Of a DNA stretch of 64,000 nucleotides, positions 1-64,000 are shown piece by piece (the stretch's first letter is position 1; every line of letters starts with the position of its first letter). The notes below the pieces were generated by a model. The model was not told the DNA's origin. It searched no databases and saw only the letters and a list, made by a program, of their open reading frames with translations. The stretch lies in assembly GCA_023475235.1 (NCBI GenBank), contig JAMCWG010000116.1, positions 29,025 through 93,024 on the forward strand, read 5' to 3'. The stretch comes from Chloroflexota bacterium (GTDB taxonomy: Bacteria > Chloroflexota > UBA6077 > FW602-bin22 > JAMCWG01). Both the position numbers and the translations under genes were made by a program.

Positions 1-101
1 ATCAAAACGCGCAGGCCAGCCGCGGAGGCCAGTTGCTGGGCCGAGGCTACCACGCCGTTGGAGCACATAACCACGCTGCGGTGTTGGGTCGGTACAGACA
101 C
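1..101 (-). CDS. Gamma-glutamyltransferase family protein, N-terminal fragment cut by the window edge
   Basis: Reverse-strand GTG start at 101 gives VSVPTQHRSVVMCSNGVVASAQQLASAAGLRVLI, resembling the GGT N-terminus (VVAS..xLAxxAGLxIL). AGGAGGAG lies just upstream. Confidence 0.55.
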   Translation of the reverse strand, partial: MSVPTQHRSVVMCSNGVVASAQQLASAAGLRVL

Positions 102-230
102 GATTCTCCTCCTCAGGAAAACGTTGTTGATTCGCTCCAGGCCTGAACCGGTCGCGTGGGGCATCTTCAGCTATGGCAGCAAGCCGATTGGTTTATGACA
201 AAGCTTATGATAGAGCGACGATACCCGCGA

Positions 231-563
231 TTATCCGGACGAGTCCCCCAGGGTCTCGCACAGCGCCTCGGTGACCATTCGGTAGATCCGTGAAGGATCG
301 TAGACGACGAAGCGCTGGCGCTGTGTCACGAGGTCTTCCCGGTCCTTGCTGCCCATCCATTTGTTAAGCGCTTCCTGGCTATCCCATAGTTGTAGCAATA
401 CGAATTCATTCCGATCAGTAACGTTCTGGGCCGCCATCTGCCAGATCATACCCCAGCGCCTGCGAACGGGCTCGGTCTCGTCAAGCCACTTGATGGCTTC
501 CTGAGTCTTGCCCGGGAGAAAGCGTACCGGCCGGACGACCAGCACTCGTGGCATCTCTACCAT
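231..563 (-). CDS. Small dimeric alpha/beta-barrel (antibiotic biosynthesis monooxygenase-like) protein
   Basis: 110-aa ORF with ABM-like pattern (RFLPGKTQEAIKWL...FVLLQLWDSQEALNKWMGS). Confidence 0.5.
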   Translation of the reverse strand: MVEMPRVLVVRPVRFLPGKTQEAIKWLDETEPVRRRWGMIWQMAAQNVTDRNEFVLLQLWDSQEALNKWMGSKDREDLVTQRQRFVVYDPSRIYRMVTEALCETLGDSSG

Positions 564-763
564 CTCCCTCCTCCTTCATGTTACCAGCTTCAGCCCTCCC
601 CGCGAATCCGTGGGCATTATAACAGAAAGGCAGTTGCACGACGGTGTCGACGGAGCTATGCCTGAAATGCGACGAACGACGAAACTTAACGTTAGGCCCG
701 CGCACCCGCGGGCCTAAGGTACTGGCTCTCCGAAGCCAGGGGCCACCGCCTCAGCCTTCTCAG

Positions 764-3277
764 CTAGCCCGGCGTCTCGTCGGCCAGCGCTCGCTCGCTC
801 TCGGCGGCAGCCTCCCTGGTGCGATCGCCGACGCCCGCCGCTACCGGTTCCTCCTTCGCGGCCCCCGGGGCCGGGAAGCTCCCCTCCGGCAGCGCCGCCC
901 GCAGCGCCTCGTCAATGCTTTCTGCCAGTACGAACGTCATCTCCGAGCGTAGCGCCGGCGGCAGGTCGTCGAGATCGATCTCGTTCCGCTTGGGCAGAAT
1001 GACGGTGCGGATGCCGGCCCGATGGGCCGCCAGCACTTTCTCCTTGATGCCGCCTACCGGCAGCACCCTCCCCCGAAGGGTGATCTCGCCTGTCATCGCT
1101 ACCCCCTGGCGGACGGGCTTGCCCATCAGCAGCGAGGCCAGCGACACCGTCATCGCCACGCCCGCCGACGGGCCATCCTTCGGCGTCGCGCCGGCGGGGA
1201 CGTGGACATGGATGTCGCTGTTCTCGAAGAAGTTGGCGGGAATACCCAACTGCCGCACGTTCGAGCGAATGTAGGTGAGCGCCGCCTGGGCGGATTCGCG
1301 CATGACATCGCCCAGTTGCCCGGTGAGCAGCAGGCCCTTGCTCCCGGCCATCAGGCTGGCCTCGATGAAGATGATGTCGCCACCCACCGGCGTCCAGGCC
1401 AGACCCGTGGCTACACCGGGACGCTCGATGATCTCGGCAACCTCGCTGAAGTACGGTGGGCGGCCCAGGTACTTGGTCACCAGATCGGGAGTGACGACGA
1501 TTGTCCCTTCTTGGCCTTCCGCCTTGTCTCTGGCCGCTTTGCGGCATATGCTGGCGATCTCCCGCTCCAGGTTGCGTACCCCGGCCTCGCGCGTATACTC
1601 GCGAATTATGCGTCTGAGGGCCTCCTCCTCGAAGCTGACCTCATCTTTGTTCAGCGCGTTCGCGGCGACCTGTTTGGAGACCAGATAGTTCTCGGCGATG
1701 CGAAGCTTCTCCTCCTCGGTATATCCCGGCAGGCTCAGGATTTCCATTCGGTCCCGCAGCGGCGCCGGTATCGGGTCGAGCAGGTTGGCCGTGGTAATAA
1801 ACATCACATGCGACAGGTCGAAGGGAACATTCAAGTAATTGTCGCGGAAGTCCTTGTTCTGCTCCGGGTCCAGCACCTCGAGGAGGGCCGACGTCGGATC
1901 ACCCCGCCAGTCGGCGCCCACCTTGTCCACCTCGTCCAGCATGAACACCGGATCGGCCGACTCGGCGCGATGTATCGCCTGGACGATCCGGCCGGGCATC
2001 GCCCCGATGTAGGTGCGGCGATGGCCCCGTATCTCGGCCTCGTCCCGGATGCCCCCCAGCGACATGCGCACGAACTTGCGTCCCAACGCCCGGGCAATGG
2101 ACTGGCCGAGGGATGTCTTTCCCACGCCGGGCGGCCCCACGAAGCAGAGGATGGGCTCGCGCGACAGCTCAGACTCGCTGGTCCGCTCCCGCTTCAGCTT
2201 CACCACCGCCAGGTATTCGAGGATGCGCTCCTTGACCTTTTCGAGATCGTAGTGGTCCTCATCCAGGATCCGCCGGGCCCGCGGCACATCGATGGCCCCC
2301 TCGGTATACTTCTTCCACGGCATACCGGTGAGCCAGTCCAGGTAAGTCTTGATGATGGAGTACTCGGGCGACGCCGGCTGCAGGCGTTCCAGTCGTCCCA
2401 GCTCGCGGCGCGCCTCTCGCTCCGCCTCTTCCGGCATATTGGCCTGCTCGATCTTCTCGCGCAGCATGTTTATCTCGGCGGCTTGCTCGTCGGCCTCGCC
2501 CAGCTCTCGCTGGATCGCCTTCATCTGCTGGCGGAGAAGGTATTCGCGCTGCGTCTTCTCCATCTCATTCTGGGCCTGGGTCTGAATCTTCTTGCCCAGC
2601 TCCAGGACTTCCAGCTCGCGGGTCAGGAACGTCACCAGGCGCTCCAGCTTCGTCCGCACGCTGTCCAGCTCCAGCAACTCTTGCCGGAGGGACAGGTCCA
2701 TTCGCAGGGCAGAGGCCAGGACATAGGCCAAATGCCGTGGATCGTCCACATTGATGACCAGCGTGGACAACTCTTCTGGCATATGCGGCACCAGGGCAGC
2801 CATCCGCTGGAAAAGACCCTGGGCGTTGCGCATGAGCGCCTCCACCTCTACGGTACTCTCCGCCTGCTCCCTCGATATCTCGATGCTGGCCCTGAGGTAG
2901 GGCTGCTCCTGGGTGTAACCGACTATGCGGATGCGCTCGAGTCCCTGGACGACGAGGCGGACTGTGCCGTCGGGCACGCGCAGCATCTGGGCCACGCGCG
3001 CTACGGTGCCCATCGTGTACAACTGCCCGGGGCCCGGCAGGTCCACCCGGGGGTCCTGCGACGCCACCAAGCCGACCAGCCGGTTGCTGGTGGCCACATC
3101 GTTGACCAGGAGGAGCGACCGTTCCTGTCCCACGAGTATCGGGTATACGGTCAAGGGGTAGACGACGGTGTCCTTCAGCGGCAGGATGGGCAGCTCGTTA
3201 GGGATGCTAGGCGGACCTTCGTTGACCTCTCCTGGAGGGGACAAGTTATTCTCAGCCAACTGGCGCTCCTGTATCAC
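764..3277 (-). CDS. lon: ATP-dependent protease Lon
   Basis: 837 aa; Walker A GPPGVGKTSLGQSIA and Lon catalytic motif PKDGPSAGVAM; GTG start. Confidence 0.98.
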   Translation of the reverse strand: MIQERQLAENNLSPPGEVNEGPPSIPNELPILPLKDTVVYPLTVYPILVGQERSLLLVNDVATSNRLVGLVASQDPRVDLPGPGQLYTMGTVARVAQMLRVPDGTVRLVVQGLERIRIVGYTQEQPYLRASIEISREQAESTVEVEALMRNAQGLFQRMAALVPHMPEELSTLVINVDDPRHLAYVLASALRMDLSLRQELLELDSVRTKLERLVTFLTRELEVLELGKKIQTQAQNEMEKTQREYLLRQQMKAIQRELGEADEQAAEINMLREKIEQANMPEEAEREARRELGRLERLQPASPEYSIIKTYLDWLTGMPWKKYTEGAIDVPRARRILDEDHYDLEKVKERILEYLAVVKLKRERTSESELSREPILCFVGPPGVGKTSLGQSIARALGRKFVRMSLGGIRDEAEIRGHRRTYIGAMPGRIVQAIHRAESADPVFMLDEVDKVGADWRGDPTSALLEVLDPEQNKDFRDNYLNVPFDLSHVMFITTANLLDPIPAPLRDRMEILSLPGYTEEEKLRIAENYLVSKQVAANALNKDEVSFEEEALRRIIREYTREAGVRNLEREIASICRKAARDKAEGQEGTIVVTPDLVTKYLGRPPYFSEVAEIIERPGVATGLAWTPVGGDIIFIEASLMAGSKGLLLTGQLGDVMRESAQAALTYIRSNVRQLGIPANFFENSDIHVHVPAGATPKDGPSAGVAMTVSLASLLMGKPVRQGVAMTGEITLRGRVLPVGGIKEKVLAAHRAGIRTVILPKRNEIDLDDLPPALRSEMTFVLAESIDEALRAALPEGSFPAPGAAKEEPVAAGVGDRTREAAAESERALADETPG

Positions 3278-3735
3278 CCATTGGGGAGGGAAATCGACAC
3301 GCGAGTCGGCCGCGGAGTTTCTTCCGCCACCTTGGGCAGCGTGATAGAGATCATGCCGTTCTGGTAGCTGGCCTCCACCCGCTCGGCGTCTATGGCTACG
3401 GGTATTGGGACTTCGGCACGGAACTCCCCGTACCAGATATCCATCTTATGAATGACGGTTCGAGGTGGTGTATCCTCCTCATCCCGCTTGCCCGACACGA
3501 CCAGGCAATCTGGATACAGCAATACCTCGATCTTGTCTTCAGCCGTGCCTGCTACTTCAATCTTCACGACCAGGTCAGAGGCCGTTTCGTAGACATCCGT
3601 ACGGGGGCTACAGACGCCGCGTGGGGTACGAGGTAACGCGCTGCACACATCCCACCATGCATTCATCATCTGTTCCACACCGCGTTCCATCCCTACCACG
3701 GCCCTCAGAGGACTATAAATGAACCGCACTCGCAT
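3274..3735 (-). CDS. Hsp20/alpha-crystallin family small heat shock protein
   Basis: DVYETASDLVVKIEVAG...LVVSGKR...YGEFRAEVPIPVAIDAERVEASYQNGMISITLPK. ORF is open to 3783; ATG at 3735 has an AAGGGG RBS. Confidence 0.92.
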   Translation of the reverse strand: MRVRFIYSPLRAVVGMERGVEQMMNAWWDVCSALPRTPRGVCSPRTDVYETASDLVVKIEVAGTAEDKIEVLLYPDCLVVSGKRDEEDTPPRTVIHKMDIWYGEFRAEVPIPVAIDAERVEASYQNGMISITLPKVAEETPRPTRVSISLPNG

Positions 3736-3966
3736 TTGCTGCACCCCTTGTGAAGCTACCTGATCACCCGCCGCTCGGCACAAGCACTATCCATCGCCAG
3801 TGCCGAACGAATCGCCGCTCTTTTCCCCTCTGTCTTCTTAGAATCATAACACGAGGTGTGACTGCCGACAAGTTCAGGTGCTGACGTTCAGACCTGAGAT
3901 GGGACAGGGGGCAAGACGATCTGCTTGAAATACTGCCACGCCTTGAGCACGACCTGCCTTATGGCC

Positions 3967-4882
3967 TTATGCGCCAACTTCAGCTTGTGCTTCAGGAGCA
4001 CGAAAAGACCAGAATAGCGGGCCCAATTTTTTTCCCCCGCCGTAAGCCGCATCCCGCAGTTGCTCACCCACCAATACCCCGATGGCGTAGGCTATGAGCA
4101 GCAGCGCTACCATCTTCTCCATATTCTCTCGGCTCTTGTTCATCACCTTGTCCAGTCCCAGTAGGTCCTTCGTATCCTTGAAGCTTTCCTCGATCTTCAT
4201 TCGAGCTCGGTAAGTCTCCAGCGCCGCTTCACATTCCAGGCTGGTGATTAACCACAAAGGCTCGCTCAAGCCCGGCTTCCAGTATCCCACCAGGTTTACC
4301 TTTACTTTGCCTCGGTAGTACACACCTTTGTGATACACGGTCTGGCCCGGCGATATGGTAAGGCTTATCGGCTTCTTTTCCTCATCCAGAATGCTCACCC
4401 CGTTGCTGGTATTCAACCGGATGACGAAGTTGATGCTCTCAACCACCAGGTCCTCCAACAATCCCTCGTAGCTGAACTCTCGGTCCAGCACCAGTGGCTT
4501 GTCCCCGATCATCTCCCGCAGCTTGGCAAATGCACGATTGTGCTCCTGATTGCGGCTAGTTGCCTCTTTGGCAATAGTCCGAGAGGAGTAGCTAATGAAA
4601 TGAAACGGAACCACCCTACCTCGATAAGGAGTGCCCAACAGCAGGAGCCAGAAGCCCCGCGTCTTGCCGTCTTTCAGCCTGCCCACATAGGCCGTCCTCT
4701 TGGCTTGGGGACGGGCGATCTCGGTAGGATCAGCCAGAATGTAGGGCGCTTGCTCCCAGTAGAGGCGCAGGAGGGCCAAGAATGCCTTTCATTATCGCCG
4801 AGCCCTTGCGCACCTCATCGGAACGACCAAAGAGCTGATCAGCGAACTTCTCAATATCCGAGAGCCTGAGATCTTTTGCCAC
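3967..4882 (-). pseudogene. IS4-like DDE transposase with internal deletion and frameshift
   Basis: C-terminal ORF 3967-4779 (ALLRLYWEQAPYILADPTEIARPQAKRTAYVG...LVLDREFSYEGLLEDL...EESFKDTKDLLGL). An N-terminal piece (GYTVAKDLRLSDIEKFADQLFGRSDEVRKGSAIMKGIL) lies out of frame upstream, about 4780-4890. Confidence 0.85.
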
Positions 4883-4966
4883 GGTATACCCCTTCCTAGG
4901 ATTATCTATCCAGGATACACCAACTTCCGTCTCAACTCACGTCTGAACGTCAGCAGGTGGTGACGG

Positions 4967-5323
4967 TTGCGGTTGCAGACCGTGTGTCCGAGTTGGAAGA
5001 GACGTGTTGTTGAAAGTATTTGCAGGCGACTTGAAAAAGCCCAGCGAGTTTCCGAGCACCACGAGGAGTTTGAGGCTGCCGTGTGCGAGGCTTTCTCCTT
5101 CCTCGGCGTTGACGCTGAGCACATCGGTGGCGCCGGCGATACCGATGTGCTGTTGAAGACGCAAGATGCACTCGTCTTCCTTGGAAGCCGAGCTGTGGGC
5201 ATCCTCCAGGAAGTGCCCGGAAGCGGCGAGGCCTGCTGTCTCGCTATGAGCCCCGAAACCGCCAGACGTCGCCTCTCGGCCCTGGCCGAAGCGTTTGGCA
5301 GTACTACCGAATTCGTCGAATAA
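4967..5323 (+). pseudogene. Possible remnant of a restriction-endonuclease-like / PD-(D/E)XK-type protein
   Basis: TTG-start ORF with HEEFEAAVCEAFSFLGVDAEHIGGAGDTDVLL, the pattern of nuclease-like domains; short and next to IS debris. Confidence 0.35.
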
Positions 5324-5391
5324 CTCCTATAATGCTAATACCGTAACCCCACGCGCGGCAACGGCCGCCGCATCTCAATTCACAGGAGAGG

Positions 5392-6081
5392 ATGAAGATG
5401 GACCTGGACAAGATCCGTAACCTCGTCGAATTTGACACCCCGACCGTATCCAACGGCATCGGCCTCCTCAACTTCCGCGATCCCACCGTGGGCTACACCG
5501 GACCCGACGTCCGCTGCCTGATGCCGGACATGGGCGTCCGCGTCGGCGTAGCGGTCACCTGCCGAATGGACACTACTACGGCAGGCACCGAGACGGTGGG
5601 CAGCCTGTTCAACGACTGGCTGCGCCTCATCTACGAGGCGTCGAAGGGCGAAGACGGCAAGCCGATGCCCGTATTCGCCGTGATGGAAGCAGTTGGCCCG
5701 CGGCCACGCCACGTCGTCACCATCGGCGACGGCATGGGCACGCGGATGCGAATTGCCGGCGCCGCCGCCTTTATCAGCAACGGCAGCGTTCGCGATATCG
5801 AGGGCCTGCGCGGCGTCCCTATGCCGTGCTGGGCCGCCGGGCTCACCCCGATGCACGGCCGGCTGCGCTGGCTGGATGTGGGCAGCCCAGTGGTCATCGA
5901 CGGCATGACGGTGCGGACCGGCGACTACATCCACGCCGACATCAACGGCTCGGTCCTCATACCCAAGGAGATCGCCGACCAGGCGTACGACAAGGCGATG
6001 GAGGTGCGGAACAACGAGGCCGCGGGCTTCGCCAGGATGCACAGCATGACCATCGAGCAGTACTTCGCGTCGCTGAAGTAG
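5392..6081 (+). CDS. RraA family protein (RraA-like aldolase/demethylmenaquinone methyltransferase-like fold)
   Basis: 229 aa; DTPTVSNGIG...GDGMGTRMRIAGAAAFISNGSVRDIEGLRGVPMPCWAAG...GDYIHADINGSVLIPKEIA. Confidence 0.9.
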   Translation: MKMDLDKIRNLVEFDTPTVSNGIGLLNFRDPTVGYTGPDVRCLMPDMGVRVGVAVTCRMDTTTAGTETVGSLFNDWLRLIYEASKGEDGKPMPVFAVMEAVGPRPRHVVTIGDGMGTRMRIAGAAAFISNGSVRDIEGLRGVPMPCWAAGLTPMHGRLRWLDVGSPVVIDGMTVRTGDYIHADINGSVLIPKEIADQAYDKAMEVRNNEAAGFARMHSMTIEQYFASLK

Positions 6082-6172
6082 GCATTCAGGGAATCCCTGC
6101 GCAGATCCTGGAACCTGCGCAGGGATTCTCCAGACGACGGCCCTACAGCTTGATGTGGGGGATCAATCGGCG

Positions 6173-7348
6173 ATGGCCGCGGAACATAGGTCAATCATCC
6201 ACGTCGACCTCGACGCCTTCTTTTGCTCGGTCGAGGAGCTGCTCGACCCGAGCATTCGCGGCCGGCCCATCATCGTGGGGGCTGACCCGCGCGGCCGCGG
6301 CGTGGTTGCGGCTGCCTCCTACGCCGCGCGGCGCTACGGCGTGCACTCGGCGATGCCCATTGGCCACGCGGCGCGCCTCTGTCCCCACGCCGTCTTCCTG
6401 CGCCCCCGCCACGATATTTACGGACAGTATTCCCGCAGAGTGATGGCCCTGCTGGGCGAGTACACTCCCCTGCTGGAGCAGATCTCTGTCGACGAAGCGT
6501 TCCTGGATGTCACGGGCAGCCGCGAGCTCTTCGGCCCCGCCGAGGACATCGGCCGCGCTATCCAGCGACGAGTGCAGGACGAGATAGGGTTGCCCTGCAC
6601 GGTGGGCATCGCCACCAACAAGCTGGTGGCCAAGGTGGCCTCCGACTCCGGCAAGCCCCACGGCTTGGTGGTCGTGGGGCCCGGACGGGAGGCGACGTTC
6701 CTCGCCCCTCTGGGAGTTGAGAAGCTATGGGGAGTGGGGCCCGTGACGGCCCAGCGGCTGCGCGCGCAGGGCGTGCGCACCATCGCGGACCTGGCAGCCA
6801 TACCGGCAGAGAGGTTGCGTGCCCAGTTCGGCAAAATGGGCGGGTACCTGCACCTCCGGGCCAACGGCGTCGACGAGGGGCCGGTCGAGCCCGCCCGGCA
6901 GCGCAAGTCGATATCCCAGGACCACACCTTCGAGCGGGACACTGGCGATTCGGAGCGCGTCGAGGCCAAGCTGCTGGAGCTGAGCGAGGGGGTGGCGGCA
7001 CTGCTGCGGCGCAATGAATGGCGCGCCCGCACCGTCACTCTGCGCCTGCGATACACCGACTTCACCACCATTACCCGCAGCCAGACGCTGGCCCAGCCCA
7101 CGGCCCTGGCCGAAGCCATCTACGGCACGGGGGTGCAGCTCCTGCGCCGCCAGTGGCGCGGCCAGCCGCCCCTCCGGCTGATCGGGATCGGCGCCAGCAA
7201 TCTGGTGCCCGATGCCGAGGTGCAGCCCACCCTCTTCGACCTGGCCGATGAGAAGCGGGAGGGGCTGGCCCGGACCGTGGACCAGCTTCGGGAGCGCTTC
7301 GGCGACGCGGCCCTGCGCCGTGCCAGGACGATAAAGCGGGAGGAGTAG
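6173..7348 (+). CDS. dinB: DNA polymerase IV (Y-family)
   Basis: IIHVDLDAFFCSVEELLDPSIRGRPIIVG...ISVDEAFLDVTGS...CTVGIATNKLVAKVASD; ATG at 6173 follows a GGGGGAT RBS. Confidence 0.97.
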   Translation: MAAEHRSIIHVDLDAFFCSVEELLDPSIRGRPIIVGADPRGRGVVAAASYAARRYGVHSAMPIGHAARLCPHAVFLRPRHDIYGQYSRRVMALLGEYTPLLEQISVDEAFLDVTGSRELFGPAEDIGRAIQRRVQDEIGLPCTVGIATNKLVAKVASDSGKPHGLVVVGPGREATFLAPLGVEKLWGVGPVTAQRLRAQGVRTIADLAAIPAERLRAQFGKMGGYLHLRANGVDEGPVEPARQRKSISQDHTFERDTGDSERVEAKLLELSEGVAALLRRNEWRARTVTLRLRYTDFTTITRSQTLAQPTALAEAIYGTGVQLLRRQWRGQPPLRLIGIGASNLVPDAEVQPTLFDLADEKREGLARTVDQLRERFGDAALRRARTIKREE

Positions 7349-7478
7349 GACCAGGCGTGCTCAGTCTCCAATGGCCTTCAGGCCCAGTGCCTGCATCTGT
7401 TGATGCTGGCAGCAATTTGCGGCCAGGTCCGTGGGCCGCAGGGGTAGGGGCCGACCCGCGTGTCGGCCCGAACGATGG

Positions 7479-8432
7479 CTACAGTCCCAGCACCCTCTTC
7501 GCGTTGCCGGACAGTATGGCGTCGATTTCCCACTCGCTGAACTTCACGCCGGGCGGCGCCGCGAAGGGTAGCTCCTGAATGGCCTTGATGAAGGTCGTGT
7601 TCAGCACCAGCGCCTCGAACTCGGGCGCGTCGGAGCCGAAGATCACCGCCTCGATGCCGCACCAATCGATGACCTCGCGCAGGAGGATGCAGAAGCGCGC
7701 GTAGTCGCGGGCGGCGAAGAACTGCCACATCGCCAGATCGCCGAACAGGTTGTGGCGGAACTGGGCCAGCCCGGCCCAATCGGCCCACCAGTTGCGGCCC
7801 ATATGGGCAGCCACCACCTTCAGCTCCGGGAAGTCCAGGCAGACATCGTCCAGCAGGTTGGGGTGGACGAACTTGGACTGCCGCGGCGGAGGCAGGGGCC
7901 CGGTGTGAGTGAGCAGCGGTATCTTCAGCTCCTGGGCCGCACTCAGCATAGCGTAAGCCTCCGGGCTGTTGGGATAGAAGCCATGGTCGGGATGCCACTT
8001 CAGGCCGCGCATTCCATATTCTTCGATGCAGCGGCGCAGAAGGCCTGGCGCGTCCTTGCGGCGGGGGTCCACCCCGGCGAAGGCAATGAGGCGGTCGGGA
8101 TGCTGCCCGACCCAGTCGGCGCAGGTCTTGTTGGCGGCCAGCACGGCCGCTTCGTCGGGGAACTCCGCCCAGCGGTCCATCGCCACGACCACCGTGATGT
8201 CGATGTTGGCCTCGTCCATCCGGCTGAGCAGCCTGCTGCCATCGGGATCGGGAGCATTTAGCACGCGGAGCCGCTCCATAATCTCCTGCGCCGTCAGAGG
8301 CAGGCCGTTGCGACCGCCGGCCCCGTAGTTGCTGGCCATCGTCCGTGCCCGCTCGGCGAGATCGCCCTCGGTCATCGGCTTGTGGGGAAAGTGGTAGTGA
8401 AAGTCGATTATCACCGGCGCTCCTCCCTGCAA
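7479..8432 (-). CDS. Amidohydrolase family (amidohydrolase_2) protein
   Basis: IIDFHYHFPHK at N-terminus, GLKWHPDHGFYPN, LLTHTGPL, VVAAHMG, VIFGSDAPEFE. Confidence 0.88.
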   Translation of the reverse strand: MQGGAPVIIDFHYHFPHKPMTEGDLAERARTMASNYGAGGRNGLPLTAQEIMERLRVLNAPDPDGSRLLSRMDEANIDITVVVAMDRWAEFPDEAAVLAANKTCADWVGQHPDRLIAFAGVDPRRKDAPGLLRRCIEEYGMRGLKWHPDHGFYPNSPEAYAMLSAAQELKIPLLTHTGPLPPPRQSKFVHPNLLDDVCLDFPELKVVAAHMGRNWWADWAGLAQFRHNLFGDLAMWQFFAARDYARFCILLREVIDWCGIEAVIFGSDAPEFEALVLNTTFIKAIQELPFAAPPGVKFSEWEIDAILSGNAKRVLGL

Positions 8433-8537
8433 TCACAAGAACAAATTGTCATAGTAAAATGCTACGCCAGGCGACGCGGCCTGTCAACGATTACCGGTGG
8501 TCAGCCGGATCGACTCCTCACTCCCGCGTAGAGGTGA

Positions 8538-8617
8538 AGCATTTGCCTTCGTAGTGACGACTTCAGTCGTGACTGTCGTAGCGACTAAAGTCGCCACTAC
8601 CGATGGTGGCAAATGCT
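8538..8617. repeat. Nested intergenic inverted repeat
   Basis: agcatttgcc...ggcaaatgct outer arms; gtagtgacgacttcagtcg / cgactaaagtcgccactac inner arms. Confidence 0.8.
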
Positions 8618-8677
8618 CCGCCCCTCGTATTGGTTTCTCGATGGGTGAAGGCCGTGCGCCAATAGCGCCGCCTTGGA

Positions 8678-9772
8678 TTACACCACGTACTTCTTGACGG
8701 TATCCGGGTTCAGCTCAAGGCCTAGCCCCGGCCGGTCCTTGAACGGCGACCACATACCATTCTTCTGCTGGGGAAAGTCTACGAACAGGAGCTTGTCGTC
8801 GTCCTCCACCACGCGAAGGTACTCGACGACCTTCAGGTTTGGCGTGGCGCAGGCCAGGTGGAGATGCACCGTCTGCACGGCGTGGGGCGCGACGGGCAGG
8901 TTGAATGCCTGGGCCAGGTGGGCCACCTTCATCCACTCGGTGATGCCTCCCACCCTGCCCACATCCGGCTGCACGATGTCCGCGCCGCCCCGGGTAATCA
9001 GGTCCTTGAAGCCGTACTTGGTGTACTCGTGCTCGCCCGTCGCCACCGGTATGTCGATTGCCGCCGCCACCGCGGCCAGCCCGTCGATATCGTCGGCCAG
9101 CACCGGCTCCTCGAACCAGCCCACATTGTACTGGGCGAACTCACGGGCCATGTAGATGGCCTGCTTGGCGTAGTAGCCGTTGTTGGCGTCGATGTAGATC
9201 TCCACATCGTCCCCCAGGGCCTTACGCACGGCCGCCAATCGGTGGACGTCCTCCCGCTCGGCCTGGCCGAAGTCCTTGCCCACCTTCATCTTCACCCGCG
9301 GGATGCCCTGCTCTACATAGCCCATCTGCTCCCTTATTAGCTCTTCCTCGGTGAAATCGGTCCATCCCCCACTGCCGTAGATGGGCACGCTGTCGGTGTA
9401 AGGCCCCAACAACTGGTAGAGGGGCACCTTGTGGTACTTGGCCCGGAGGTCCCAGAGGGCGATGTCCACGGCGGAGATGGCGCAGAAGGCGATGCCCTTG
9501 CGGCCGACCCCGCGCACGGTCCAGAACATCTCCCACCAGCGCTTCTCGATGAAGAGGGGGTCCTTGTCCAGCAGGACGTCCTTGAGGGTGGTCTCGATGA
9601 CGGCCTGGATGCCGCGATTGCCGGCGGCCCAGCCCAGCCCCTCGATGCCCTCGTCGGTCAGGATGTGCACGAAGCAAATGCTGCGCCTGGTGCCGGCCTT
9701 GAGAATTGTAGCGTCCATGATCCCTTTACGGGGCAGCTCGATGAAGGTGGTGCGAACGTCGGTGATCTTCAC
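8678..9772 (-). CDS. Enolase superfamily (mandelate racemase/muconate lactonizing) enzyme
   Basis: KITDVRTTFIELPRKG N-term; KMKVGKDFGQAEREDVHRLAAVRKALGDDVEIYIDANNGY; WFEEPVLADDIDG; GEHEYT; QPDVGRVGG. GTG start at 9772; the longer ORF extends upstream without homology. Confidence 0.9.
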   Translation of the reverse strand: MKITDVRTTFIELPRKGIMDATILKAGTRRSICFVHILTDEGIEGLGWAAGNRGIQAVIETTLKDVLLDKDPLFIEKRWWEMFWTVRGVGRKGIAFCAISAVDIALWDLRAKYHKVPLYQLLGPYTDSVPIYGSGGWTDFTEEELIREQMGYVEQGIPRVKMKVGKDFGQAEREDVHRLAAVRKALGDDVEIYIDANNGYYAKQAIYMAREFAQYNVGWFEEPVLADDIDGLAAVAAAIDIPVATGEHEYTKYGFKDLITRGGADIVQPDVGRVGGITEWMKVAHLAQAFNLPVAPHAVQTVHLHLACATPNLKVVEYLRVVEDDDKLLFVDFPQQKNGMWSPFKDRPGLGLELNPDTVKKYVV

Positions 9773-10225
9773 AGCAAGCTCCTTTTCGCCTTGCGTTTTT
9801 CTTCGCTGGGGCTCTGGGAAAAAGGGAGATGGCGGGTCGCGCTGGCGTCCTGTGATGACCATAGCATATGCTTCGACGCTTATGCAAGTATTCTGGCCTG
9901 CGGCAATTCGCCGAAGGGCGACGTATTGCATGCCACCGTTCCAGCAATTAGAATAGCTCGAAATGGACCTGGCTGAGGCGGCGAGGGGCCGTGAGAGCAC
10001 GATTTCGCGCACTATTGTGCTTGAGCGTCCCTGATATCGCTGTGTATGCTGCCCACTCAGCCGGGAGTGGAGGCCGCACGACCGCCGCTGGGCGGGGAAA
10101 GGGTCTGCTCTTAAAATAGCGAAGCATTTTCATCCGCGGTGGTGTCCCAAAGGAACATGGGAACTTTTCATTGTCGCCAAGCGGTAGCCTTGTGACATAT
10201 GGTATGCCTCGCCCGCGGCGATGAA

Positions 10226-10280
10226 CCTCACCTCCGGCCTCCGGCCACCCCTCGCCACGGCGAGGGGCCAGGGGGTGAGG
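10226..10280. repeat. CCTCACC...GGTGAGG intergenic palindromic repeat
   Basis: cctcacctccggcctccggccacccctcgccacggcgaggggccagggggtgagg, a nested inverted repeat. Confidence 0.75.
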
Positions 10281-10363
10281 TAAACCACATGGGCAGCCGA
10301 ATCGCCGGACAATGAAAAGACCCCGGGGCGTGGAGTAGGCGTCTTGACGACGAGGAGACCTGG

Positions 10364-12490
10364 ATGATCCACCGAAGTCCCTCATCTGCGGCCGCTGGCC
10401 TGGCCGTGTTGCTGATAGCGCTTTCCGTGTGGGGCGGGTCGCTCGGATACGCGTCGCCGCCAGCGCCGTCGACGCCTGAGCAGGCCTCTCCCTCGCCCGC
10501 CAGGACCGGGCACCCGAAGCTGGACTCGGCGCTCGCTGCCCTGGTCGATGCTTATCAACAGGGAGGAGCGGCACGGGCTCGCGCCCTGGCAGAGGCAAGC
10601 GGGCTTCGACTGCAGGATACCAGAGTGCGCGTCATCGTGGAGGCAGCAGACCCGGCCGGGTCCGCCGAGCCGGCGACCAGGGCTGCGGGAGGCTCGGCGA
10701 TCGTGAGCTACGGACGGCTGGCGCGTGCTGAGGTGCCCATATCCCAGTTGACAGCGCTGGCCGAGCAGCCGAATGTGCGGAGAGTGCGACGTCCGCTCCG
10801 GCCCACGGCCGTGGCTACCGGCCAGGGAGTGGCCCTGAGCGGCGCCGACGTCTGGCAAGGGGCAGGCTACAACGGCGCGGGTGTAAAGGTAGCCATTGTG
10901 GACCTGGGCTTTCAGGGCTACACCTCTCTGCTGGGCACCGAGTTGCCGGCCACCGTGAACACCGCCTGCACACAGCAGCCACTGGAGAATGGAGAAAGGC
11001 ACGGCGCGGCGGTGGCCGAGATCGTCCACGATATGGCACCCGCGGCCTCACTCTACCTGGTGAACATCAATGACGAAGTCGACCTGGGCAATGCCGTCGA
11101 CTGCTTGATTGCCGATGGTGTTTCGGTGGCCAATCACTCGGTCGCCTGGGGGTACGAAGCGGCCGGCGACGGCACGGGCGTGGTGAACGGCATCGTCAAC
11201 CGGGCGGTGAGTGGCGGCATCTTCTGGACCAACGCCGCCGGCAATTACCAGAAGAGTCACTGGGGAGGGACCTGGAGCGATCCCGACGGCAACGGCTGGC
11301 TGAACTTCGCCGCCGCCGACGAGATCAACACCATTTACGCCGGGGGAGACACCTGCGTCTTCTTGCGCTGGAACGACCATTGGGGCACCTCCAGCAACGA
11401 CTATGACTTGTATTTGTTCCCGTCTGGCCTCGCCCCGGCATACGATAGTTACGGCAATGTCATCAACGCTACGGCGATGAGCACTGACTATCAGAATGGG
11501 ACGGGCGACCCGCTGGAATGGTTATGCGCGAATGTCTCGGGCGGATACTATGACATACGCGTCAAACGGGCCAATGCCAATGGAGCTTCAACCTTTGATC
11601 TGTTAACTTACGGGAATACACTGAAGTACCAGACGGCCGCCGGTAGCCTGCCCAATCCGGCCGACAATGCCTCGCCGGGGATGGCCAGCGTTGGAGCGGT
11701 GCCGTGGAGCAGCCCCACCAGCTTGGAGTCGTTTTCCTCGGAGGGTCCCACGACGGACGGGCGCATCAAGCCCGACCTGGCCGGGCCCGACGGCGTGAGC
11801 AGCATAGCATATTCCGGCAGCTTTTACGGCACCAGCGCCTCGTCTCCGCACGTGGCCGGCGCGGCCGCGCTGGTGAAGCAGGCATTCCCGGCCTACACTC
11901 CCGCCAATATCCGCGCATACCTGGAGAGCACGGCCACGGACCTCGGGACGCCCGGCAAGGACGACCTATTCGGTGCCGGTCGCCTGCTGGTGCCGGCCCC
12001 GATTACGGGCACCGTTGCCATCGGCGGCCACGTCGGACTGCAGGGCCGGCCTGCGCCGCCCAGCAGCCAATGGGTGATCACGGCCACCCTCGGCATATAT
12101 CCCCCGGGCGGCGCTGCGCCATCCAGCGTGTACACCCCTACCACCGATGCGTCGGGCAATTTCACTGTTACCACGGGCATCACCTACACAAATTCGGCGC
12201 CTGGGATGTACGATGTGCGGGTGAAGGGGATCAATACGCTGGCCCGCCGGCTGCTCAACCAGCCTATGACCAGTACCCACCGGCTCCTTGATTTCGGCAC
12301 CCTCAAAGAGGGCGACGCCGACGGCGATAACTATGTCAATATCACGGACTTCTCGGTGCTCCGCAGCGGCTTTGGGCTGTGCCAGGGGAATGCCGGCTAC
12401 GATCCCCGCACCGACTTCAATCAGGACGGATGCACCACGATCCTCGACTTCTCGCTGCTGCGCACGAACTTCGGGCAGGCGAGCGAGTAA
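10364..12490 (+). CDS. Secreted S8 (subtilisin-like) serine peptidase with C-terminal dockerin-like module
   Basis: Signal peptide; VKVAIVDLGFQGY; GERHGAAVAEIVHDMAP; YGTSASSPHVAGAAAL; C-term EGDADGDNYVNITDFSVLRSGFG...RTDFNQDGCTTILDFSLLRTNFG. Confidence 0.9.
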   Translation: MIHRSPSSAAAGLAVLLIALSVWGGSLGYASPPAPSTPEQASPSPARTGHPKLDSALAALVDAYQQGGAARARALAEASGLRLQDTRVRVIVEAADPAGSAEPATRAAGGSAIVSYGRLARAEVPISQLTALAEQPNVRRVRRPLRPTAVATGQGVALSGADVWQGAGYNGAGVKVAIVDLGFQGYTSLLGTELPATVNTACTQQPLENGERHGAAVAEIVHDMAPAASLYLVNINDEVDLGNAVDCLIADGVSVANHSVAWGYEAAGDGTGVVNGIVNRAVSGGIFWTNAAGNYQKSHWGGTWSDPDGNGWLNFAAADEINTIYAGGDTCVFLRWNDHWGTSSNDYDLYLFPSGLAPAYDSYGNVINATAMSTDYQNGTGDPLEWLCANVSGGYYDIRVKRANANGASTFDLLTYGNTLKYQTAAGSLPNPADNASPGMASVGAVPWSSPTSLESFSSEGPTTDGRIKPDLAGPDGVSSIAYSGSFYGTSASSPHVAGAAALVKQAFPAYTPANIRAYLESTATDLGTPGKDDLFGAGRLLVPAPITGTVAIGGHVGLQGRPAPPSSQWVITATLGIYPPGGAAPSSVYTPTTDASGNFTVTTGITYTNSAPGMYDVRVKGINTLARRLLNQPMTSTHRLLDFGTLKEGDADGDNYVNITDFSVLRSGFGLCQGNAGYDPRTDFNQDGCTTILDFSLLRTNFGQASE

Positions 12491-12630
12491 TGGCAGCGAG
12501 GCGCCGGCTTTCGACGGGCGCTCAGTGAGAAGTGGAGTGCTCCTCTTCCATTCGTCACTTGAACCGAGATACTCCTCACGTTATACTCTAGCTGGCCTTG
12601 CGTCGTAGTCCACACTGCTGAGGTGCGACG

Positions 12631-15090
12631 ATGCGATCTGCGCTGTTGTTGATGGTATTGGCTGTGGCCTCCATTCTCGCTTTGACGGCGGTCCACTTCT
12701 TCCCTCAGGCTGCGGACAACTCTGTGGCTGCTGCTCCTCCGCCTCCTCAATCGACGCCTGGGATGCCCATCCAGGCCTGGGTGGCGCGCTACAACGGCCC
12801 GGACAATGGTGATGACTATGCGACTGCCAGCGCGGTCGATGCGAGCGGCAATGTCTACGTCACCGGCTATTCGATGGGCAGCAACACCGGCAAGGACTAC
12901 TTGACGGTCAAGTACAGCCCCAACGGTAGCGTTCTGTGGGCTGTCCGTTACAATGGACCGGCTAATGGTGACGATGTGCCCGTCGCACTAGCCCTGCACT
13001 CCCAGGGGAATGTCTACGTCACCGGAGGATCATCCGGCAGCGGGACCAGCACCGACTACGCGACCATCAAGTATGATTCGAATGGCAATCAGCTATGGGT
13101 GGTGCGCTATGATGGGCCTATTAGCCAGAGAGACGGCGCCGCGGCTGTGGCCGTCGATGCGGCCGGAAACGTTTATGTGACCGGTTCTGCGTCAACCGGC
13201 CCCCTCATCGGGCTGAACTATCCTTCCGATTACGCCACCGTCAAGTACGACGCGGCGGGCCACCAACAGTGGGTCGCTATGTATGCCGGCCTCGGTGACC
13301 CCAGTCGTTCGGACCGGGCGACTGCCCTCGCCTTGGATGGGCAGAACAACGTATATGTCACCGGCGTCTCCTATGGGAATGCCAGCACCTGGGACGATTT
13401 CGCCACCGTGAAATACGATACCAACGGGAACCAGTTGTGGGTAGCCCGCTACAACGGCCCGGACAGCAAGCGCGACTGGCCTTGGAAGATAGTAGTGGAC
13501 GGGGCCGGCAACGCGTACGTGACGGGCTCTAGTATGAGGACCAGCGGGCTGGATTATGCGACAGTCAAGTATGACACCAACGGGAACCAGGTATGGTCCT
13601 CGCTCTGGGGCGGTCCGGACAATAGTGATGATGTGCCCCAGGCGATAGCGCTTGACGGGGCGGGAGGTATCTACGTCACTGGCGCGTCCGGTCCCCCGAC
13701 TGCCAGCGACATAGTCACGGTAAGGTACGATGGCGGCGGAAACGAGATGTGGGTTGCTCGCTACGATAAGCCGGTCACCAACCCCTACGGCGGCCCCTAT
13801 GATGATCGTCCCTCTGCTATGGCAGTAGACGCCCATGGCAATGCTTATGTTGCCGGCCAGTCGTGGATCTGGGGTTCGGACCCGCTGGAGTTGGTCACCA
13901 TCAAGTATGGGCTCGACGGCAGCCAGCAATGGATTAGCCGATACACCGGGGTGACGAACACTTGCGAGAACGTAGCCCAGTCGATTTCGGTCGATCAAAA
14001 GGCGAATGTGTATGTCGCAGGCTACACTTGTGGCGCTCCCTCGTCCTCGTATGATTACCTGGCTGTGAAGTATGTACAGCCGACGCCGGGCGTGAGCAAC
14101 CCGCTGATGGCCGTCACCTTGCCCGTTTCGGGCACCACCGTCTACGCCCCCTTCGAGCTGCAGGGATGGGCCCTCGACTTCGGCGCTCCTGCTGGAACGG
14201 GCGTATCGGCGGTCGGCGTCTACGCCCTGCCGCAGCCCTCCGGCGCGCCGATCAGCCTTGGCCTGGCCACCTACGGCGAGGCTCGGCCCGACATCGGCAC
14301 AGCATACGGCGACCAGTTCGCCAATGCCGGGTTTCGGATCTGGGTACCGGCGGGTGTGCTGCCGGCGGGCAGCTACATCCTGCGCTCCTACGCTTACAGC
14401 ACAGTAGGGGCAGCCTGGAACAACGCCTACGATGTGCTGCTGAGCGTGGCCGCGGCCAGTACGGCGACACCGAGTCCCACGGGCACGGCCACCGCCACGC
14501 CCACCGTGACGAACACACCTACGGTGACGAACACGCCTACGGCCAGCAGCACGCCTACCGTCGCGAATACGCCCACGGCTACAGGCACGCCGACGCGGAC
14601 GCCGCAGCCGGGGGAGGCGGCTACGCTGCTCGGCCACGTGGCCCTGGAGGGGCGGATCAACCCGACGCCCCATGCGTCGTATGCCATTACGGTAAGCCTT
14701 GTCTTGCTTCAGCCGGGGACGGACATCGTCGGCTACCAGTCCTCGCTGGTGGCCGATCAGTCGGGTTACTTCACCGTGACCAATCTGACCGCCGGCACCT
14801 ATGATCTGCGCGCCAAGGGCAGTCACACGCTGAGCCGCAAGCTGGGGAGCGCAGCGCTGGTCTCGGGCGACAACAGCGTGGACTGGGCGAGCCGGGGGCC
14901 GTTGAGAGAAGGGGATGCCGATGACGACAACTATGTGACGATCCTGGACTTCTCGGTTGTGCGCGCTGGGTTCGGCAAGTGCGAGGGAGATGCCGGCTAC
15001 GGTGCCCGCACCGACTTCAATCAGGACGGATGCACCACGATCCTCGACTTCTCGCTGCTGCGCACGAATTTCGGGCAGGCTGGGGAGTAG
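12631..15090 (+). CDS. Secreted SBBP-repeat beta-propeller protein with Thr/Pro linker and C-terminal dockerin-like module
   Basis: Repeated WVARYNGPDNGDDYATASAVDASGNVYVTGYS units; linker TATPSPTGTATATPTVTNTPTVTNTPT; same dockerin-like tail as the upstream peptidase. Confidence 0.9.
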   Translation: MRSALLLMVLAVASILALTAVHFFPQAADNSVAAAPPPPQSTPGMPIQAWVARYNGPDNGDDYATASAVDASGNVYVTGYSMGSNTGKDYLTVKYSPNGSVLWAVRYNGPANGDDVPVALALHSQGNVYVTGGSSGSGTSTDYATIKYDSNGNQLWVVRYDGPISQRDGAAAVAVDAAGNVYVTGSASTGPLIGLNYPSDYATVKYDAAGHQQWVAMYAGLGDPSRSDRATALALDGQNNVYVTGVSYGNASTWDDFATVKYDTNGNQLWVARYNGPDSKRDWPWKIVVDGAGNAYVTGSSMRTSGLDYATVKYDTNGNQVWSSLWGGPDNSDDVPQAIALDGAGGIYVTGASGPPTASDIVTVRYDGGGNEMWVARYDKPVTNPYGGPYDDRPSAMAVDAHGNAYVAGQSWIWGSDPLELVTIKYGLDGSQQWISRYTGVTNTCENVAQSISVDQKANVYVAGYTCGAPSSSYDYLAVKYVQPTPGVSNPLMAVTLPVSGTTVYAPFELQGWALDFGAPAGTGVSAVGVYALPQPSGAPISLGLATYGEARPDIGTAYGDQFANAGFRIWVPAGVLPAGSYILRSYAYSTVGAAWNNAYDVLLSVAAASTATPSPTGTATATPTVTNTPTVTNTPTASSTPTVANTPTATGTPTRTPQPGEAATLLGHVALEGRINPTPHASYAITVSLVLLQPGTDIVGYQSSLVADQSGYFTVTNLTAGTYDLRAKGSHTLSRKLGSAALVSGDNSVDWASRGPLREGDADDDNYVTILDFSVVRAGFGKCEGDAGYGARTDFNQDGCTTILDFSLLRTNFGQAGE

Positions 15091-15098
15091 CGGACAGC

Positions 15099-15620
15099 TT
15101 ACGGCGAGCCGGCCCTGCCGGCTCGCGGGCCCTGGCCACGGGCGCGGCGCAGCACGGCGGCAAGAAGTCCGCCGGCGAGGCCGCCGGTCGCGCCGAGCAG
15201 CAGCCCGACGATGGCCGACATAATGGCGAACTCCGCGAGCTCTACCGCACCTTCCAGCCATCCCCCCGATTCGGCGAGTGGCCTTCCCAGGACCAAGCGG
15301 TAGAGCAACATCCACAATAAGAGCTCGCCCAGCAGGTTGATCTCAATGAGGAGCAGACCGGCCTGCAGGCCGGCTCCGATGCTGGGCCCGATCCGCCGCG
15401 CACCCGTGGGCGGGCCCTGCCGCCACCACCCCACCAGGGCGCCAACCGCAAAGGGCAGGAGCAAATTCAGGTAGATGGCGACCGGGTGCATCCCGATGGG
15501 TCTGCCCGCGGCGTCGAACAGCCACGTGGCCAGCGTGGTCACCCAGACGGCGAGCCAGCATATAAGGAACAACGTCGCCGCCAGCGGGTGTGTCTGCATC
15601 TCCTGCCAAATCCACCTCAA
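15099..15620 (-). CDS. Hypothetical integral membrane protein
   Basis: 173 aa, multiple hydrophobic segments, no recognisable family. Confidence 0.6.
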   Translation of the reverse strand: MRWIWQEMQTHPLAATLFLICWLAVWVTTLATWLFDAAGRPIGMHPVAIYLNLLLPFAVGALVGWWRQGPPTGARRIGPSIGAGLQAGLLLIEINLLGELLLWMLLYRLVLGRPLAESGGWLEGAVELAEFAIMSAIVGLLLGATGGLAGGLLAAVLRRARGQGPRAGRAGSP

Positions 15621-15659
15621 TCAGGCCATCCCCTTCCTCGTATGGTCGCATCGAGGGCG

Positions 15660-15682
15660 ATGGTCGGGTCGAGCCCGACCAT
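15660..15682. repeat. Inverted repeat atggtcggg-N5-cccgaccat in a palindrome-rich intergenic region
   Basis: Direct reading; further GC-rich palindromes continue to about 15800. Confidence 0.65.
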
Positions 15683-15880
15683 GATTGTCCCCATTCGTCG
15701 GGCAGCGGGGACAACCACCATGGTCACGACCTCGCCCTCGCCCAGGCGAGTTCTCCTGCGGCGAATGTTCCATCGCCTCTGGCGACCTTTGGCGACATTC
15801 GTATGAGATGGGTCGTGACCATCGGCATGGCATGAGGAGTGCTGCCGCTCCCGGCCGGGGCCCCGCGGGGGCACGATGAC

Positions 15881-17107
15881 TCAGCCTCCCTCCTTGGCCG
15901 CCACGGCCGCGTGCAGGACCTGGTACTCCGGCCGGTAGTCCTTTATGCGGATCCGCTGGGTGAAGATGAGCGATAGGGCAACGAAGAATGCCCCGAACAT
16001 AAAGGATACCTCGTAGCCGAAGGTCTGCCACAGCAGCCCTCCCGTAATCGGAATCACGATGGCCGCCATGTGGCTGGTGCTGATCCCCATCGCCAGGCTG
16101 GTCGAGAGGTCTTTCGGGTCGGCTATCTTGCGCAGGTAGGTGTTGATGCTCATCCCGGCCACCATAAAGATGCGGCCCAGCACGTACATCGCGCACAGGT
16201 ACCAGACATTGTGCACGAGGGCGAAGCCGCCGAAGGCGATGATGTGCATGACATAGGCCAGGGTGAGCACCGAACGCTCGCCCCTGGTATCCACCAGCTT
16301 GCCGAAGATGGGCGCCACCCACCAGTTGGTGATCGCGTTGAACAGGAGCAGCAGGGTGATGTTCTGGACGCTCACTCCGTATATGTCCACCAGGGCGAAA
16401 AGGGCGAAGGTCTGGAAGATCTCGAAGCGACAGCCGTCCAGGAAATTGAGCACATAGTACAGCCAGTACTGGCGCTTCAAGACGAAGCTCTGCTGCCGCA
16501 CGGCGCCCTTGAGGGGCGGGAGGAAGAACAGCCCGATGCCGCCCAGTATGACGACGATGGCCGACACGAAGAACATGCCCCGCATCGTGACGATGCTCAC
16601 GATCAGGTAGGTGAGGACCATCGCCACCAGGGTGCCGACGGACCCGATGCTGGACAGGCGGCCCATTATGCGGCCCTCTTCGCCCGGCTTGGCCAGGCTG
16701 AGGCCGAGCGTATAGTAGAGCTGGGCCCAGCCATGGAAGCCGACGCCCCCGATCACGACGACCACCATTAGCTGGTTGAAGTTCTGGGCGAGGCCATAGC
16801 CGCCGTAGCCCAGGGCCATCAGCAGTATGGAGGCGGCCGCTACCTTGGCCGGCGCGAAACGCATGGTGAGGGCGGCCAGGGCCACGATGATGAACCCCGT
16901 GAACTCGCGCCCGGCCGTCATGAAGCCCATCTGGGCACCCTCCATCCCCAGGTCTTGCTTGAAGAAGTTGGTCTGGATGGACTGGGTGATGCCGGAGTTG
17001 AAGTTGATGGCGAAGACGGCGAGGGCGAGAAGGGCGAAGGCCCAGTTCTGCGCTATCGCGGCTAGTCCCGCCTGCGGGAGGCTGAGGCTCGAACGCACCA
17101 TTCTCAT
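15881..17107 (-). CDS. MFS transporter
   Basis: About 12 hydrophobic segments (MGLGYGGYGLAQNFNQL...GRLSSIGSVGTLVAMVLTYL). ORF runs to 17335 but overlaps the kinase; ATG at 17107. Confidence 0.9.
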   Translation of the reverse strand: MRMVRSSLSLPQAGLAAIAQNWAFALLALAVFAINFNSGITQSIQTNFFKQDLGMEGAQMGFMTAGREFTGFIIVALAALTMRFAPAKVAAASILLMALGYGGYGLAQNFNQLMVVVVIGGVGFHGWAQLYYTLGLSLAKPGEEGRIMGRLSSIGSVGTLVAMVLTYLIVSIVTMRGMFFVSAIVVILGGIGLFFLPPLKGAVRQQSFVLKRQYWLYYVLNFLDGCRFEIFQTFALFALVDIYGVSVQNITLLLLFNAITNWWVAPIFGKLVDTRGERSVLTLAYVMHIIAFGGFALVHNVWYLCAMYVLGRIFMVAGMSINTYLRKIADPKDLSTSLAMGISTSHMAAIVIPITGGLLWQTFGYEVSFMFGAFFVALSLIFTQRIRIKDYRPEYQVLHAAVAAKEGG

Positions 17108-17130
17108 CTGCAACCCTCGAAAGGAAATGA

Positions 17131-18051
17131 TCACCCAACAGCCGCCAGGAATGATGCGACGTCCTCCCGGCTCGGCATGGAGGGCTGGGCCCCCGGCCTG
17201 GTGACAGAGAGCGCGGCCACCGCGCTGGCGTAGTATACAGCATCCGGCAGCGAACGTCCCTCGGCGAAGGCGACCCCCAGCCCGCCGGCGAACGCATCGC
17301 CGGCCGCGGTCGCGTCCACCGCCTGCACCGGCCACGCTGGAAAGTGGCGCACCAGCGCGTGGGTCACCAGCAGCGCTCCGCGGCTGCCCAGGGTGATCAC
17401 TGCCGCTTCCGCCCCCTGCTGCAGGAGCTTTCGTCCGGCCGTCTCGGCGCTGGACAGGTCGCTCACCGCCACGCCAGTCAGTACCTGCGCCTCGATCTCG
17501 TTCGGCGTCAACAGGGCTGCAGCGCGGATGACCTCTGCCGGGATGGGCCGGGCCGGCGCGGGGTTCAGCAGGAACGGCACGTTGTGTTGCTGGGCCAGCG
17601 CCGCGGCCGCCGAAACGGCCTCCTCCGGGACCTCTAGCTGTGCCATCACGACCTGGGCCTCACGGATGGCCTCCGCCGCCGACTGCACGTCTGCCGCCGT
17701 GAGCCGGGCGTTGGCCCCGGAGGCGACCACGATGGTGTTCTGCCCAATTTCGTCCACCGTTATCAGGGCCACGCCGGTGGGTGCTCCGGGATCCCGCAGG
17801 GTGTGCTCCAGTCCCACCCCCGCTTCGCGGAGGCTGGCCCCCAACTGGTCGCCGAACGCGTCGGTGCCCACCCGGCCGACGAAACACACCGCGGCCCCCA
17901 GGCGGGCCGCGGCCACGGCCTGGTTGGCGCCCTTGCCGCCGGGTGCCGTGTAGAAGCGGGCCCCGAGCACGGTCTCTCCCGGCTGGGGCAGCCGAGGCGC
18001 TCGCACGACCAGGTCCATATTGGCGCTGCCCACGACGATGATGCGGGCCAT
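17131..18051 (-). CDS. rbsK: Ribokinase (PfkB family)
   Basis: VVGSANMDLVVRAPRLPQPGETVLGARFYTAPGGKGANQAVAAARLGA; DATAAGDAFAGGLGVA. Confidence 0.93.
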   Translation of the reverse strand: MARIIVVGSANMDLVVRAPRLPQPGETVLGARFYTAPGGKGANQAVAAARLGAAVCFVGRVGTDAFGDQLGASLREAGVGLEHTLRDPGAPTGVALITVDEIGQNTIVVASGANARLTAADVQSAAEAIREAQVVMAQLEVPEEAVSAAAALAQQHNVPFLLNPAPARPIPAEVIRAAALLTPNEIEAQVLTGVAVSDLSSAETAGRKLLQQGAEAAVITLGSRGALLVTHALVRHFPAWPVQAVDATAAGDAFAGGLGVAFAEGRSLPDAVYYASAVAALSVTRPGAQPSMPSREDVASFLAAVG

Positions 18052-18060
18052 TGCTGCCTC

Positions 18061-19008
18061 CTAGAAGCCCCGCCGAAGGCCCGCCCTCCGGGCCAGATGC
18101 ACCGCCTCCAGGTACTCGGCAACCATGGTGGGCCGGGCCAGCGGCGCTATGCGGTGGGCCTTGTGGCAGGGATGGTATTGGTCCATAACATTTACATAAG
18201 TATTCGGGGAGATCTCCCGGGCGAGGAAGCCCACGATTTCTTCTGTGCCGGCCAGCCCGCCGGGCAGGACGAGATGGCGGACCAGAAGCCCTCTACGGGC
18301 GACACCTCGCTCGTCGACCTCCAGGTCCCCCACCTGACGGTGCATCTCCTGCACGGCGCGGCGGTTGACCGGAGGATAATGGGCCACGCCGGAGAGCCGC
18401 TCGCCGGTCGCGGCGTCGGCGTACTTCATATCGGGCATATAGATATCAACCACGCCGTCCAGCAGGCGTAGCGCCACCAGCGAGTCGTAGCCGCCGGTGT
18501 TGTACACCAGCGGCAGGCGCAGGCCCCGCTCGACGGCCACGAGCAGCGCCGCGAGGATTTGGGCGACGACGTGGCTCGGCGAGACCAGGTTGATGTTGTG
18601 GCAACCCATCGCCTGCAGCCGCAGCATCATCGATGCGAGCTGGTCGTCGGTGACCTCACTTCCCTCGTCAAGCTGGCTGATCTCGTAGTTCTGACAATAA
18701 ATGCACTCGAGGTTGCAGGCGGAGAAGAAGATGGTCCCCGACCCGCCCTGCCCGACCAGCGGAGGCTCCTCGCCGAAGTGGGGGTGGCAGCTCCACACCA
18801 CGGCGCGGCGTCCGGTGCGGCACTTCCCCCGCTCGCCGGCCAGCCGGTCCACTGCACATACGCGCGGGCACAGCACACACCTGGCCAGGCCCCGCCGAGC
18901 GCGCTCGACCCGACGGGCGAGCTCGCCCGAACGGTACAGATCGAGGTAAGCCGGCAGGGGAATGGACATCTCGACAAGAATAGTAACAGCCGTGCACGTT
19001 GGGGTCAA
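18061..19008 (-). CDS. Radical SAM protein, PflA-like
   Basis: CX3CX2C in SACNLECIYCQNYEIS; upstream Cys cluster CVLCPRVCAVDRLAGERGKCRTG; NINLVSPSHVVAQI; YMPDMKY. Confidence 0.9.
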   Translation of the reverse strand: MTPTCTAVTILVEMSIPLPAYLDLYRSGELARRVERARRGLARCVLCPRVCAVDRLAGERGKCRTGRRAVVWSCHPHFGEEPPLVGQGGSGTIFFSACNLECIYCQNYEISQLDEGSEVTDDQLASMMLRLQAMGCHNINLVSPSHVVAQILAALLVAVERGLRLPLVYNTGGYDSLVALRLLDGVVDIYMPDMKYADAATGERLSGVAHYPPVNRRAVQEMHRQVGDLEVDERGVARRGLLVRHLVLPGGLAGTEEIVGFLAREISPNTYVNVMDQYHPCHKAHRIAPLARPTMVAEYLEAVHLARRAGLRRGF

Positions 19009-19263
19009 CGCTACGGTGCGGGAGCTTAGCGCGTTTTCAAGGGCCGGGTTTATGTAATCCCGAGGGAGCGAAGCTTTCAGGATTCCATAGTCTGGGGTGC
19101 GGGAGACCGATAAACAGCGTCACTCAATTCGGTAGAGACCCTTCGCTGGCGCTCAGGGTGACAACGAAAGAGCCTGGCCGCAGCTTGCCGTGCCGCCTGG
19201 TTGTGGTATTATATGTGCTTCAAGAAGACCAGGCCAAGATGAGACGGAAAGGAACGCTCGTCG

Positions 19264-19464
19264 ATGAATGAATGGAAGTGCAGGCTGCTCGAAGTCGATG
19301 GTATGGAGAGCTTAGGCGACGAGTTTCGCAAGACTGGCCAAGAAGGATGGGAGCTTGTCAGCCTTGCGCCGGAGGCTGAGGAGTGTGTGAGCGCATTCGG
19401 CCCTCAGCACGTTGCTGGAAAACAGAAATACCTGGCGACCTTCAGGCGTCGACTTCAGGCGTAG
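19264..19464 (+). CDS. DUF4177-like small protein
   Basis: 66 aa; WKCRLLEVDG...GQEGWELVSLAP...YLATFRR. Confidence 0.55.
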   Translation: MNEWKCRLLEVDGMESLGDEFRKTGQEGWELVSLAPEAEECVSAFGPQHVAGKQKYLATFRRRLQA

Positions 19465-19504
19465 ACGCATATTCGTCGCATCAGCAGCGCGGCGCAAGTG
19501 GCCT

Positions 19505-22108
19505 CTACCAGCGCACGCGGAGCAGGGTGCTGTCCCGGCCGAAGAAGAGGCCGAGCAGCCAGTCGGTGAACACCCGGATCCGGTTGTACCTGCCCATCAT
19601 AACGGCAGAGTACGCGACCATACGTACCAGACGGGTGAGGAAGCCGTGGGTCCTGAAGCCGTAGATCTCGGCTACGGCGGACCGTGGGCCCAGGGCAATG
19701 ATCTGCCCCATATGCCGGTATCGGTACGGTTGCTTGGGCCGGCCCTCCAGCTCGGCGACGATGTTGGCGGCGACGACTTTGGGCTGGCGAACGGCTATGT
19801 GCGCCGTGGGTGGGAGGGGTTGCCCCATCCGCTCATCGTCGAAATGGGCGTTGTCGCCCAGTGCGTACACGCCGGGATAGCTGGGCACTTCAAGATACTC
19901 ATTCACTATCACACGATGGATGGCGTCTTTTTCCACCGGCAGCGCGGCTACGACCGGGCTGGCAACGATGCCGGGCGCCCAGACGACGGTATGCGTCGAA
20001 ATGACGCGCCCGCAGTTGAGCTCCACACAGTTCGGCCGCACCCTGGTGACCTGCGTGCCGGTCAGCACCTCGACGCCTTGCTTCTCGAGGACGCGCCGAG
20101 CGATGGAGCTGAGCTCGGGGTCGATCTCCGGCAGGATACGCTCGTCGCTCTGGGTGAGGATGACGCGCACGCTCTCCGGGCTGATCTTCGTGTATTCCTT
20201 CAACAGCGAGCCATATATAAAGTCCCGCAGCTCGGCCACGAGCTGGACGCCGATCGTGCCGCCGCCCACTACCACAAAAGTCACCAGCGGGGCCGGATCT
20301 CCTTCCATAGCTGAGGCAGCCTCGAACATCCGGATAACGTGGTTTCGCAGCACTATGCCATCGCGCAGCGTCTTGAGGGTGAAGACCCTGCTATCGGGCC
20401 CCGGCAGCGCCCGGCGGTCGGTCACGCTTCCCAGCGCCAGCACGAGGACGTCGTACTGCATATCCCCGCGGCTGGTGTGGACCGTCCGGCTTGCCAGATC
20501 GACGGACAGCACCTCTGCTTGGACGAACGAGAAGAGCCGCTTCCCGCGCAGGCGGCGAATGGGGAGTGCGATATGCCGTGTCTCGATGCCGCCGGTGGCC
20601 ACTTCGTGCAGCAAAGGCGTGAAGAGGAAGAAATTCTCGTCGCTGACGAGGGAAATCGAGATATCCGGGCGCCTGCCCAGGGCTCGCTCCAGGTGAAGCG
20701 TGGTGTACACCCCGGCGAAGCCGCCGCCCAGCACAAGGACCCGCTTCTCGTGGGGCGCATCCAGGTCGCTCGCCGGGCCGCCGGCCCTCACCTTCGGCGG
20801 CATGAAGACGGCCTGCAGCATCTCGCTCCACATGCTGGGCCAGAGGGTGCGCTGGAGTATGGAGCGATAACTGTACGCGCCGGTGAACATCCCCCAGGTT
20901 ATCTGGTCCAGGCAGCGCTGGGCGTAGGGCTTGTTCTGCTCAGCAGAGAGCATACGCGCCCGAATGTCGAAGAAGTGGCGCGATTTGCTGGTGTAGTGGT
21001 GCATAGCGAACAGCATACGGCCGTACCGGTTGTCGTCCGACAGCTCCTGAAACGTCGGCTGATAGTGGCGTCGGAAGCTGTCCTCGGCGACGCCGTGCTC
21101 CACTGCGGTGAGCGCGGCCTGCCGTGCCGTCTGGAAGGCCGTGCCGATGCCGTCTTTGTACAGGCGGCTGACCGCGGCATCGCCTACGGCCACGAACCGC
21201 TCCCCGAAGGGATGGCTGGCGGGGCCCAGCGGGACCAGCGGCACGCAGCCGCAGCTCCGCTTATGTCCTGCTGGCAGCACGTCCCGCACTATCGGGTGGG
21301 CGAGGAACTCCTGGACCGTCATCGGTGCGGGCCCGCGGCTCAGAAGCGAGACGTTGATGTACTCCCCCTTGGGGATCAGCGTGCCGAAGACCAGTCCGGT
21401 GTTCGGCAGAAGGAAGACGTGCACTTTGTTTTCCAGCGCGCTCGCCACTCCCTCGGCCCCAAGCTGGAGCTCGTCCTGGGCCATTCGCTGGGTGGGCGGG
21501 GGCTTGTACGGCGGCGGCATGTGCTGCAGCAGCCGCGAGTTCACCCCGCACGCCAGCACCACCAGATCGAACTCGCGCTCTGCGCCGCGGAAGACCACAC
21601 GCGGGCGCTCACCGGGTGCGGCAAATGCGATCGAGCTGACGGTCCCCTGGGCTAGCTCCACTCCCTGCTCGACGGCCTTCTGCAGCAGGAACCCGTCGAA
21701 GCTGACACCTCGTTCGAAGAGCGCTCCGCGAGGGCCGCTGCCGCGATACACGCTGAGAATGGTCGCCCGAGGATCAGGCTGCGGCGTCTCGATGGTGCCG
21801 AAAGGCGTGTGCAGACAGTAGGCAGAGATGCGGCTCAGCACTACTGAATCGGGAAGCTCCAGGCCCAGGCAGGACAGGTTGCGTACCAGCGACGAGGAAA
21901 GGATACCGGCGCACATATTGCAGCCGGCTTTGCCGGACTCAAGAAATGATTTCTCTTCGTACAGGGTGATGCGCAGGTCAAGGTTTCTGCGTCGGGCGTG
22001 GTTGAGCAAGTGGAGGGCGAAGAAGCTTCCTGCGGGTCCACCACCGACAATCGCCACCTGGCTGCCAGTTACCAGCCTCGCCGAGCCAGCATTCATAGCT
22101 CTCAGCAT
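19505..22108 (-). CDS. Fusion: geranylgeranyl-reductase-family FAD oxidoreductase + type II NADH dehydrogenase
   Basis: 867 aa with two complete dinucleotide-binding modules: VAIVGGGPAGSFFALHLL...KAGCNMCAGILSS, then VLVLGGGFAGVYTTLHLERAL...NFFLFTPLLHEVATGGIE...ALGDNAHF...DWLLGLFFGRD. Confidence 0.92.
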   Translation of the reverse strand: MLRAMNAGSARLVTGSQVAIVGGGPAGSFFALHLLNHARRRNLDLRITLYEEKSFLESGKAGCNMCAGILSSSLVRNLSCLGLELPDSVVLSRISAYCLHTPFGTIETPQPDPRATILSVYRGSGPRGALFERGVSFDGFLLQKAVEQGVELAQGTVSSIAFAAPGERPRVVFRGAEREFDLVVLACGVNSRLLQHMPPPYKPPPTQRMAQDELQLGAEGVASALENKVHVFLLPNTGLVFGTLIPKGEYINVSLLSRGPAPMTVQEFLAHPIVRDVLPAGHKRSCGCVPLVPLGPASHPFGERFVAVGDAAVSRLYKDGIGTAFQTARQAALTAVEHGVAEDSFRRHYQPTFQELSDDNRYGRMLFAMHHYTSKSRHFFDIRARMLSAEQNKPYAQRCLDQITWGMFTGAYSYRSILQRTLWPSMWSEMLQAVFMPPKVRAGGPASDLDAPHEKRVLVLGGGFAGVYTTLHLERALGRRPDISISLVSDENFFLFTPLLHEVATGGIETRHIALPIRRLRGKRLFSFVQAEVLSVDLASRTVHTSRGDMQYDVLVLALGSVTDRRALPGPDSRVFTLKTLRDGIVLRNHVIRMFEAASAMEGDPAPLVTFVVVGGGTIGVQLVAELRDFIYGSLLKEYTKISPESVRVILTQSDERILPEIDPELSSIARRVLEKQGVEVLTGTQVTRVRPNCVELNCGRVISTHTVVWAPGIVASPVVAALPVEKDAIHRVIVNEYLEVPSYPGVYALGDNAHFDDERMGQPLPPTAHIAVRQPKVVAANIVAELEGRPKQPYRYRHMGQIIALGPRSAVAEIYGFRTHGFLTRLVRMVAYSAVMMGRYNRIRVFTDWLLGLFFGRDSTLLRVRW

Positions 22109-22225
22109 AAGGGAAAAAAGGAGTCAGAGCAAGTGGGTGCGGTCGACCAGCATTTGCTTGACCGGTCGGTCTCTGATTAGTATCATTACAAGCAATTAAG
22201 ATGTAGCTGTGGGGTATGCCAAAGG

Positions 22226-23275
22226 ATGCGGACGATACTCGTCGGAGCGTTGGTCGTGAGCCTCCTGATGGCCGGTCGGCCTCAGCCGGCAGCCTCGGCG
22301 TCAGCGCTGGAGTGGGAGCTTCCCTCTGGCCACTTCTTCACCCAGGCGAACGGCTTCCCGACGGGCAGCAGCCCCAAAGGCTTCAGCGTGACCGACGACG
22401 GAGGCGTTCGCTTCTGGAGCGAGTTCCAGCGTCTGGGCGGCGTCGACAGCCTGGGCTACCCCGTCTCGCGCCGTTTCATCTGGGATGGATACGTCTCCCA
22501 GGCGATGCAGAAGGGCGTGCTGCAGTGGCGTCCTGACCAGGGAAAGGCCCTCCTGGTGAACGCCCTGGACCAGTTGACTGCCGCCTCGAAAGACGACTGG
22601 CTGTTCAACGTGCGTGGCACGCCGCGGCCGCTCGATAGCAGCTTCGATGCGGGCAAGAGCCCGAGCGACATCGTCAATGCCCGGCTGGCCCTGCTCGACG
22701 CGCGCCCGGCTATGCGAGACGCCTACTTCGGCGTGGACGAGCCGCTCCAGCGCTATGGCTTGCCCACTTCTCGGGTAGAGGATATGGGCACTGCCTATGT
22801 GGTCCGGCTGCAGCGTGCGGTGCTGCAGGAATGGAAGGTCGATACAGCGTGGGCCAGGGCCGGACAGGTGACCGTGGCCAACGGCGGCGACCTCGCAAAA
22901 GAGGCGGGCATACTCCCGGCCAAAGCCCCCTATCCCGAGGACCCGCCGCCGGGCCTTTGGAAGCCCCAGGCCGGCGAGTATCGGGTGAGCGGCGATGCCA
23001 CCTGGTACGGCGGCCAGTTCCACGGCCGGAAGATGGCGAACGGCCAGACCTACGATATGAACGACGTCACTACCGTGGCCAGCAATATGTATCCCCTGGG
23101 GACCAAAGTGAAAATCACCCACGGGACCACCGGCGCCAGCATCACGGCAGTGGTAAAGGACACCGGCGGCTTCCGCTTCCCCATCGTGGCGGACCTGAGC
23201 TTCGCCGCCTTCGGCAAGCTGGCCGACCCCAAAGTAGGGAGAATCCCGGCGGTAGTGGAGGTCCTGCCTCCTTAG
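22226..23275 (+). CDS. Secreted RlpA-like double-psi beta-barrel protein
   Basis: Signal peptide; GDATWYGGQFHGRKMANGQTYDMNDVTTVASNMYPLGTKVKITHGTTGASITAVVKDTG. Confidence 0.85.
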   Translation: MRTILVGALVVSLLMAGRPQPAASASALEWELPSGHFFTQANGFPTGSSPKGFSVTDDGGVRFWSEFQRLGGVDSLGYPVSRRFIWDGYVSQAMQKGVLQWRPDQGKALLVNALDQLTAASKDDWLFNVRGTPRPLDSSFDAGKSPSDIVNARLALLDARPAMRDAYFGVDEPLQRYGLPTSRVEDMGTAYVVRLQRAVLQEWKVDTAWARAGQVTVANGGDLAKEAGILPAKAPYPEDPPPGLWKPQAGEYRVSGDATWYGGQFHGRKMANGQTYDMNDVTTVASNMYPLGTKVKITHGTTGASITAVVKDTGGFRFPIVADLSFAAFGKLADPKVGRIPAVVEVLPP

Positions 23276-23282
23276 GGGGCGA

Positions 23283-23897
23283 CTACTTCGCCTTCGGCCC
23301 TTGGAAGTCTTCGTGGAAGCGGCTGGGAGTGGGCTCTTCCTGTCCCTGATACTTGCTGCCCAGGACGGCGGAGCCGTACGGGTGCTCGACCGGCGTGGTC
23401 ATCCGCAGGAAGGATATCTGCCCGATGCGCATGCCATAGTACAACGTGATGGGAAGGTTGGCGACGTTGCTCAGCTCCAGGGTGAGGCGTCCCTGCCAGC
23501 CCGGATCGACGTAGCCGGCAGTGGAGTGTATGATCAGCCCGAGCCGTCCCAGCGAGCTCTTGCCCTCCAGCCGTCCCACGATGTCGTCCGGCAGCCCCAC
23601 CCATTCCAGCGTGCTGCCCAGCACGAACTCGCCGGGATGGAGCATAAACGGCTCGTCGGGCTTGACCTCGACTAGCTCGGTGAGGCCATCCTGGTTGCAG
23701 CGGACGTCGATATAGGGGTAGCGAGTGTTGCGGAACACCCGGAACTGGCTGCTCAGATGGAGGTCGACGCTGGAGGGCTGGAGGCAAGCCGGGTCGAAAG
23801 GGCGAATGACGATGCGGCCAGCATCGAGCTGCTCTTTGATCGTCTTATCACTCAATACCACCGGCGTGTCTCCTTCAGAAGCTGCAACCGCGGGCAT
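23283..23897 (-). CDS. dcd: dCTP deaminase
   Basis: VLSDKTIKEQLDAGRIVIRPFDPACLQPSSVDLHLSSQFRVF; LEGKSSLGRLGLIIHSTAGYVDPGWQGRLTLELSN; true start may be the internal GTG of VVLSDK. Confidence 0.95.
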   Translation of the reverse strand: MPAVAASEGDTPVVLSDKTIKEQLDAGRIVIRPFDPACLQPSSVDLHLSSQFRVFRNTRYPYIDVRCNQDGLTELVEVKPDEPFMLHPGEFVLGSTLEWVGLPDDIVGRLEGKSSLGRLGLIIHSTAGYVDPGWQGRLTLELSNVANLPITLYYGMRIGQISFLRMTTPVEHPYGSAVLGSKYQGQEEPTPSRFHEDFQGPKAK

Positions 23898-23946
23898 CGG
23901 GGCGGGACGTCGCGTCTCAGCCCTCCAATTCCCCCGGCGGCATCGA

Positions 23947-25188
23947 TCATATCCCGGCCGATACCCGGGGGGTCGGTTGTTTCAGTGTGATATCGAAGCG
24001 CAACACCAGCCACGCAATGGGGCCGCTGGGGTTGCTCATCGGCTCGGTCTCCACTTCCAAGACCGACACCCGCGCGCGGAGCGCCGCCCCTTCCAGGGTC
24101 ATCGAGCGCCCGGGTTCGGCTGGAAGCGCGGCTTGAATGGGCTGGCTGTTCAGCCAGTCCTCCAGGTCTTGAGGCCTGTCGTAGTATAGTCCCCGGCTGA
24201 CCAGCACGGTGTTGCGGAGCACGTGCGGATTTCGATAATCGTGCAGCCAGACCACCATCGTGTGGTATCGCTCGGGCCGGCTGGGGTCCGACGCCAGGCC
24301 AGGGCTGAGGCCGCAGGCGCCGATGAGCACGGCGGTCTGGTCCTCCAGGATGGGGTACACCTCCTGGTAGGGGTCCTGCCCTGCCCGGTAAGTAGACTGA
24401 AACGAGAGCAACAGGCGTCCGGGCTCGGCCACGGGCTCGGGGGGTGGCTCGACTCCCCACGGGCGCGGCGACGGCTCGATATCAGCTTCGTACGACGCCG
24501 GCCTTCTCGCGGTCATGCTCCGCTCTCTCCGTCGGGCCGACTGCCGGCTGGAGGTGAGGCGACTCCACCACTGCTTGGGGGCTTCGAGCCAGCGGGCCGG
24601 CGTCGGTTCTTCTATCGGCTCTGCCGGCGGAGCGCTGGCCCTCCCCATCGAATCGTCTATCGGCTCGGCTGGCGGTCTCAGCCGCCTGGCTCCCTGGCCG
24701 AGGCCGGCGAAGGCCGTGCTCCAGCGGCCGCGCGTGACGCTGGCCATGAAGGACCCCACCATCAGAAGCAGGAACACCACCAGCAGGGTCGTCCCCAGCC
24801 AGCCCAGATCGTCTTTCGATCCCTGGCCGGAGGGACGGCCTGCCGGCTTAGATAGCCCCAGGTCCTTCGCCAGGCGGCCCAGGCTTTGAGCTTCCCGCGG
24901 CTGGTCGGGATGTGTCTTCGGGTAGTTGGACGCCAGGTCGTCCACTACCTGATCGGAGCCTTTCTCCCCCAACAGCGCCAGGCGATCGCGTGCGTTGTTC
25001 AGCACGCCCTCCCGGTCATACAAGTAGGCAATCAGAACGATCGTCTCATCAGTTGGGGCATCTCTCATCAGCGGGTCGACGATGGGTGGCAGGGTGGAGG
25101 CCAGAAGGACACCCAGCAGGAGTATGCTAACAAACACCACTGCTGAGATGATCAGCCAGCCACTTTCGCCGCGCCGGTGTGGACGCAC
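23947..25188 (-). CDS. Hypothetical membrane-anchored protein
   Basis: 413 aa; N-terminal TM, second TM (LLVVFLLLMVGSFMAS), basic/Pro-rich linker, then a globular domain. Confidence 0.6.
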   Translation of the reverse strand: MRPHRRGESGWLIISAVVFVSILLLGVLLASTLPPIVDPLMRDAPTDETIVLIAYLYDREGVLNNARDRLALLGEKGSDQVVDDLASNYPKTHPDQPREAQSLGRLAKDLGLSKPAGRPSGQGSKDDLGWLGTTLLVVFLLLMVGSFMASVTRGRWSTAFAGLGQGARRLRPPAEPIDDSMGRASAPPAEPIEEPTPARWLEAPKQWWSRLTSSRQSARRRERSMTARRPASYEADIEPSPRPWGVEPPPEPVAEPGRLLLSFQSTYRAGQDPYQEVYPILEDQTAVLIGACGLSPGLASDPSRPERYHTMVVWLHDYRNPHVLRNTVLVSRGLYYDRPQDLEDWLNSQPIQAALPAEPGRSMTLEGAALRARVSVLEVETEPMSNPSGPIAWLVLRFDITLKQPTPRVSAGI

Positions 25189-25866
25189 TCACCACTCCAC
25201 TAGCCGATAGTACACGAAACCGGTGGAACCTTCGAACTCGATTTCGTACCACCAGGGCTCGCCCGGAGAAACCGCCTCGCCTTCCACCACTCGCAGGATA
25301 CGTACCTTGGCTTCAGCCGGTAGAATGCGAATGACGGGAGAGTTGACCGTCGCCGGCTTGATGCGCAGGTTGGTCGATCCGCCGCCCTCCGGACGGATCA
25401 CGCCCGGGCGCGGGAGCTGATTTGCCGCGAGCGGCGGAAGCCGGCCGCCGGGGGCAGGGGTAGGCGTGGTGCTCGCTGCTGGTGGTGTCGGAATCGACGC
25501 CATTGCCGTGGGCGAGGCGGCCGGAGCGCCGGGCTTTGCCTTCGGCGTGCCCGTTGTCTTCGGAGTAGTTGCCAGCGCTTCGGCCAGGCGACGCAACGCC
25601 ACAGCCTGGTCCCTCTTCTGAGGGTCGCGATCATATTTATCGGACATCGACCGTAGCGTGCCGGGAAGGTCGTAGCCCTTCAGCCAGGCCAGGCGGTCCC
25701 TCACGCTGTCGATGCTCTCTCCCTCAGCGTACAGGGTAGCAGCCATCGCCAGGTAGGACTCGATGCTTGCGTTGCGGGGCCCCGAAATCCGAGTTCCGAG
25801 CACCAGACCCAGGGCCAGGCCCAATGCCGCAAGTCCCAGCATTAGCGCTGTGCGGCTGAACTGCAC
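25189..25866 (-). CDS. Membrane-anchored SH3-like domain protein
   Basis: 225 aa; N-term TM, Pro/Thr-rich linker, C-term STNLRIKPATVNSPVIRILPAEAKVRILRVVEGEAVSPGEPWWYEIEFEGSTGFVYYRLVEW. Confidence 0.7.
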   Translation of the reverse strand: MQFSRTALMLGLAALGLALGLVLGTRISGPRNASIESYLAMAATLYAEGESIDSVRDRLAWLKGYDLPGTLRSMSDKYDRDPQKRDQAVALRRLAEALATTPKTTGTPKAKPGAPAASPTAMASIPTPPAASTTPTPAPGGRLPPLAANQLPRPGVIRPEGGGSTNLRIKPATVNSPVIRILPAEAKVRILRVVEGEAVSPGEPWWYEIEFEGSTGFVYYRLVEW

Positions 25867-25890
25867 AGGCGGCTCCTTTTCGGCGAATAG

Positions 25891-26751
25891 TTACATATAC
25901 TGGTCAATAATAGCAGCCAAACGTTGTCTAGTTTCGACAGGCACCAGATGTTTCTCGGTTACCAGGGCATCGCTCAGTGCCCGCTGGCAATGGCAAGTGT
26001 GCATGGGCGGCATCGACGGAATAGCTTTGAGCAGCACTTGCTGCGAGGTCGCCACGTTCTTGAGCAGGTTCATTACCACCATCTCTGCCGTGACGGCTTC
26101 CGTGGTCTCGTGCCAGACATCGTAATCGGTGACCATAGCCAGCGCGCCGTAGCAGATCTCGGCTTCGCGGGCCAGCTTGGCCTCCGGTATGGCCGTCATA
26201 CCGATGATGTCCATTCCCCATTGCCGGTAGACCCGCGACTCGGCTTTGGTGGAGAACTGGGGACCTTCGATGCACACGTAAGCCCCCCCTTTGTGCACCC
26301 GGGGGGTGACACTCAAGGCCGTCTCGTAAAGGTGCTGGCTGAGCGCCGGGCAGAAAGGCTCGGCCATCCCCACGTGGGCCACCAGGCCATCGCCGAAGAA
26401 GGTGCCGACCCGGCCGCGCGTCCGGTCGAAGAGCTGGTCCGGGACCACGATATCGAGAGGCGCGTAGTCCTCTCGCAGGCTGCCCACGGCGCTGACGGAG
26501 ACGATCGATTCTATGCCGAGCAGCTTCAGCGCGTAGATATTGGCGCGGAAGGGCAATTCGCTGGGGCTGATGCGGTGCCCCCGGCCGTGCCTGGGAAGAA
26601 AGGCGACCGATGTGTCGCCCAGGTTGCCGATGGTTATGGCGTCGCTGGGAGCGCCGAAAGGCGTGTCGATTCGGACTTCTTCGACATTGGTCAGGCCTTC
26701 CATCTGATAGAGGCCGCTGCCTCCGATTACCCCCACTTTTGCTCGCGCCAT
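25891..26751 (-). CDS. mtnP: S-methyl-5'-thioadenosine phosphorylase
   Basis: VGVIGGSGLYQMEGLTNVEEVRIDTPFGAPSDAITIG; FLPRHGRGHRISPSELPFRANIYALK; YVCIEGPQFSTKAESRVYRQWGMDIIGMTAIPEAKLAREAEICY. Confidence 0.96.
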   Translation of the reverse strand: MARAKVGVIGGSGLYQMEGLTNVEEVRIDTPFGAPSDAITIGNLGDTSVAFLPRHGRGHRISPSELPFRANIYALKLLGIESIVSVSAVGSLREDYAPLDIVVPDQLFDRTRGRVGTFFGDGLVAHVGMAEPFCPALSQHLYETALSVTPRVHKGGAYVCIEGPQFSTKAESRVYRQWGMDIIGMTAIPEAKLAREAEICYGALAMVTDYDVWHETTEAVTAEMVVMNLLKNVATSQQVLLKAIPSMPPMHTCHCQRALSDALVTEKHLVPVETRQRLAAIIDQYM

Positions 26752-27012
26752 CTGTTCTCCTTCGTTGCCAGTGTCGTTCGGTGTAGGACTGCATTCGAAT
26801 ATCGTATGTGATTATAGGGACTAGTTAAGTCGGGGTCAACTTATATTTATTATCTGGAGTTTATTACGGTCACTCGAATTGACACTCACCGCTTCAGACG
26901 CTATCATCCCTGTGGCAGGCCAATCGGTGATGGGCCTGCGCTTACGACGACTTTCGGAGCGAGCGGCTGCCCGACGGCCGCTCCCTCAAGATTATCACGG
27001 TAGGAACTGCTA

Positions 27013-27834
27013 ATGGCTCGCTCACGATCACGACGCTCATCAGGAGGTGGCCTTCCACTTGTTCTGGGCACCCTTGCCCTGCTGTTGCTCTTCGGGGTGA
27101 TCGGCTTCGCTGCCTACGTGTACTTCTTCGTGCCCCCCGACGAGGAGAACGGGAATGATTCCGGGAACGTCGTCCAGGCCAACGTGGCCGCGGCGCCCAC
27201 CCCCACGCTGTCCGCTTCGGTCGTCTACTCGGGAACCGCCGCCACGCCGGCAGGCTCGCAGCCCAGGGCGACGCCTGCATCGGGTGCCAGCGGCTCTCCC
27301 ACGCCACGAGGGGGAACGGCGTTGCCCACGCCGAGCGGTTCCGGTCCGACTCCGACCACGGGTGCGCCTCTGAGCGGGACCTTGACGTATCGGTCTACCC
27401 AATTCCCGTACTCGTTGAGCTATCCAGAGACATGGTCGCCGCGGCCTGGAGGCGTCAAGGTAGGCAATCTAACGGCAGATGCCTTCCTGGGGCAGAGCCA
27501 GAGCGGCTTCACGCCCAGCATCACCCTCTATGCCCAGCCGGTGGCCGCGGGCGTGGAGAGCGAGACGTTTGCGCTCACCAACCTGCAGAGCCTGGGCGCC
27601 GGTGGCATCCAGGCCCAGGCGCAACCGGAGTCTGTCCCACCGGGAGCCCGGGCGATGATCGTGAAATACCCCGTATCGTCGGGCGAGCTCCGCTACAATG
27701 TGACCCAGGTCCTCTTCGTCCAGCAAGGCATGGGATGGGTAGTCACGCTGTCCACCCCGTTAGCGGATAACGGGAGCGGCCTCGCCGCGTTGCGACAGAT
27801 GCTGGCGTCTTTCCGGAGCGAGCGGCCGGGGTAG
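27013..27834 (+). CDS. Hypothetical membrane-anchored protein with Ser/Thr/Pro-rich linker
   Basis: 273 aa; N-term TM GTLALLLLFGVIGFAAYVYFFV, low-complexity linker, C-terminal YRSTQFPYSLSYPETWSP domain. Confidence 0.65.
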   Translation: MARSRSRRSSGGGLPLVLGTLALLLLFGVIGFAAYVYFFVPPDEENGNDSGNVVQANVAAAPTPTLSASVVYSGTAATPAGSQPRATPASGASGSPTPRGGTALPTPSGSGPTPTTGAPLSGTLTYRSTQFPYSLSYPETWSPRPGGVKVGNLTADAFLGQSQSGFTPSITLYAQPVAAGVESETFALTNLQSLGAGGIQAQAQPESVPPGARAMIVKYPVSSGELRYNVTQVLFVQQGMGWVVTLSTPLADNGSGLAALRQMLASFRSERPG

Positions 27835-27859
27835 GCGGGCTGGCAGGTCGCCAATCCAG

Positions 27860-27888
27860 TTGACAGTTACGTCGACAGAGCGTATAAT
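27860..27888 (+). promoter_or_regulatory. Sigma-70-type promoter for the rpmH operon
   Basis: TTGACA (27860-27865), 17-nt spacer, TATAAT (27883-27888), 33 nt before rpmH. Confidence 0.85.
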
Positions 27889-27920
27889 CCCTTACAAGAG
27901 CCAGAACGAAAGGTGAAAAC

Positions 27921-28061
27921 TTGCCGAAGCGAACATATCAACCAAAAAGCATCCCTCGCAAGCGAGAACACGGGTTCCTGGCACGGATGAGCACTCGCGG
28001 CGGGAGAGCAGTCCTGAGGGCGCGGCGTCTGAAAGGGATAAAACGGCTAACGGTAGTCTAA
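27921..28061 (+). CDS. rpmH: 50S ribosomal protein L34
   Basis: TTG start: [46 protein letters not shown]; missing from the ORF track. Confidence 0.95.
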
Positions 28062-28070
28062 GTACTTCGG

Positions 28071-28520
28071 ATGATTGCGCCGGTGGCAGAAAAAGAGCGG
28101 GGGCACCCCGCCAAAGCCACCGGCAATTGCTTCATGTGGAAGCAACACCGATTGACCAAGCGGGCGGAGTTCGAAAAGGTACGCCGGGACGGGAAAGCCT
28201 GGGGCAATCCCTGGGTAGTTGTCTACGCCTCTCCAAACGCCGTTTCTGTGACCCGATTCGGGTTTTCGATAGGCAGGCGGTTGGGGACGGCTGTGGTGCG
28301 GAATCGGGTACGCCGGAGGCTCCGGGAAATAGTGCGACGGTACACCGAGCGGCTGCGCCCAGGCTGGGACCTGGTGATCATAGCCCGGCAGCGGGCAGTG
28401 GCTGCTTCGTACCAGGAGTTGCAGGCGGCGATGCACCAGGCCCTGGAACGGACCGGACTACTGGCCGAGCGAGGATCGAATGATGAGCCAGAAACCGGCC
28501 GGGGAGCGGGCCGGGTGTGA
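28071..28520 (+). CDS. rnpA: Ribonuclease P protein component
   Basis: [19 protein letters not shown]...[29 protein letters not shown]; likely start ATG at about 28134 (MWKQHRLTK). Confidence 0.95.
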
Positions 28521-28746
28521 GCCGGCCAGGTCGCTCTCCCAGACGATGGTGATGGGGTTGATACGATTGTATCAGCGCACACTCTCCAGGGTGCTTCCCC
28601 CGTCCTGTCGCTTCTATCCTACCTGCTCAGAGTATGGGTGGGAAGCGGTGCGCCGATATGGCGTGTGGCGCGGCGGGTGGCTGATTGTGAAGCGGTTAGC
28701 CAGGTGCCATCCGTTCAATCCTGGCGGTTACGATCCGGTCCGGTAG
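28480..28746 (+). CDS. yidD: Membrane protein insertion efficiency factor YidD
   Basis: [61 protein letters not shown]. Confidence 0.96.
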
Positions 28747-28787
28747 CTTCACTTACACGGGCTGACAGGGGGTATATTTAGGAATTT

Positions 28788-29663
28788 ATGGGTGAACTTT
28801 GGGCCGCAGTCATAAATACTCTTGCTGCAGGCCTGGTGTACTTTCATTCTACATTTGCTCAGTGGGGCTTGCCCGGCGGGTGGGCCCTCTCTATAGTCGC
28901 GTTCACGGTAGTAATCAGAATTTTGACTTTCCCGCTCACGTACCAGCAGCTCAAGTCCTCGCGCGCGATGCAGGAGCTCCAGCCGAAGCTAAGGGAGATC
29001 CAGAAGCAGTACGCCAAGGACAAAGAGAAGCAGATGCAGGAGCAGATGCGACTCTACAAAGAGCACGGTGTCAACCCCGCGCTGGGATGCGTGCCGATGC
29101 TCATCCAGATGCCAATATGGTTCGCGCTGTACCGTGCGCTGTATGAGCTGCCTCAGCTCTACCCCGATTTCGCACAGCCGTTTCTGTGGATTACGAATCT
29201 GGCCCAGCCGGAGGCCCTGTTAGCATGGCCACCGATGGGATGGCCGATACTGACCCTGTTCACGGGCATATCGCAGTGGGCGCTGCAAAAAATGATGACG
29301 CCCCACTCCGATGATCCACAGCAGCAGATGATGAACTCGATGATGCAGTTTATGCCGCTGATGTTTGTGTTCTTTGCATTCCAAGTGCCGGCAGGGCTGG
29401 TGCTATATTGGGCTACTTCAAACCTCTTTAGTCTGGTTCAACAGTACTTCATGACTGGATGGGGCTCGCTTCTCCCCGCTCGGCAGACCCTGGCTACTGC
29501 CGCGACCGGCGCTGGTATGACGGCCAGAGCATCATCCGCCATCGGGAGCGGCGCGGATGCCCAGGTGGCCAGCGGCAACCCTGGCAATGGCAGGGATGCC
29601 GGCGGCGATTCTGGCGAGGCGTCGGAGCGGTCGCGAAGGCGACGGGGGAGAAAAAAGAAGTAG
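28788..29663 (+). CDS. yidC: Membrane protein insertase YidC/Oxa1
   Basis: GGWALSIVAFTVVIRILTFPLTYQQLKSSRAMQELQPKLREIQKQYAKDKEKQMQEQMRLYKEHGVNPALGCVPMLIQMPIWFALYRAL; basic tail. Confidence 0.97.
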   Translation: MGELWAAVINTLAAGLVYFHSTFAQWGLPGGWALSIVAFTVVIRILTFPLTYQQLKSSRAMQELQPKLREIQKQYAKDKEKQMQEQMRLYKEHGVNPALGCVPMLIQMPIWFALYRALYELPQLYPDFAQPFLWITNLAQPEALLAWPPMGWPILTLFTGISQWALQKMMTPHSDDPQQQMMNSMMQFMPLMFVFFAFQVPAGLVLYWATSNLFSLVQQYFMTGWGSLLPARQTLATAATGAGMTARASSAIGSGADAQVASGNPGNGRDAGGDSGEASERSRRRRGRKKK

Positions 29664-29746
29664 ACCAAGCAGGCTACCAGGACCGGCCGTATAGAGGGCT
29701 GTCGGTTATAACTTCTAGTGAGCCCTGTGCTTCGAAGGAGGACGGT

Positions 29747-30412
29747 GTGGAAAGCCTGGAGATAACGGCCAAGAGTGTAAGAGAGGCGATAGAAATCGCG
29801 GTCGCCCGATTACAGGTCCCAGAGGATCGCCTCGAGATATCGATCCTTTCGGAGGGGAGTCGCGGCATACTAGGTATTGGTGGAGAGAGCGCTCGAATCC
29901 TCGTTTCGGTCCGGGGGGCCGAGGCGGAGCCACCGTCCGCCGAGAGAATAAAAGAAGTGGCGCAGGAAGTCTTGCAGACGATCCTCGACGGCATGCACAT
30001 TCCGGCCAGCGTCACGGTTCGTAAGCCTGCCGAGGCGGCAGGCCCCGACGAGGAGCCGGTAGTGCTGGACATAACCGGCGAGAATATGGGCATCCTGATC
30101 GGCCGGCGCGGCGAGACGCTTAGCTGTCTGCAGTTTCTCACCAACCTCATCGTGGGACGCCGGCTCCAGTACTGGCCCAGGGTAATAGTAGATGTCGAAG
30201 GCTACCGTCTGCGCCGGGAGGAATACCTGAGTGGACTGGCCCGGCGTGTTGCCGACCGGGTGCGCACCCGCAGGCAGCCCGTGACCCTCGACCCTATGCC
30301 AGCCCACGAGCGCCGGGTGGTGCATCTCGCGCTGCGGAACAGCCCGTACGTCACGACCGAGAGCATCGGCGAGGGTGACGAGCGCAGAGTAGTCATCTCC
30401 CCCAAAGCCTGA
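29747..30412 (+). CDS. jag: Jag/KhpB RNA-binding protein (Jag-N, KH, R3H)
   Basis: GTG start after GAAGGAGGACG; VESLEITAKSVREAIEIAVARLQV...ILGIGG; LDITGENMGILIGRRGETLSCLQFLTNLIV; R3H-like MPAHERRVVHLALRNSPYVTTESIGEGDERRVVISP. Confidence 0.94.
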   Translation: MESLEITAKSVREAIEIAVARLQVPEDRLEISILSEGSRGILGIGGESARILVSVRGAEAEPPSAERIKEVAQEVLQTILDGMHIPASVTVRKPAEAAGPDEEPVVLDITGENMGILIGRRGETLSCLQFLTNLIVGRRLQYWPRVIVDVEGYRLRREEYLSGLARRVADRVRTRRQPVTLDPMPAHERRVVHLALRNSPYVTTESIGEGDERRVVISPKA

Positions 30413-30414
30413 CC

Positions 30415-31269
30415 TTGTCACCGCCGTTCTCTGGACTGGCATTCCTGGTCGTCGGGCATATCTGCCGCGACCTGACGCCGGGCGGCGAGCGGCTCGGCGG
30501 ATGCGCTGCCTACGCGGCGCTGACGGCCCATCGGCTGGGAGCGACGGTCAGGGTCGTCACCGCAGCGGGCCCGGACCTCGCGCTGGACGACACATTCGAC
30601 GGGATCGATGTCCGGTGCGCCCCCTCCGAGCGCACCACTACCTTCTGCAATATCTATTCCGACAACCGCCGCCGCCAGGTGCTGCTGGCCCAGGCTACGC
30701 CCATTCAGGACATTCCCCCCGAATGGCGAAAGGGCACCGTCGTCCTGTTGGGCCCTATCGCCCAGGAAGTACCCCCTGATTTGATCAAGCTTTTCTCTGA
30801 TTCACTGGTGGCCGTCGCGCCCCAGGGCTGGATGCGGAAATGGGATGAGCGCGGGAACGTCCGGCAATGTCCCTGGCGGGATGCCGAATCGGTCCTGCGT
30901 CGGTCGGATGCCGCCATCTTGAGCGCCCACGACATGGGCGACGATTCTCAGTTGCTCGCCCAATATGCCCGGTGGGCGCGGCTGCTTGCAGTCACGCAGG
31001 GCCCCGCCGGGGCTACCGTGCACTGCCGGGGCCAGCGCGTGCATTGCCCGGCGTGGCCGGCTGTGGAGGCCGACCCAACCGGCGCGGGAGACGTCTTTGC
31101 GGCGGCGTTCTTGCTCCATCTGGCACGACGCGGTGACCCGCGGACTGCCGCCGACTTCGCCAACTGTGTGGCCAGCTTTGCCGTGGAGCGGCCCGGCCTG
31201 GCCGGCGTGCCCTCTTGGGAAGAGGTGAGGGAGCGATGGCGGCGCGGTGGAGAAAGCCTGCCCATCTGA
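30415..31269 (+). CDS. PfkB family carbohydrate kinase
   Basis: VVGHICRDLTPGGERLGGCAAYAALTAHRLGA; DPTGAGDVFAAAFLLHLAR. Confidence 0.88.
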   Translation: MSPPFSGLAFLVVGHICRDLTPGGERLGGCAAYAALTAHRLGATVRVVTAAGPDLALDDTFDGIDVRCAPSERTTTFCNIYSDNRRRQVLLAQATPIQDIPPEWRKGTVVLLGPIAQEVPPDLIKLFSDSLVAVAPQGWMRKWDERGNVRQCPWRDAESVLRRSDAAILSAHDMGDDSQLLAQYARWARLLAVTQGPAGATVHCRGQRVHCPAWPAVEADPTGAGDVFAAAFLLHLARRGDPRTAADFANCVASFAVERPGLAGVPSWEEVRERWRRGGESLPI

Positions 31270-31341
31270 GCGCAGACGGCGCGGCCAGGCGCGTTGACTT
31301 CGTAACGTGCAGCCGAGCCAAGTGAGCGAAAGCCGTCGCGT

Positions 31342-31369
31342 GAGCAGGCCGATTTGTATCGGCCTGCTC
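31342..31369. terminator. Bidirectional terminator hairpin between convergent genes
   Basis: gagcaggccgat-ttgt-atcggcctgctc, 12-bp perfect stem followed by AT-rich sequence. Confidence 0.8.
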
Positions 31370-31386
31370 ATATTATTGATTGCTGG

Positions 31387-32568
31387 TTACTGCGAAGGCA
31401 GCGTGCCCAACGTCACTTTTATGCTCGTCTTTTGGTTGCCTCTGAGCACCGTCAGCGTGACCGTATCTCCCGGCTTGTGCGTGCTGATGGCCTTGGCCAG
31501 GTCGGAGTCTCCCACCAAAGGGGTGCCATCGATCTCGGTGATGACATCTTGCGCGCGAAGGCCGGCGGTAGCGGCAGGCGAGCCCGGAACGACTTGCTGG
31601 ACGACCACGCCTGAGGTCTGGTTGATGCCCAACTGGGCGGCGATGGGGGGATTGAGCGGGACGTAGCTGACGCCCATGAACGCGTGGACGACCTGCCCCG
31701 TGGCCACGAGCTGATCGGCGATCGGCTTCGCGGCGTTGATGGAGATAGCGAATCCGATGCCGACGGCCTGTACGCCCGGCTCTGCCTGGCCGGCGACCAG
31801 GGTGTTGATCCCGATCACCTGCGCGTCCAGGTTCAGCAAGGGCCCGCCTGAGTTCCCGGGATTGATGGGCGCGTCCGTCTGGACGACATCGAACAGGAAC
31901 GGCCCTTGGCTGGTGGCTGCGCCCGGGATAGCAGAGCTGGACCCCGGCTCTTGGACGGTCCGGCCGAGGGCGCTCACCGTGCCCTTGGTCACCGTGGGCC
32001 CGCCGGGAAGGGCAAGGGCATTGCCGATGGCTACCACCCAGTCGCCTATCTGCAGTTGGCTCGAGTCACCCAACTGGGCGATGGGCAGGTTGTCGCCGGT
32101 GATCTGGACCACCGCCAGGTCGGTCTGGGGGTCACGTCCGATCAGCTTGCCGTCGAACGACCTTCCGTCCGGCAGCGACACCAGCAGTTGCTGCGCCCCC
32201 TCGACGACGTGGTTGTTGGTCAGGACATGCCCTTGATTGTCGTAGATGACCCCGGAGCCGACACCTTGCGGCACGGCGAACGGGCGGTTGAACTGGTCGG
32301 TCTGGATCTGCTGACTGGTGATCTGCACGACGGATGGCCTGGCGGCTGCAGCCACATCGCGGATAGCGTTGCGGAAATCGCCGTTCGTCGCCGCCACCGT
32401 GCTCCCAGAAGGCGCCTGCTGTGTGGTCGGCGCGACGGCCGCGGCAGGAGGCGCAGCGGTGACGCCCGTCGGTGCGATGCTGGCTAACTGGCAGCCGGCA
32501 CCGAACAGGACGATCATCATCGCTACGAGCAACACCGCCGCAAATCCTCGGAAACCGTGAGTCTTCAT
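31387..32568 (-). CDS. HtrA/DegP-like S1C trypsin-PDZ protease (lipoprotein-like)
   Basis: MKTHGFRGFAAVLLVAMMIVLFGAGCQ; GSGVIYDNQGHVLTNNHVVEGA; DLAVVQI; DAPINPGNSGGPLLNLDAQVIGIN; C-term PDZ; ATG at 32568 with aaggaggacgaaATG. Confidence 0.95.
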   Translation of the reverse strand: MKTHGFRGFAAVLLVAMMIVLFGAGCQLASIAPTGVTAAPPAAAVAPTTQQAPSGSTVAATNGDFRNAIRDVAAAARPSVVQITSQQIQTDQFNRPFAVPQGVGSGVIYDNQGHVLTNNHVVEGAQQLLVSLPDGRSFDGKLIGRDPQTDLAVVQITGDNLPIAQLGDSSQLQIGDWVVAIGNALALPGGPTVTKGTVSALGRTVQEPGSSSAIPGAATSQGPFLFDVVQTDAPINPGNSGGPLLNLDAQVIGINTLVAGQAEPGVQAVGIGFAISINAAKPIADQLVATGQVVHAFMGVSYVPLNPPIAAQLGINQTSGVVVQQVVPGSPAATAGLRAQDVITEIDGTPLVGDSDLAKAISTHKPGDTVTLTVLRGNQKTSIKVTLGTLPSQ

Positions 32569-32642
32569 TTCGTCCTCCTTCACTCTAATAGCCTCTCCAA
32601 TTAAAATAATGGCGCGCCGCACGGCAATCGTTGCCCAATTCC

Positions 32643-33923
32643 CTACTGTGGGGTTGTGCTCTGGGTCAGCTCTTGCAGGGCCCGCAGCAGTTGGGTATCC
32701 TGGCTGGCCTGGAGCTGCTCCGGCGTGAGGCTGCTCTCTTCTTCGGGGATGAGCGGGACTGCGTCCGGGGGCAGCGCCACCTGGATGTTGGGTACGATGC
32801 CGTGGTGCCATATCTGGTGTCCGTCCGGCGTCAGCCACTCTGAAGTTCCCAGCAGGACCGCCGACCCGTCGCTCAGGTTGTATTGTGTGAGCACGGTGCC
32901 GGTGCCGAAGGTAATCGTTCCCACCAGTGGGGCGCGCTTATGGTCCTGTATGGCCCCGGCCACGACCTCTGCCGAGCTGGCGCTGCCTTCGTTGACCAGG
33001 ACGACCAGCGGGTCATCGAGGGCCACGCCGCCTGATTGCACGGGAAACGGCCTTGTGTGGCCCTGCGCGTCCCGCTCGAGAAGAACGTTCCCATCCCGCA
33101 GGAACTGGCTGGCCGTCCCGACAGCTTCCTGCAGCAGGCCGCCCGGATTGTTTCGCAGGTCGAGGATGAGGCCCGTCGCGCCGGCGGCGTGGGCAGCGTT
33201 GATGGCTGCCACGAGCTGATCGGTGCTGTGCTCGCCGAATTCGCTGACCTGCACGTGAGCGACGGTGGTGCCCGGCAGCGTCGCCCAGGAGACCATCGGC
33301 ACCTTCACTTCGGCACGGACGATGGTGATATTGGTGAGGCTGGTCTCCCCACGATGAATCACGGTCAAAGTCACGCTGGTGCCCGGCTTACCGCGCACCA
33401 GGGAAACGATCTGGTCCAGCGAGAGGCTCGATACGTCCTGGCCGTCGACTCGAACGATAGTGTCTCCGGGGCGCAGGCCTGCCTTTTGAGCAGGAGACCC
33501 AGGAATTGGGGCTACGATGGTGGGCCGGCCATTGCGCACTCCGAGCTCGGCGCCGATCCCTTGGAGCTGTCCGGACAGGGATTCCTGCTCTGACTTCAAG
33601 TCCTGGGGCGAGAGAAAGCGGGTGTGGCCCACATCTCCGAGTGAGGCGAGCATTCCCTGAATGGCCCCGTAGGTCATTTGGACGGGGTTGATTGCGCTCC
33701 GGTCGACGTAGTGCTGCTGGACCAGGTCCCACGTCTCCCAGAATATGCTGAAAGTGGAGGCAACATCGGGGGGCTCGAATACGAGCGTGCCGGGGAGCAC
33801 GCCGGCACGCTCGGCCGAGACACCGCCAACAAAGCCTCCACCGAGCAAAATCAAGGCGGCGATGAGGGCCAGCAAAACGCGTATTCTGGGCTTGTGTAGC
33901 TGCTTCATCTTCACCTGAAGCAT
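32643..33923 (-). CDS. S41 family C-terminal processing peptidase (PDZ)
   Basis: Signal/TM N-term; PDZ GIGAELGVRNGRPTIVAPIPGSPAQKAGLRPGDTIVRVDG; GLILDLRNNPGGLLQEAV; VLVNEGSASSAEVVAGAIQDHKRAPLVG. Confidence 0.95.
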   Translation of the reverse strand: MLQVKMKQLHKPRIRVLLALIAALILLGGGFVGGVSAERAGVLPGTLVFEPPDVASTFSIFWETWDLVQQHYVDRSAINPVQMTYGAIQGMLASLGDVGHTRFLSPQDLKSEQESLSGQLQGIGAELGVRNGRPTIVAPIPGSPAQKAGLRPGDTIVRVDGQDVSSLSLDQIVSLVRGKPGTSVTLTVIHRGETSLTNITIVRAEVKVPMVSWATLPGTTVAHVQVSEFGEHSTDQLVAAINAAHAAGATGLILDLRNNPGGLLQEAVGTASQFLRDGNVLLERDAQGHTRPFPVQSGGVALDDPLVVLVNEGSASSAEVVAGAIQDHKRAPLVGTITFGTGTVLTQYNLSDGSAVLLGTSEWLTPDGHQIWHHGIVPNIQVALPPDAVPLIPEEESSLTPEQLQASQDTQLLRALQELTQSTTPQ

Positions 33924-34154
33924 AACAGAATAAAGGAACTGCTCGTGATCTATGTGCAGGAGAGATTAAATAGACCAAACGCTGGGCCAGAGTGCAATAA
34001 GCACAGAGGCCAAGTCCCCAGTAATATTATACAACATTGTCCGGCCCGCACCTTCGAATGTTATGGCCCTGGCGTTCATTACCCTGTCCGTCGCCTGATC
34101 AGGCGGAGATCAGGCCGTCGATCGCAAAGCCCCAACGCCGCTGGCTGGAAGCCT

Positions 34155-34258
34155 CACCTAAACTAAAGCCAAAGTGAAACTCGCGTGGTTTTCCCGGGAT
34201 TCCATGTAGATCCCACCTTAGCTTTGGTTTAGTGTGCGCACACGAGATAGAGTACAAT
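34155..34258 (+). promoter_or_regulatory. Candidate operator/promoter region for the downstream isomerase gene
   Basis: Imperfect inverted repeat (cacctaaactaaagccaaagtg ... cccaccttagctttggtttagtg), perfect 12-bp palindrome GTGTGCGCACAC at 34232-34243, TACAAT -10-like at 34253-34258. Confidence 0.5.
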
Positions 34259-34307
34259 ACGCAGAGGGCAGCGAAATTATGACTGAGTCACGAGGAGGAA
34301 GACTACG

Positions 34308-35141
34308 GTGAAGGTAGGCATACACGCCGGTGCCCAGGATATCAAAGGGCTGATCGAGTTCTGCAAGCGCATCAATGTCGATGAAATCTGCCTTTCAGCG
34401 TCGTCTATCGACGGCTACAAACAGAACGGCTACCCGGACCCGGCCAGCCTGAAGCGGGTCATCGACGCTCTGAACAAGGCGGGGATTAACGTGCCGACGA
34501 TGAACATCGGCCGCCCAAGCCCGGCAGCGCTGCTGGGGGAGCTTTCGGCTCGCGGCGAGGCGGAAGCATTCCGGCGGACGGTCCAGGTGGTGGGCGAGGC
34601 GGGCGTGTACAGCGCGCTGTACTACAACCGCGCGCCGGCTCCGGCGCCCGGGATTTCAGAGGAAGAGCAGTGGGTCCGGATGCTCGCCTTCTTTCGACCG
34701 ATTATCGAACAGGCTGAGAAGTCCGGTCTGCGGCTGGCCGCCCACGCTTACTACATCCCCGGCACCATGCTCGTCTGGGACGAGGCCACCAACTGGCGGT
34801 TTTTCGAGGCCCTGCCCAGCGAGTACAATGCACTCACCTACTGCACCAAAATGTACATGGGCGGCGACGACGTATACGAGACCATTCCCGCCTACGGCGA
34901 CAAGATCGTCTTCGCTCACGCCCGCGACTTGAAGCGCAGCGTGGGGACGGACTACTGGCTCCGCTACGATGAGACGATGCCCGGCGAGGGCGACCTGGAC
35001 TGGAACCGGGTGTTCACCCTGCTGAAAGGCATCGGCTATCAGGGCCTCATCTGTCCGGAGCACCTGGGGCCGAAGAGGCCCGGCCAGACCGACCAGGACC
35101 AGTTGGCCGAGGCGGTGGCCTACCTGCAGAAGCTAGTCTAG
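34308..35141 (+). CDS. Sugar phosphate isomerase/epimerase (xylose isomerase-like TIM barrel)
   Basis: MKVGIHAGAQDIKGLIEFCKRINVDEICLSA...GLRLAAHAYYIPG...KIVFAHARDLKRSVGTDYWLRYDETMPGEGDLDWNRVFTLLKGIGYQGLICPEH. Confidence 0.82.
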   Translation: MKVGIHAGAQDIKGLIEFCKRINVDEICLSASSIDGYKQNGYPDPASLKRVIDALNKAGINVPTMNIGRPSPAALLGELSARGEAEAFRRTVQVVGEAGVYSALYYNRAPAPAPGISEEEQWVRMLAFFRPIIEQAEKSGLRLAAHAYYIPGTMLVWDEATNWRFFEALPSEYNALTYCTKMYMGGDDVYETIPAYGDKIVFAHARDLKRSVGTDYWLRYDETMPGEGDLDWNRVFTLLKGIGYQGLICPEHLGPKRPGQTDQDQLAEAVAYLQKLV

Positions 35142-36626
35142 ACCGACCTGCGGCTTGGCCGTCCGCGCCCTCTGCCGGACCACGGCCGCCGACCCGCTGA
35201 GCGCGGCGACCACCGCGCTCAGCGCCACTGCGAGCGAGCCGAACGCGAGGGCCGCCTGGAACGAGCCGGCCATCTCGGCCGGGGTCAGGCCGGTGAGCGG
35301 CGGCAGGAGCGTGGCGCCCACGGCCACGCCGACCGATTGTCCGAGGTTGCGCCGGGCGCCGATGGCGCTGGAGGCCATGCCGAGCCGGCCCCTGGGCACG
35401 GAGCCCATTATGGCGCTCATATTGGGCGAGAAGAACAGCCCCGATCCGACGCCAATGACCACCAGCAGCGCCATCAGGTGCCACAAGTCCGACGTTTCAT
35501 CCAGCCGGCTCAGCCCCAGGATGCCCAGTCCTACGACGAGGGCGCCGGCCGTCGCCAGAATGCGGGTCCCGGTGCGGTCCGATAGCCAGCCGCTGAGGGA
35601 AGAGAAGAACATACGCACGAGGGGCACTATAGAGGCAAGCATGCCGGCCGTCGCCGGGCCCAGCAGCAGCACTTGCTGGACGAACAGCGGCACGACCAGG
35701 TCGGACAGGGAAGTGCCCATAAAGATGAAGAAGGCGCTGAGCAGCGAGAGGGAGAACAGGCGGGTGGAGAACAATGACAGGTCGACCATCGGTTCCTTGC
35801 TGCGACGCTCAACCAGCAGAAAGACACCAAGCGCGGCGACGAACACGGCCAAATAAGCCAGCACGTCGATCGAAGCCCAGCCCGATGACTTGGCCTGGTT
35901 GAGGCCCAGCAGCAGGCAGGTGACGGAGAATGCGAAAAGCAGCGCGCCCGCGATGTCGACGCTGTACGACCTGGAGGGCCGCTGCGAGGGCAGGATGATG
36001 GTCGCGACGATGAAGCCGATGAGTCCCAGCGGCACATTCGAGAGGAACACATACCGGGGGCCCAAGGTGGCGGATACGAACCCGCCGATGATGGGCCCGA
36101 TGAAGTAGCCTGCCCCCACCAGGGTGCTGTTGATGCCCAGGGCGGTCCCCCGCTGATGAACGGGGAAGCACTCGGTCAGAATGGCCGACGAGTTGGCCGA
36201 CAGCATCGACGCGCCCAGGGTCTGGATGCCCCTGAATAACAGCAACAGCGGGAAGCTCGGCGCCAGGGTGCAGAGGATGGAGCCCGCGCCGAACACCAGG
36301 AAGCCGCCGGTGAACACGCGCTTGTTGCCGAGTATGTCGGAGAGCCGCCCGAAGATGAGCAGGGTGCTGGTGATAGTCAGGAAGCCGATCAGGACCAGCC
36401 AGGAGGCGGTAGACGTGCTGACCTCGAAGGTCTGGGCGAGCCGGTAAAGCGCTACGTTGATGCTGCCGGAATCGCTAGTAGTGAGCACGACGCCGAGCCC
36501 TACCCCGATTTGGACAAGCCACAGCCGGCCGCGGGACATCGGTACATAGTCTTGGGACAAAACGTACGCTCCCCACGGTAGGATCAAAGGACATGCTACC
36601 ATACATGCCGGCGATGTGGCACGCAC
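35133..36626 (-). CDS. MFS transporter, DHA2 (EmrB/QacA-like) type
   Basis: About 14 hydrophobic segments; SWLVLIGFLTITSTLLIFGRLSDILGNKRVFTGGFLVFGAGSILCTLAPS; start probably near MSRGRLWLVQ. Confidence 0.92.
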   Translation of the reverse strand: MRATSPACMVACPLILPWGAYVLSQDYVPMSRGRLWLVQIGVGLGVVLTTSDSGSINVALYRLAQTFEVSTSTASWLVLIGFLTITSTLLIFGRLSDILGNKRVFTGGFLVFGAGSILCTLAPSFPLLLLFRGIQTLGASMLSANSSAILTECFPVHQRGTALGINSTLVGAGYFIGPIIGGFVSATLGPRYVFLSNVPLGLIGFIVATIILPSQRPSRSYSVDIAGALLFAFSVTCLLLGLNQAKSSGWASIDVLAYLAVFVAALGVFLLVERRSKEPMVDLSLFSTRLFSLSLLSAFFIFMGTSLSDLVVPLFVQQVLLLGPATAGMLASIVPLVRMFFSSLSGWLSDRTGTRILATAGALVVGLGILGLSRLDETSDLWHLMALLVVIGVGSGLFFSPNMSAIMGSVPRGRLGMASSAIGARRNLGQSVGVAVGATLLPPLTGLTPAEMAGSFQAALAFGSLAVALSAVVAALSGSAAVVRQRARTAKPQVGLD

Positions 36627-36720
36627 TCAGATGGAGGCTTTGGGGGCAGCGTCTCTTGCAGAGGGAGCTTGAGGAAGGTGGCCGACCCGCCGGCTGGCTG
36701 TGGAGCGGCTTGGGCTGCGA

Positions 36721-37653
36721 CTAACCTGGGGCGGGGGCGATGGAGGGGGCTGGTTCCGCGGCGATGGCTTGCTCCTGGGCGATGACGCTCTTGAGGGCGG
36801 CCAGGGCCACCTCTATCTGATGTTCGTCCGGCTCGCGTGTCGTCAGGGACTGCATAGCCAGGCCGGGCAGGAGCAGCAGTCGGACCAGCCGGTTGCGCTG
36901 GTGGGCCGCGCCGACGCGGATGAGCTCGTAGGCGATGGCGGCGACGATAGGAATCAGTACTATGCGAGAGACGATGCGCTCGACCAGGGGAGGCTGGCCC
37001 AGCAACAGAAACAGAACGAAGGAGACGACGACCACCACCAGTAGGAAGCTGGTGCCGCAGCGGGGATGGGATGTGCTGTACTTCTTCACGTGCGCGACTT
37101 CCAAGGGCGCGCCGGCCTCGAACGCGTTCACGGCCTTGTGCTCGGCGCCGTGATAGGCAAACACGCGGCGGATATCCGGCATGAAGCCGATGCCATAGAT
37201 ATAGCCGATCAGCAGCCCCAGCCTCAACGCTTTTTCGAGGAAGTTGCTGACCAACGACGACATGTTGGCCTCAAAAGAAGACCGGATGAACGGGTCGAGC
37301 GTTCCGGCCACCAGGGCAGGGAGCACGAAGAAGACGCCCACGGCCATTGCCAATGAGAGCGCCATCGTGCCCCATATCACGCCGGAAGTAGGCTTCTCTT
37401 CTTCCTCGTCGATGGCGATGTTGGCCGAGAAGAGGAGGGCGCGGATGCCGAGCAACAGGGTGTCCCACAGATTGAGCGGGCCGCGGACGATGGGCCAGCG
37501 CGCCCAGGCCTTCTCGTAGACCAGCCCCCGCAGATGCTCGGTCTGGGTCACGATGTGGCCCGACGGGCTGCGGACCGCGGAGACGACAACGCGGCCGCCG
37601 CGCATCATCACCCCTTCGATGATCGCCTGCCCGCCGTATCTAACCTCGTTCAT
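36721..37653 (-). CDS. DUF1385 domain-containing membrane protein
   Basis: MNEVRYGGQAIIEGVMMRGGRVVVSAVRSPSG...YHGAEHKAVNAFEAG...YSTSHPRCGTSFLLVVVV. Confidence 0.94.
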   Translation of the reverse strand: MNEVRYGGQAIIEGVMMRGGRVVVSAVRSPSGHIVTQTEHLRGLVYEKAWARWPIVRGPLNLWDTLLLGIRALLFSANIAIDEEEEKPTSGVIWGTMALSLAMAVGVFFVLPALVAGTLDPFIRSSFEANMSSLVSNFLEKALRLGLLIGYIYGIGFMPDIRRVFAYHGAEHKAVNAFEAGAPLEVAHVKKYSTSHPRCGTSFLLVVVVVSFVLFLLLGQPPLVERIVSRIVLIPIVAAIAYELIRVGAAHQRNRLVRLLLLPGLAMQSLTTREPDEHQIEVALAALKSVIAQEQAIAAEPAPSIAPAPG

Positions 37654-37704
37654 TTACCACCCTATTCCGGTCCTCTTCTCAGGCAAACCCTTATTGCGAA
37701 AACA

Positions 37705-37741
37705 AGGGAAGGCAGGCCAATTGCAGGCGGTTGCCTTCCCT
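37705..37741 (-). terminator. Hairpin downstream of rpmE
   Basis: agggaaggca ... tgccttccct perfect 10-bp arms; T-rich TTGTTTT follows on the minus strand. Confidence 0.65.
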
Positions 37742-37796
37742 ATTGTATCACACGCTATGCTGCGCCGAAGCCGATGCAACAGGTCCCTGCCGGGAA

Positions 37797-38066
37797 TCAG
37801 GCCTGAGAGGATGAGCCCTCCTTGCCTTCTCTTGCTTCGCCCGACGAGCTCCCGCTCGCCCGCCTGGACGCGTCCAGCCGGCGCATGAACCGCTCCACCT
37901 GGCCTCCCGTGTCCAGGATGCGCTGCTGCCCCGTGAAAAACGGATGGCAGACGGAGCAAATCTCCACTCTGATCGCGGGCTTGGTGGACCCGGCCTTGAT
38001 GGCGTTGCCACAGGCGCACGAGATCGTGGCATCTTCATAATATTTCGGATGGATTCCTTTTTTCAT
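37797..38066 (-). CDS. rpmE: 50S ribosomal protein L31
   Basis: [60 protein letters not shown]. Confidence 0.97.
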
Positions 38067-38074
38067 CGCTTGCC

Positions 38075-38329
38075 TCAGGCCGGGATAATACTGGCTTGTT
38101 TCTTGTTCTTGCGGGCGTAGTCGAAGGCCACGGCGCCGTCCACTTTGGCGTAGAGTGTATGGTCGCGGCCGATACCCACGTTCTCGCCGGGCAGGATTTG
38201 CGTGCCCCGCTGCCGCAGGATGATGGTCCCCGCGCGTACGGCCTGACCGGCGTAGCGCTTCACGCCTAGCATTTTGGGCTTGCTGTCCCGCCCGTTGCGA
38301 GAGCTACCCATTCCTTTCTTGTGTGCCAT
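38075..38329 (-). CDS. rpmA: 50S ribosomal protein L27
   Basis: [65 protein letters not shown]. Confidence 0.98.
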
Positions 38330-38344
38330 CGGTTCTTCCCCTTC

Positions 38345-38704
38345 TTAGTCTGCGGACTCTGCAGCCGTGGTGATGCCCAGTATGGCCAGCCGGGTTAGGG
38401 GCTGTCGATGGCCCAGCTTGCGGCGGTAGCGGGTCTTGTTCTTGTACTTGAAGACAATCACCTTATCGTCTTTGAAATGGCCCATCACCTGGGCTACCAC
38501 CTTAGCCCCTGCCACGTGGGGCTGCCCCACGATAGTGCCTTCGTCGCCCACCACCATAAGGACCCGGTCCAACTCGATGGTCTCGCCCTCGGCCGCCGGC
38601 AGTTGCTCTACCTCGATCCGCTGGCCTATCTCAACTTTGTATTGCTTGCCACCTGTGTCGATAACCGCGTACACGCTATCCTCCGATACTAACGGCTGGC
38701 CCAC
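38345..38704 (-). CDS. rplU: 50S ribosomal protein L21
   Basis: VYAVIDTGGKQYKVEIGQRIEVEQLPAAEGETIELDRVLMVV...KYKNKTRYRRKLGHRQPLTRLAI; start probably the internal GTG of VYAVID. Confidence 0.97.
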   Translation of the reverse strand: MGQPLVSEDSVYAVIDTGGKQYKVEIGQRIEVEQLPAAEGETIELDRVLMVVGDEGTIVGQPHVAGAKVVAQVMGHFKDDKVIVFKYKNKTRYRRKLGHRQPLTRLAILGITTAAESAD

Positions 38705-39046
38705 CTGAAAACGACTGAGAGTCAGTATACCAAGATAGCCCGCTCGGTGTCAAATTATGCAATTCGTCATGCTGAACGAAGCGAAGCATCTCAACGCCCC
38801 GCACATAGCTGTCGCAAATTGGATTGAGGTCCTTCGCTTTCGGCGCCACGTCCTGGCGCCCTTCTGGGTCGATTGGCGGCAGGACAGGGTGACAATCGAG
38901 AGACCACGTCCAGCGTCACCAGTTGCGGTTGCGGAAGGTGTTTCTGCAGAGGTAGAGGGAGAGGTCAGTAACTCACGAATGTGGGATCGTGGTTGTGAGA
39001 AAAACCAACCCATCCCAGTGAGGTACTCGCCTATGTCCATTGTAAC

Positions 39047-39114
39047 TTCGACGAGGTCACGGATCTTGTCCAGGTCCATCTTCATCCTCTCCTGTGAATT
39101 GAGATGCGGCGGCC
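39047..39114 (-). repeat. 68-bp inverted duplicate of the rraA-like RBS/start region (5363-5430)
   Basis: Reverse complement ggccgccgcatctcaattcacaggagaggatgaagatggacctggacaagatccgtgacctcgtcgaa equals 5363-5430 with one mismatch. Confidence 0.95.
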
Positions 39115-39389
39115 ATCGCCACCCTTGGATCGCCATGGTCCTTTGAACATCATAGGAGCTATTCGCTGGTTAGGATAGCCCATCTTCCACGATGCCGACC
39201 AGAAATGCTTGACTCGCCCGCGAGGCTATGCCACAATTCTGGCGGACCCCAAGGCATGTAAAATGTGGCGACCACGGCCCCCCATACTAGACCGCGGCGA
39301 GAAGCCGGGCGCCGTGCTGGACTGGGACTACATAAATGCTCACACAACTTTCAAGGGTTGAAGCAGGGGCGAAGCACTTCCTGCTGTCG

Positions 39390-39440
39390 GTAGTGACGAC
39401 TTCAGTCGCTGGGACGGTCACGACTCAAGTCGTCACTACC
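39390..39440. repeat. Intergenic inverted repeat, same family as 8538-8617
   Basis: gtagtgacgacttcagtcgctgggacggtcacgactcaagtcgtcactacc; shares the gtagtgacgacttcagtcg core with 8551-8569. Confidence 0.8.
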
Positions 39441-39628
39441 AGGTTGAACGCCGGGGTGCCCCTGCCGGCAGATGTCTAGACGAGGAGGTGAAAGGAAGGT
39501 CGAGTGAGATCAAGGTATTCGTGGTCGTAATCGCGACGCTGTAGTCGGGATATCGCTCTTTTATCGGTCCAACGATACTGCCCTGGACTTGGAAGAGAAA
39601 GGGCACGGAAGACAGGGAGGAGAAGTCG

Positions 39629-41374
39629 ATGCGATCCAGTGTTTACCTGAAGGTTACATTGTTTGCCGTAGTAGCTCTGCTGGGGGCGTGTGCCCCGTCG
39701 GCAGCTACCCCCGCGCCGGCCAAGCCCGCCGCTCCGGCTGCGGCCACGGCTGCGCCCCAGGCGCCGGCCGCCACGGCTGCGTCTCAGACGCCAGCCGCCA
39801 CGGCCGCGCCTCAGGCGCCAGCCGCGGCTACACCTCGCCAAGGCGAGTCGCCTGTGGCGACGGTTGCCAAGGTTAAGCGGGGCGGCATCCTTGTCTATTC
39901 CCGCACCAAGAACCTGGAGAGCCTGGATAATGTCATCCAGCAGACTATGGACGCGCCAGGTGCAACGATGCTCTACGAGCATCTACTGACCTACGATCTG
40001 GTAGACCCCAAGACCGCGGCCCACGAGCTAAAGCCCCAACTGGCCGAGTCCTGGGACGTGATTGACCCCAAGAAAATAGTCTTCAAGCTCCGCAAGGGCA
40101 TCAAGTTCTCCGACGGCAGCGACTTCAATGCCGAGGTAGTCAAGTGGAACATCGACCGGACCAGGACCGAGCCCAAGTCGGCCGGCAAGCACCTGGTAGA
40201 CACGATCGAGAGCGTGGACGTGGTCGATCCGTACACCGTGCGGGTCAACCTGAAGAACCCTTCGGCCACGGCCGTGCTGAAGCTCAGCAACGGCGTCTCC
40301 GGGACGGGTACCTTCGCCGCGTCGATGGCCTCGAAGGCGGCCTTCGATAAGGGCGGCGCCGATTACCTGCACTCCAACCCTATCGGTACCGGCCCGATGA
40401 TCCTCGATCAGTGGCTGCCGGGCGATAGGCTCACCCTCAAGAAGCGCGACGGCTACTGGCAGAACGGCGTCGACGGAAAGCCTTTGCCCTACCTGGACGG
40501 GTTCGTCGACCGGTACATCACCGACTCGGCGGTGGCGTTCGTTGAGTTGCGCTCCGGAACGGTCCAGTTCGCTTCCAGCATCCGGCTGGCCGACGTCCCG
40601 GCGGTGAAATCCAACCCGGACCTGGTCTACGACGACTGGTGGTGGGCAGCTTCGGTCCGGTTCGTATACGGCTTCAGCCAGCAGGATGGCCCGTTCAAGG
40701 ACAACCTCAAGCTGCGCCAGGCCGCCCACTACGCCATCGACAAAGCACAGATGGCCAAGACGATGGGCTTCGGCCTCGCCCGCCCCGACGATTATGTCTA
40801 CTGGAACCAGGCGATACTGGGATACGATCCTTCCGTAATCAAGTACAGTTACGATGCCAACAAGGCCAAGCAACTACTCGCCGAGGCAGGATACCCTAAT
40901 GGCATCGACATCACCCTCACCACAATCTCTCGCGACCCGGACCGCAAGATCGCCGAGATCGCCAAGTTTATGTGGGATGCCGTCGGACTTCGAACCAAGA
41001 TCGACCTGATGGAGCGCACTGCGGCGCTCGCAATATGGAAGAGCCAGAAGTTCGACGTCGGCTTCGCCGGCTACACGATGCTGCCCGACCCTGATGTATT
41101 CGCTCCGAAGAACCTGTCGTGCGACGGGGGTAACAACCTGACCGCCAACTGCAACAAAGAATTCGATGCCTGCATTAACGAGGCCGGCGCCATCGTGGGC
41201 AACGACCAGAAGCGCGGCGAGATCTACAAGCGCTGCATGAAGATCGTCCAGGAAGACGCCTTCAAGCAGCAAGGGTACTCGGAGCCTTACTTCTATGTAT
41301 ACAACAAGAGCGTGAAGGGTATCGTGGCCCATTGGGCCGACCCCGACGTACGGTGGGCCTGGCTGGATAAGTAG
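39629..41374 (+). CDS. ABC transporter substrate-binding lipoprotein, family 5 (peptide/nickel type)
   Basis: Lipobox-like LLGACAPS; low-complexity Ala/Pro linker; LAESWDVIDPKKIVFKLRKGIKFSDGSDFNAEVVKWNIDRT...NPIGTGPMILDQWLPGDRLTLKKRDGYW. Confidence 0.93.
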   Translation: MRSSVYLKVTLFAVVALLGACAPSAATPAPAKPAAPAAATAAPQAPAATAASQTPAATAAPQAPAAATPRQGESPVATVAKVKRGGILVYSRTKNLESLDNVIQQTMDAPGATMLYEHLLTYDLVDPKTAAHELKPQLAESWDVIDPKKIVFKLRKGIKFSDGSDFNAEVVKWNIDRTRTEPKSAGKHLVDTIESVDVVDPYTVRVNLKNPSATAVLKLSNGVSGTGTFAASMASKAAFDKGGADYLHSNPIGTGPMILDQWLPGDRLTLKKRDGYWQNGVDGKPLPYLDGFVDRYITDSAVAFVELRSGTVQFASSIRLADVPAVKSNPDLVYDDWWWAASVRFVYGFSQQDGPFKDNLKLRQAAHYAIDKAQMAKTMGFGLARPDDYVYWNQAILGYDPSVIKYSYDANKAKQLLAEAGYPNGIDITLTTISRDPDRKIAEIAKFMWDAVGLRTKIDLMERTAALAIWKSQKFDVGFAGYTMLPDPDVFAPKNLSCDGGNNLTANCNKEFDACINEAGAIVGNDQKRGEIYKRCMKIVQEDAFKQQGYSEPYFYVYNKSVKGIVAHWADPDVRWAWLDK

Positions 41375-41410
41375 CCCGCTATCTGATAGTATGTAGCATT
41401 TAGAGGACCT

Positions 41411-41466
41411 GCACAGTCGCCAGTCGCTTTGCAATCGAGACACACATTCCCCGCTGGCGACTGTGC
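41411..41466. terminator. Inverted repeat downstream of the substrate-binding protein gene
   Basis: gcacagtcgccag ... ctggcgactgtgc, perfect 13-bp arms, 30-nt interior. Confidence 0.55.
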
Positions 41467-41515
41467 TTGCTTCGATTCCAATTCGAATCGCGAAAGGACC
41501 GGCCTAGCCGACGTG

Positions 41516-42598
41516 ATGGAACTGCAGTCTCCGCGTCTGACCCCTCAGCAGAAGATAGCCCTGGTGATAGTCATCGCTCTCAGCGGGCTTGTCTTCCTTT
41601 ATATCGTGCGCAGCATCCTGCCTCCCTTCGTTCTGGCAGTGATCGCGGCGTATGTCCTCAACCCCGTGGTGAACTGGCTGAAGGACCGGACGCGCCTGCC
41701 GCGAGGCCTGGTGGTGACGGCGGTGTATCTGGCCGTCCTGGCCATTGTCGGCTGGGGCCTGATCACGTTCATATTCCCCATCATCAGAATAGAGATTACC
41801 GAGCTGGCTCGTACGCTTCCCTCCCTCATACGATCGTTGCAACGGGAGCTTCAGACCTACCAGCCCCTGGCGTCGCTGGGGATTCGCCTCGACCCCGCCC
41901 TGATCTCCGGCGAGATCATTCAGGCCGTGCGCAGCCTGCTCGGCAGAACCCCGGAAGTAGTGGCCGGCACCATCGATGTGTTCGCCCACCTCCTGATCTT
42001 CCTGGTGGCGACCTTCTACTTACTGATCGATGGCCAGCGCTTCGTGGACGCGGTCTGCCGCCTGATTCCGTCCTCCTACCGGATGGAGATGTACGAGCTG
42101 GGCAGCGAGGTGAACTACGTGCTGGGCCAGTACATTCGGGGGCAGCTATTCCTGGTCGTCTTAATGAGCACACTGAGCTGGATCGCCCTGGCCCCGATCC
42201 TTCACCTGCAATTTGCGCTGATCATCAGCCTGGCAACAGGCGTGCTGGAGCTGTTCCCGTGGGTGGGCCCGATCTCCGCAGGGGCAATCGCCGGCACCGT
42301 CGCCTTTGTCCAGCACAATCCATTCGGATGGCCGTCCTGGGTCTATGCGCTGGCCGTCATCGGAGTCTACATCGCCCTTCGCAACATGGAGGACTACCTG
42401 GTCGTCCCGAACATCATCGGTCGCGCCGTGAGGCTTCACCCCCTGGTGGTGATGTTTGTCCTCTTCGCTGGCGCGACCCTGGGCGGGCTGCTCGGACTGT
42501 TCATCGCCGTGCCGGCGACTGCCTCCCTCAAGATCATCCTGTCGTATGTCTATCGCAAGCTGGTTGAAGGACCGGACATTTCGATCTCGCCCTCGTAA
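41516..42598 (+). CDS. AI-2E family transporter/permease
   Basis: LVIVIALSGLVFLYIVRSILPPFVLAVIAAYVLNPVVNWL...WVGPISAGAIAGTVAF...VVPNIIGRAVRLHPLVVMFVLFAGATLGGLLGLFIAVP. Confidence 0.93.
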   Translation: MELQSPRLTPQQKIALVIVIALSGLVFLYIVRSILPPFVLAVIAAYVLNPVVNWLKDRTRLPRGLVVTAVYLAVLAIVGWGLITFIFPIIRIEITELARTLPSLIRSLQRELQTYQPLASLGIRLDPALISGEIIQAVRSLLGRTPEVVAGTIDVFAHLLIFLVATFYLLIDGQRFVDAVCRLIPSSYRMEMYELGSEVNYVLGQYIRGQLFLVVLMSTLSWIALAPILHLQFALIISLATGVLELFPWVGPISAGAIAGTVAFVQHNPFGWPSWVYALAVIGVYIALRNMEDYLVVPNIIGRAVRLHPLVVMFVLFAGATLGGLLGLFIAVPATASLKIILSYVYRKLVEGPDISISPS

Positions 42599-42770
42599 CG
42601 CATCAGCCTCTGAAGATCTTCGGCCAGCAACAGCCGGCATTGCGGACGGCAGGAGTACTGGTATACTGGAAGGAGAAGCCTGCGTAGGCGCCCGCCTTAG
42701 CCCTGGCCAAGCGCATGGGCCTGCTCAGTTGGCGGCATTCAGGCGATAGCTACTAGACTGTAGACTGCGT

Positions 42771-43640
42771 ATGCTCCTACCAGAGCATTACACCGCTGAC
42801 CGCCTTACGTATGTCGACCCTTACCGTGTAAGGTACTGGGAGGCCGGCTCCGGCCCCCCTGTCCTGCTCGTGCACGGCCTGGGAACGGCGGCCGAGCTCT
42901 GGCAGATGAGCATCGGGCCTCTATCGGAACGCTTCCGTGTCCTGGTGCCCGACCTGCCGGGCTTCGGTCTGACCGACAAGCCGGATGGCGGGTACACTCT
43001 GGCCCGAGGCATCCACTTCCTGGCCGAGTTCCTGGCTGAGCGCGGCGCGTCGCGGGCGAGCGTGGTGGGCAACTCGATGGGCGGCCTGCTGGCGGCGGGC
43101 CTGGCCCTCGAGCATTCCCAGATGGTGGAGCGGCTGGTGCTGGTGGATACCGCCGGGCTGGGCCGCGACCTGGGTCTGGTGCTCCGGCTGCTCTCCTTGC
43201 CCGGCCTGGGCGAAGTGATGGCCATCCCGATGCTTGCCGCCCTGCGGTGGGCGCTCGGCAGCCTGTTCTACGACCCCCGCCGGCTTCCCGATCATCTGGT
43301 GCGTACGGTCCACGGGCACCGATGTGCACGAGCCGCGCGGCACTCGCTGCTGAAGGTCACCCGCCGCGGGATCGATCTGAGGGGCCAGAGACCGGAGATA
43401 CTTCTGCTCGACCGGCTGTCCGGCCTGCAGGTGCCCACCCTCGTCATCTGGGGACGGCAAGATGGGCTGATTCCCCTGGAGCACGCCTACCGCGCCCGGC
43501 GCGCCATTCCCCGCTGCCGGCTACATATCTTCGAGGAATGCGGCCACCTGCCCATGCTGGAGTGGCCCGACGAGTTCAACCGGGTAGTAGCCGACTTCCT
43601 GTCCCAGGAGACCGGCGCCCCAGTCCCTCCTAGCCGCTGA
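42771..43640 (+). CDS. Alpha/beta hydrolase
   Basis: PPVLLVHGLGTAAELW; SVVGNSMGGLLAAGLALEH nucleophile elbow; PTLVIWGRQDGLIPLEHA; CGHLPMLEWPDEFN. Confidence 0.94.
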   Translation: MLLPEHYTADRLTYVDPYRVRYWEAGSGPPVLLVHGLGTAAELWQMSIGPLSERFRVLVPDLPGFGLTDKPDGGYTLARGIHFLAEFLAERGASRASVVGNSMGGLLAAGLALEHSQMVERLVLVDTAGLGRDLGLVLRLLSLPGLGEVMAIPMLAALRWALGSLFYDPRRLPDHLVRTVHGHRCARAARHSLLKVTRRGIDLRGQRPEILLLDRLSGLQVPTLVIWGRQDGLIPLEHAYRARRAIPRCRLHIFEECGHLPMLEWPDEFNRVVADFLSQETGAPVPPSR

Positions 43641-44745
43641 CGGCTGCCGGGGCGCCCAGCATCTCCTGATAGATCCGGTAGGTATCGGCCGCCACCTGGG
43701 CCTGCGTGTAGCGAGCCACAACGCGGTCCCGGCCGGCCCGGGCCAGGCCCTCCCGCAGCGCCGCATCGTCTCGCAGGCGCCGGAGTCGCTCCCGCAGCGC
43801 CGCGGCATCCCCCTCGGGGAACACCAGGCCGGCCTCGCCGATGACGTTCGGTATCTCTCCCGAATCGGAGCCTACCACCGGCACCTCGCAGGCCATCGCC
43901 TCCACCAGCACCCGCCCGAACTGCTCTTTCCACGACGCGGTGGTCAGCGAGGGCAGCACGAGCACATCGAGCTCGGCCATCACTTTCGGCACCACGACCG
44001 AGGGCACGGGCTGGCGTAGCTCTACCTTCTCCTTCATGCCCAGGGCGCGCGCCTTCGCCTCCAACTCGGGCCGCAGCGGGCCATCGCCGACCAGCAGCAG
44101 CCGCCACTCTCCCTCCAGTCCGGCGACCGCCTCCAGCAACGAGTGCAGCCCCTTGGCGGCGATGAGCCGGCCCAGGTAGCCGATGGTGAACCCGCCCGCG
44201 GGGCGCCCCTGCGGTGAGAATATGGCGGGGTCCACCCCGAACTGCGGTATGACCGCGATGTGACTGCCGTAGCCCTTCCGCCGCAGCACTTCCACGCTCT
44301 CCTGGTTGCCGGCGATGGCGTAGTCCGCCTGCCGGTAGTTATAGCGCTCGATGAGACGGAAGGGCAGCGGCAGCTCGCGGTACAGGTTCTGCCAGGTGAA
44401 GAAGAGTGTCCTGGCGCCCCGCCGCTTCCCCAGGGTGATGGCGTGGGCCGTGGCCAGGTTGTAGGGCTCCTCGTCGACGTGGAGGACATCCGGGCGGACT
44501 CTATCCAGAAGCGCCCCCAGGCCGAGATAGAAGTGCAGGTGAAAGTGGCCGTTCAGGGCCATCGGCGTGACGGCCAGCTCGTAGCCGGCGGTGTGGCTGC
44601 GCTCCAGGTGGATGCGCCGGCGTCCCTCCCGCCAGTACGGCGGTACGATCACGGTCAGCTCCAACCCCGGCAGGCGCGCCAGCTCCTCGGCCTTTCTCTG
44701 ATAGGCGCCGATGACCAGCGCCTTCGACAGCATCGCTACTCTCAA
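43630..44745 (-). CDS. Glycosyltransferase (GT4-like)
   Basis: TIGYLGRLIAAKGLHSLLEAVAGL; EQFGRVLVEAMACEVPVVGSDSGEIPNVIGEAGLVFPEGD. Confidence 0.94.
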   Translation of the reverse strand: MRVAMLSKALVIGAYQRKAEELARLPGLELTVIVPPYWREGRRRIHLERSHTAGYELAVTPMALNGHFHLHFYLGLGALLDRVRPDVLHVDEEPYNLATAHAITLGKRRGARTLFFTWQNLYRELPLPFRLIERYNYRQADYAIAGNQESVEVLRRKGYGSHIAVIPQFGVDPAIFSPQGRPAGGFTIGYLGRLIAAKGLHSLLEAVAGLEGEWRLLLVGDGPLRPELEAKARALGMKEKVELRQPVPSVVVPKVMAELDVLVLPSLTTASWKEQFGRVLVEAMACEVPVVGSDSGEIPNVIGEAGLVFPEGDAAALRERLRRLRDDAALREGLARAGRDRVVARYTQAQVAADTYRIYQEMLGAPAAVSG

Positions 44746-44771
44746 CCCAGCCTCACTCAGCCTTCATGCCT

Positions 44772-45875
44772 TCATCGTCCGAGCACTTCCCGATAGACGG
44801 CGAGGGTCTCCCGTCCCGTCCGCTCCCAGGTGAACTGCGCGGCGCGGGCCGGCCCGGCCGACCGCAGGCGCGCCGCCAGTGCCCGGTCCTCCAATGCCCG
44901 GCACATCGCCTCCGCCAGCGCATCCTCGTCGGCGGGGTCGACCAGCAGACCGGCGTCGCCTATCACCTCCGGCAGCGAGGAGGCGTTGGAGCAGACCACC
45001 GGCGTGCCGCAGGCCATCGCCTCCAGCGGCGGCAGTCCGAAGCCCTCGTAGAAAGAGGGGAACACGAAGAGGCGGGCAACGCCGTAAAGGATGGGCTTCT
45101 CGGTCTCTTCCACCGCGCCGAGGAAGCGCACCGACGCCGCCAGCTCCAGGCGCTGCGCCAGCGCCGGCAGATCGGTGGCCTCCGGGCGAGGACCGGCTAT
45201 CACCAGCTCCGGTGGGTCGCACAACTGATCTCGCGCCCGGGCGAAGGCCCGCAGCAGGGCGGGAACATTCTTCCGCGCATCCAACCCCCCGAGGTAGAGC
45301 ACGAAGTCACGCCGGAGGTTGTACTTCCGGCGGACGCCGGCCGCCAGCGCCGGGTCGTGTTCCGGCCGATAGCACGCCTCCACGCCCAGATACACCACCC
45401 GCACCCGCTCCGGTAGCACCCCCAGCCGCTCGACGATGTCCCGGCGCGATGCATCCGAGTCAGTGAGCACCATCACCGCGCGCCGGGTGCCCTCGACGGC
45501 GAGGCGGGTGTAGGCCCGCACCTTGGCCGGGCCGCGGTAGTCCGGCATCAGCGGGATGAGATCGTGTACCGTGACTACCACCGGCACCGGGCTCACCAGG
45601 GGTGCCGCGAAGTACGGATAGTGGATGAGCTGGACCTTCTCCCGCCAGGCCGCCAGCGGCACACCCGCCTGCTCGAGCCACACCTTGCCGGCATCGCCCC
45701 GCGCACCGAGGACATGCGCTCGCTGATTAGGGCCCAGGGGCCCGGACGCCGGGCCGAGCAGGACGAACTCCTCGTCGGGGGCCTGCGCGGCGAATGCCTG
45801 AAGAATATGCCGCACATACTGTCCGCTGCCGGTGGTCGGCTGCGCCAGGAACCAGGTGTTCACACCCACGCGCAA
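44772..45875 (-). CDS. Glycosyltransferase (GT4-like)
   Basis: VLYLGGLDARKNVPALLRAFARA; FYEGFGLPPLEAMACGTPVVCSNASSLPEVIGDAGLLVDPADEDALAEAM; ORF open to 45932, TTG at 45875 likely. Confidence 0.93.
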   Translation of the reverse strand: MRVGVNTWFLAQPTTGSGQYVRHILQAFAAQAPDEEFVLLGPASGPLGPNQRAHVLGARGDAGKVWLEQAGVPLAAWREKVQLIHYPYFAAPLVSPVPVVVTVHDLIPLMPDYRGPAKVRAYTRLAVEGTRRAVMVLTDSDASRRDIVERLGVLPERVRVVYLGVEACYRPEHDPALAAGVRRKYNLRRDFVLYLGGLDARKNVPALLRAFARARDQLCDPPELVIAGPRPEATDLPALAQRLELAASVRFLGAVEETEKPILYGVARLFVFPSFYEGFGLPPLEAMACGTPVVCSNASSLPEVIGDAGLLVDPADEDALAEAMCRALEDRALAARLRSAGPARAAQFTWERTGRETLAVYREVLGR

Positions 45876-45877
45876 GG

Positions 45878-47014
45878 CTATGACTCCAGTCCTTCGAACA
45901 GCTTGACCAGTTGCCGGGCAGAGCGTTCCCACGAGAACTGGAGGGCCTGCTGGCGCCCCCGCTCGGCCATCTCACGCCGGCGGCCGGCGTTGCCCAGGGC
46001 TTCTTCCATCGCCGCGGCCATCGCCTCCACGTCTCGCGGGTCGAACTGTATCGCCGCGCAGTCGACTACCTCGGGCAGGGAGGAGGTGTTGGAGCAGACC
46101 ACCGGCGTGCCGCAGGCCATCGCCTCCAGGGGCGGCAGTCCGAAGCCCTCGTAGAGGGAGGGGAACACAAACAGATCGGCGAGATTGTACAGCACGGGCA
46201 GGTCCTCTTCCGCCAGGAAGCCCAGGAAGCGCACCCGGTTGTGCAGGCCGAGCCGGCCCACGGTCTGGTATATCTCGCGGTACATCCAGCCGGGCCGTCC
46301 CACCACGATGAGCTCGTGGGGAAAGGCCTGCGTCAGCTTATGAAATGCCTCCAGCAGGCGGACCAGGTTCTTGCGCGGCTCCAGGGTGCCGACCATCAAC
46401 AGGAACGGGCGCTCCAGCCGCAGCCGCTGGGCCACCTCGATCCGGCGGGCCTCGTCCTCGATCGGGCGATAGGCGTCCTCCACGCCGGGGTACACCACCG
46501 TCACCCTTTCCTCCGGCACGCCCAGCAGTCTCACCAGATCGTCCTTGGTGTTGGCGGAATCGGCCAGCACGAGGTTGGCCCGGCGTACCGCCCTCGGCAC
46601 GGTGCGGGTCAGATAAACGCGCAGCTTGGTCTCGGCACACTCCGGCAGCACCAGGAAGGAAAGGTCGTGTACGGTGACGATTGACCGGGCCCCCCGCAGC
46701 GGGGGCAGCGTGAAGTCGGGAGAATAATAGACATCTACCTTGCCCGTGAAGACCTCTGCCGGGAGGGGGATACGCAGGTGATGCCAGAGGATATTCAGGC
46801 TCCTCTCGGAGAACCATGGCACCCGCTCCGTGAAGTTCGGTGGCCAGGGAGGCAGCGCAAACTGGGCCCGCCGCGGTCGCAGCAACCGGTACTCGTTCTC
46901 GTGGTCCTCCGCGGCCAGCGATCGCAGAAGCCCCCGGCTGTACCGGCCGATACCTGCTCCCTGGCAGTAGGCCGGGGTTGCGTCAATCGCGATGCGCACC
47001 TGGCCCTCCGTCAC
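45878..47014 (-). CDS. Glycosyltransferase (GT4-like)
   Basis: LLMVGTLEPRKNLVRLLEAFHKL; LYEGFGLPPLEAMACGTPVVCSNTSSLPEVVDCAAIQFDP. Confidence 0.95.
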   Translation of the reverse strand: MTEGQVRIAIDATPAYCQGAGIGRYSRGLLRSLAAEDHENEYRLLRPRRAQFALPPWPPNFTERVPWFSERSLNILWHHLRIPLPAEVFTGKVDVYYSPDFTLPPLRGARSIVTVHDLSFLVLPECAETKLRVYLTRTVPRAVRRANLVLADSANTKDDLVRLLGVPEERVTVVYPGVEDAYRPIEDEARRIEVAQRLRLERPFLLMVGTLEPRKNLVRLLEAFHKLTQAFPHELIVVGRPGWMYREIYQTVGRLGLHNRVRFLGFLAEEDLPVLYNLADLFVFPSLYEGFGLPPLEAMACGTPVVCSNTSSLPEVVDCAAIQFDPRDVEAMAAAMEEALGNAGRRREMAERGRQQALQFSWERSARQLVKLFEGLES

Positions 47015-47056
47015 GCATCCCGCGTACCCGCATGCATCCCAATGCCGGACCTCGCT

Positions 47057-48142
47057 TCATTTCCGCTTCGAGATCAGATACACGATCGCCCCGAAGATCA
47101 CCACGCTGCCGTAGCTGAGAGAGCGGTCGAGCACGGTGATGGACACCGCCTCCGCGGGCGGCAGTTTGAACGAAATGAGGACGGCCGTGATGCCGGCCTC
47201 GGCGTATCCCAGCCCGGCCGGGGTGCCGGGCGGCACGGTGAGCAAGGCCGACCCCAGGCCCACGAACACGATCATCGCCAGCTCGATGAACGGGTCGGGC
47301 GACAGCGTGATACCCAGAGAACGGGTGACCAGGAAAAGGCGCCCGGCCTCCAACAGCCAGGCGCCACCGCTCAGCACGGCCACGATGGGCAGTTGGCGAA
47401 ACGACCCCAGGGTGCCCTCCGAGAAACGGCTGTACATCGGCCGCACCCGCTGAGGCAAGACCCGCTCGACGTGGCTTCCGAACTGGTACATCACCAGGAG
47501 CGCAGTCACCATCAGGGCCACGAATCCAACGCCGGCGATAAGCGCGGTAGACACGTCGGATGTGAAGCGCCCGTGGAAGGCGAACGCGCCGGCCAGGACC
47601 ATCATAGCCAACAGCACTGCGAAATCTACCACCCGCTCTCCCAGCACCGTGCCGGTGACCCGAGAGAACGAGACCGGGCTGTTCTTCTTCAACAGGTAGG
47701 CGCGGTAAAGATCGCCGAGCTTGGCCGGCACCAGGCAGTTGGCGAACCAGGAGAGGAAGATTATCTCGGCCAGGCCGCCGATACCGGGCAGCTTGATCAG
47801 GCGGTATCCCACGCTCCACAGCATTTGCCGCCAGCGCACGGCGCGCACCGGAAATGTGGCATAGTAGACCAGGAGGGCAGCCAGGTAGAATGGCATTTGA
47901 GTGCGCTGCAAAACGCGTGCAGTCTCGCCGACGTCGATGTTGAAGCGGGTCAGGGCCAGAACGATGATGCCGATGGCCACCGCGAAAGAAGCATAGGTCC
48001 GCCAGTTGAAGAACCGCTTCTCCAGCGATATCTCAGCCGGCGCCGGCTCCGATGCCTCAGGCGCTGCCCGCTCACGTTCAAGCCCCCCAACGTCTAGACG
48101 TTGTGAAAGGCTGTCTTCACGACCTTCCATCTGTGCCATCAT
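47057..48142 (-). CDS. Lysylphosphatidylglycerol synthase TM/UPF0104 family membrane protein
   Basis: WRQMLWSVGYRLIKLPGIGGLAEIIFLSWFANCLVPAKLGDLYRAYLLKKNSPVSFSRVTGTVLGERVVDFAVLL; PPGTPAGLGYAEAGITAVL. Confidence 0.9.
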   Translation of the reverse strand: MMAQMEGREDSLSQRLDVGGLERERAAPEASEPAPAEISLEKRFFNWRTYASFAVAIGIIVLALTRFNIDVGETARVLQRTQMPFYLAALLVYYATFPVRAVRWRQMLWSVGYRLIKLPGIGGLAEIIFLSWFANCLVPAKLGDLYRAYLLKKNSPVSFSRVTGTVLGERVVDFAVLLAMMVLAGAFAFHGRFTSDVSTALIAGVGFVALMVTALLVMYQFGSHVERVLPQRVRPMYSRFSEGTLGSFRQLPIVAVLSGGAWLLEAGRLFLVTRSLGITLSPDPFIELAMIVFVGLGSALLTVPPGTPAGLGYAEAGITAVLISFKLPPAEAVSITVLDRSLSYGSVVIFGAIVYLISKRK

Positions 48143-49586
48143 CCCCTCGCAGCGCTGTCAGGCCCAGCGTCAGGCCTATCTGCACGTTCATCCCGTGAAC
48201 GTATAAGTTGTCAAATCCGTTGTGTATGCTCGCCGCCAGCAGCACGGCCAGGCAGCCCACCGCGAGCGCCCAGACCTCCGAGCCCGGCGCCGTCCGCTGC
48301 CATTGCAGGGCCCGCCGGCCTGCCACCCACAGCCAGCTCCCGACCATCACGAGATAGGTGAGCAGTCCTGCCAGCCCCACCTCGGCGGCCATATTCAGAT
48401 ATATATTATGCGCATGCCCCAACGCTTTGGGCCAATCCTTCAGCGCATAGTCTGCATACATTATAGGGAAGCTCCCGGGGCCCACCCCGAGATAGTAGTG
48501 GTCCTGGAACATCTCCCAGGCGACCTGCCACTGCGCCATCCGCTCCACTACCGGCCAGTTCTCGAGCGTCACCGTAACGTAGCGCACGTCGAAGATGCCG
48601 AAGTACGAGATAGCGGTGGACACCCGCTGGCCGATGGCGGCAGGCAGCATATTGAAGACGCCGGCCGCCAGTATCAGCACCCCCAGCAAGACCACAGCGG
48701 CCAGCACGAGGGCCGTCCGGCGGCCGCGGGCGATCATGATCAGGCTCAGGGCGGCAAACGCGCCCATCCACGCCCCGCGTGACATCGACATCAGCATCGC
48801 CATCCCGATCACGCCCGCGGCAACATAGGCCAGACGGTGGAGCTGCGTCTCGCTCACTTCGGGGAGCCAGCGGAAGGGCGCCGGGGCGACGGGTGTCGCT
48901 TCTTGCCGTGCCCGTGGCCGCCGCCACAGCAGAGCGAGGGCCATGGCCAATGGCAGCACCATCCCCAGGTAGCCGCCGTAAGGATTCGGCTGGCCGAAGG
49001 TGCCGTAGGCACGCAGGAAGGGGCCGATGCGGAAGGACTCCGGCCCGATGCGGCCGAAGAATTGCGCCCAGCCAACCAGGGCGACCGCCGCGCCCGAAAT
49101 CAGGATGACGGCCAGGAGCTGCCGTCTAGCGCGGAGCTCCCCGACGACGCTGACGGTTATCAGATAGGCAGCCAGCAGCTCGGCCCACCGGAGCACCTCT
49201 TTGATGGCCACGATCTTGTTGGTGGTCGCCGTCAGGGAGACGAGGAGCACCCCAATGAAGAGGGCGATGGGCCACAGCAGCGGCCCGACCCGCAGCCTCC
49301 GCCGGACGGCCACCACCGCCACCCACACCAGAAGCATCAGCCCGGTGAGGAGCTCGGTGGCAGTGAGCGGGAACCCAGCCACAGTGAACTCTCGCACCAC
49401 CCCGAACGGAACAGAGAAGGCCAGGATGCCCAGCCCAAGCTCTGGCCGCACCAGCGCCAGCAGCACCACGCCAGCGCCCCCCACCAGGCCCGCCGCCAGG
49501 TAGATGGGCAGCGCCCCCATAGCCACGCCAACGGCCGCCAGGCCAGCCCAGCCGATCCCTGCCCGCCACCGAGCACCGGTTAGCAC
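48117..49586 (-). CDS. O-antigen ligase (WzyC-like) family membrane protein
   Basis: Many TM segments; FGQPNPYGGYLGMVLPLAMAL; YYLGVGPGSFPIMYADYALKDWPKALGHAHNIYLNMAAEVGLAGLLTYL; ORF open to 49712, GTG at 49586 plausible. Confidence 0.9.
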   Translation of the reverse strand: MLTGARWRAGIGWAGLAAVGVAMGALPIYLAAGLVGGAGVVLLALVRPELGLGILAFSVPFGVVREFTVAGFPLTATELLTGLMLLVWVAVVAVRRRLRVGPLLWPIALFIGVLLVSLTATTNKIVAIKEVLRWAELLAAYLITVSVVGELRARRQLLAVILISGAAVALVGWAQFFGRIGPESFRIGPFLRAYGTFGQPNPYGGYLGMVLPLAMALALLWRRPRARQEATPVAPAPFRWLPEVSETQLHRLAYVAAGVIGMAMLMSMSRGAWMGAFAALSLIMIARGRRTALVLAAVVLLGVLILAAGVFNMLPAAIGQRVSTAISYFGIFDVRYVTVTLENWPVVERMAQWQVAWEMFQDHYYLGVGPGSFPIMYADYALKDWPKALGHAHNIYLNMAAEVGLAGLLTYLVMVGSWLWVAGRRALQWQRTAPGSEVWALAVGCLAVLLAASIHNGFDNLYVHGMNVQIGLTLGLTALRGDDGTDGRS

Positions 49587-49603
49587 CGTACCATCTCCGC
49601 CGA

Positions 49604-50533
49604 CTACTTCTTTCGGCTCCGGAACCAGGCGATGGTCGCCTCCAGCCCCTCGGTCAAGCCCACCTTCGGCTCCCATCCCAGCACCCGGCGCGCCCGGCTG
49701 ATGTCCGGACATCGCCGCTGCGGGTCATCCTCGCTGATAGGCGGCACGTGGACAATTGGCGAATCGGACCGGCAAAGGTCCCTCACAATGTGGGCCAGCT
49801 CCAGCATCGTGTGCTCTTCTGGATTGCCCAGGTTGAAGACGCCGCCCCTGGTGTTGTCCGCGAACATCGCGGCGATGAGCCCTTCCACCATGTCGCTGAC
49901 GTAGCACAGGCTGCGCGTGTGATCGCCATTGCCGTGCACGGTTATCGGCTCCCCTCTGACGGCCTGCCCGACGAAGTTGGGCACTACCCGCCCGTCATCG
50001 CAGCGGGGACCGTAGCAGTTGAAGATACGAACGATGCGGGCGTCCACACCTTTGTGGCGGTAGTAGGTCATCGTCAGGGACTCGGCGAAGCGCTTGCTCT
50101 CATCATAGCAGCTACGGATGCCGATGGAGTTCACGTTGCCCCAGTACTCCTCCCGCTGAGGATGCTCCAGGGGATCGCCGTAAATCTCCGAAGTAGAGGC
50201 CATCAGGAACCTCGCTCCGTTTCGCAGCGCAAGCTCCAGCAGCAGGTAAGTGCCCAAGCTATTGGCCAGCGCCGTCTCCAGCGGGTAATACAGGTAGGCC
50301 GGCGGGCTGGCCCGGCTTGCCAGATGGAAGACTGCCTGGGTCTGGAGCTCCAGCGGCTGCGTCACGTCGTGCCGCACAAAGCGAAAGCGCGGGTGCTCCA
50401 CGACGTCCGCGATGTTTTCCTCACAGCCGACAGCCAGGTTGTCCACGCAGGTGACTCGATGCCCGAGCTCCAGCAACCGGCCGCAGAGATGCGAGCCGAT
50501 GAAGCCCGCTCCTCCCGTTACAACTACGTCCAC
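49604..50533 (-). CDS. NAD-dependent epimerase/dehydratase, UDP-glucuronate decarboxylase-like
   Basis: VVVTGGAGFIGSHLCGRLLELGHRVTCVDNL; DVTQPLELQTQAVFHLASRASPPAYLYYPLETALANSLGT; IRSCYDESKRFAESLTMTYYR; RIFNCYGPR. Confidence 0.95.
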   Translation of the reverse strand: MDVVVTGGAGFIGSHLCGRLLELGHRVTCVDNLAVGCEENIADVVEHPRFRFVRHDVTQPLELQTQAVFHLASRASPPAYLYYPLETALANSLGTYLLLELALRNGARFLMASTSEIYGDPLEHPQREEYWGNVNSIGIRSCYDESKRFAESLTMTYYRHKGVDARIVRIFNCYGPRCDDGRVVPNFVGQAVRGEPITVHGNGDHTRSLCYVSDMVEGLIAAMFADNTRGGVFNLGNPEEHTMLELAHIVRDLCRSDSPIVHVPPISEDDPQRRCPDISRARRVLGWEPKVGLTEGLEATIAWFRSRKK

Positions 50534-51870
50534 GTCAACTCTCCGTCACGCCGACCCAGAATGACCACTAGGCCACAGGTGAACCAGAAAATCGTGGCCA
50601 GGTCAACCAGGAAGTACGAGTTATCAACCAGACCGTGCACCACGAAATCGACCATGCTGGCCAGCGCTCCCAGCGCCAAAGCCTGTTGGGTGACATCTCG
50701 TGCCCCACGGTAGATTTCCCATCCTTTCGTGAAAAACTTGAACAGTAGCCACCCTATCGCGACGAGGCCTACCACGCCCAGGCTGAGCCAGAAGTCCAAG
50801 ATAATATTATGCGGATGTGAGAGGTCCAGGTCAATGATAGCCTCGCCCGCCACATATTTGTCGCGATATAAGTATAAGAAGTTGTCCAGTCCGACCCCAA
50901 AGACCGGGTGGTCTCGCAGCATATTGAGGGCCGATTCCCACAGCCGAAGGCGCAGGAAGGTGGTCCCCTCGTCCAGCGCCAGGTGGGAGCGCAGGCGCTC
51001 CCCGCCGGCCAGCAGCACCAGTCCAAGCCCCGCGGGCGCCACTGCGCCTGCCATCCGCGCCAGCCGCCGCCGGCCACCGGCGGCCCCCACGAAGAGCGCG
51101 GCCGCACCCAGTCCCAGCCACGCGCCCCAGGAGTAAGTGAGCACCACCGCCACCCCCATCGCCAGGCACGCCGCTCCCCAGGCCCACCGCCGGTCTCGCC
51201 CGAACGCAGCCAGGCACGCCGCCAGGGGCAGCAGCCGCCCCAGGAACAGGCCGACGTTGTTCGGCGAGCCATAGAACGCCTTGACCCGCATCACCCCCTC
51301 GGCAGTTATCGTATCCCCTGTCAGGAAGTACTGGTAGGCACACACCAGGGCGATGATGACGCCGCCGGCAACCAGGGCCCCGACCAGCAGCAAGACCTGG
51401 GAGGGCCGCCTGATCGTGTCCGTGAGCAGCACGTAGAACAGCGCCGGCTCGATGATGACCACACGCAGGACTCGCGCGCTCTCTCGGAGATGCTCCGATA
51501 CCAGGAGCGAGGCCAGGGCCGCCACGATCAGGATGGCCAGCGGAACATCGAAGGGGGTGCGCGGCAGGTGGAATTCCCGGCGCACCGCCCGGCGAGCGGC
51601 CCAGGCCACGGTGCAGGCCAGGATTAGCACCTCCACCGGCGAGAAGGCCAGGCGTCCGAAAGAATGGGTCACCAGGTAGAACGGGGTCGACAGCAGGACG
51701 AAGGCCAGCGCGACATCGAGGCGAAAGTAGGCCAGCGCGGCGAAGCCGAGCAGGGCGAGCAGGCTGACCGCCGGCCAGGGAGAGAAGTGGTACACCACGA
51801 GCACGGCCCCCATTGCCACAGTCGCCTTCGCCGTGGTGGAGACAGGAGCGCGCGCCAGCAAGCCGATCAT
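50524..51870 (-). CDS. O-antigen ligase family membrane protein (second copy in locus)
   Basis: GSPNNVGLFLGRLLPLAACLAAF; HPVFGVGLDNFLYLYRDKYVAGEAIIDLDLSHPHNIILDFWLSLGVVGLVAI; ATG at 51870 overlaps the upstream stop (ATGA). Confidence 0.9.
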   Translation of the reverse strand: MIGLLARAPVSTTAKATVAMGAVLVVYHFSPWPAVSLLALLGFAALAYFRLDVALAFVLLSTPFYLVTHSFGRLAFSPVEVLILACTVAWAARRAVRREFHLPRTPFDVPLAILIVAALASLLVSEHLRESARVLRVVIIEPALFYVLLTDTIRRPSQVLLLVGALVAGGVIIALVCAYQYFLTGDTITAEGVMRVKAFYGSPNNVGLFLGRLLPLAACLAAFGRDRRWAWGAACLAMGVAVVLTYSWGAWLGLGAAALFVGAAGGRRRLARMAGAVAPAGLGLVLLAGGERLRSHLALDEGTTFLRLRLWESALNMLRDHPVFGVGLDNFLYLYRDKYVAGEAIIDLDLSHPHNIILDFWLSLGVVGLVAIGWLLFKFFTKGWEIYRGARDVTQQALALGALASMVDFVVHGLVDNSYFLVDLATIFWFTCGLVVILGRRDGELTWT

Positions 51871-53660
51871 AGCCTTGTTCGCGTATCGGGAAGCCGGACG
51901 ACGGGCCGGCCCAGCCACCAGTACAGAAGGAGCATCATAATGATGATAGCGCCGGAGACTATGCTGATGGTAGCCCAAGTCGAGATCACCTCGGTCCGGT
52001 GGACCTTGAAGCCATCGATGCCGACCCGGCTGCCCCTGGACGCCGGGTTCCGGTTGCCGGAGAGCGACAGGCGCAGCACGTGCTTGCCCGAGGGCAGGCC
52101 GTTGCTCACCGGCACCAGCCTCTGCTCAACGGTCTGTTCACTGTAAAGATCGAGGTACGACTGTCCCAGCCGGTCGGAGGGCAGCAGATTGGCCACCGCC
52201 CCGTCGACCGTGATCGACGCGATGCCCGCCTCCGGCCCCATCTGGACCAGCAGGTCGATTCCGCCGCCGTCGAACGCAATGTTGAGGCTGTCGCCAGTCT
52301 GTTCCGTCACTGTCAGCAGGCCGCCGCTGGCCTTGCTATCGACGGCCAGCCGCCAGGCTCCCTCTGTCGTCACGGCTGGATTGGTGCTCTGGTAAGTGCC
52401 CGGCTCGGCCACGGACAACGCGGCGGTCTGCGCCTTTACCGCTCGGTAAAGTAGGCGCGGCGTGAATCCCACATCGACCATCCGGAAGTAATAGTCCGAA
52501 TGGTCGGGCAATATCTGCCCGGCTTGGCGGAAGTACCAGATGCAGAAAATGCCGGCCCAGGGCCATTCCTCTCTGGCTTTGCGGATCGCATCGATGGTGA
52601 ACTGGGCCTGCTGCTGCTCGCTCACCCGGCCCCAGCGAAGGGCGCCGGGAGGAAAGTCTTCCGGGGAAGCGTTCCAGCCGAACTCGTTGAACCAGACCGG
52701 CTTTCCGCCGTCGCCGTATCGCTCCATAATCTGCCGGCTGAGCTCGACCCGCCGGAAGTTCAGCCGCTGCGGATCGGCCGGGTCGTCCGGGGTCTCGCTG
52801 AAGCCGTAGGCATTGGCGAAAAGGATATCGAAGTAGTTCTTCGCGCCGTTGCGGTACATGCCTTCCAGGTAGTCGAGATCGTTGATCGCGTCCGAAGAGC
52901 GCTCCAGCGTTTGGGCCAGAGGCGCGCTCAGGATGAAGACGTTCGGATCGGCGGCCTCGGCCCGCTCATAGCCGATGCGCAGCAACTGCACATACGCCGC
53001 CGGGTCCAGTTGCCGACTGCCCCATTCCGGCCGGATATTCGGCTCGTTCCAAAGCTGGTAATAGCGTATCTTACCGCGATAATGGGATACCACTGCGGAG
53101 ACGAAATCGCCGTAGTCCTCGAAGTTATCCGGCGGCGCCTCCCGCAGGCTATTGTCCTTCCGCGTCCACGCAGGGGGGCGGTCCAGCCGGGCGATCACCT
53201 GCATCCCATTCTGAAGTGCCAGATCGACGATATGGTCGTATTTCTCCCAGGTGCTGCGATTCTGCCGATCGTCCCAGAACCGCCCCTTTTTCGGCTCCAG
53301 CTCTTCCCACGGGAACTGCTGTTTCACCCAGCCGATGCCTGCCTCGTGGGCCATCTGGATGGTCTTCTCAACTTTCCAGGGTTCGGCCTCCCATTGAAGG
53401 AAGAAGTTTGCCCCGTAGGGGTTCACATCCGTGTGCGGCATAACGCGGAGAGTGGTGGGAGCAACGCTGGCCGCCGATCCCTGGGTCTGAAGTTGGGCCA
53501 GCAAGCTGGCGACGAAAACCAATGCCGCCAGCACGCCGACCACCGTTATCAGACCCTTGGCCTGGCGACGCGCCGGCCGGCCCCGGATGTTCAAAGCGGC
53601 CACCACCAATGACCAGAAGAAGAGCCAACAATCGAGATGGGCATGGCGCGAGTATAGCAA
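51867..53660 (-). CDS. Membrane-anchored glycoside-hydrolase-like (TIM-barrel) protein
   Basis: 597 aa; N- and C-terminal TM segments; WVKQQFPWEELEPKKGRFWDD; YYQLWNEPNIRPEWG; VWFNEFGWNASPEDFP. Confidence 0.85.
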   Translation of the reverse strand: MLYSRHAHLDCWLFFWSLVVAALNIRGRPARRQAKGLITVVGVLAALVFVASLLAQLQTQGSAASVAPTTLRVMPHTDVNPYGANFFLQWEAEPWKVEKTIQMAHEAGIGWVKQQFPWEELEPKKGRFWDDRQNRSTWEKYDHIVDLALQNGMQVIARLDRPPAWTRKDNSLREAPPDNFEDYGDFVSAVVSHYRGKIRYYQLWNEPNIRPEWGSRQLDPAAYVQLLRIGYERAEAADPNVFILSAPLAQTLERSSDAINDLDYLEGMYRNGAKNYFDILFANAYGFSETPDDPADPQRLNFRRVELSRQIMERYGDGGKPVWFNEFGWNASPEDFPPGALRWGRVSEQQQAQFTIDAIRKAREEWPWAGIFCIWYFRQAGQILPDHSDYYFRMVDVGFTPRLLYRAVKAQTAALSVAEPGTYQSTNPAVTTEGAWRLAVDSKASGGLLTVTEQTGDSLNIAFDGGGIDLLVQMGPEAGIASITVDGAVANLLPSDRLGQSYLDLYSEQTVEQRLVPVSNGLPSGKHVLRLSLSGNRNPASRGSRVGIDGFKVHRTEVISTWATISIVSGAIIIMMLLLYWWLGRPVVRLPDTRTRL

Positions 53661-53752
53661 AACGGCGCGGCCTAACGCAATTTGAAGGCAGGACGAGGTC
53701 TCACCAACAATTGAGGCATGATCGGCCTATGCCGCTTGGCGATACGGGGTTA

Positions 53753-53966
53753 CCTCACCCCCTATCCCCTCGCCAGTCGCCAGACCCGCCTGCCATAGGC
53801 AGGCCCGTCATCCTCACCAGCAGTCAAAGAAGGCGACCCCTCGCCACGGCGAGAGTGCCGCAGGCATCTTGGCGGGAGGCGAGTCGCCTTCGGAGACCTC
53901 TCCGCCTGCGGAGAGGGGGAACGTAAGGCGTTGACTCCCTCCATAACTGCGGCCAAGGGGGTGAGG
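53753..53966. repeat. CCTCACCCCC...GGGGGTGAGG intergenic composite repeat
   Basis: Outer inverted arms with internal palindromes (cgcctgccataggcagg; ctctccgcctgcggagag); same family as 10226-10280. Confidence 0.65.
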
Positions 53967-54213
53967 TCTGCCCCGCCGTACCATTTCGCACTCAAGTAAG
54001 AGGATAAGCACGCCTTGTTTGTCAGTGGAATTGCTCGGGTAGGAAACACATGGTTTTGTTGTTATGGGAAAAGCTTTATCATGCTCGTAATGGTGGCTGT
54101 CGCTCGTCATCCGTGCGCTGGGACAATCCAGGCTGTGCGCCTGCATACAGGGGGTTCTTAACGGTCCGCCAGAAGGGCCCGCATCCGGCGATCGTCGAGG
54201 AGGGAATAGAGCT

Positions 54214-55163
54214 ATGTTGTATCGACTGGCACTTGCCGCTGGCATCATCTCGGCCATTGTTCTGACGGCGTTCCTGAGCGGCATCGGCAACGCCATCGCC
54301 TCCGGTGGAGACGCCGCCCAGCACTCCCTCACCGCGGCCGCGCCGGCACCTGCGCCCACTCCTACTTCACCTGCCCTCGTGCCGCCGGTCTCCGCCACCT
54401 ATCCCGATGCGACCTATGGCCTCGCCGAGGAGCGGAACATCGGCGCGTACACGCTACGGCTGTGGCAGAACATGTCGGCCAGGAAGTACCCCCCATCGGA
54501 CATCGTCACCATCTCGGCTCCCGGGCAGGACACCATCCAGATCGATCCCGTCCTGAAGCTTGACGACCTCACCGGCGCAGACGTGATCGTCCACACCTTC
54601 TCGGGCGGTGCCCATTGCTGCTTCTCCACGATAATCTACGACCTGGGGCTTGCCCTTCCCTCCATAGCCCCGAGAACGGGGGAAGGGCCTGCCCTGACCA
54701 AGGTGCTCGAAACGAGGCCCTCCAACTGCGGCGGCAACTTGCAGGACCTCGACGGAGATGGCGTCTATGAGTACGTCACCTGCGACGATCTCTTCGCCTA
54801 CACCTACTGCTGCTACGTGGGGTCGCCAAAGGTGCAGGCAATACTCAAGTACGAGCATGGCGAAGGCTACGTGCCGGCCAGCCCCGAGTTCGCCGATATG
54901 TACGCGCACGATATTGCCCAGAACACAAGAACGGCCGAGGGTGGGAAGCCCGGCGGGCAATGCGATGGGATGACACGACCAAGTGCTCTGTCCTGCCCGT
55001 GGTCCTGGACTACCTGTACTCCGGCCGGCCCGACGAGGCGTGGGCGACGCTGTACCGCCTGTACCCCTATCCGGACGTCGAGGACTTCCGAGCCGAGATA
55101 GAGCAGGCTATCAACGGAAGTCCGTTGTTCACCTGCGCCCCGAGGAGCGAGGATTCGCAGTGA
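54214..55163 (+). pseudogene. Secreted hypothetical protein with apparent frameshift near 54950-54975
   Basis: Frame 1 reads signal peptide to ...AQNTRTAEGGKPGGQ then basic noise. The overlapping ORF 54960-55163 continues sensibly: RWDDTTKCSVLPVVLDYLYSGRPDEAWATLYRLYPYPDVEDFRAEIEQAI. Confidence 0.6.
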
Positions 55164-55254
55164 CGGGGGCAGCCCCGCCCCGATTTGCCACCCGGTATCT
55201 GCAGCCGCTTATGCTTTCCAGGGGCAGCAGGGGCAGCCCGCACGGCCGGCGCGT

Positions 55255-56085
55255 CTAAAGGCCGTCGGCCACCTCCCTCGTCCTATCCAGGTCGGGGAAA
55301 GGCCAGGCCTGCGACAGTTCGCCGGCGGCTTCCTTCAGCATCGGCACGAAGCTCGGCAGCTTCTCCGATGTGAAACGGCTGGAGGGCCCCGCCAGCCCCA
55401 GCGCGGCGACAACCCTGCCTTCCCGATCGTACATCGGGACTGCGACGGTGTTCACATCGAGCGCACGCTCCCCCTCGTTGGTGGCATACCCCTGGGCCCG
55501 GACCTTGCGCAGATCCACGCGGAACGCCTCGAGGGAGGTAATAGTGTTGGGGGTCAGGCGGGGCAAGCCGGCTGCCGCCAGCCTGGCCAGCGCCTCCTCT
55601 TCCGGCAGGCTGGCCAGATAGACCTTCTCCGATGCAGAGCAATGTAGCGGTTGGACTCTCCCCAATCGGTGGACCACCTGCACCTCGTGCATCGAGTCCT
55701 CCTGGGCGTACAGGATCCGCCCGCCCGGGCCGACCAGGACCAATTGCGCCCGCTCGCCGCTGGCTTGCACCAGACGGCGAAGCACGGACTGGCAGAGCTC
55801 GGGGAAGCTCGCGGAGGTGGCGTGACGGTTGGCCAGGGCGACGACCTTGAAGGTCAGGAAATACCGCCGGGAATACGGGTCCTGCTGAACGTAACCCTCG
55901 TCCTCGAGGCTGGCCAGGATGCGAGAGACCATGCCCTTCGTCACCCCAAGCTTCTCGCTGATCTCCAGGACCGATACACCGTCAGGAAGGCCGGCCATAA
56001 TCTCCATAGCCTTCACCGCCCGCTGCACGGATTCCAGCCTTGCCGGCAGCCGAGCAGGGTTCACGCGCTTCCGAGCCAACTTCAT
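55255..56085 (-). CDS. IclR family transcriptional regulator
   Basis: SVQRAVKAMEIMAGLPDGVSVLEISEKLGVTKGMVSRILASLEDEGYVQQDPYSRRYFLTFKVVAL; effector domain GYATNEGERALDVNTVAVPMYDREGRVVAALGLAGPS. Confidence 0.95.
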   Translation of the reverse strand: MKLARKRVNPARLPARLESVQRAVKAMEIMAGLPDGVSVLEISEKLGVTKGMVSRILASLEDEGYVQQDPYSRRYFLTFKVVALANRHATSASFPELCQSVLRRLVQASGERAQLVLVGPGGRILYAQEDSMHEVQVVHRLGRVQPLHCSASEKVYLASLPEEEALARLAAAGLPRLTPNTITSLEAFRVDLRKVRAQGYATNEGERALDVNTVAVPMYDREGRVVAALGLAGPSSRFTSEKLPSFVPMLKEAAGELSQAWPFPDLDRTREVADGL

Positions 56086-56260
56086 CTGTGCGGACCCTCC
56101 TTTTCAGCGACAGACGTGCTGAAACTTGGTTTCGGGTTACAGGAATTATAGGTGCCCCGCGCCGGACGTCAACGATGGGCCACCGTTTCGTCGGGCTACG
56201 GAGACAACGGCAGACTGTCCCGGCGACCTTCCTCACGTCGGAACGGAGGCGACCGACGGG

Positions 56261-57196
56261 CTAGATCAGCTTGGCCCGCTGGAAGTACACGGTGTAAGCG
56301 GAAACGGCCATCCGGATGCCATCCACCGCTATCTCGGCCCGTCGCTCCGGCGCGAGGCGCGATCCTCGCGGGCTCTGGGCGATCCGGCCCTCCAGATACG
56401 CGGCCAGCCGCCGGCCTACCTCGACCTTGTCGGCGCCCTCCCTGAGCGCACCCAGCACCACCTCGGTGTAGCCGCGGGTGGTCGCCTCGGCCTCTGCCAG
56501 GGCCCGCTCCACCTCTGGCCACACGCCGTTATGCGAACTGACGATGGCACTGGGACGCAGGCCGGCAATCATATGGTAGGTCTCTATAGCCACATTGGGA
56601 TCGAAGGACGGCGGTGCAGCCGACGGCACGTACACGTCGCCCTCGGCATTGTACCCGCCCGCCGCCTCGCCGGCAAACAGCATCCCCGTCAGGCTATCGT
56701 GCAGCACGATGTGGTGCGGCGCGTGACCCGGCGACGCGTGCACGCGCAGCTCTCTCCCCTGCCCCAGGGAGATGGCCTCGCCACCTCTCACTACCCACAC
56801 TCGCTCCCGCGGGACCGGCAGCATCGGGCCGTAAATCTCCTCGAACTGGTCCCCGAAGACCTGGCGGGTGCTTTCCACGAGGCGCGTCGGATCGATCATA
56901 TGGCGGGCGCCGGCCTCCGGCAGGACGATGGTGGGCCTGGCGAGCTGCTGCGCCAGCAGGCCCACACCACCGGCGTGGTCGATGTGGATGTGGGTGGGCA
57001 CGATGTAGTCCAGGCCGGCAGGGTCGTACCCGGCCTCGCGAATGCCGGCCGTGACTTCGGCGTTGCGGGACGCCGGCGCGCTCTCCACCAGCGCCATCTT
57101 TCCCTCGCCCACCACCAGGAAGGCATGCGAGAATGGCACGCGCGGGTGCGGGGTCGTCGGTATATGGAATATCCCTTTCGCAAGTTCCTTGACCAT
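56261..57196 (-). CDS. MBL-fold metallo-hydrolase
   Basis: MVKELAKGIFHIPTTPHPRVPFSHAFLVVGEGKMALVESAPAS; THIHIDHAGGVGLLAQQL; HASPGHAPHHIVLHD; ATG at 57196. Confidence 0.92.
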   Translation of the reverse strand: MVKELAKGIFHIPTTPHPRVPFSHAFLVVGEGKMALVESAPASRNAEVTAGIREAGYDPAGLDYIVPTHIHIDHAGGVGLLAQQLARPTIVLPEAGARHMIDPTRLVESTRQVFGDQFEEIYGPMLPVPRERVWVVRGGEAISLGQGRELRVHASPGHAPHHIVLHDSLTGMLFAGEAAGGYNAEGDVYVPSAAPPSFDPNVAIETYHMIAGLRPSAIVSSHNGVWPEVERALAEAEATTRGYTEVVLGALREGADKVEVGRRLAAYLEGRIAQSPRGSRLAPERRAEIAVDGIRMAVSAYTVYFQRAKLI

Positions 57197-57312
57197 AATC
57201 TGGCTCACCTCATCTGCTGGTTGGCGGTTATTGGCGTCCCCCTGAACGCTCCCATATTCGGACGTGGGGACCGGGCGACCCGGCGTCGGGGCCAGGCTGC
57301 CAGGCCCCACCT

Positions 57313-58686
57313 TTACGCGAATTGCAGGCCGACACCCGATAGCATCTGCTTCGCCTGCAGGTACACCTCGTGGTACGCCGGCATAGGCCGATGGTGCGCC
57401 CAGTCGTAGACCTCGCGCACATCGCGGGCCGGCTCCGGCTTGCGGCCTTCGATCAGCTCCGCCAGCTTACGGTAGAAGACCTCGCCGTTCGACCGCGTGT
57501 GCACGCTGTGCATCACGGCGTTGCAGACCTCCCAGGTCCACTCCGCCTCCAGCGGCGTCTGGGCCTGGTTCACCTGCGCGCGCTGGTGGCGGACCTTGTC
57601 CACATTAGCGCCGTTCAGCGGCCCTCTGGCGAAGTTGTAGGCCAGCTCCAGAAGCTGGGTGAGCGTCCCCGGCCCCGATTGAGTGTACCCGCCGTTGAAG
57701 TACGGCAGCGGGCAGTAGCGGTTTAGCACCTGACAGGCCAGCGACGACGCCCAGTAGGTGTTCGGTTGCGGCTGCAGCCGCTCGGCCATGCGGCCGGTGG
57801 CGCGGCCGATGGAGGCCGGACCGAACCGGTCTCGATAGCAGATCCAGCCGCCCACCAACTGGCATACGGCCTCGATGACCGCCCCCTCGACGCCGCCACA
57901 GAAGCCGCCGGCGGTGGCGCTGGCCACCCCGCGGGCGAAGGCGCCGTAATCGTTGTAGACGATGGCCGCCGTCAGCATGTCCTGCTCCATCTTTACATCC
58001 GGCAGCATCGTCAGCAGGATGCCGTCGGTCCGCCGCAGGCCATAGTCGGGGTCCATCGGCGCCACCAGCACGGAGGCCCGGGTGCTGATCGGGTACAGGG
58101 CCACCCCTATCCCGGGCCGGCCGGCCTGGCGAATGCCCTGCCGCAGCCAGGCGAGCTGGCGCCGGGAGGCATAAGCCTCCAGGGGCATACCGTACACCTC
58201 GCGGCCGTCCACGGCCCGGAAGTTGAAGCCTTCGATCAGGTCGGCGCTCGGTATCTGGGCCATGTTCTTGACGCAGATGGAGCCTAGCTCTTCTGAGAAC
58301 GGGGCGTGATGTCCGGGCACATGGCTCAGCCCCTCCGTTTCCTCGATCCGCCTGCTCTTTATCACCCGGACGTCGCGGCCCGTCCCCACGGCGATCTCCG
58401 ACGGAGCCTCGCGAATGGCCTGGAGCACCTCGTCCCGCGTCAATTGGATGACGCGGCTGGTAGTCAGGCAGTAGATGCCCTGCTCGCTCAAGAAGTCGAC
58501 GGCCGCGCGGTATGCGGCCTCCACCTGCGCATCATCATGGTTGAAGAAGCTGCCGTCGTCCGGGCATTTTATGCCGTACTTCCCGGTCAGCTCTTCCATC
58601 TTGCGGAACAGGCTCAGGTTCCACGTCTTCTCCTCGACCTTCGGCCCCTTCTGGCTCCGCTCGGCAATGTCCAGCAATGAGATCAT
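57313..58686 (-). CDS. MtmB-like (monomethylamine methyltransferase superfamily) protein without pyrrolysine, paralogue 1
   Basis: 457 aa; EQGIYCLTTSRVIQLTRDEVLQAI, AVGTGRDVRV, AGRPGIGV, MDPDYGLRRTDGILLTMLPDVKMEQDMLTAAIVYNDYG, GGFCGGVEGAVIEAV match the MtmB pattern; TAA stop, no in-frame TAG. Confidence 0.85.
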   Translation of the reverse strand: MISLLDIAERSQKGPKVEEKTWNLSLFRKMEELTGKYGIKCPDDGSFFNHDDAQVEAAYRAAVDFLSEQGIYCLTTSRVIQLTRDEVLQAIREAPSEIAVGTGRDVRVIKSRRIEETEGLSHVPGHHAPFSEELGSICVKNMAQIPSADLIEGFNFRAVDGREVYGMPLEAYASRRQLAWLRQGIRQAGRPGIGVALYPISTRASVLVAPMDPDYGLRRTDGILLTMLPDVKMEQDMLTAAIVYNDYGAFARGVASATAGGFCGGVEGAVIEAVCQLVGGWICYRDRFGPASIGRATGRMAERLQPQPNTYWASSLACQVLNRYCPLPYFNGGYTQSGPGTLTQLLELAYNFARGPLNGANVDKVRHQRAQVNQAQTPLEAEWTWEVCNAVMHSVHTRSNGEVFYRKLAELIEGRKPEPARDVREVYDWAHHRPMPAYHEVYLQAKQMLSGVGLQFA

Positions 58687-58761
58687 GGTTCTCTCCTAAG
58701 AGCTATGTGATCTGTAACATTGATGTAGTGCGATGTTTCGCCGCCCCACCGTTGCGCTTGG

Positions 58762-60042
58762 TTATGTCAATCCTGCGGCCACCAGGGCGATCACCCTGGC
58801 CGCCTCCAGCAGGTTACTGATGCGACAATTTTCGTCGGGGCCGTGCCCGCGGCTCTCCCGGTGCTGGGCAACCCCGTAGGTGGCGTGCGCCATCCCGGTG
58901 ACCTTGACGGCGTGGCCGACATCGGTGGAGCCGCTGGAGGCGAACAGCGGGCAGGGCTGGCCGGTCGCTATCTCCACTGCCCGCTGCACCTTTCGTACCC
59001 ACGGATGCTCAGGATCGCCGTAGAATGGAATATAGATGGTGTTCACGGCCAGCTCGCAGTCCAGCGCCGGGTCCGACCGCCTGGCGCGGGCCACGGCGTC
59101 CTCGATCTCCAGCGCGGCAGTCTCCATCTCCTCGCCAGGGATCACCCGGCGGTCGCCCTCCAGCACGAACGCGGCCGGTATGATGTTGTGCTTGGTCCCT
59201 CCGTGAGCGATGGTGACGTTGAGGTTGGGAGCAAGCACTTCGATCCCGCTGTCCTTCGCCGTCAGCGGGCTGGCGGGAATGGAGCTCCGTCGCTTTCGTA
59301 CTTCTGCCTTTAGGGCCACAAGCTCCCGCAGGACCTCGTAGCCGTGCTCGATGGCGTTCACCCCTTCGTCGGCGCGGGCCGAGTGGATGCTCTTCCCCCT
59401 GACCATTACGGTCCAGGTAAGCTGGCCGTTGTTGCCCAGGCTCACGCCCTCGTGCGAGCCGTCCAGGGCCATGAAGTACTGGCAATGGCTGAGCCGGCCT
59501 ATGTCGGCAAGATACATCAGCCCGCTGTAGGGGCCGCCTTCTTCGTCTGGCGTGAGGGCGATGGTCACGTTATATGCCGGGCTGATGCCGAGCTCGCGCA
59601 GCACCCGGAAAGCGGTGATGATCGCGGCCACCGGCCCCTTGTCGTCGGCGGAGCCGCGCCCCCAGATGCGCCCATCACGCACTATGCCCTCGTACGCCGG
59701 CACGCTCCACTCCGATTCCACCACCGGCACCACATCGGTGTGGGCGTACCAGAGCGCGTTCTCCTTCGCCCCCACATCCATTGTCGCTAGGACGTTCGCA
59801 CGCGGCCCTTCCTGCAGCGGGTTCACGCCCTTGCAGCGCTCCTGAAAGACGTCGTTGGGCATGTCGATGCGCTCCACCTGGAAGCCCATCGCCGGAAAGA
59901 AAGGCATCAGGAACTCCGCCATCCGGTCGTAGTTGAGGCCCGGCGGGTTCGGCGTGGGAATGCGAATCATCTCCTGGGTGAGACGGACAAGCTCATCCTG
60001 CCGCTCATCGATGGCCCGAGCGATGCGGTCGACGTCGTTCAC
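58762..60042 (-). CDS. M20 family metallopeptidase (ArgE/DapE/ACY1-like)
   Basis: ALWYAHTDVVPVVESEWSVPAYEGIVRDGRIWGRGSADDKGPVAAIITAFRVL; LTPDEEGGPYSG; NVTIAHGGTKHNIIPAAFVLEGDRRVIPGE; SSGSTDVGHAV. Confidence 0.94.
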   Translation of the reverse strand: MNDVDRIARAIDERQDELVRLTQEMIRIPTPNPPGLNYDRMAEFLMPFFPAMGFQVERIDMPNDVFQERCKGVNPLQEGPRANVLATMDVGAKENALWYAHTDVVPVVESEWSVPAYEGIVRDGRIWGRGSADDKGPVAAIITAFRVLRELGISPAYNVTIALTPDEEGGPYSGLMYLADIGRLSHCQYFMALDGSHEGVSLGNNGQLTWTVMVRGKSIHSARADEGVNAIEHGYEVLRELVALKAEVRKRRSSIPASPLTAKDSGIEVLAPNLNVTIAHGGTKHNIIPAAFVLEGDRRVIPGEEMETAALEIEDAVARARRSDPALDCELAVNTIYIPFYGDPEHPWVRKVQRAVEIATGQPCPLFASSGSTDVGHAVKVTGMAHATYGVAQHRESRGHGPDENCRISNLLEAARVIALVAAGLT

Positions 60043-60095
60043 AGCAGTCCTCCTTGCCGCTTTCGCATTTCATCCCGTGACTTTCCAGGCACGAT

Positions 60096-61472
60096 CTAGG
60101 CAAACGGCAGCCCGCAGGCCGCCACATGCTCTTTGACCCGCAGGTATTTCTCGTTGTAGGCAGGCGCGGGCCGGTGGTGCACCCAATCGTAGCACTCCCG
60201 CACGTCCTGCGCCGGCTCCGGCGGGCGACCCTCCAGCAGCCTGGCCACCCGGCGCGCTGCCTCGTCGGCATCAGCCCGGGTGAATCGGCCGCGCATCACC
60301 GCCGTAGCCACCTCCCAGTCCCATTCGGCCTCGAAGGGGGTCTGCGCTGCATCCACCTGCGCCCGCGTGTGGCGCGGGAACATCAAATTGGTGCCGTTGA
60401 CGGGCACCTTGATGCTCTGCAGCGCCCGCTCCAGGAGCACGCCTTCCGTCCCCGGCCCGGAGAAGCTGTAGCCGCCGTTGTAGAGCACCATGTTGGTGTT
60501 ACGGGCCAGGGCCTGGGCCACCACCGACATCGCCCACCATAGCTCGGGCGCTGGTGTAAGGGTTGTCGCCTTGGCCCGAGAGACGTGGCCCAGGCCAGAG
60601 CCGTGCAACTGGTCCCGGTATACCAGCCACTCGGCGATGCCGCGCACGATAGCCTCTATGATCGCGCCTTCGACATCGCCGCAGAAGCCGCCGGCCATCG
60701 CCGTGCCGCCGCCGCCGATACGGAAGGCGCCGTAATCGTTGTAGACGATGGCCGCTGTCAGCATGTCCTGCTCCATCTTCACGTCGGGCAGCACCGAGAG
60801 GAGGAGACCGTCCGTGCGGCGCAGACCGTAGTCGGGGTCCATCGGCGCCACCAGGACAGAGGCCCGGGTGGTGATGGGGTAGAAGGCGATGCCCAGGCCG
60901 GGCCGGCCGGCCTTGCGCACGCCTTCCCGCAGCCAGGCCACCTGCCGCCGCGCCGCGTACGACTCAATCGGCATACCGTAGATCTCGCGGCCATCGATCA
61001 CCTTGAAGTTGAAGCCCTCCACATAGTCGCAGCTCGCCATCATCGCGAAGTTCTTCACTGCGAGAGGCGCCATTTGCTCGCTGAAAGGGGCGTGATGGCC
61101 GGGGACGTGGTTCAGCGCCTCGTGCTCCTCGATGCGTCGCTGCTTGAACATCCGGACATCGCGGCCTTGGCCCATCAGCACCTCCGACGGCATCTCCCTG
61201 ATGCCCTGCAGCACCTCCTCCCGGTCGAACTTCACGACCCGATTCGTGGTGATGCAGTACACCCCCTGCTCCGCCAGGAAGTCCACGGAGGCGTGGAAGG
61301 CACGGTCGGCCAGCGCGTCATCCAAATTGAAGAACGAGCCGTCCCTGGGGCAGGTCAGCTCATACTTGCGGATGAGCTCGCGCATCTTGGCGAAGAGGCC
61401 CAGGTCCCAGACCTTCTCCTCCATCTTCGGCCCCTTCTGGGTCCGCTCGGCGATATCCAGCAGCGAAATCAT
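60096..61472 (-). CDS. MtmB-like protein without pyrrolysine, paralogue 2 (more divergent)
   Basis: 458 aa; EQGVYCITTNRVVKFDREEVLQGI, LMGQGRDVRM, AGRPGLGIAFYPITTRASVLVAPMDPDYGLRRTDGLLLSVLPDVKMEQDMLTAAIVYNDYGAF; terminates at TAG. Confidence 0.85.
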   Translation of the reverse strand: MISLLDIAERTQKGPKMEEKVWDLGLFAKMRELIRKYELTCPRDGSFFNLDDALADRAFHASVDFLAEQGVYCITTNRVVKFDREEVLQGIREMPSEVLMGQGRDVRMFKQRRIEEHEALNHVPGHHAPFSEQMAPLAVKNFAMMASCDYVEGFNFKVIDGREIYGMPIESYAARRQVAWLREGVRKAGRPGLGIAFYPITTRASVLVAPMDPDYGLRRTDGLLLSVLPDVKMEQDMLTAAIVYNDYGAFRIGGGGTAMAGGFCGDVEGAIIEAIVRGIAEWLVYRDQLHGSGLGHVSRAKATTLTPAPELWWAMSVVAQALARNTNMVLYNGGYSFSGPGTEGVLLERALQSIKVPVNGTNLMFPRHTRAQVDAAQTPFEAEWDWEVATAVMRGRFTRADADEAARRVARLLEGRPPEPAQDVRECYDWVHHRPAPAYNEKYLRVKEHVAACGLPFA

Positions 61473-61570
61473 ACTAAACCTCCGAATTGTCTCCCTCTAG
61501 ACTAACATAGTGAGGCGTTCAGTTGAGCCGGCCCGTAGGGCCGGGTAACCCGGCCTCTACCGTGCGACGG

Positions 61571-62944
61571 CTATTCGAAGTCCAGCCCGATGCCGGACAG
61601 CATTTGCTTCGCCTGGAGATAGACCTCGTGATACGCCGGGCTCGGCCGGTGATGGGCCCAGTCGTAGACCTCGCGCACATCGCGAGCGGGCTCCGGCTTG
61701 CGGCCCTCGATCAGCTTGCCCAGCCGCTGGTAGAAGGCATCGCCATTAGACCGCGTGCCCACGCTGCGCATCACGGCATTGCAGACCTCCCACGTCCACT
61801 CCGCCTCCAGCGGCGTCTGAGCGTGGTCGACCTGGGCCCGCTGATGGCGAACGTGCATAACGCTGGCCCCGTTCAGCGGTCCCCTGGCGAAGTTGTAGGC
61901 CAGCTCCAGAAGCTGAGTGAGCGTCCCCGGGCCGGATTCCGTGTATGCACCGTTGTACAGCGGCAGCGGACAATATCGGTTGAGGGTCTGGCACAGCAGC
62001 GACGTTCCCCACGCGACATCGGGATGCGGCGACAGGTATTCGACCGAGCGACCGGACACGCGGCTGACGCTGGCCGGGCCGTAGCGGTTGCGGTAGCAGA
62101 TCCATCCGCCGACCAGCCGGCACACGCCCTCGACCACCGCGCCCTCGATGCTGCCGCAGAAGCCGCCCGCCATTCCGCTGGCCGTGCCCCGCGTGAACGA
62201 GCCGTAGTCGGTGTATACGATGGCCGCTGTCAGCATATCCTGCTCCACCTTCACGTCGGGCAGGGTCGACAGCAGGATGCCATCGGTCCGTCGCAGGCCG
62301 TAGTCGGGGTCCATCGGCGCCACCAGGACGGAGGCGCGGGTGCTGATGGGGTAGAAGGCAACGGCCATCCCCGGCCGGCCCGCCTTCCGGATGCCCTCGC
62401 GCACCCAGGCCAGTTGCCGCCGGGCGGCGTACGCCTCCATCGGCATGCCGTATATCTCTCGCCCGTCTACCACGCGAAAGTTGAAGCCTTCGATCAGGTC
62501 GGCGCTCGGTATCTGGGCCATATTCTTGACGCACAACGGCGCCATCTGTTCTGAGAAGGGGGCGTGGTGGGCCGGCACGTGGTTGAGGGCTTCCCGCTCC
62601 TCGATGTTGCGCCGCCGCATCACACGCACGTCCCGGCCCGTCCCGACAGCAAGCTCCGCCGGTGCCTCCCGCATAGCCTGGAGCACCTCCTCCCGCGTCA
62701 GTTGGATGACGCGGTTGGTGGTCAGGCAGTAGACGCCCTGCTCGGTGAGGAAATCGAGGGCCGCGTGGTAAGCGGCCTCGACCTGCCCGTCATCCTGGTT
62801 GAAGAAGCTGCCGTCGTTCGGGCATTTTATGCCATACTTCCTGGCCAGCTCCTCCATCTTGCGAAAGAGCCCCAGGTTCCAGGTCTTCTCCTCGACCTTC
62901 GGCCCCTTCTGCGACCGCTCCGCAACATCCAGCAGCGAGATCAT
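61571..62944 (-). CDS. MtmB-like protein without pyrrolysine, paralogue 3 (closest to paralogue 1)
   Basis: 457 aa; MISLLDVAERSQKGPKVEEKTWNLGLFRKMEELARKYGIKCPNDGSFF..., VAPMDPDYGLRRTDGILLSTLPDVKVEQDMLTAAIVYTDYGSF; terminates at TAG. Confidence 0.85.
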   Translation of the reverse strand: MISLLDVAERSQKGPKVEEKTWNLGLFRKMEELARKYGIKCPNDGSFFNQDDGQVEAAYHAALDFLTEQGVYCLTTNRVIQLTREEVLQAMREAPAELAVGTGRDVRVMRRRNIEEREALNHVPAHHAPFSEQMAPLCVKNMAQIPSADLIEGFNFRVVDGREIYGMPMEAYAARRQLAWVREGIRKAGRPGMAVAFYPISTRASVLVAPMDPDYGLRRTDGILLSTLPDVKVEQDMLTAAIVYTDYGSFTRGTASGMAGGFCGSIEGAVVEGVCRLVGGWICYRNRYGPASVSRVSGRSVEYLSPHPDVAWGTSLLCQTLNRYCPLPLYNGAYTESGPGTLTQLLELAYNFARGPLNGASVMHVRHQRAQVDHAQTPLEAEWTWEVCNAVMRSVGTRSNGDAFYQRLGKLIEGRKPEPARDVREVYDWAHHRPSPAYHEVYLQAKQMLSGIGLDFE

Positions 62945-63294
62945 AACGCACCTCCATCTACGCCCTTTGGTGTACTAGTGGCAAGCCCGCCTCAACCGAC
63001 GAGCGATTATCGCGACGGCTGGTCTTGAATGCCGGCGACTCCCCTCCCGGCGAAGCAATCCTTCGCGCTACTCGCATCCATTCTCCGCCGGCCCTTCAGA
63101 GTCCGCCCTCCGACTTGCCTCCTATTTGACGCCCAAACGAAGCTCCGAGTCAAGAGTGGAAACGCCAGCCCGGAAAATGGCGGGCGACGCCCTTCCCGTG
63201 CACCGTGCCCAGCACCGTGTCGCCGCCAGCAGTCCGTCGTCGCCGGAAGGGTGTTCTGCTTGCCTGTCCGAACCTATCGAAGCGAGCAGTGAGC

Positions 63295-63324
63295 TTGACA
63301 GTTCTAGAGGCGTGCCCGTATAAT
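63295..63324 (+). promoter_or_regulatory. Sigma-70-type promoter upstream of the tRNA genes
   Basis: TTGACA (63295-63300), 18-nt spacer, TATAAT (63319-63324), 24 nt before tRNA-Glu. Confidence 0.85.
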
Positions 63325-63347
63325 CAAAACTGCGGGCGCGAAAGCAT

Positions 63348-63424
63348 GGCGCATTCGTCTAGCGGCCTAGGACACCTCCCTCTCAAGGAGGAGACCATCG
63401 GTTCGAATCCGATATGCGCTACCA
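63348..63424 (+). tRNA. tRNA-Glu (anticodon CTC)
   Basis: Cloverleaf: ggcgcat/atgcgct acceptor, cctcc-CTCTCAA-ggagg anticodon arm, GGTTCGAATCC T arm, encoded CCA. Confidence 0.95.
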
Positions 63425-63470
63425 GGGTAACGATGGGCCACCTGCACACAACGTCATCTCCGTTTGTCCA

Positions 63471-63544
63471 GCCCCTGTAGCTCAGGTGGATAGAGCAGCG
63501 GTTTCCTAAACCGCGTGTCGGCGGTTCGAGTCCGTCCAGGGGTA
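63471..63544 (+). tRNA. tRNA-Arg (anticodon CCT)
   Basis: Cloverleaf: gcccctg/caggggt acceptor, gcggt-TTCCTAA-accgc anticodon arm, GGTTCGAGTCC T arm; no encoded CCA. Confidence 0.95.
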
Positions 63545-63575
63545 CCCGAAAAGCATTGAAAAGTATAGAAAGGGC

Positions 63576-63620
63576 ATAGAAAGAGGGCCGGACTCGGCGA
63601 GAATCCGGCCCTCTTTCTAT
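63576..63620. terminator. Strong hairpin downstream of tRNA-Arg
   Basis: atagaaagagggccgga-ctcggcgagaa-tccggccctctttctat, 17-bp perfect stem with A- and T-rich flanking arms. Confidence 0.85.
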
Positions 63621-63632
63621 AGTATGCTCATC

Positions 63633-63881
63633 TCATGCCCTCAAATCACCAGGTTTGCTGACCATTTTCAGAAAGCGATGGATCGCCTTGTAATTCGCCT
63701 GGGGATTTCCTTTCATCGCCTGAGCGATATAAGACAGCCTCAGAGAGCCTGCATCCAGGATGGCCTTGAGAATAGCAGCCCCTTTGCGCACTTCATCATT
63801 GCTACAAAAGACTTGATCAGCGAATTTTCGAATGTCCGAGAGTTTGAGAACCTTTGCCACGGTATACCCCTTGCTAAGCAC
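63633..63881 (-). pseudogene. N-terminal fragment of an IS4-like transposase
   Basis: GYTVAKVLKLSDIRKFADQVFCSNDEVRKGAAILKAILDAGSLRLSYIAQAMKGNPQANYKAIHRFLKMVSKPGDLRA matches the N-terminal piece of the 4780-4890 copy and stops where that copy's body begins. Confidence 0.8.
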
Positions 63882-64000
63882 GTGAGCATAAGTATGGCGT
63901 TGGAATCACGAATTGATCGGCAGCATTACAGGATGGGGCTGCAAGTCCCTGCTGAAGAAGCGCCGTGCGCCAGCAACCAGTTCACCAATGTTGCCAGCGA

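Follow-up and report, generated by a model that had tools for sequence, protein, structure and literature searches.

Pyrrolysine-free MtmB-family methyltransferases in a hydrolase-linked, operon-like block of a Chloroflexota genome

Background

Close to one another on the minus strand of a 64-kb stretch of Chloroflexota DNA (the window, meaning the whole stretch of 64,000 nucleotides analysed here) lie three similar genes whose products resemble the monomethylamine methyltransferase MtmB. We asked whether these genes do belong to the MtmB family, whether they manage without pyrrolysine (Pyl), and what reaction their products may carry out. Collections of this family exceed 1000 sequences, and a function has been demonstrated for a single Pyl-free member; in a tree of 1,061 MtmB-family sequences, the other Pyl-free proteins lack a known function (PMC13044021).

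Results and discussion

Three MtmB-family genes in one block

The first-pass annotation had described three intact minus-strand ORFs of 457, 458 and 457 aa in one operon-like block. The ORFs, W3, W2 and W1, are indeed there with these lengths, but the three genes are not contiguous, as an M20 gene separates W1 and W2. In the order of transcription (W3, W2, M20, W1, MBL, IclR) the features are:

61571..62944, minus strand: W3, Pyl-free MtmB-family methyltransferase, 457 aa, first gene of the block (PF05369, 142.0 bits; Ala at the Pyl202 position)
60096..61472, minus strand: W2, Pyl-free MtmB-family methyltransferase, 458 aa (PF05369, 175.7 bits; Ala at the Pyl202 position)
58762..60042, minus strand: M20 family deacylase/peptidase (ArgE/DapE-like), 426 aa, GTG start (PF01546, 102 bits)
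57313..58686, minus strand: W1, Pyl-free MtmB-family methyltransferase, 457 aa (PF05369, 136.7 bits; phmmer to 1L2Q, 6e-28)
56261..57196, minus strand: metallo-beta-lactamase-fold (MBL) hydrolase, 311 aa (PF00753, 75.9 bits)
56145..56172, minus strand: putative sigma-70-like promoter upstream of IclR, TTGACG-16-TATAAT (11/12 consensus positions; a consensus match alone)
55255..56085, minus strand: IclR-family transcriptional regulator, 276 aa (PF01614 and PF09339)

Shine-Dalgarno-like sequences are found at the starts of all six genes. For the MBL gene we give the ATG that has such a sequence; the longest ORF starts at 57310. The M20 protein scores 211.8 bits against TIGR01910, slightly below the cut-off of 217.6. 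Given its own promoter-like site, IclR may form a separate transcription unit.

In the profile search that the first-pass annotation had suggested, PF05369 is matched by all three proteins far above its curated cut-off of 25 bits, and each match covers profile positions 2-450 of 450 (E-values from 1e-39 to 2e-51). Furthermore, residues 5-456 of W1 align with the Methanosarcina barkeri MtmB 1L2Q (phmmer, E = 6e-28), and M. barkeri MtmB entries are the sole matches of W1 among the sequences of solved structures. Membership of the trio in the MtmB family, which had been read from shared motifs, is thus confirmed over the whole length. The motifs themselves need a small correction: GTGRD is GQGRD in W2, and AGRPGxG is AGRPGMA in W3. 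The MttB superfamily (PF06253) has no match in the trio or anywhere else in the genome in a profile search. An MttB identity was rejected, since the matches are restricted to PF05369.

A Foldseek search returned MtmB structures alone (E = 1.6e-11, TM-score 0.5, rmsd 14.5). It started from an AlphaFold model built from a 7-sequence input with a mean pLDDT of 55; because this model is poor, we regard the structural match as weak support for a TIM barrel like that of MtmB.

W1 and W3 are 80% identical, and W2 is 61-62% identical to either. The differences between W1 and W3 at codon positions 1, 2 and 3 number 62, 46 and 164, and dN/dS ranges from 0.19 (W1/W3) to 0.35 (W1/W2). Both measures indicate purifying selection, and therefore that the three are real genes; pseudogenes or chance ORFs are ruled out by the dN/dS ratios together with the PF05369 scores.

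Absence of pyrrolysine

None of the three genes contains an in-frame UAG, and in an alignment with M. barkeri MtmB the column of Pyl202 holds Ala in W1, W2 and W3. No PylS match was found in the genome, which is 74.8% complete. The trio is therefore Pyl-free, as had been claimed. All 15 MtmB copies of the genome have Ala or Val in this column.

The replacement extends to Glu229, Glu259 and Gln333 of M. barkeri MtmB, which surround Pyl in the crystal structure: the trio has Leu, Gly/Thr/Val and Gly at these positions. The same three residues are likewise replaced in the MtmB encoded on contig C84, a member of a corrinoid operon described below. Tyr335 of M. barkeri is retained in the trio and in the copy on contig C131, and in none of the 8 other copies of the genome that belong to the same clade (group B, see below).

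A clade expanded within one genome

The genome (2.85 Mb in 196 contigs) contains 15 copies of PF05369, of which the three genes make up 3; the other 12 were out of sight of the first-pass annotation. Among the sampled genomes PF05369 is present in 6 of 399 from the phylum and in 2 of 29 from the class, and the next highest copy number is 6. For MtmB loci longer than 10 kb the GC content is 0.62-0.65 and the tetranucleotide correlation with the window is at least 0.98; contamination of the bin is thus an unlikely source of these copies. The short contigs C22, C180 and C184 (3-4 kb) correlate at 0.935-0.961, and their assignment to the same genome is less certain.

In the tree, the copies on C14, C171 and C22 cluster with a Dehalococcoidia protein, and the remaining 12 of the 15 form group B (support 100/100) together with relatives from Chloroflexi MAG-38, Dehalococcoidia CSMAG_200 and a Spirochaetales MAG. 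The named relatives also point to Chloroflexota as the probable phylum. The trio and the C131 copy form a sub-clade, again at 100/100, that was found in this genome alone. When we scanned 85,462 species genomes with degenerate patterns, group B was detected at four loci in three genomes, a lower bound given the strictness of the patterns. A narrower scan, with two peptide patterns derived from the trio alone, had found no relative; the four loci came from the broader alignment. Group B is thus a rare clade.

Group B is also marked by invariant residues of its own, among them His127, Glu152, Asn155, Trp180, Tyr198, Thr202, Asp246 and Arg366, which are lacking in group A and in M. barkeri and are common to the trio and the C84 copy. 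Where the other 13 aligned sequences are invariant, the trio shows no change, which argues against a loss of the family function.

Corrinoid partners and proposed function

Within the 64-kb window, phmmer found no gene for a small corrinoid protein (MtxC), for a methyl-THF:corrinoid methyltransferase (MeTr), or for RamA-like or UroD-like proteins, and there is no activase or methyl acceptor gene beside the trio. Contigs C84 and C55 each encode one MtxC, the only two of the genome, so that the ratio of MtmB to MtxC is 15:2. The C84 locus, with a group B copy, encodes MtxC, MtmB and a RamA/RACo-like protein whose domains are Fer2, Raco_middle and RACo_C_ter; its MtxC reaches 204 bits with TIGR02370 ("methyltransferase cognate corrinoid protein"), slightly below the cut-off of 215. 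On C55, the neighbours of MtxC are an MtaA/CmuA-family protein above the NCBIfam cut-off with an HxC...C motif, a MeTr above the NF005719 cut-off, and a protein that by eye resembles the methionine-synthase activation domain and has no Pfam match. Besides the two small MtxCs, no ORF of the MetH type that carries the two B12 domains was seen in the genome, and for this reason the C55 cluster could alternatively be a split methionine synthase. A further contig, C183, carries acetyl-CoA synthase and an AcsE-like gene; further genes there were read by eye as CooC and a corrinoid iron-sulphur protein subunit. Together, the genes on C55 and C183 provide candidate enzymes for a path from methyl-corrinoid through methyl-THF to acetyl-CoA.

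Elsewhere in the phylum, most MtmB genes adjoin MtxC genes, some of them together with RamA-like or MeTr-like genes. Besides C84, other group B members follow this pattern: locus L040 has the gene order MtmB-MtxC-MtmB, and in L041 MtxC-MtmB precedes a gene that by eye resembles a sodium:solute symporter. Since relatives from the same clade lie in operons with corrinoid proteins, once with a RamA/RACo-like activase, demethylation is the best-supported reading of the trio. The first-pass annotation had offered a bacterial demethylation or lyase system; the former is what the gene neighbourhoods suggest, and the lyase found no support.

We therefore propose, with moderate confidence, that W1-W3 are Pyl-free, corrinoid-dependent methyltransferases of the MtmB family that use MtxC from C84 or C55 and feed methyl groups into the Wood-Ljungdahl pathway. 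In each enzyme, the TIM barrel would accommodate a methylated substrate, probably of the amine type, whose methyl group would be passed on to the Co(I) form of MtxC. As no corrinoid gene is adjacent, this protein would probably be shared and supplied in trans. The C55 MeTr could then transfer the methyl group to tetrahydrofolate, from where it would enter the Wood-Ljungdahl pathway, and the RamA/RACo-like protein of C84 may reactivate the corrinoid. IclR is the presumed controller of the block.

Potentially, the chemistry could be the same and the sharing in trans an artefact of incompleteness, if a dedicated MtxC were encoded in the quarter of the genome that the assembly lacks. The genome is only 75% complete, so absences count for little, and the MtmB genes of other genomes mostly have an MtxC of their own next to them. 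On the other hand, the operon of the trio is intact, so that such an MtxC would need to be unlinked, and the copies on C131, C11, C16, C43 and C112 also lack an adjacent MtxC although they are well inside their contigs; the missing MtxC is hence not merely an effect of contig ends. We consider a dedicated partner unlikely.

Maybe the trio has left corrinoid chemistry, and the old TIM barrel now serves a different activity, be it as a lyase, as a hydrolase or in binding. The lack of a linked corrinoid gene and the replacement of Glu229, Glu259 and Gln333 could be read in this way; yet the same replacements occur in C84, inside a corrinoid operon, the generally invariant columns are preserved in the trio, and the residues specific to group B are common to the trio and C84. 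We find such a change of reaction quite improbable, and retain corrinoid-dependent demethylation as the preferred reading.

As for the substrate, the ArgE/DapE-like M20 deacylase and the MBL hydrolase within the block are the available clues. Hydrolysis by these two enzymes might trim the substrate or open it. With low confidence, we guess at a compound that resembles an amino acid or a peptide and is N-methylated or quaternary. Elsewhere in the genome, SBP_bac_5 genes are found directly upstream of MtmB on C171, C131 and C43. This clue is suggestive only and is weakened by the 80 SBP_bac_5 matches in the genome, from which about 0.4 such MtmB neighbours would be expected by chance at about one gene per kb. 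A more far-reaching and quite tentative idea is that about 15 Pyl-free MtmBs of differing specificity share one or two MtxCs, with the operon in the window coupling M20/MBL hydrolysis to the demethylation of new N-methylated acyl-amino-acid or peptide-like substrates.

Twelve group B copies in one genome, with few corrinoid partners and a triplicate operon that includes hydrolases, are a natural test set for the Pyl-free fold: for the residues that replace Pyl, for the range of substrates, and for the question of whether a single corrinoid protein is enough for many methyltransferases. Group B could also point to a hitherto unrecognised way in which anaerobic bacteria, probably of the Chloroflexota, make use of methylated organic matter.

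Comparison with known systems

Pyl-free MtmBs as a kind are already known. What appears to be new, as far as our literature search reached, is a divergent and expanded bacterial clade, a 15:2 ratio of MtmB to MtxC, and a triplicate operon linked to hydrolases; by titles and abstracts, we found no such MtmB system for Chloroflexota, Chloroflexi or SAR202.

The members of the MttB superfamily (MtgB, MtpB, MtcB, MtyB) would be alike in principle, with Pyl-free corrinoid-dependent demethylation, but they form the separate family PF06253 noted above. M. barkeri MtmB (1L2Q/1NTH), which uses Pyl and acts on monomethylamine, shares its Pfam family with the trio from end to end, with about 24% identity and a similar size; the trio differs from it by Ala in place of Pyl, by replaced Pyl-contact residues and by the lack of an adjacent corrinoid gene. 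Among bacteria, "Ca. Formimonas warabiya" DCMF, a Wood-Ljungdahl anaerobe, has the Pyl-free MtmB Ga0180325_111810, which showed the strongest induction by dichloromethane of all proteins in this strain (PMC9768040). This induction sets it apart from the trio, with which we compared it by description.

The closest functional precedent is MtqB, a Pyl-free MtmB of Methanococcoides methylutens Q3c that demethylates tetramethylammonium and choline, an activity that was termed the first function for a Pyl-free MtmB in 2026 (PMC13044021). Pyl-free MtmBs, which the first-pass annotation had called little characterised, are thus no longer wholly uncharacterised. One could ask whether the trio are themselves MtqB-type choline or tetramethylammonium demethylases, given that MtqB is the sole Pyl-free MtmB with a demonstrated function and that its clade reportedly includes bacteria (PMC13044021). 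We think this very unlikely, since such a system would not need the M20 and MBL neighbours. By description, MtqB also differs in coming from an archaeal methanogen and in having the gene of its cognate MtqC adjacent. The two are alike in being Pyl-free members of the MtmB family, and the partner of MtqB is a corrinoid protein, as is probably the case for the trio.

Candidate methyl-transfer genes elsewhere in the genome

We found a fourth MtmB gene on the contig of the window; like the trio inside the window, it belongs to group B, the clade that holds 12 of the 15 copies in this genome.

C112:25846-27180 (= L012:9908-11287), MtmB copy, group B, about 1.8 kb to the left of the window start

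By eye, the gene adjoining it resembles a gamma-glutamyltransferase.

The URO-D superfamily (MtaA/HemE) gave 15 matches in the same genome. Two of these proteins adjoin MtmB copies, and both are without the full HxC...C motif: on contig C86 the HxC is present with no third Cys close to the expected place, and the protein on contig C43 is without HxC. An MtaA-like gene occurs on contig C55, in a row with one of the two genes for the small corrinoid protein MtxC.

L050:8089-11848 (C55), MtaA-like, activation-domain-like, MtxC and MeTr genes

This row may be a methyl-transfer hub or a split methionine synthase. The other MtxC lies with MtmB and RamA/RACo-like genes on contig C84, which also carries a DUF2229 gene.

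L011:1478-2470, minus strand, DUF2229 protein, related to CoA enzyme activase

Putative transporter genes

In two genomes from different families (G011 and G191; loci L054 and L056), MtxC-MtmB pairs of the group A type are found near genes that, by eye, resemble nucleoside/BMP-type ABC transporters, and these neighbours are a possible clue to the substrate of group A. The genome studied here has an unusually large complement of SBP_bac_5 proteins (peptide/nickel/glutathione-type ABC binding proteins), with 80 matches in 2.85 Mb, one of them in the window.

39629-41374, plus strand, SBP_bac_5 protein

Other features of the window

19505-22108, minus strand, 867-aa ORF with an N-terminal FAD-dependent oxidoreductase part and a C-terminal NDH2-like part
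63295-63324, sigma-70 promoter-like site, perfect match, preceding tRNA-Glu and tRNA-Arg
63348-63546 and 63576-64000, tRNA-Glu and tRNA-Arg, then a 20-bp inverted repeat and transposase-like fragments

The ORF is either an unusual fusion or two genes spanned by one long reading frame. The transposase-like fragments, recognised by eye, are located at the contig end.

Comparison with the pyrrolysine enzyme

In the MtmB alignment, numbered after M. barkeri, Gln320 and Gly273 are found in 27 of the 28 sequences, and the M. barkeri Pyl enzyme has Ala and Glu at the respective columns. Judging from this comparison with a single Pyl sequence, Gln320 together with Gly273 may be a signature of pyrrolysine-free MtmBs.
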